This document shows positions 1-20,184 of a stretch of DNA of 20,184 nt, piece by piece. How positions within the stretch are numbered: position 1 is the stretch's first letter; the number at the start of each line of letters is the position of its first letter. Source of the stretch: a virus; IMG/VR virus record IMGVR_UViG_3300032236_000469, positions 1 through 20,184 of that record; one strand, 5' to 3'. Position numbers and translations under genes: made by a program. The notes under the pieces were generated by a model, which worked only from the letters and a program-made list of their open reading frames with translations, did no database searches and was not told the origin of the DNA.

Positions 1-1524
1 AAACGCCGTGCGCGACAGGCTAAACGTCGTGCGCTGTTGCTCGACGGTCCAATCGTAAAAGCGGCCAGCTTCGTGCAGGATCTGCCCAGGGATGGTGTCG
101 TAGGCCATCGCGCCGAGCTCCTCGAGATCGATGCCGTAGGCTGCAGCGAACGTCACCCATGCACCCACGCCGCCCTCGTAACCGAAGGCCAGCTCCATCA
201 CCTTGCCGATCTGGCGCATCTCTTTGTCGACCTTCTCAACAGGTATGCCAAAGGCTTTGGCATAGGCCAGGTTGTAAAGGTCAGCGCCGCGCTTGGCATC
301 GAACTCACGGAAGGCGTGCAGCTTCCACTTCTCACCGGCCAACCAGGCAAGCATGCGCCCCTCGATGTTGGACAAGTCGGCGATCACCAGCTTCTTACCA
401 GGTGGCGCAATGATGCAGCCACGCAGGCATGCGCTCGTTGCTTCCATCACGTTGTCCACCATCAAGTCGATGGTGTCGGTCTTGATGGCCGCGACAGTTT
501 GCTCTTGCACATCTTCATCAAAGCCACGCGGTGGCCGTGGCAAATTCTGTGGCTGGAACGTGCGACCGGCCCAGCGGCCAGTGCGGCCTGCACCGTTGAA
601 CTGCAACGTGCCACGCATGCGGCCATGGGTTGCGCCGTTGATGAGCGCCTTGTACTTCGAGGTGCTGGTGGTGCTGGCCTGCATGCGAATCGCCAGCAGC
701 TCTTTTAACGGGTCAGGAATGTCGGGATCATTGAGCCGGCGCTCGAGTGTCGAGCCGCGCAAGTCAGGTAGGCTGATGCTGTACTCAGACAAGATGTGCT
801 CGAGCATTGCATCGCGCTGAGTGGCTGCATTCAATGCGCCGTCGGAGTGGGCCCAAGCTGCCCCAGCAAGGCGAGACTGTTCAGCGTCAATGGTTCGGAT
901 TGCGGATTGAGCGAGTTCAATATCCACAGCAAATCCGCGATCGTTGATGCGCTGGTCAAGTTGCCATAGTCGCAACTCAGCACCACGGTAGTTCCATTCG
1001 GGCATCTTACGACTAACCTCGCGCATTGCTTCAATATCGTTTCCAGCGTAGGCGAGGAATCGTTGCCACTCGGTGGGGTGTGTGACACTGGTCGCTCTCC
1101 TTACCTTTGCAGTCTTGGGACGTGGCTTGCAGAACAGCATGACCAGGTCTTTGCCGGCTTTGTGTTTTGCTTTGTCTTGACCGACGTTGAGGATTTCGCA
1201 GAGCTTGTCGAGAGAACCAGGGAGAGAGTGAGATAAAGCACGAACCATCGTGCAGCGCCAACGATCAATTTCGATGTCAGTGCCAAGCCCAAATCGCAAA
1301 GCATTGCGATCGAACATTGCATTGTGCGCAATAACTTCATCGGCCAACTCCAGGTAGAAAAGAAAATCATCAAGCGATTCGCCTGCGGTCAAGTCCAGCA
1401 CTTTTACTGGGCCGTCGTCGACGGCATACGCGAGGATCATTACCTCGCAGTCGCCGGTGTAGCGATACGTCCCAAACTTAATGGGCGTCTCGCTGTAGGT
1501 TTCAGTGTCAAGCCAGAGCTGCAT
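1..1524 (-). CDS. Family A DNA polymerase with 3'-5' exonuclease domain (C-terminus cut by window edge)
   Basis: Replicative DNA polymerase of the phage PolA type; 508 codons are visible and the frame is open to base 1. Seen: a DEDD exonuclease domain at the N-terminus, with D6-T-E8 (Exo I, 'WLDTET'), 'AHNAMFD' (Exo II) and 'YAGNDIEAMR' (Exo III). The polymerase part shows 'RTGRW...QNLPRP' near residues 313-330, motif A 'DLSNIEGR' beginning at D383, and motif B 'RQIGKVMELAFGY' beginning at R437, with K441 as the expected dNTP-binding lysine. Motif C lies beyond the edge, so an intact active site cannot be confirmed. The ATG at 1524 overlaps the stop of the upstream lipoprotein gene by one base (TAATG), which implies translational coupling. 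It is the last visible gene of the left early operon. The family is clear; the exact subfamily is not. Confidence 0.93.
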   Translation of the reverse strand, partial: MQLWLDTETYSETPIKFGTYRYTGDCEVMILAYAVDDGPVKVLDLTAGESLDDFLFYLELADEVIAHNAMFDRNALRFGLGTDIEIDRWRCTMVRALSHSLPGSLDKLCEILNVGQDKAKHKAGKDLVMLFCKPRPKTAKVRRATSVTHPTEWQRFLAYAGNDIEAMREVSRKMPEWNYRGAELRLWQLDQRINDRGFAVDIELAQSAIRTIDAEQSRLAGAAWAHSDGALNAATQRDAMLEHILSEYSISLPDLRGSTLERRLNDPDIPDPLKELLAIRMQASTTSTSKYKALINGATHGRMRGTLQFNGAGRTGRWAGRTFQPQNLPRPPRGFDEDVQEQTVAAIKTDTIDLMVDNVMEATSACLRGCIIAPPGKKLVIADLSNIEGRMLAWLAGEKWKLHAFREFDAKRGADLYNLAYAKAFGIPVEKVDKEMRQIGKVMELAFGYEGGVGAWVTFAAAYGIDLEELGAMAYDTIPGQILHEAGRFYDWTVEQQRTTFSLSRTAF

Positions 1525-1769
1525 TACTTGTACTTCGGTGCGCAGCTGACATCGACCACCACTTCGGAGGTGTAACCGTTGATCTTGCGTTTGGCATAGA
1601 TCACAACAGCGCGAGTGTTTGACGACTCGCACTCTTGAATGGCCGCGATCACAGAGCTGCGCCCCATGGGCTGCACTTCCTTGTCGACGGTCATCGATGA
1701 GTTTGGTGGCTCTTGTGTGGATGAGCACGCGGCAAGAGACGCGAGCAGGAGCAGGGGCAGCAACTTCAT
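1524..1769 (-). CDS. Small predicted lipoprotein
   Basis: 81-aa protein. It begins MKLLPLLLLASLAAC, a short Lys-led hydrophobic signal followed by the lipobox LAAC, so cleavage before C15 and lipid attachment are expected. The mature part (about 67 aa) is polar, with two later cysteines that could pair (C47 in 'IQECESS' and C76 in 'VSCAPKYK', approximate numbering). It lies between a small hypothetical gene and the DNA polymerase gene, sharing one base with the polymerase start. An envelope lipoprotein inside a replication operon is unexpected. Roles consistent with known phage lipoproteins are superinfection exclusion or receptor masking; a spanin-type lysis role is less likely because no lysis genes are nearby. 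Function is inference only. There is no strong ribosome-binding site; the stop of the upstream gene lies 6 bases before the ATG. Confidence 0.8.
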   Translation of the reverse strand: MKLLPLLLLASLAACSSTQEPPNSSMTVDKEVQPMGRSSVIAAIQECESSNTRAVVIYAKRKINGYTSEVVVDVSCAPKYK

Positions 1770-1774
1770 TTTTA

Positions 1775-1963
1775 TTACTCGGTGAAGATTAAAACTGTGA
1801 TCTTGTTTGCGGTGTTGACCTCAAGCTTGTAACTGTCGGGCATGCGCTCCACGATGGAAGTCACTTCGCCAATTACAAACTGCAGAGGGTTGTCTGTGAG
1901 GTTCAAGCTGTCACGCTTGAACTCACAGCGCAGCAACGGTTCGGTTACTGCTTCGCCGCTCAT
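1775..1963 (-). CDS. Small hypothetical early protein
   Basis: 62-aa protein I do not recognise. The ATG overlaps the stop codon of the ssDNA-binding protein gene in an ATGA arrangement, so it is probably translated by re-initiation. The sequence alternates charged and hydrophobic residues ('QFVIGEVTSIVERM', 'KLEVNTANKITVLIF'), suggesting a small beta-rich fold, with no signal peptide or membrane segment. Being stitched between the ssDNA-binding protein and the lipoprotein/polymerase genes supports its being a real member of the operon. No function can be assigned. Confidence 0.7.
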   Translation of the reverse strand: MSGEAVTEPLLRCEFKRDSLNLTDNPLQFVIGEVTSIVERMPDSYKLEVNTANKITVLIFTE

Positions 1964-2520
1964 ACCATGTCGTCCGCTGTAGCGCCTTCGGCGATGTTCT
2001 CGAACTCGTCCTGGCCCACTGGTGCGCCGCCGCTGAATGCGTCGCCGTCACTGCGGAACTGGACCCAGCGCAACTTGGCGTTGATGCGTTTGCCCCATGA
2101 GTTGTCTTGTGCCCAAAGGTCCACGCTCACGTCCACGAAACAGCCACCGTAGGGCTTGCCGTCTTGTGGTGTCAGTGGGGTAGTGTCGCGATCGATCACG
2201 GCCACGCGCGCTGCGTTGGATGCGTTCAAGGCGTACTTGCCCTCGAAGCCGTCGTAGACTTCGCCGTCTTTAGACAGTGGCGATTCTTTGAAAGCAACAC
2301 GGCCCTTGCTCTTGAGCTCGGACAAAATGCCTTCGGCTTTTGCGCCCCATTTTTCTTTTGCGATCTCGTTCATCGCAGCGGTCAATGCTTTGTGGTTTTC
2401 GCTGCCTGGATCGATCACGAACGCTGCAGAGAATTTGGGTTCGCCTTCACCGTTGACAGCCTTGGCCTCGAACAGGTTAGGGAAAGAGATGCGAACATTT
2501 TTCAGTTTTACGATTGCCAT
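1960..2520 (-). CDS. Phage single-stranded DNA-binding protein, Enc34 type (DUF2815)
   Basis: 186-aa protein matching the DUF2815/Enc34 ssDNA-binding family: N-terminal 'VRISFPNLFEAKAVNGEGEPKFSA', a central 'GKYALNASN' segment, a 'PYGGCFVDVSVDLWAQDN' strand pair and 'INAKLRWVQFRSDGDAFSGG'. The family is known to form an OB-fold that coats ssDNA during phage replication and recombination, functionally like T7 gp2.5. The last about 30 residues are acidic ('QDEFENIAEGATADDMV'), as in the protein-interacting tails of many SSBs. An AAGGAG ribosome-binding site precedes the ATG at 2520 and is encoded in the end of the upstream gene, whose TAA follows it immediately. Its 3' end overlaps the next gene in ATGA. 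Placement between a DUF2800 nuclease and a DNA polymerase fits. Confidence 0.88.
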   Translation of the reverse strand: MAIVKLKNVRISFPNLFEAKAVNGEGEPKFSAAFVIDPGSENHKALTAAMNEIAKEKWGAKAEGILSELKSKGRVAFKESPLSKDGEVYDGFEGKYALNASNAARVAVIDRDTTPLTPQDGKPYGGCFVDVSVDLWAQDNSWGKRINAKLRWVQFRSDGDAFSGGAPVGQDEFENIAEGATADDMV

Positions 2521-2524
2521 GGTG

Positions 2525-2716
2525 TTACTCCTTGAAGGCAGGGGTGGGTTGAAAATAACTTGGGTAACGCAGCTTCACGCTATCGATGGCTGCGTCAATT
2601 GCAACGCGACGTTTGTGCTCGTCGCGAATGCGCGTTGCCGCGATCAGTTGATCGCGTGCCTCTCGAGGTAAGAGGCCTATCACTGGCTCACGCTTGGGCT
2701 GGGTCATCATGGTCAT
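2525..2716 (-). CDS. Small basic hypothetical early protein
   Basis: 63-aa, Arg/Lys-rich, probably helical protein ('LLPREARDQLIAATRIRDEHKRRVAIDAAIDSVKLRYPSYF'). The first ATG at 2716 overlaps the DUF2800 stop in ATGA; Met3 and Met4 are alternative starts. Its last codons contain AAGGAG, which serves as the ribosome-binding site of the downstream ssDNA-binding protein gene, so the two are likely coupled. I do not recognise a family. The charge and position suggest an accessory role in the recombination/replication module, but that is inference. Confidence 0.7.
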   Translation of the reverse strand: MTMMTQPKREPVIGLLPREARDQLIAATRIRDEHKRRVAIDAAIDSVKLRYPSYFQPTPAFKE

Positions 2717-3960
2717 ACCAAGTCCTCCGCGCCGCCGATGGCCTCGAACTCTGAATCAATCGGCTTGAGCTCGAGAGCTGGCCGCTTGTCCGAGAATGGA
2801 GCCACGCTAGGGTTGCCATCGCGTTGTTCAATGAACGGTGCGATGCGCGCCCAGCGCTTGGGTGTCTTCTTCAAAATCTTCTCGGCCGATGTGGGCGAGA
2901 TAAGTTTGAAGTCGTACATCTCTTCTTTTTTCAGTCGCATCGATTTCATCAATGCTTCGGCTTCGGTGTCGCTGGTCCAGGACCGTGCACCACGTTTGCC
3001 TTGCACAAGCTTGAAGCCTGCGACCGTGCCACCATCGAGCAGCTGCTTTTCAACTCGCGCACGAATTGCTTTGCACCACATCTCAATAAGTGGGATGGCC
3101 TGCATCTTTGCGCCCAGCTCGTGGTCGTCGAACTTGGCAACGCTGGCCTTGATGGTTTCCTCGCCACCGATCGCGTCCTCGGTTGTCAAGTCGGTGAACT
3201 CTAAATTGAGTGCGCCTTTGACTGCCTCGGCCAGCGCAGAGCAAGTGCTCTTGGCTTTGCAAAAGCGGCACGCATCTTCGTGCGGATCACACCATTGCCA
3301 GGTGTCGTGATAGATGCCGACACCGTTGTAGATTTGCATGGCTTTGCTGGCCGCTGGGCCTGCGTACTTCATGCCCCATTGCACAAGCTCTGCAGCCGGC
3401 ATTGCAAACTCACTGGGTGCGCGAGAGACACGCGGCTGGCTTACGACCATGCGCACATGCTCGATGTCACCAATCAGGTCGAACTTCTCCAACGCGCCCA
3501 AGCCATAGAGCATGAGCTGTGGGTTCATCTCTGCATCGACCTCGACACCGCGGCCGAACTTTAGATCGATCACGATCAGCTCGTTGCCACGCAGAATGAC
3601 TGCATCGCCTGTGCCCTCTGCACCTTCCTCGCCGGTGATGTGGCCGATGGGCAACGACTGCTCGATGAACATGTCACCGTCTGCAGTGATGTCGCGCACC
3701 AGGTCGATGTACACCTGGACGTAGTCGGCCATGTCAGCATCAACAATGAACTCATTGCCGGCCACATCGATCACAGTGCCCAGGTAATGCGTGGCATCAA
3801 AGCCATCTTCAAGCGCCATCGCAGCGAGCTCGTGCGCAGCTGTACCTTCGTCTGCGTACTCGCTCGATTGATCAGGTAAGCCTCGCTCCATCGCCGGCTT
3901 GGCAGGGCACAGCATGAGTGCCTTAAAGCCCGACGGAGAGAGCAATGCGTGCTTGGTCAT
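2713..3960 (-). CDS. DUF2800 protein: Cas4/RecB-like PD-(D/E)XK nuclease with Fe-S cysteines
   Basis: 415-aa protein of the DUF2800 family. Seen: 'ADEGTAAHELA' with H43, then 'GTGDAV' (D119) and 'IDLKFG' (D132-L-K134), which make up the PD-(D/E)XK nuclease core, followed by Q148-L-M-L-Y-G. Cysteines C18, C231, C234 and C240 have the split one-plus-three spacing (C...CxxCxxxxxC) of the 4Fe-4S clusters in Cas4 and AddB; C224 is an extra nearby cysteine. The protein therefore probably acts as a DNA exonuclease in phage recombination or end processing. This is the usual partner of DUF2815 SSBs and PolA in phage operons. The start at 3960 overlaps the previous gene's stop and its own stop overlaps the next start, both as ATGA. 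Biochemical activity is inferred from the motifs. Confidence 0.87.
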   Translation of the reverse strand: MTKHALLSPSGFKALMLCPAKPAMERGLPDQSSEYADEGTAAHELAAMALEDGFDATHYLGTVIDVAGNEFIVDADMADYVQVYIDLVRDITADGDMFIEQSLPIGHITGEEGAEGTGDAVILRGNELIVIDLKFGRGVEVDAEMNPQLMLYGLGALEKFDLIGDIEHVRMVVSQPRVSRAPSEFAMPAAELVQWGMKYAGPAASKAMQIYNGVGIYHDTWQWCDPHEDACRFCKAKSTCSALAEAVKGALNLEFTDLTTEDAIGGEETIKASVAKFDDHELGAKMQAIPLIEMWCKAIRARVEKQLLDGGTVAGFKLVQGKRGARSWTSDTEAEALMKSMRLKKEEMYDFKLISPTSAEKILKKTPKRWARIAPFIEQRDGNPSVAPFSDKRPALELKPIDSEFEAIGGAEDLV

Positions 3961-4394
3961 GCAGCGGCCTTCTTGATGGCATCAAGCACTTGGCCGTATT
4001 GCTCTGGCTTGGCTTCGGAAAGCTTGCCCAGGGCAAAGGGCTTGAGCACTTGCTCGCAGCGTGCACGGCCACCGTCTTTGACTGACAGTGCCAGGAAGGC
4101 CTTCTTAACAGTCTCGAAGTCCGGCGCTGCGGTTGAGGTTTCGGATGGTGCACTCGACACAGTAGGGGAAGCGGTCGACGTGGCCGCAGCTGTGTCGTTT
4201 CCCAAGTCACCGGCAGCGGGGGCATCGACAGGCTGGGTGGTGGGGGATGCTGGCGTAGATTTCGTCGAGGCTTTTTCGGACTTTGGGGCTGCAGGTTTCT
4301 CCACCTTGTTTGACTCGGTGATGATCTCGCGGCCCACGAAATAGGCTTGCATCTCTTGCACGTTGGCAAAGGTGAGGGTGACGGTTACTGACAT
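3957..4394 (-). CDS. Hypothetical protein with Ala/Thr/Ser/Pro-rich linker
   Basis: 145-aa protein in three parts. The N-terminal about 30 residues ('MSVTVTLTFANVQEMQAYFVGREII') may be a short beta-alpha domain. Residues about 32-92 form a low-complexity Ser/Thr/Ala/Pro linker. The C-terminal about 50 residues ('FETVKKAFLALSVKDGGRARCEQVLKPF') look like a small helical module of a kind I associate, with low certainty, with tails of phage recombination and SSB-like proteins. AAAGGAAA lies upstream of the ATG, and the stop overlaps the DUF2800 start in ATGA. The layout suggests an adaptor tethering two partners, which is inference. Confidence 0.75.
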   Translation of the reverse strand: MSVTVTLTFANVQEMQAYFVGREIITESNKVEKPAAPKSEKASTKSTPASPTTQPVDAPAAGDLGNDTAAATSTASPTVSSAPSETSTAAPDFETVKKAFLALSVKDGGRARCEQVLKPFALGKLSEAKPEQYGQVLDAIKKAAA

Positions 4395-4409
4395 GATTTT
4401 CCTTTCGGG

Positions 4410-4712
4410 TTAGCTAACGTGAATGACTTCAATCTTGCCCATGGCTTTTGCGGCTTCGATCAGTTGTTCCAGCTCTGACTCGTTCTCGGGCTCGGGCCAG
4501 GTGGTAGGGTTCGTGCTCAGTGGCTCGAATAGATCACGCACACCTTGGACTTGGCTGTGCGGCAGTAAGTTGTTCATGCGGTAGTACGCATGCACATACT
4601 CGTTGGTGCTCGAGCAGCAGATCCCTTTCGGGAACGTGCGGTGCACGGTGCTCTTTTGGCGTTTGAGATTCGCCATGTAGTTTTTGATTTTGCGTTTGGT
4701 ATCTTGGTCCAT
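4410..4712 (-). CDS. Small hypothetical early protein
   Basis: 100-aa protein starting MDQDTKRKIKNYMANLKRQKSTVHRT. An upstream in-frame ATG at 4835 would overlap the previous gene by over 100 bases; the ATG at 4712 is chosen because TAAGGAG lies directly upstream at ideal spacing. The N-terminus is basic, the C-terminus acidic ('PEPENESELEQLIEAAKAMGKIEVIHV'), with a 'GICCSS' cysteine pair between. Not recognised. It sits in an operon of small early proteins and may be a host-takeover or accessory factor, but nothing in the sequence shows that. Confidence 0.72.
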   Translation of the reverse strand: MDQDTKRKIKNYMANLKRQKSTVHRTFPKGICCSSTNEYVHAYYRMNNLLPHSQVQGVRDLFEPLSTNPTTWPEPENESELEQLIEAAKAMGKIEVIHVS

Positions 4713-4725
4713 GGTGTACTCCTTA
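4710..4725 (-). promoter_or_regulatory. Stop/Shine-Dalgarno fusion setting the start at 4712
   Basis: Read on the minus strand this is TAAGGAGTACACCATG: the upstream gene's TAA stop runs straight into GGAG and, after a fixed spacer, the ATG. Near-identical copies occur at 4927-4942 (GTG start) and 5105-5120 (ATG start). The shared form TAAGGAGNACACCRTG fixes the starts of three consecutive genes and predicts termination-reinitiation coupling. Confidence 0.85.
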
Positions 4726-4929
4726 ACTGTTGAGCCATTCGTCATAGGTCTTGAGTGGTGCACCACCGCGGGTGATGTCACCACCGTTGCCATCATTGGC
4801 CTGGGCCAAATAGATTTGATATTCGTAGTTGTCATAGCCGGCCGGCAGTGGCTGGCTCATGAATGCTTGAGCCTGGGCTCGTTTTTCTTCGCCATAACGG
4901 CGGCGTTGTTTGGTGGTGTAAAAGCTCAC
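4723..4929 (-). CDS. Small hypothetical early protein (GTG start)
   Basis: 68-aa protein, first codon GTG at 4929, chosen because TAAGGAGCACACC immediately precedes it. The N-terminus is basic ('FYTTKQRRRYGEEKRAQAQAFM'), the middle Tyr-rich ('GYDNYEYQIYLAQANDG'), ending 'LKTYDEWLNS'. No family recognised, no signal or membrane segment. The same unusual stop/ribosome-binding-site junction occurs on both sides, so it belongs to a coupled four-gene string. Confidence 0.72.
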   Translation of the reverse strand: MSFYTTKQRRRYGEEKRAQAQAFMSQPLPAGYDNYEYQIYLAQANDGNGGDITRGGAPLKTYDEWLNS

Positions 4930-4939
4930 GGTGTGCTCC

Positions 4940-5107
4940 TTATGCGTGGCAGTAGCCTTGTTCGATCATTGCGCGGGCAGTGCGGCCATAAAAGCCTTGC
5001 AGCTGCCAGACCCAACCACGGTCGATGCCGTCTTGGATAAACTCCACGGCTTCGTCTAATTCGAGTTCGCCGTTTTCAAATGCGATGAGGGTGTCGATGT
5101 TTGGCAT
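4940..5107 (-). CDS. Conserved small phage protein (DUF7417-like)
   Basis: 55-aa protein: MPNIDTLIAFENGELELDEA..., then 'FIQDGIDRGWVWQLQGFYGRTARAMIEQGYC'. The pattern 'E.GEL...E.V..FQ.LID.G..WQLQG.YGR.A..LI..G.C' is common in phages of many hosts; I believe it is the family called DUF7417, function unknown. It is short, so easily missed, but its recognisable sequence and the TAAGGAGAACACC site before the ATG support it well. It lies in the string of small early genes. Confidence 0.85.
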   Translation of the reverse strand: MPNIDTLIAFENGELELDEAVEFIQDGIDRGWVWQLQGFYGRTARAMIEQGYCHA

Positions 5108-5117
5108 GGTGTTCTCC

Positions 5118-5345
5118 TTAGATGCCGACCAATGCGGCGCGAACTGAGGAGAGGCTGTAAGGAGCGCCGTCTGGTGTACGGGTGTGGCCGTTCAGTTGCA
5201 GCTCTTCGAGGATGCGTTGCGCAGCCACTTGGCGGGTGCGACGCTTTGTCCAGTAGCGAGCGATGGCGTAGAGGCCTTCGTCGTTGTTGATCCACAGGCT
5301 TACGTTCCAGTGGTTCCAGTTTTTGTGTCCGTTGAATGTCGTCAT
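5118..5345 (-). CDS. Conserved small early phage protein, first gene of the left operon
   Basis: 75-aa protein starting MTTFNGHKNWNHWNVSLWINNDEGLYAIA. The 'NGHKNWNHWNV.LWINNDEGLY' opening recurs in hypothetical proteins of many phages; function unknown. The rest is basic and helical ('RYWTKRRTRQVAAQRILEEL'), compatible with nucleic-acid binding, ending in a predicted helix. ATG at 5345 is preceded by CAGGAGCTAACT, a good ribosome-binding site. As the promoter-proximal gene of the minus-strand operon, just after two repressor operators, it is expected to be made first after induction or infection. Confidence 0.83.
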   Translation of the reverse strand: MTTFNGHKNWNHWNVSLWINNDEGLYAIARYWTKRRTRQVAAQRILEELQLNGHTRTPDGAPYSLSSVRAALVGI

Positions 5346-5413
5346 AGTTAGCTCCTGTTGCTAGTGGTCTGGCTTGAACTTATCGATTGCTTTTCTGTAA
5401 CCGATGACGAATG

Positions 5414-5427
5414 TTAGCATTTGCTAA
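5414..5427. promoter_or_regulatory. Repressor/Cro operator copy 1
   Basis: TTAGC-ATTT-GCTAA, a perfect 5-bp inverted repeat with a 4-bp centre. It lies about 70 bases upstream of the first gene of the left operon, in an AT-rich non-coding stretch (5346-5502). It matches copies at 5476-5489 and 6202-6215. I could not find a convincing -35/-10 pair for the left promoter here, so its exact position relative to this operator is unknown. Confidence 0.75.
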
Positions 5428-5475
5428 ACGATAATTTCACAAGTTACCAAAATTTATTTTTCTATGTGTTGTTAT

Positions 5476-5489
5476 TTAGCAATAGCTAA
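5476..5489. promoter_or_regulatory. Repressor/Cro operator copy 2
   Basis: TTAGC-AATA-GCTAA; symmetry extends one more base on each side (5475-5490). It is centred 62 bp from copy 1, about six helical turns, compatible with cooperative binding or looping on one DNA face. It lies between the repressor-operon terminator and the left early operon. Confidence 0.75.
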
Positions 5490-5502
5490 AGCCTATGGAC
5501 GT

Positions 5503-5527
5503 AAAAAAGCCCGCAGACAGCGCGGGC
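5503..5527 (-). terminator. Rho-independent terminator of the repressor operon
   Basis: On the minus strand: GCCCGC, a 7-base loop, GCGGGC, then six T. It starts 14 bases after the stop of the small membrane protein gene, so it ends the repressor/membrane-protein transcript before the left early operon's control region. Confidence 0.85.
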
Positions 5528-5541
5528 CAGGGAGCTACAGC

Positions 5542-5709
5542 TTAGTGCGTGTGTGCGAACGCAATTAGCAAAGTCACTATTTGCAATGCCACGATGGCAC
5601 TGACCGCCATCCACAGCCGGCGGTATTGCGTGTGCGCTTCGTCACGGGTGGGATACAGCTCGCCATGTTCTACCAGGTACTTGATGCGTTGCTTGACTAC
5701 GTCATTCAC
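5542..5709 (-). CDS. Small single-span membrane protein co-transcribed with the repressor
   Basis: 55-aa protein with a GTG start at 5709. The start is supported by GAGGTGA, which overlaps the repressor stop codon. The N-terminal half is charged ('VVKQRIKYLVEHGELYPTRDEAHTQYRRL'); residues about 33-52 ('WMAVSAIVALQIVTLLIAFA') form one hydrophobic span, ending HTH. The RR before the span suggests the N-terminus stays in the cytoplasm (positive-inside rule). It lies between the repressor and a strong terminator, so it should be expressed in the lysogen. Known genes in this position are often superinfection-exclusion or lysogenic-conversion factors; that role is inference, and a toxin or signalling peptide is possible. 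Confidence 0.72.
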   Translation of the reverse strand: MNDVVKQRIKYLVEHGELYPTRDEAHTQYRRLWMAVSAIVALQIVTLLIAFAHTH

Positions 5710-5712
5710 GAT

Positions 5713-6135
5713 TCACCTCAATAGTTTGATAAGTTGTTTGACATAAGCCTCACTCGGCACGCCTGTGGGTAACGCATCTTCGTAGACCATGATCACCAGG
5801 TCCGCGAACTTAGTGGGTGCGATCTGCAGGTTCGCGTCTTCCAGGACCGCGCCGATGAGCTCGACTACTTTGGCAACCATCAAGTTGTTGACAGCTGCCG
5901 GCCTGGCTTTGTCCTCGTGTTCGCCGCTGATCCAGCCGGGTGGGAGCTCGAGGGCAACTTCTGTTTTATGCGCGAACTTTTCCGTAATTGGGCGAAGCCC
6001 CGATAGCAATTGTGAAAGGTAGCTTGGGCCTGACAGCTTTAGCTTTTTAGCTAGGCTGGTGGGTCCTCCCCATTGCGCGATGAGCACCTTAAGGTTAGCC
6101 CGCCGCACTTCCTGTATGTCGCGAATTTTAGCCAT
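5713..6135 (-). CDS. CI-like phage repressor with HTH domain
   Basis: 140-aa DNA-binding protein. Residues about 12-70 form an XRE-type helix-turn-helix ('NLKVLIAQWGGPTSLAKKLKLSGPSYLSQLLSG', then 'ITEKFAHKTEVALELPPGWI'), a form typical of prophage repressors. The remaining about 70 residues are a short helical domain. There is no S24/LexA-type peptidase domain, so induction by RecA-stimulated self-cleavage is not expected in the usual way. The gene is divergent from the Cro-like gene, with operators on both sides. No Shine-Dalgarno is seen before ATG at 6135, but a candidate promoter (6146-6173) would start transcription about 4 bases upstream, giving an almost leaderless mRNA as known for lambda cI in lysogens. 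Role as repressor is well supported by context, not by experiment. Confidence 0.85.
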   Translation of the reverse strand: MAKIRDIQEVRRANLKVLIAQWGGPTSLAKKLKLSGPSYLSQLLSGLRPITEKFAHKTEVALELPPGWISGEHEDKARPAAVNNLMVAKVVELIGAVLEDANLQIAPTKFADLVIMVYEDALPTGVPSEAYVKQLIKLLR

Positions 6136-6145
6136 GGACTATCAG

Positions 6146-6173
6146 ACTACACCACATGATAGCAAATAGGCAA
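6146..6173 (-). promoter_or_regulatory. Candidate repressor promoter
   Basis: On the minus strand TTGCCT (6173-6168), a 16-bp spacer, and TGTAGT (6151-6146), each matching sigma-70 consensus at four of six positions. The spacer contains ATTTGCTA (6167-6160), which resembles one operator half-site and could mediate autoregulation. A second -10-like TATAAC farther upstream on this strand has no good -35. Confidence 0.4.
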
Positions 6174-6190
6174 GCTTTTTTACGTTATAG

Positions 6191-6218
6191 TTGCGCTCCC
6201 GTTAGCTTTTGCTAAAAT
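6191..6218 (+). promoter_or_regulatory. Candidate rightward early promoter
   Basis: TTGCGC (6191-6196), 16-bp spacer, TAAAAT (6213-6218; five of six to TATAAT). Operator copy 3 (6202-6215) fills the spacer and overlaps the -10, so bound repressor would block RNA polymerase. It drives the Cro-like gene and primase-helicase. Confidence 0.6.
6202..6215. promoter_or_regulatory. Repressor/Cro operator copy 3
   Basis: TTAGC-TTTT-GCTAA, the same 14-bp element as copies 1 and 2, set inside the rightward early promoter between the divergent repressor and Cro-like genes. Confidence 0.75.
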
Positions 6219-6252
6219 AGTCTTAGCCCCTGCAACAAAAGAAGGTATCACC

Positions 6253-6519
6253 ATGAACGTCTTACAGAAGTGGATGACGAAAGCCACACCCCAAGAAAAA
6301 GTCAAACTCGCCATCTACTCCAAGATCAGCCGCGGCGCGCTGCAGTGGATCGCGGGCGGCTATCGTACCAAGGGCAAATTGGACACCAGCCCCGAGGCTG
6401 CACGTCGCATCGCACTTGCTGCCCAGCGCATCCATCGCGAGGGCTTGCCAGTTCTTAAACGTGAAGACCTGTGCGTGGCATGTGGTCGTTGTGAATATGC
6501 AAAAACAAAGACCCAGTAA
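6253..6519 (+). CDS. Cro-like regulator with C-terminal cysteine cluster
   Basis: 88-aa protein, first gene of the rightward early transcript and divergent from the repressor. Residues about 1-62 ('MNVLQKWMTKATPQEKVKLAIYSKISRGALQWIAGGY...') resemble small Cro/YdaS-type prophage regulators with a degenerate helix-turn-helix. The gene position is that of cro. The last 16 residues are unusual: 'CVACGRCEYAKTKTQ' contains C-x2-C-x2-C, a spacing seen in Fe-S and zinc sites; whether it binds metal is unknown. AAGAAGG precedes the ATG at suitable distance. The primase-helicase begins 2 bases after its stop. Confidence 0.78.
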   Translation: MNVLQKWMTKATPQEKVKLAIYSKISRGALQWIAGGYRTKGKLDTSPEAARRIALAAQRIHREGLPVLKREDLCVACGRCEYAKTKTQ

Positions 6520-6521
6520 TC

Positions 6522-8576
6522 ATGCCCCAATCAATCAACTACGGCGCATCGCCGTCGGAGTGGGCGCACTTGGATCTGGTGCTTGGACTTGGCGAGGATC
6601 TGCTCCCCGTTGTCTCCAATCCCCAAGCGACAATCAGCCCTGACTCGGCCATCAAAGACGTTGGCAAACTGCCAAGCACTTACAACTCACGACGCGAGGT
6701 CTCTGGCTTTGCTAAGTGGACGCAACACAGCAGCACGCCCAATGAGATCAGCAAGTGGTCCAAGGAGAGCGACTATGGAATCTGCCTGCAAACGCGACGC
6801 ATCCGAGCAATCGATGTCGACATTAACGACGAAGCAACAGCACGAGCTGTTGGAGAGTTTGTTGCTTTTTGGCTCGGCTTTGATTTGCCCCGACGGGCGC
6901 GTGATAACTCCACAAAATTTTTACTTGCCTTCGAGCTCGATGGCGAGTTCACCAAACGAAAATTCAAAACCGAACACGGCATCGTCGAGTTCTTAGCCAA
7001 CGGCCAGCAGTTCATCGCCGTAGGCACACACCCTAGTGGCGCGCGCTACGAGTGGGCCGGCGGTTTGCCTGATGCGTTTCCGGTTTTAGATGCTGCGCAA
7101 TTCCTTGAGCTGTGGGAAGAGTTGGCAAAGCGTTTTGCAATTGAAGATGCCACCACACAAAGCGCCAGCGTGAAGCACGAGAAGTTGGCGAACGTGATGT
7201 CACAAGATCCGATCGCGCAGTTCTTGATGAACACCAACCGCGTCAAGCGTGTCGAGCGTGATGGCCGGCTGCACATCGTGTGCCCCTGGGAGTTAGACCA
7301 CACCAGCGAGACGGGCGACAGCTCCACCACCTATTGGCCTGCGCATACCGGCGGCTATGCCAATGGTCATTTTCATTGTTTACATGCCCACTGCGAAGCG
7401 CGCAGTGATGAGGAATTTTTAGATGCGATTGAGTACAGCCCCACAGACGAGTTCGAGACCATCGGAGATGGATCACACGACGGACTCATTCACGCTGATG
7501 ACCCCACGCCTATCGATGATGCGAATCACGACGGCGCTGTGGATGCCACCATCAAACCCCAACGATTTAAAGCCATTCCCCTCGGTGAGTTCTCCCGCGG
7601 CAAACCGCCGCAGTGGATCATCAAAGGCGTGCTGCCCCGTGCAGAGCTCGCCGTGCTTTTCGGTGAGTCAGGATCCGGAAAATCTTTTGCAGCCTTAGAC
7701 ATGGCTGTGGACATCGCCATGGGCACAACCTGGCGGGGCATCACCACCAAGCCTGGCCGTGTGGTGTACATCGCGGCCGAGGGTGCTGGTGGCTTTCGTA
7801 AGCGCGCACAAGCGATTGCTTTGCAGCGTGGCCTTGAAGTCGATCAGATCCCCATGCGCGTGATCGCCGACTCTCCCAACCTGATGGAGAAAACCGACGC
7901 ACTCGATGTGGCTAAAGCGATTCACAGTTCGGGCGGTGCTGACCTGGTGATCATTGACACCTTTGCGCAGACCATGCCAGGGGCCAACGAGAACGCCGGC
8001 GAAGACGTGGGCAAGGCATTGGCCCATTGCAAGGGCATACACCGTGCTACCGGCGCGCTGGTGATGCTGGTGCACCACTCAGGCAAAGACTCGAGCAAGG
8101 GCGCTCGTGGCTGGTCTGGTTTGCGCGCGGCCGCTGACGTTGAGCTTGAAGTCATTCGCAACGATGAGGCTCGCTCACTGTCAGTGACCAAGCAAAAGGA
8201 CGGCGAGGACGGTGCAGAGTTCGCATTCAAATTGCAAAGCGTGGTGCTGGGTTTTGATGAAGATGGCGAAGAGATCACCAGCTGCTACGTTGAGCACGGC
8301 ACAGGCACAGTGGCACGCAGCCGGGACCGTGGGCCCAAGGGCTCGACTGAAAAGCTGGTGCTCACGGCCATGAGCGATTTGGTCAAGGTCGATTCACCCT
8401 TTGTGGACCTGCACGATGTCAAAGAGGCAGCGATGGCACAGATGCCCCATGACGTTGCAAGCGGTAAACGTGACACGCGCAGTCAGCGCATTTTGAGGGC
8501 GATTGAAACACTGCAGCAGGCAAAACGCATTGTGATCAATGGCACACAGTTGAAATTTGCGGAGGTCAACTCGTAA
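6522..8576 (+). CDS. Primase-helicase (PrimPol-like domain plus RepA/DnaB-like ATPase)
   Basis: 684-aa replication protein. Residues about 1-200 resemble the prim-pol fold, with the acidic pair D98-V-D100 in 'RAIDVDIND' and 'QFIAVGTHPSGARYEW' downstream. Residues about 250-292 carry a possible zinc site (C254, H260, C286, C291 in 'CPWELDH...FHCLHAHC'). A helicase domain follows: Walker A 'GESGSGKS' at 381-388, Walker B 'LVIIDTF' with D479, 'HHSGKD' at 518, and 'GARGWSGLRAAADVELEV', the pattern of RepA-type hexameric helicases. The last about 100 residues look like a winged-helix or linker tail. It would unwind DNA and prime synthesis for the polymerase at the window's left end. ATG at 6522 has only a weak ribosome-binding site, 2 bases after the Cro-like stop, so coupling is likely. 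Confidence 0.9.
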   Translation: MPQSINYGASPSEWAHLDLVLGLGEDLLPVVSNPQATISPDSAIKDVGKLPSTYNSRREVSGFAKWTQHSSTPNEISKWSKESDYGICLQTRRIRAIDVDINDEATARAVGEFVAFWLGFDLPRRARDNSTKFLLAFELDGEFTKRKFKTEHGIVEFLANGQQFIAVGTHPSGARYEWAGGLPDAFPVLDAAQFLELWEELAKRFAIEDATTQSASVKHEKLANVMSQDPIAQFLMNTNRVKRVERDGRLHIVCPWELDHTSETGDSSTTYWPAHTGGYANGHFHCLHAHCEARSDEEFLDAIEYSPTDEFETIGDGSHDGLIHADDPTPIDDANHDGAVDATIKPQRFKAIPLGEFSRGKPPQWIIKGVLPRAELAVLFGESGSGKSFAALDMAVDIAMGTTWRGITTKPGRVVYIAAEGAGGFRKRAQAIALQRGLEVDQIPMRVIADSPNLMEKTDALDVAKAIHSSGGADLVIIDTFAQTMPGANENAGEDVGKALAHCKGIHRATGALVMLVHHSGKDSSKGARGWSGLRAAADVELEVIRNDEARSLSVTKQKDGEDGAEFAFKLQSVVLGFDEDGEEITSCYVEHGTGTVARSRDRGPKGSTEKLVLTAMSDLVKVDSPFVDLHDVKEAAMAQMPHDVASGKRDTRSQRILRAIETLQQAKRIVINGTQLKFAEVNS

Positions 8577-8606
8577 TGTTTTACAAGTCAATTTGCAAAC
8601 TTCGAC

Positions 8607-8719
8607 GTGCAACGTGCAACGTATTGCAACGCGTTGCAACTAATTGCATTGGCAACATGCAACGTGAGCAACGTGTGTCTATAAGACACGTTGCACGTTG
8701 CACTGACGTTGCGTTGCAC
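8607..8719. repeat. Palindrome-rich GCAAC/GTTGC array, candidate replication origin
   Basis: This fills most of the 173-bp gap after the primase-helicase (8577-8749). There are seven GCAAC units (starting 8609, 8616, 8626, 8636, 8652, 8659, 8668) and five inverted GTTGC units (8633, 8690, 8697, 8708, 8713) within 111 bp. Nested symmetry: 15-bp perfect arms GTGCAACGTGCAACG (8607-8621) and CGTTGCACGTTGCAC (8689-8703); a 16-bp perfect palindrome TTGCAACGCGTTGCAA (8624-8639); TTGCAT/ATGCAA arms (8644-8649, 8657-8662); and a hairpin GTGTCT-ATA-AGACAC (8675-8689). An A-rich stretch (8724-8732) follows. Iterons plus AT-rich DNA next to a helicase gene suggest an origin; a regulator-binding array is the alternative. 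Confidence 0.7.
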
Positions 8720-8749
8720 TTGTAAAAAATAACAAGAAGAGACGGCAAC

Positions 8750-8947
8750 ATGAACTCCCCGGCAAAACGCAACGAGAACGGCTACCGGATTGGTGACTCG
8801 CATCACAATGCCCGGCTCACGGATCATGAGATCGAGCTGATCCGGCAGCTGCGGGCCGAGGGCATGAAGGTGCGGGACATTGCCCGCAAGTTTGGGGTGT
8901 CCAAGGGCTATGTGTCCAAGGTGGTGGCCTACCTGATCCGGCGCTAG
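8750..8947 (+). CDS. Small helix-turn-helix protein
   Basis: 65-aa protein. Residues about 23-65 ('LTDHEIELIRQLRAEGMKVRDIARKFGVSKGYVSKVVAYLIRR') are a clear helix-turn-helix of the resolvase/Trp-repressor-like type ('DIARKFGVSKGYVSKVV'). The N-terminal 22 residues are polar ('NSPAKRNENGYRIGDSHHNAR'). It could be a regulator, an origin-binding protein or a terminase accessory. It lies directly between the GCAAC array and the terminase genes, and the first copy of the late promoter-like element overlaps its TAG stop codon. The ribosome-binding site is weak (AAGAAGAGA). DNA binding is well supported; the target is unknown. Confidence 0.8.
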   Translation: MNSPAKRNENGYRIGDSHHNARLTDHEIELIRQLRAEGMKVRDIARKFGVSKGYVSKVVAYLIRR

Positions 8948-8982
8948 TTTCCATAACCCGAGTCGGCACGCATACATTGCGC
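8947..8982 (+). promoter_or_regulatory. Late promoter-like element, copy 1
   Basis: 36-bp element: GTTTCCATA at the left end, -10-like TACATT at 8973-8978, CGC at the right end. Position 1 is the G of the preceding TAG stop. Predicted transcription start (7 bases after the -10-like box) falls at 8985, the A of the terminase small subunit ATG. Confidence 0.65.
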
Positions 8983-8984
8983 GC

Positions 8985-9371
8985 ATGACTCACCCCGAAC
9001 CACCTGGCGTTGTCGATGGCATGACGCACGACGAGCGCGTCGAAGAGTTCTTGCGCTTACTCGGCCAGGGTTGCCGTGTGCGCGATGCCGCGGCCGCTGT
9101 TGCCATCCATTACTCCACGCTCTATCGCAAGCGTAACGAGGATCCTGCCTTTGCCAAGCGCTGGGAGGACGCACAGCGGGTGTCTGTCAAGCATTTGATA
9201 GCAGAGGCAGAGCGACGTGCGATGAGCGGCTCAGACAAGCTGCTGATCTTCCTGTTGCAGTCCTACGATCCCGACAAGTTCAAGCAGCGCCAAGCGATTG
9301 AGCACGAGGGCGGCTTCTCATTGCAAGTGGTCACTGGTGTACCCACTTCGCCCGTGGACGATTTGATGTGA
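8985..9371 (+). CDS. Terminase small subunit
   Basis: 128-aa DNA-packaging protein: an N-terminal helix-turn-helix ('EFLRLLGQGCRVRDAAAAVAIHYSTLYRKRNEDPAFAKRWEDA') for recognising phage DNA, a helical middle ('LIAEAERRAMSGSDKLLIFLLQSYDPDKFKQRQ') typical of oligomerising small terminases, and a C-terminal tail for contacting the large subunit. The ATG at 8985 has no ribosome-binding site but sits at position 39 of the late promoter-like element, so a leaderless mRNA is likely; Met13 (9021) is an alternative start and also lacks one. The stop overlaps the GTG start of the large subunit gene in GTGA. Confidence 0.88.
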   Translation: MTHPEPPGVVDGMTHDERVEEFLRLLGQGCRVRDAAAAVAIHYSTLYRKRNEDPAFAKRWEDAQRVSVKHLIAEAERRAMSGSDKLLIFLLQSYDPDKFKQRQAIEHEGGFSLQVVTGVPTSPVDDLM

Positions 9372-10720
9372 GCCCGGTCGATCTGCAATACAAACCGCGT
9401 GAGTGGCAACGAGAGTGCCACCTCAAACGTCAACGCTTTACTGTGCTTGCATTGCATCGTCGTGCCGGCAAGACTGAGCTGGCAATTGCCGAGCTCGTTG
9501 ATAAGGCTGCGCAGTTCACACTGCCCATGGGCTTGTTCTTCTACGTTACGCCGCTACTCAAGCAGGCCAAGACCGTGGCCTGGCTGCGACTCAAGGCCCG
9601 TGTCGAACCACTGCGTCGCTATGGCGCGGTCGAAGTCAACGAGTCCGAGCTCTCTGTCACGTTCAAGCACAACGCCGCAGTGATTCGTTTGTATGGTGGC
9701 GACAACCCCGATGGCATGCGCGGCGTGCGACTCGATGGTGTGGTGATCGACGAGGTGGCGCAGATCAAACCCGAAGTGTGGGACGAGATCATTCGGCCAG
9801 CGCTTGCTGACCGTCAAGGCTGGGCACTGTTCATCGGTACACCGCACGGTGTGAACTTGTTCTCGCGTTTGTTCTACGAAGGCCAGACACTGCCAGGTTG
9901 GCACTCTGCGCTTTACACGGTGTACGACACCGATGCGCTACCCGAAAACGAAATCGCTGTGCTGCGCTCGCAGATGAGCGAGACGGCGTTTGCACGCGAG
10001 ATGCTGTGCGACTTCTCTGCAGCCGGCGACGATCAACTGATCTCCATCCTCGAGGCCGAAGAGTCGTGCCGTCGCAAGCTCAAGCTGGGCGAGGTGGACC
10101 ATGCGCCCAAGATTCTCGGTGTGGACCCTGCACGCTTTGGTGATGACCGCAGCGTGATCTTTCCACGTCAAGGGCTGCAAGCGTTTGATCCGCTCGTGTT
10201 CGAGGGCATCGACAACATGCAGCTGGCCGCGAAGGTTGCGCAAAAGATTGTCGATTGGGAACCTGACGCGGTGTTCATTGACTCGGGCAACGGTGGTGGC
10301 GTGATCGATCGCCTTCGCCAACTGGGCCACGACATCATCGAGGTCAACTTCGGTGGCAAGAGTGGCTCACACCTGTACGCAAACAAACGCGCGCAGATGT
10401 GGTTCGAGATGCGCGATTGGGTGCGTGCTGGTGGCTGCATGCCCAACATCGCTGCGCTCAAGCAAGACCTCGGTGCACCGACCTACAAGTACAACCCGAG
10501 CAACCAACTGATCCTCGAGCCCAAGGACGACATCAAGAAACGTGGCCTGCCATCACCTGACCTGGGCGATGCGCTCGCACTCACGTTTGCATTCCCCGTG
10601 AGCAAGCGCAACCCATTCAAGCGCACAACGCACGCGATGCACTACGACCCGCTGGAGCAGTTCTCGAGTTTCCATAACCAAGCGCAGCGCGAATACGATC
10701 CGCTGGCATTTAATCGATGA
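9368..10720 (+). CDS. Terminase large subunit
   Basis: 450-aa packaging motor ATPase and nuclease. ATPase: Walker A-like 'RRAGKT' (31-36), Walker B 'VVIDE' with D128-E129, and coupling motif 'GTPHG' (157-161). RNase H-like nuclease: D253 in 'GVDPARFGDD', D305 in 'FIDSGNGGG', and D398/D401 in 'SPDLGDALALTFA'. All key acidic residues are present. It begins with GTG at 9368 overlapping the small-subunit stop (GTGA), which implies coupling. Length is normal to slightly short for the family. Its 3' end carries copy 2 of the late promoter-like element inside the coding sequence (10668-10703). Confidence 0.95.
   Translation: MSPVDLQYKPREWQRECHLKRQRFTVLALHRRAGKTELAIAELVDKAAQFTLPMGLFFYVTPLLKQAKTVAWLRLKARVEPLRRYGAVEVNESELSVTFKHNAAVIRLYGGDNPDGMRGVRLDGVVIDEVAQIKPEVWDEIIRPALADRQGWALFIGTPHGVNLFSRLFYEGQTLPGWHSALYTVYDTDALPENEIAVLRSQMSETAFAREMLCDFSAAGDDQLISILEAEESCRRKLKLGEVDHAPKILGVDPARFGDDRSVIFPRQGLQAFDPLVFEGIDNMQLAAKVAQKIVDWEPDAVFIDSGNGGGVIDRLRQLGHDIIEVNFGGKSGSHLYANKRAQMWFEMRDWVRAGGCMPNIAALKQDLGAPTYKYNPSNQLILEPKDDIKKRGLPSPDLGDALALTFAFPVSKRNPFKRTTHAMHYDPLEQFSSFHNQAQREYDPLAFNR
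10668..10703 (+). promoter_or_regulatory. Late promoter-like element, copy 2 (inside terminase gene)
   Basis: Same 36-bp architecture as the other copies: GTTTCCATA, then -10-like TACGAT at 10694-10699 and CCGC at the end. The right part, CGCG-N-ATACGATCCGC, is nearly identical to the copy at 11393. It lies within the last codons of the terminase gene; the predicted start (about 10706) gives a 24-base leader to the next ATG, which contains a GAGGTGA ribosome-binding site. Confidence 0.6.
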
Positions 10721-10729
10721 GGTGAACCC

Positions 10730-11392
10730 ATGGGCGGCAGCAGCAGCATCATTCCCGTATTGGCAACCATTGCCTTGGCCGTTGCAACGGATGGCGCAAG
10801 CCTGGCCGAAGAGGGCGTAGCCGCTGCCGGCGAAGGTGCAGTAGCCGCAGGTGAGGGCGCAGCCGCTGCCGAAGGCGGTGGCCTGGCTGCCAGTGAAGGC
10901 GTCGTCGAAGGCGCAACCGTAGGTGACGCCACGGCCACCAGCGCTGAGACACTGGCATCGCAAGACGCGGTCGCAGCAGACAGCATCGACATGGGCGGTG
11001 GATATAACCCGGCCACCGGTGCAGGCGATGCGGCCACGGCCAACGCTGCCGCTGAAACCGGCGAGACCTTGAGCGCATCGGGCATGACCACCGCCGCAAG
11101 TGAATCGAGCAGCGCAGGCTTGCTCGACACATTGCGCGCAGCGGGCACAGGTTTGCAACTGGGCTCACTCGCAGCAACCCTACTCACACCACAACCGACA
11201 GCCGACTCCAACGCAGCGATGGGCACAGGCAACACCAGTGGCGCAACGCAAGGTGCAACGAGCGCCATGGGCCCAGGCGGTGCAGGTGCAAGCGGCGGCT
11301 CTTCGGGCACGATCCCTGGCGTGGCCGGCACACTGCTCACGACCAAAGACCAGATGGGCGGCGCGAGTGGCGGCACATTGCTCGGCTCGTAA
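10730..11392 (+). CDS. Ala/Gly-rich hypothetical virion-region protein
   Basis: 220-aa protein dominated by Ala, Gly, Ser and Thr, with acidic Glu-Gly-Ala repeats between residues about 20-60 ('AEEGVAAAGEGAVAAGEG'). The N-terminus ('MGGSSSIIPVLATIALAVA') is a Gly/Ser lead followed by a weakly hydrophobic stretch. The C-terminus ends 'GTLLTTKDQMGGASGGTLLG'. A related T-x-L-T...T-L-x-G ending occurs in the 100-aa protein at 11893, and I recall similar endings in small proteins near podovirus portal genes. It is probably a minor virion or assembly protein; function unknown. GAGGTGA precedes the ATG. Confidence 0.72.
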   Translation: MGGSSSIIPVLATIALAVATDGASLAEEGVAAAGEGAVAAGEGAAAAEGGGLAASEGVVEGATVGDATATSAETLASQDAVAADSIDMGGGYNPATGAGDAATANAAAETGETLSASGMTTAASESSSAGLLDTLRAAGTGLQLGSLAATLLTPQPTADSNAAMGTGNTSGATQGATSAMGPGGAGASGGSSGTIPGVAGTLLTTKDQMGGASGGTLLGS

Positions 11393-11428
11393 GTTTCCAT
11401 AACTAGAACGCACGCGCATACGATCCGC
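11393..11428 (+). promoter_or_regulatory. Late promoter-like element, copy 3
   Basis: 36-bp element starting directly after the TAA stop at 11390-11392: GTTTCCATA, -10-like TACGAT at 11419-11424, and CCGC at 11425-11428. The predicted start near 11431 gives a 23-base leader containing GGAGGAG ahead of the acetyltransferase TTG codon. Confidence 0.65.
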
Positions 11429-11453
11429 AGGAATTTGCGGAGGAGTAACTCAT

Positions 11454-11891
11454 TTGCCGATTCGTGAAGTCAACATCGCCGAACACTTTGACGCCACGCT
11501 GCCATTGATGCAGCAGAACTGGCGCGAGACCGGATTCGATTTTGAGTTCGCGCCATCGAAAGAGATTTACGAGGCCGCGCAAGCAAGTGGTGTGCTACTC
11601 GCGTTGGGTGCATTTCACGAGGATGAATTGGTGGGCTATGCCACCGCGGTGCTCTCACCGCACCCATTCAATCCCGCAGTGAAGATGTGCTTGACCGATG
11701 CACTGTTCGTCTCGCCGCTCTACCGCGGTGGTGCGCTCCCTGGCAGGCTCATGCTGACCATCGAACGCATCGCCAAAGAGCGCGGCGCGAAGTATGTGAT
11801 GTGGCACACCCGCGCTGGAACCCGGCTCGCTGACATGCTGCGCAAGCGTGGCTACATCGATGCTGACACCGTTGTGATGAAGGAGCTATGA
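11454..11891 (+). CDS. GNAT-family N-acetyltransferase
   Basis: 145-aa enzyme of the acetyl-CoA-dependent GNAT superfamily. Seen: a central strand 'LVGYATAVLSPHPF', then motif A with strand 'TDALFVSPLYRGG' and pyrophosphate-binding loop 'YRGGALPGRLM' (R-G-G-A-L-P-G-R), and a C-terminal 'GTRLADMLRKRGY...TVVMKEL', the usual GNAT end. The start is TTG at 11454, set by GGAGGAG upstream. The substrate is unknown; it may modify a host or virion protein, or a small molecule. Such genes occur near portal genes of other phages. It has its own late promoter-like element. AAGGAG in its last codons serves the following gene. Confidence 0.87.
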   Translation: MPIREVNIAEHFDATLPLMQQNWRETGFDFEFAPSKEIYEAAQASGVLLALGAFHEDELVGYATAVLSPHPFNPAVKMCLTDALFVSPLYRGGALPGRLMLTIERIAKERGAKYVMWHTRAGTRLADMLRKRGYIDADTVVMKEL

Positions 11892-11892
11892 C

Positions 11893-12195
11893 ATGGGAAT
11901 TGAAGCGGCAGTAGCAGGAGGTGCACTAGGTGGCATGGTCCTGGCCGGCATGCAAAAGCAGCCGAGCATTCCCGCACCCACCGCCGTGACTCCACCACCG
12001 GAATCACAAGCGGCCAAGACACCGGACGTGCAAACCGTGCTCGCACAAACTGCAGGCACAGGACAAGCTGGCGGTGCACCGGGTGTGGGGCAAACCTTCC
12101 TCACAGGTGCAGGCGGCGTGGATCCCGCATTGCTCAAGCTGGACAAGAAAACCTTGACCGGCTCGAGTGGCAAAGACACCAACGACGCCTCATAA
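11893..12195 (+). CDS. Small Gly/Ala/Pro-rich protein upstream of portal
   Basis: 100-aa protein: N-terminal hydrophobic Gly/Ala stretch ('EAAVAGGALGGMVLAGM'), a Pro/Ala/Thr-rich middle, and a C-terminal 'TFLTGAGGVDPALLKLDKKTLTG'. This ending resembles that of the 220-aa protein at 10730 and endings I recall in small portal-adjacent podovirus proteins. Possibly a minor virion component; not established. AAGGAG precedes the ATG. The gene ends 3 bases before the portal ATG. Confidence 0.75.
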   Translation: MGIEAAVAGGALGGMVLAGMQKQPSIPAPTAVTPPPESQAAKTPDVQTVLAQTAGTGQAGGAPGVGQTFLTGAGGVDPALLKLDKKTLTGSSGKDTNDAS

Positions 12196-12198
12196 ACT

Positions 12199-13890
12199 AT
12201 GTCCGAAGCCCCAAAGAAATCGCAAAAGCAACAAGTCATCACCCGACTTGGTCAGCTCAAGGCCGAGCGTGCAACGTGGTTCGCACACTGGCAAGAGATC
12301 ACCACCTACTTACTGCCACGCCAGGGTCGCTACTTTAGGCAAGACCACAACAAAGGCTGGAAGCGCAACAACTCGATCTTTGACAACACCGGCACACGCG
12401 CGCTCTACACGCTGGCCGCGGGCCTCATGGGTGGTTTGACATCACCCGCACGTCCTTGGTTTCGCTTGGGTGTGGATGATCCTGATTTGATGAAGAGCGC
12501 CGCGGTCAAAGATTGGCTCTCGACCGCCACGACCGCGATGCTCGATGTGTTCGCACGCTCGAACGTGTACCGCGCACTGTCCTCGATGTACTTGGAGCTC
12601 GGCTCATTTGGTACAGCCGCGGCCATCGTGGTCGAAGACTACGAGAACGTGATCCACCTGTTCCCACTGACGGCCGGCGAGTATTGCATCGCCACCGATT
12701 GGAAGGGCAACGTGTGCACGCTCTATCGCGAGTTCGAGAAGCCCGTCGGTGAGATCGTCAAAGAGTTCGGCTACGACAACTGCTCAACGCAAGTGCAAAA
12801 CCTGTACGACCGCGGGTCCCTGGATCAGTGGATCCCGATCGTGCATGCGATCGAGCCACGCGCAGATCGTGACGCTGCCAAAGCGGACGCGCTCAACATG
12901 CCTTGGAAGTCGGTGTACTACGAGTTGTCTGGTCGCGAAGATAAGACACTGCGTGAGTCTGGCTTCAAACGATTTAACGTGCTCGCACCTCGCTGGGACG
13001 TGGCCGGCGGTGACATCTACGGCAACAGCCCTGGCATGGAAGCACTGGGCGACATCAAACAATTGCAACAAGAGCAGCTGCGCAAATCGCAGGGTATCGA
13101 CTACATGACGAACCCGCCGCTGCAAGTGCCAACCAACCTCAAGAACCGCGACGTCGATCGTCTGCCTGGTGGCGTGACCTATCGCGACAGCTCGGGCAAC
13201 GGCGACAAGATCGAATCGATGTTCGATGTGCGCTTGGACATGAACCACTTGCTGGCCGACATCCAAGACGTGCGTCAACGCATTCGTGGCTCGTTCTACG
13301 CAGACATGTTCTTGATGCTGCAAAACGATGTGGACACGCGCAAGACCGCCACCGAAGTGGCCGAGCTGCACGAAGAGAAGATGCTCATGCTCGGCCCCGT
13401 GCTCGAGCGCTTGCATAACGAATTGCTCACACCGCTGATCGACATCACGTTTGATCGCATGATGGAGGCAGGCATCTTGCCGCCACCACCCGAAGAGCTG
13501 CAAGGCCAGGATCTGAACATCGAGCTCGTCTCCATGTTGGCCCAGGCCCAGCGCGCGATCGCAACCAACGGCGTGGACCGCTTTGTCAACAACCTGGTGG
13601 CGCTGGCGCAAAGCAAGCCCGAGGTGCTGGACAAACTGAACGTGGACTATTGGGCCGACACCTACAGCGACATGCTCGGTGTGGATCCCAAATTGCTTGT
13701 GCCCGAAGACCAGGTGCAAGCGATCCGACAACAACGTGCGCAGGCCCAGGCCCAAGCACAACAAGCCGCAGCAATGGAACAAGCTGCTGGCGCTGCAAAC
13801 AAGCTGGGGAACACCCCGACTCAAGGTGGCACGAGCACCGGACTCGATGACGCCATTGGCATGTTTTCCGGCTACACACAAGGAGCTTAA
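12199..13890 (+). CDS. Portal protein (podovirus head-to-tail connector)
   Basis: 563-aa portal of the T7 gp8-like head-tail connector family. It forms the ring at the capsid vertex through which DNA passes. Family features: 'ERATWFAHWQEITTYLLPRQGRYF', 'NTGTRALYTLAAGLMGGLTSPARPWFRL', 'LGSFGTAAAIVVED', 'YGNSPGMEALGDIKQLQQEQ', and 'TATEVAELHEEKMLMLGPVLERLHNELLTPL'. Residues about 510-540 are a Gln/Ala-rich helix ('AQAQAQQAAAMEQAA') and the C-terminus is flexible. Length is close to T7 gp8 (536 aa). The start lacks a clear ribosome-binding site and follows the upstream stop by 3 bases, so reinitiation is likely. Confidence 0.95.
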   Translation: MSEAPKKSQKQQVITRLGQLKAERATWFAHWQEITTYLLPRQGRYFRQDHNKGWKRNNSIFDNTGTRALYTLAAGLMGGLTSPARPWFRLGVDDPDLMKSAAVKDWLSTATTAMLDVFARSNVYRALSSMYLELGSFGTAAAIVVEDYENVIHLFPLTAGEYCIATDWKGNVCTLYREFEKPVGEIVKEFGYDNCSTQVQNLYDRGSLDQWIPIVHAIEPRADRDAAKADALNMPWKSVYYELSGREDKTLRESGFKRFNVLAPRWDVAGGDIYGNSPGMEALGDIKQLQQEQLRKSQGIDYMTNPPLQVPTNLKNRDVDRLPGGVTYRDSSGNGDKIESMFDVRLDMNHLLADIQDVRQRIRGSFYADMFLMLQNDVDTRKTATEVAELHEEKMLMLGPVLERLHNELLTPLIDITFDRMMEAGILPPPPEELQGQDLNIELVSMLAQAQRAIATNGVDRFVNNLVALAQSKPEVLDKLNVDYWADTYSDMLGVDPKLLVPEDQVQAIRQQRAQAQAQAQQAAAMEQAAGAANKLGNTPTQGGTSTGLDDAIGMFSGYTQGA

Positions 13891-13892
13891 TC

Positions 13893-14207
13893 ATGGGCAT
13901 GAAATTTACCGCCGCCACCATCAGCGGCACAGGCTATTCCAACTCACACGAGTACGACGGCTATCCGATCACACCAAACGACACGCTGACAACTTACCAA
14001 GCGCAAGTGCCACAACTGAACGGCAACGTGCAGCGCGGCGACGCACTGTATGTGACCGGCGCAGGCAACATCGCGATCAAACTGAACAGCGCCGGCGACA
14101 CCGCCTCGTTAACTGAGTCGGCCAACACTTTGGTCCCGATCGCTGCGCATCAAATCCTGGCAACCGGTACGACTGCGACCGGCTTGTACATGCTCTTTCG
14201 TCTGTGA
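13893..14207 (+). CDS. Small beta-rich hypothetical head protein
   Basis: 104-aa protein starting MGMKFTAATISGTGYSNSHEY, rich in Thr, Gly, Asn and Ala with no charged clusters. It has repeated short strands ('GDALYVTGAGNIAIKLNSAGDTASLT', 'GTTATGLYMLFRL'), consistent with a virion surface or decoration protein. Not recognised as a defined family. AAGGAG precedes the ATG; Met3 is an alternative start. It lies between portal and another beta-rich protein in the head operon. Confidence 0.75.
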   Translation: MGMKFTAATISGTGYSNSHEYDGYPITPNDTLTTYQAQVPQLNGNVQRGDALYVTGAGNIAIKLNSAGDTASLTESANTLVPIAAHQILATGTTATGLYMLFRL

Positions 14208-14215
14208 GGTAAATC

Positions 14216-14587
14216 ATGGCAACCGTTGCAGGACAAGACCAACTATTTTTACAAAACCACCGTGTTCGCACTTGGTCACCCTTGACCACGACCAACTCGG
14301 ATGGCGATCCGATCAGCTATGCGTCCAACGGCATGGGCGGCTGCACGTTCCAAGTGAACGGCACGTTCGGCTCGGGCGGCACGCTGATTGTGGAAGGCAG
14401 CAACGACAAGACCAACTGGTACACCTTGAGTGACCAGGCCAACTCGCCCGTGTCGTTCTCGTCAGCCGGTTTGAAAACCGTGCGCGATCAGCCGCTCTAC
14501 ATTCGTCCTCGCTTGAACGGTGGCGACGGCACATCTTCATTGACTGTCGTTGCAGCCTTTCAAAAGACCGCATCGCTTAACGCATAA
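14216..14587 (+). CDS. Beta-sandwich-like hypothetical virion protein
   Basis: 123-aa protein. The core 'GGCTFQVNGTFGSGGTLIVEGSNDKTNWYTLSDQ' is the pattern 'G.F..GGT..LEGSNDGTNW..L', which I recall in immunoglobulin-like or jelly-roll domains of phage head and decoration proteins. It ends 'LYIRPRLNGGDGTSSLTVVAAFQ', also strand-rich. Probably a capsid-surface or structural protein. GAGGT precedes the ATG. No enzymatic motif, signal or membrane segment. Confidence 0.78.
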   Translation: MATVAGQDQLFLQNHRVRTWSPLTTTNSDGDPISYASNGMGGCTFQVNGTFGSGGTLIVEGSNDKTNWYTLSDQANSPVSFSSAGLKTVRDQPLYIRPRLNGGDGTSSLTVVAAFQKTASLNA

Positions 14588-14598
14588 GGAAAAAGCAC

Positions 14599-14925
14599 AT
14601 GGCACAAGTCGACATGAAGATGAGCGCGGAAGAAGTCAAAGAGTACACCGAGCCATCCGTGGGCGATGCACCCGAGTATCCCTACGGCCTGCGCATTTCG
14701 CTTGACGATGATGCGCTCGAAAAGCTGGGCTTGACTCAGCTGCCGGCCGTGGGCACGAAGATGCAACTTTCGGCCACGGTCGAAGTGTGCAGCACGTCTG
14801 CCTACTCCACGCAAGAGGGCGAGTCCGAAGCATCGGTGTCCTTGCAGATCACTGCGATGGAGCTGGGCAGCGCGCAGCAATCGACCAGCGCAGCGTCCAT
14901 GCTGTACGGCGGTGACAACGACTAA
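14599..14925 (+). CDS. Capsid staple-like protein
   Basis: 108-aa protein. The pattern 'MKMSAEEVKEYTEPSVGDAPEYPYGLRISLDDDALEKLGL', then 'LPAVGTKMQLSATVEVCSTSAY', then 'SVSLQITAMEL' matches proteins I recall annotated as capsid staple protein, the epsilon15 gp10-like stabiliser of comparable size (about 111 aa). Such proteins bridge capsid subunits from outside. The identification rests on recalled sequence pattern. AAGGA precedes the ATG. The stop codon TAA is immediately followed by copy 4 of the late promoter-like element. Confidence 0.75.
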   Translation: MAQVDMKMSAEEVKEYTEPSVGDAPEYPYGLRISLDDDALEKLGLTQLPAVGTKMQLSATVEVCSTSAYSTQEGESEASVSLQITAMELGSAQQSTSAASMLYGGDND

Positions 14926-14961
14926 GTTTCCATATCTTGATTGCATAAAACTATATTCCGC
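14926..14961 (+). promoter_or_regulatory. Late promoter-like element, copy 4
   Basis: 36-bp element directly after the TAA stop: GTTTCCATA, then TATATT at 14952-14957 (the best sigma-70-like -10 of the four, five of six), then CCGC. Predicted start at 14964 coincides with the next ATG. Confidence 0.65.
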
Positions 14962-14963
14962 AC

Positions 14964-15284
14964 ATGAAAAAGGACAACTACGACGCCTTTGATTTGCCGT
15001 CTCAAGAGGCGCAACGCAAAGACGCCGAAGAAAAAGCGAAGCTTCGCGCTCGCATCGAGATCGATGACATCAAGTGGGTCATGTCGAACAAACGTGGCCG
15101 TCGCATGATGCACGGCGTGCTCGAGCGTGCGGGAGTTTTCCGGCTGTCGTTTCACACCAATGCGTTGCAAATGGCGTTTAACGAGGGCACGCGCAATGAA
15201 GGATTGGCAGTTCTTGCTCGCTTGATGGAGCACTGCCCCGAGCTGTATTCATTGATGCTAAAGGAGCAAAAAGACGATGAGTGA
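14964..15284 (+). CDS. Bbp19-like phage protein
   Basis: 106-aa, charged, helical protein. 'DDIKWVMSNKRGRRMMHGVLERAGVFRLSFHTNALQMAFNEGTRNEGLAVLARLMEHCPELYSLML' matches the conserved pattern of a small protein encoded just before the scaffold in BPP-1-like phages (Bbp19 in BPP-1, as I recall). Function unknown; likely head assembly. The ATG at 14964 has no ribosome-binding site and lies at position 39 of promoter-like copy 4, the same register as the terminase small subunit, so leaderless translation is likely. Its 3' end overlaps the scaffold gene by 8 bases. Confidence 0.82.
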   Translation: MKKDNYDAFDLPSQEAQRKDAEEKAKLRARIEIDDIKWVMSNKRGRRMMHGVLERAGVFRLSFHTNALQMAFNEGTRNEGLAVLARLMEHCPELYSLMLKEQKDDE

Positions 15285-16005
15285 TTCAATTTCGCAGGAT
15301 GCTGGGAACACACAAACTACCAGCGATGCGCAACCGGTTGCAGGAGCCGTGACTTCGGGCGCGGGGGATCAAACCTCCGCGTCCTCTTCTTCGGTAACTG
15401 CAGCAAATTCGCAGCAGGCGAACGACGGGCAATCCGCAGCAGGTGATACCACCGCCGCGGCCAGCACCGAAGGCGACAAGGGCACGGCAGGCGACACGCC
15501 AGCTGGAGCGCCCGAGAAGTACGAGTTCAAAGCCCCTGACAGCATCGCATTAGACGAAGCTGTGATTGCTGAGTTCTCCACTGTCGCCAAGGAGTTGGGG
15601 TTGCCCCAGGACGCCGCGCAGAAGGTGATAGACAAGCTGGCCCCAAAACTCGCTGAACAGAATGCGCAAGCAATCATGAAGGCGATGGAGACGGCCAACA
15701 CCGATTGGCTCAATGCCGCGAAAGTGGACAAAGAGTTCGGTGGAGAAAAGCTTGACGAAAACCTTGCGGTAGCTCGTAAAGCGTTAGATCGCTTCGGCAC
15801 ACCCGAGTTGCGCAAGCTGTTAGGCCGTTTCGATGCGAAGGACAACCCGACAGGGACAGGGCTGGGCAACCATCCCGAACTGATCAGAGCGTTCGTCAAA
15901 GCGGGACGTGCCATCAGTGAGGACAAGTTTGTGCCTGGCAGCACGCAACCTTCTAAAGGTGAACGCAGCCTCGCCAAATCCCTCTACCCAAATCAACCTG
16001 CTTAA
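15277..16005 (+). CDS. Scaffolding-type head assembly protein
   Basis: 242-aa protein directly upstream of the major capsid gene. Residues about 1-80 are a disordered Ser/Thr/Gln/Ala/Gly region. From residue about 83 ('KYEFKAPDSIALDEAVIAEFSTVAKELGLPQDAAQKVIDKL') it becomes helical and coiled-coil-like, with conserved 'DKEFGGEKLDENLAVARKALDRFGTPELRKLL' and 'GLGNHPELIRAFVKAGRAISED'. This pattern and position are those of podovirus scaffolds, sometimes annotated as peptidases; I see no catalytic motif, so scaffold is preferred. AAAGGAG precedes the ATG, inside the end of the upstream gene. Confidence 0.83.
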   Translation: MSDSISQDAGNTQTTSDAQPVAGAVTSGAGDQTSASSSSVTAANSQQANDGQSAAGDTTAAASTEGDKGTAGDTPAGAPEKYEFKAPDSIALDEAVIAEFSTVAKELGLPQDAAQKVIDKLAPKLAEQNAQAIMKAMETANTDWLNAAKVDKEFGGEKLDENLAVARKALDRFGTPELRKLLGRFDAKDNPTGTGLGNHPELIRAFVKAGRAISEDKFVPGSTQPSKGERSLAKSLYPNQPA

Positions 16006-16020
16006 TGGAGATTTTCTAAA

Positions 16021-17025
16021 ATGGCAACTTTAACTACCGGCGCACTGACCCTAGCTGATTGGGCAAAGCGTCTTGATCCAGATGGCCGCGTTCCCGTCGT
16101 GGCTGAACTCTTGTCTCAATCCAATGAGATCCTCGAAGACTGCGTTTTCCAAGAAGGCAACTTGCCCACTGGTCACCGCGTCACTATCCGCACTGGTTTG
16201 CCAAGCGTCTACTGGCGCTCGTTGAACCAAGGCGTGCCATCCAGCAAGTCGACCACTGCACAAGTGGACGAGTCTGTTGGTATGCTCGAAGCCTACTGCC
16301 GCGTCGACAAAGACTTGGCTGAATTGAACGGCAACACCGCGCAATTCCGTTTGAGCGAAGACACCGCTTTCCTCGAAGCGATGAACCAAACTCAAGCACA
16401 GACCATGTTCTATGGCAACCCCGCAAGCGATCCTCGTCAATACTTGGGCTTGGCCCCACGCTTTGGCACGATCTCTGGTGCTGGTAACGCACAGAACTTG
16501 CTCGACGCTGGCGGCACATCAACCAACAACACCTCCATCTGGTTGGTGGGTTGGGGCGAGAACACCGTGTTCTGCACATTCCCTAAAGGTGCGAAGGCCG
16601 GTTTGACTCACGAAGACATGGGCGTGTTGACTGTGTATGACAGCAACAACAACCCATATCAAGCCTACCAAACCCACTACCAGTGGAAAAACGGCATGGT
16701 CGTGAAAGATTGGCGTTACATCGTGCGCATTTGCAACATCAACACAGCCAACTTGGTAGCCAACACTGCCGCCGCTGACTTGATCGCGCTCATGAGCCGT
16801 GCACTCGATCGCATCCCTAACTTCGGTATGGGCCGCTTCGCGTTCTACATGAACCGCACTGTCTACTCCATCTTGCGCTTGCAAGCTTTGCAAAAGTCCA
16901 ACTACGCATTGAGCGTCGAAAAAGGTTTGAACCAATTCGGTACTCCAATGAGCTGGTTGAACTTCGAGGGTGTTCCATTGCGTCGCGTGGATCAGATCTT
17001 GAACACTGAAGCCCGCGTGGTCTAA
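16021..17025 (+). CDS. Major capsid protein (epsilon15 gp7 / BPP-1 Bbp17 type)
   Basis: 334-aa shell protein, matching the length of epsilon15 gp7 and BPP-1 Bbp17 (about 330-335 aa, HK97 fold). Typical segments: 'LADWAKRLDPDGRVPVVAEL', 'QEGNLPTGHRVTIRTGLPSVYWR', 'FLEAMNQTQAQTMFYGNPASDP', 'GLAPRF', 'WLVGWGENTVFCTFPKGAKAGL', 'YIVRICNINTANL', and 'MGRFAFYMNRTVYSILRLQAL'. No N-terminal pro-domain is evident, fitting a separate scaffold. TGGAG lies 13 bases before the ATG. It follows scaffold and precedes the cement protein, the order of this virus group. Confidence 0.93.
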   Translation: MATLTTGALTLADWAKRLDPDGRVPVVAELLSQSNEILEDCVFQEGNLPTGHRVTIRTGLPSVYWRSLNQGVPSSKSTTAQVDESVGMLEAYCRVDKDLAELNGNTAQFRLSEDTAFLEAMNQTQAQTMFYGNPASDPRQYLGLAPRFGTISGAGNAQNLLDAGGTSTNNTSIWLVGWGENTVFCTFPKGAKAGLTHEDMGVLTVYDSNNNPYQAYQTHYQWKNGMVVKDWRYIVRICNINTANLVANTAAADLIALMSRALDRIPNFGMGRFAFYMNRTVYSILRLQALQKSNYALSVEKGLNQFGTPMSWLNFEGVPLRRVDQILNTEARVV

Positions 17026-17050
17026 CCATAACTTTTAAGGAGTATTCAAC

Positions 17051-17518
17051 ATGATCGTAGATTCCGCTTTAGCCCTAGCCGGCTCTATCTCGGGTAACAC
17101 CGTTACCTTTCAATCTACCAGCGGCACTGATACCAGCGTCTTGTCCACCAACACCGTCGACTTGAGCATCGCTCGCGACATCGGTGAAGGCGGCGATTTG
17201 TATGGTCGCTTTGAAGTTGGTACAGCCGCTTCGGGTGGTACGTCTGTGGAGATGCAAGTCATCGCCGCTGACGCTGCCAACTTGACCGGCAACGTGACTG
17301 TCATCGGCACAACCGGTGCAATCGCTGTGGCCTCTTTGACTGCTGGCGCTCGTTTCGCTTGCGGACTCAACCCACGTTTGGCAACCAAAGGCCAACGCTA
17401 TGTGGGCTTGCGTTTCGTGACAGTGGGCGCTGTGACAGCGTTGACGACTTACGGCGACCTCGGCTTGGAAATCCAAGACGGTCAGAAGTTTTACGGTTCC
17501 GGCTTCGCCGTTCTGTAA
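17051..17518 (+). CDS. Capsid cement protein (Bbp16-like)
   Basis: 155-aa beta-rich protein immediately after the capsid gene, where BPP-1 encodes cement protein Bbp16 (about 140 aa), which binds the capsid exterior. Seen: N-terminal 'MIVDSALALAGSISGN', 'TVDLSIARDIGEGGDLYGRFEVGTAASGGTSVEMQVIAADAANL', and 'GARFACGLNPRLATKGQRYVGLRFVTVGAVTALTTYGDLGLEI'. The 'DIG.G..L...F.V...A...G..V..QV..AD' and 'QRYVGL...V.G' patterns are those of the family as I recall it. A strong AAGGAG precedes the ATG. It should be made in amounts close to the capsid protein. Confidence 0.85.
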   Translation: MIVDSALALAGSISGNTVTFQSTSGTDTSVLSTNTVDLSIARDIGEGGDLYGRFEVGTAASGGTSVEMQVIAADAANLTGNVTVIGTTGAIAVASLTAGARFACGLNPRLATKGQRYVGLRFVTVGAVTALTTYGDLGLEIQDGQKFYGSGFAVL

Positions 17519-17528
17519 TCGTCGCACT

Positions 17529-17554
17529 CGCCGCAACACAAAACACTTGCGGCG
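17529..17554 (+). other. Intergenic hairpin after the capsid/cement genes
   Basis: Perfect 8-bp arms CGCCGCAA and TTGCGGCG around a 10-base A/C-rich loop, 10 bases after the cement stop. There is no T-run, so it is not a standard terminator. It could protect the 3' end of the abundant capsid mRNA or be a processing site; inference only. Confidence 0.55.
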
Positions 17555-17579
17555 GGTGTTCAACCACTAGGAGTAGCTC

Positions 17580-17873
17580 ATGGCTAAATATCGCGTTCGT
17601 TTCACCTCATTCTTGGACAACAAGCTCGTCAATGAAGACGACGTCGTCGATTACGACGGCATCCCTCATGACAACTTGGAGCCATTGGACCAACCCGCAG
17701 AGCAAGCTGCGCAGCAAGCTGCACACGCTGACCTCGAAGCAATCGCTCGCCAAAAGGCCGCGGCTGCTGGTGCAAATCCAGATGATGTGGACACCGCCGC
17801 AGCAACATCAGCCGCTGCAAAAGCTGCAGAGGAAGCTTTGCAACAAAGCGCAGGGGCTGCTGGTTTGGTGTAA
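17580..17873 (+). CDS. Small conserved phage protein between head and tail genes
   Basis: 97-aa protein. The N-terminal 40 residues ('MAKYRVRFTSFLDNKLVNEDDVVDYDGIPHDNLEPLD') follow a pattern seen in small phage proteins ('KY.V...FI.N.LV..GDVV.YDG.P..NLEP'), probably a small beta domain. The C-terminal 55 residues are an Ala/Gln/Glu-rich helix ('EQAAQQAAHADLEAIARQKAAAAG'). Function unknown; possibly head-completion. AGGAG precedes the ATG. A terminator begins 37 bases after its stop, so it is the last gene of the head transcript. Confidence 0.8.
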   Translation: MAKYRVRFTSFLDNKLVNEDDVVDYDGIPHDNLEPLDQPAEQAAQQAAHADLEAIARQKAAAAGANPDDVDTAAATSAAAKAAEEALQQSAGAAGLV

Positions 17874-17909
17874 CGCGGTTCGGCCGTTGGCTGATCTGCA
17901 GTGCCACGG

Positions 17910-17934
17910 ACGGCCCCTACGCGGGGCCGTTTTT
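17910..17934 (+). terminator. Rho-independent terminator between head and tail genes
   Basis: Perfect 8-bp stem ACGGCCCC / GGGGCCGT with loop TACGC; the last T of the stem and the four that follow make a run of five T. It ends the head-gene transcript 16 bases before the next ATG. No late promoter-like element lies between it and the tail gene, so the tail genes depend on read-through, antitermination or an unseen promoter. Confidence 0.85.
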
Positions 17935-17949
17935 CAAGGAGAGTAGGGG

Positions 17950-18627
17950 ATGGCATCAGACGTAGACATTTGCAACCTAGCACTTGCGCACTTGGGCGAC
18001 GTAGCCACAGTGTCAAGTCTTAACCCACCATCGGGTGAAGCGCAGGCGGCGCATTGCGCACGCTTTTATCCGATCGCGCGCGATGCTCTGCTCGAGATGC
18101 ACACCTGGGGTTTTGCCACCGTGCGCATTGCATTGGCATACAACTCAACCAATCCCACATCGACCTGGAAGTATTGCTACGCCGCACCGTCGGACGTGGT
18201 GAACTATCTCGAGGTCCTCGATCCCAAGGCCACCGACGATTATTCGGTAGGCGTGCAGATGGCCGGTGTCGGCCCGTACAGCGCGCCGGTGGTCGGCATG
18301 GGCGTGTATGTGCCCCAAGACTACGCGATCGAATCAGACTACATCACCGGGCAGGATTTGCTGCTCACCAATCAACAAGATGCGGTGCTGCGCTACACGC
18401 GCATCGTCACCGACACCACCAAGTTTTCGCCGCTGTTCACGCTGGTGCTCTCGCATCACCTGGCATCGATGCTGGCCGGCCCTGTGCTCAAAGGGGACGC
18501 TGGCCGCGAAGCTGCCAAGGAGCAGCTCGCCATTGCCAAAGCATTGCAGGCCGAGGCCGAAGGATCGGATGCCAATCAGCGCCGCGTCAAACCTGCACCT
18601 GGTGCAGCTTGGGTGGTCAACCGATGA
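17950..18627 (+). CDS. Tail adaptor / tail tubular protein A-like
   Basis: 225-aa protein similar in pattern to T7 gp11-type adaptors that join portal and tail nozzle. Key features: 'VDICNLALAHLGD' at the start, 'AQAAHCARFYPIARDALLEMHTWGFATVRIALA', 'WKYCYAAPSDVVNYLEVLD', then 'DYITGQDLLLTNQQDAVLRYTRIVTDTTKFSPLFTLVLSHHLASMLAGPVLKGD'. The C-terminus is helical. Length fits the family (T7 gp11 is 196 aa). AAGGAGAG precedes the ATG. The stop overlaps the start of the next tail gene (ATGA). Confidence 0.88.
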   Translation: MASDVDICNLALAHLGDVATVSSLNPPSGEAQAAHCARFYPIARDALLEMHTWGFATVRIALAYNSTNPTSTWKYCYAAPSDVVNYLEVLDPKATDDYSVGVQMAGVGPYSAPVVGMGVYVPQDYAIESDYITGQDLLLTNQQDAVLRYTRIVTDTTKFSPLFTLVLSHHLASMLAGPVLKGDAGREAAKEQLAIAKALQAEAEGSDANQRRVKPAPGAAWVVNR

Positions 18628-20184
18628 GCATTCGTCTTCTCCAGCGCGCGTTCTCCGCAGGAGAACTCACACCCGAATTGTTCGGGCGCATCGATCTATC
18701 CAAACGCCAAGAAGGCTTGGCCGTTTGTCGCAACTTCATCACGCTACCGCACGGCCCCGCGGTCAATCGCCCCGGCACGGAGTTTGTCAAGGAAGTGAAA
18801 AACAGCGCCGCAGCAACGCGCATCATTCCCTTCTCGTACAACAACACGCAGACCTTCGTGGTTGAAGTGGGCGCAGGGTACTTTCGCTGGCACACCAACG
18901 CCGCGGTGCTCTCTTACACCACACCGTCGGCGTACAACGCCGGCACGGCTTACGCGATTGGCGACATGTGCGCAAACGGTGGCGTGAACTACTACTGCAA
19001 AGCAGCGACCACTGGCAACGCACCACCGAATACCACCTACTGGTATCCGATGCCCACAAGCCCCAACATTTACGAGATCCCAAACAACTACGCAGCTGCT
19101 GACTTGTTTGACATTCACTTCGTGCAAAGCGCGGACGTGCTCACGCTCGTGCATCCAAGCTATCCACCCACTGAGCTGCGTCGCTACGGCGCGACCAACT
19201 GGCAAACGAGCAACCCGGCATTTACACCGCCGGCCAACGTGCTCACCGGCGTGGCCGTGTCCAACAACGGCGCGAGCACAACACCGAACACTTACACCTA
19301 CTGCGTGACCGCAGTGCAGACCACCAACTTGCAAGAGAGCGTGGCCTCGAGCACGGTGGCCGTGAACAACGACTTGACTGTGGCCGGCCGCAAGAACACC
19401 GTGTCGTGGACCGACCCTTCGGCCGGCGGTACAAACATTCGCTATTACGTCTACAAGCTTGTCAATGGTTTGTATGGCTATGTCGGCCAATCGGCCGGCA
19501 CAAGCTTTGATGACAACAACATCACGCCTGACGTGACCAAGACGCCACCGATTGCTGATAGCAGCGCAGCGTTTGGCTCGAGCAACAACTACCCTGGCGC
19601 GGTGTCGTACTACCAACAGCGCCGCATCTTTGGCGGCACGCTCAACGCACCTCAAAACCTGTGGGCCACACGCTCGGGTACTGAGTCGAACATGAGCTAC
19701 AACATCCCGGTGCAAAGTGACAATCGCATCGCGGTGCGTATTGCGGCGCGTGAAGCGTCGGCCATTCGTCACATCGTGCCAGCCGGTCAGCTCTTGCTGC
19801 TCACGGCCACTTGCGAGTGGCGTTGCACCGCCGCGGCCAACGGTGATGTGCTCACACCGTCCTCAATCAACATCGCACCACAGTCGTATGTGGGCGCATC
19901 GAACGTCGCGCCGGTGGTGATCAACAACTTGGTGTTGTACGCTGCTGCGCGCGGCGGTCACATTCGTGAACTGGCCTACTCGTGGCAGGCGGCAAGCTAT
20001 GTGTCTAACGACATCTCGCTCATGGCCCCGCACTTGTTTGACTACAACACCATCGTGGACATGTGCTACTCGCGCGGACCCATTCCGACGCTGTGGACCA
20101 TCTCATCGACCGGCCAGCTGCTAGGCATGACTTATGTGCCCGAGCAACAGGTGTCTGCCTGGCATCACCACGACACGGCCGCAT
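18624..20184 (+). CDS. Large tail protein, tail nozzle/tubular B-like, with embedded CBM-like and FN3-like modules (C-terminus cut)
   Basis: About 520 codons visible, open to the window edge; no internal stop. The N-terminus 'RLLQRAFSAGELTPELFGRIDLSKRQEGLAVCRNFITLPHGPAVNRPGTEFV' is the opening of the podovirus tail nozzle/tubular B-like family. It then contains residues about 103-143 ('YNAGTAYAIGDMCANGGVNYYCKAA...PPNTTYWYP'), which look like a CBM5/12-type carbohydrate-binding module, and about 203-300 ('YTYCVTAVQTTNLQES...RYYVYKLVNG'), which look like a fibronectin type III domain. The nozzle-type sequence resumes at 'AVSYYQQRRIFGG...LWATRSGTESNM'. ATG at 18624 overlaps the adaptor stop (ATGA). 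Family assignment is good; module names are pattern-based. Confidence 0.87.
   Translation, partial: MSIRLLQRAFSAGELTPELFGRIDLSKRQEGLAVCRNFITLPHGPAVNRPGTEFVKEVKNSAAATRIIPFSYNNTQTFVVEVGAGYFRWHTNAAVLSYTTPSAYNAGTAYAIGDMCANGGVNYYCKAATTGNAPPNTTYWYPMPTSPNIYEIPNNYAAADLFDIHFVQSADVLTLVHPSYPPTELRRYGATNWQTSNPAFTPPANVLTGVAVSNNGASTTPNTYTYCVTAVQTTNLQESVASSTVAVNNDLTVAGRKNTVSWTDPSAGGTNIRYYVYKLVNGLYGYVGQSAGTSFDDNNITPDVTKTPPIADSSAAFGSSNNYPGAVSYYQQRRIFGGTLNAPQNLWATRSGTESNMSYNIPVQSDNRIAVRIAAREASAIRHIVPAGQLLLLTATCEWRCTAAANGDVLTPSSINIAPQSYVGASNVAPVVINNLVLYAAARGGHIRELAYSWQAASYVSNDISLMAPHLFDYNTIVDMCYSRGPIPTLWTISSTGQLLGMTYVPEQQVSAWHHHDTAA

Follow-up and report, generated by a model that had tools for sequence, protein, structure and literature searches.

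The window, i.e. the whole stretch of viral DNA that was analysed (20,184 nucleotides), carried a gene for a small helix-turn-helix (HTH) protein, followed on the same strand by the small and large terminase genes, a 220-aa Ala/Gly-rich ORF, a GNAT gene and, further on, a Bbp19-like gene. As shown in Table 1, four copies of a repeated element were found among these genes.

Table 1. Features of the HTH gene and the late region in the window
Feature	Position	Strand	Remarks
65-aa HTH protein, proposed late activator, Bbp27 ortholog	8750..8947	+	profiles, orthologs, predicted structure
Copy 1, box GTTTCCATA	8947..8955	+	-38 to -30 if ATG = +1
Copy 1, -10 element TACATT	8973..8978	+	small-terminase ATG at 8985, 6 nt on; predicted leaderless
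Small terminase subunit, first late gene	8985..9371	+	phrog_4044, 4e-22
Large terminase subunit, copy 2 at 3' end	9368..10720	+	profile matches
Copy 2, box	10668..10676	+	within 3' end of large terminase gene; counterpart L021:1064
Copy 2, -10 element TACGAT	10694..10699	+	following start 10730, GAGGTG before start
Copy 3, box	11393..11401	+	directly after stop of ORF 10730-11392
Copy 3, -10 element TACGAT	11419..11424	+	GNAT gene start (TTG) 11454, GGAGGAG ribosome site
Copy 4, box	14926..14934	+	counterparts L021:7268 and BPP-1 20746, ahead of bbp19
Copy 4, -10 element TATATT	14952..14957	+	Bbp19-like ATG at 14964, 6 nt on; predicted leaderless
Bbp19-like gene, PF25181, downstream of copy 4	14964..15284	+	profile match

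The core of the element was a 9-bp box, a 17-bp spacing and TAnnnT. A search of the window with GTTTCCATA-N17-TAnnnT gave four exact matches (starting at 8947, 10668, 11393 and 14926), all on the + strand, and a search of both strands with GTTTCCATANC-N15-TANNNTNCGC, allowing up to 3 mismatches, gave the same number, all perfect and all on the + strand. In shuffled versions of the window, a comparison that the initial annotation had proposed, the latter pattern matched 0.04 times on average, and none of 100 shuffles reached four. The coordinates and the common bases given in that annotation agreed with our check of the window, and GTTTCCATA was absent from the rest of the window, in line with its remark that the early regions held no copy. 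The CGC that it placed at positions 34-36 of the element was indeed common to the window copies but was not kept across relatives.

The first G of the copy 1 box was also the final base of the HTH gene stop codon. Copy 2 was not intergenic: it lay within the large terminase gene (9368-10720), in the codons for the C terminus. At copies 1 and 4 an ATG (8985 and 14964) lay exactly 6 nt past the hexamer, so that the predicted +1 coincides with the A of the start codon or adjoins it. The genes downstream of copies 2 and 3 had ribosome sites instead. The Ala/Gly-rich ORF (10730-11392) between copies 2 and 3 had no homolog among the relatives fetched with TerL, and the two copies flanking it shared TACGATCCGC, a pattern reminiscent of gene gain accompanied by promoter duplication. 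Judged from sequence, the four copies are very probably start signals for the structural genes.

Relatives, which were first gathered via TerL and HTH homology and are hence related, carried a variant, GTnnnCnTn-N17-TAnnnT, at the same places; its copies were near-identical within each genome and differed between genomes. Upstream of other Bbp19-like orthologs, boxes such as GTACGCGTG, GTGCGCGTA, GTGTCCGTG and GTGCCCGTG were followed by 17 bp and TAnnnT. What was conserved across relatives was the architecture, not the letters. Exact GTTTCCATA was found only in the window and in L021 among the sequences searched, L021 having the window box letters at both corresponding places that it covered, and the box as a conserved sequence was rejected. 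Relatives that keep the genes but not the intergenic sequence had been named in the initial annotation as a refutation; in dozens of relatives the architecture and its place were kept, whereas the box letters changed.

With a partly degenerate box, the first set of relatives gave 66 late-strand sites at a spacer of 17, none at 16 or 18, and a single site on the opposite strand; a further set gave 117 late-strand sites versus 0 on the other strand. When each genome's own exact box was counted anywhere, 183 were on the late strand versus 1 on the opposite strand. The hexamer 17 bp past these own boxes had T1 in 79%, A2 in 95%, A4 in 62% and T6 in 97%, values that are partly selected, since a genome needed one TAnnnT site or more to be counted. 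The distance from the hexamer to the ATG, taken over 190 sites, peaked at 6 (55) and 7 (20), so that many of the mRNAs should be leaderless. The complete genomes of BPP-1, DC33, zth2-2, ctEw122 and ctQRb9 each contained exactly four identical boxes, every one of them on the late strand, with the opposite strand free of them. A few clades had a spacer of 18; one of them (L148, L149, L154, L156 and L161) carried GTATCCGTG at that distance rather than 17. No clear repeated box was seen in some HTH-positive genomes (SR18, L005, L084 and others). The HTH relative of Caulobacter phage SR18 (L185, 2421-2666) had an insertion ahead of the helix-turn-helix; this genome lacked a repeated box of this type and may use another box. 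Limnohabitans phage DC33 (L183, PQ492659) is filed under Inoviridae despite its head-to-tail connecting and portal genes; from these genes and its reported short tail (PMC12195039), it is a tailed podovirus.

Several copies flanked the terminase genes, as would be expected of intergenic packaging, recombination or terminase-binding sites. We regard this explanation as extremely improbable, because the element has promoter properties (its -10 letters, a fixed spacing of 17 bp and an ATG 6-7 nt past the hexamer), and because complete genomes also carried copies ahead of the Bbp19-like gene and of tail genes.

Start signals were also indicated by the promoter features themselves: several copies were found, at late genes and on the late strand only, with a -10-like hexamer at a fixed spacing and starts at the expected distance. 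The hexamer had been read as -10-like in the initial annotation, and its letters, the spacing and the ATG offset in relatives fit a -10 element. The left box had been judged not to be a normal sigma-70 -35; it lies at the -35 position and is not TTGACA, and a standard sigma-70 promoter was rejected, as a consensus scan found no TTGACA partner at the four window sites. No extended -10 was seen at the sites either. A sigma-70 promoter without a -35 or an extended -10 normally depends on an activator. A phage RNA polymerase or sigma factor as the reader of the element was rejected also, as searches of the window (a fragment record) and of five complete relatives revealed neither a T7-type RNA polymerase nor sigma region 2, whereas phage C171, the control, yielded a strong polymerase match. 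The variant polymerase considered in the initial annotation is unlikely for the same reason, and host RNA polymerase is the likely enzyme. The near-constant 17-bp spacing fits contact with polymerase.

The protein encoded directly upstream of copy 1 matched the HTH_38 and HTH_7 profiles above their curated cut-offs. Its predicted helices spanned residues 25-37, 41-48 and 52-59, with a recognition helix at about 52-59 (KGYVSKVV) that includes Lys57. The AlphaFold model was of moderate confidence (pLDDT 76.7), and a structure search with it returned generic HTH folds only, none with E < 0.001, and no close solved relative. The orthologs adjoined the terminase genes on their upstream side in relatives. 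The window protein shared the features of a Bbp27-like family, i.e. an NExGxRIGExHPxA motif with an HTH, a size of about 65-80 residues and a gene just upstream of the terminase genes. The BPP-1 ortholog is Bbp27, which occupies the same place and is annotated as an 'endonuclease'. No nuclease domain family matched in 22 members or in the window protein, HTH profiles dominating (Bbp27 was not scanned alone); a homing/HNH endonuclease identity was not supported by this result, and 'endonuclease' is probably a mislabelling of Bbp27. The HTH part had weak profile similarity to Sigma70_r4, YlxM and a positive control sigma-like factor, all below curated cut-offs; Sigma-70 region 4 (PF04545) scored 17.4 to 17.9 bits versus a cut-off of 24.1.

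The box letters were then compared with the HTH sequences of 79 non-redundant genomes. Column 71 of the HTH alignment (Lys57 of the window protein, in the recognition helix) tracked base 5 of the box. Lys went with C in 36/36 genomes and His with C in 14/14 (together 50/50), whereas Gly went with G in 11/11, Ser in 5/5 and Asp in 4/4 (together 20/20). Asn (1/1) and Ala (1/1) went with A, and Arg with A in five and C in two, so that A accompanied Arg, Asn or Ala in 7/9. Arg at this position was accompanied by C in L173, L045 and L198 and by A in the BPP-1-like group (IGRIC helix). In leave-cluster-out prediction of base 5, column 71 was the best of 919 columns of the HTH, TerL, Bbp19-like and portal proteins (0.857), the next-best being a portal column (0.821), so that by this measure alone the margin over ancestry is small. 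The first clustering was too coarse (7 clusters), and independent pairs on the tree were used instead. The TerL tree required 8 or more changes of base 5; independent pairs agreed in 6/6 for G with Gly/Ser/Asp (p=0.031), in about 4.8/5 for C with Lys/His, which alone falls short of p=0.05, and in 3/3 for A. By this comparison of sequences, residue and base stay linked through repeated independent changes. At box positions 3, 4, 7 and 9 no HTH determinant could be separated from shared ancestry, and for 4, 7 and 9 terminase, portal or Bbp19-like columns predicted equally well or better.

A later genome set, which played no part in finding the base-5 rule, gave clear fits in five loci (Lys with C in L192 and L200, Asp with G in L197, Arg with A in L190 and L193) and partial fits in L191 and L194, each of which had the expected box plus another; L198 followed the Arg-with-C exception. 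The close pair L029 and L032 were 96% identical in TerL and 93% in portal versus 77% in the HTH protein, and their recognition helices were VTKRSVAAICQY and VTKSCIAGICQY, respectively. Two sites, separated by about 4.5 kb that encodes well-conserved proteins, both read GTACACATA in L029, but GTGCGCGTA in L032 and in L033, a near-twin of L032.

This covariation makes the small neighbouring HTH protein the probable reader of the box. A host factor or host alternative sigma could read it instead, the HTH protein being a bystander that varies with phage lineage. Some terminase, portal and Bbp19-like columns do associate with box letters via shared ancestry. Such a host reader is nevertheless very unlikely, for the box and the HTH helix changed together between phages as close as the above pair, the residue-base link survived repeated independent changes, and the box was absent from TerL relatives lacking the HTH protein (0/9, versus 16/21 of those with it; p=1.4e-4). 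The negative controls were Pseudomonas phage AF, phage C171 and a Vibrio phage.

We consider it highly likely that the four copies are late promoters of a BPP-1-like podovirus, used by host RNA polymerase with a phage HTH protein reading the box. Host sigma-70 would read the -10 (TAnnnT); the missing -35 would be replaced by a box of 9-10 bp. The HTH product of ORF 8750-8947 (Bbp27 in BPP-1) would bind this box at -38 to -30 and there bring in or stabilise the host polymerase. With its gene placed last ahead of the late block, this product should be present by the time late transcription begins. Activation would take place at four sites (at the end of the large terminase gene and ahead of the small terminase, GNAT and Bbp19-like genes), and transcripts from copies 1 and 4 would have their first base at the A of the ATG or adjacent to it. 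The suggestion of the initial annotation that late promoters here need a factor reading GTTTCCATA gains support from the kept architecture and from the covariation of box letters with an HTH protein of the phage. The present analysis adds a name for the probable factor, the predicted leaderless starts and the covariation of factor and box.

Binding of the boxes by the HTH protein might also serve to repress the late promoters early in infection, since covariation reveals recognition and not its sign, and a factor on -38 to -30 might obstruct sigma region 4. Repression seems unlikely, however: with neither a TTGACA-like -35 nor an extended -10, the sites would be weak without a helper, the box stands in for a -35 rather than overlapping one, and the distance to the -10 hardly departs from 17, as expected for polymerase contact.

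Activation by the HTH protein would resemble the middle promoters of phage T4, where a MotA box replaces the -35 and, with AsiA, sigma is appropriated (PMC2988021); in both, a phage DNA-binding protein would read a short box in place of the -35 and host sigma-70 the -10. The centre of the MotA box is at -30, with about 12 bp to the -10, whereas the window box lies at -38 to -30, 17 bp away. MotA has two domains with a double-wing DNA-binding fold, whereas the window protein is a single small three-helix HTH; and the T4 system serves middle genes, whereas that of the window is predicted to serve late, often leaderless genes. As box position, protein and gene class differ, the window system is not a member of the T4 MotA system. 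Sigma-70 region 4 and YlxM/UPF0122-type HTH proteins share with the window protein a weak similarity of the HTH part and the binding at the -35 position that is proposed here; unlike sigma-70 factors, the window protein is without region 2 or a core-binding part. Bordetella phage BPP-1 has the same system, with four GTGCCCGTG boxes on the late strand and the orthologous HTH gene in the same place. No description of Bbp27 or of BPP-1 late promoters was found in the open-licence literature, and an earlier description elsewhere is possible. In BPP-1 (L182, 26255-26318) the box (26293), AAAACT and an ATG 6 nt later all lie downstream of the annotated start of bbp26 (small terminase), which is probably misannotated.

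More broadly, and with less confidence, we favour the view that a widespread family of single-domain Bbp27-like proteins, not described before, supplies at late promoters the specificity that host RNA polymerase otherwise takes from the -35, and that its code has switched repeatedly, all promoters of a genome changing alongside. If so, the residue-to-base rule (Lys/His to C, Gly/Ser/Asp to G) would be a readable specificity code of a minimal promoter-specificity factor, which may act in place of sigma region 4. As the factor is small, its box is readable in any genome and nature provides specificity-switched pairs, the protein-DNA code could be tested directly, and so could this way of redirecting host RNA polymerase. 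These results name the probable late-gene switch of BPP-1, the model phage for diversity-generating retroelements, and of aquatic podoviruses, a large group for which the open-licence literature searched gave no account of late control. For many phages without annotation, they would also supply operon starts and corrections of start codons.
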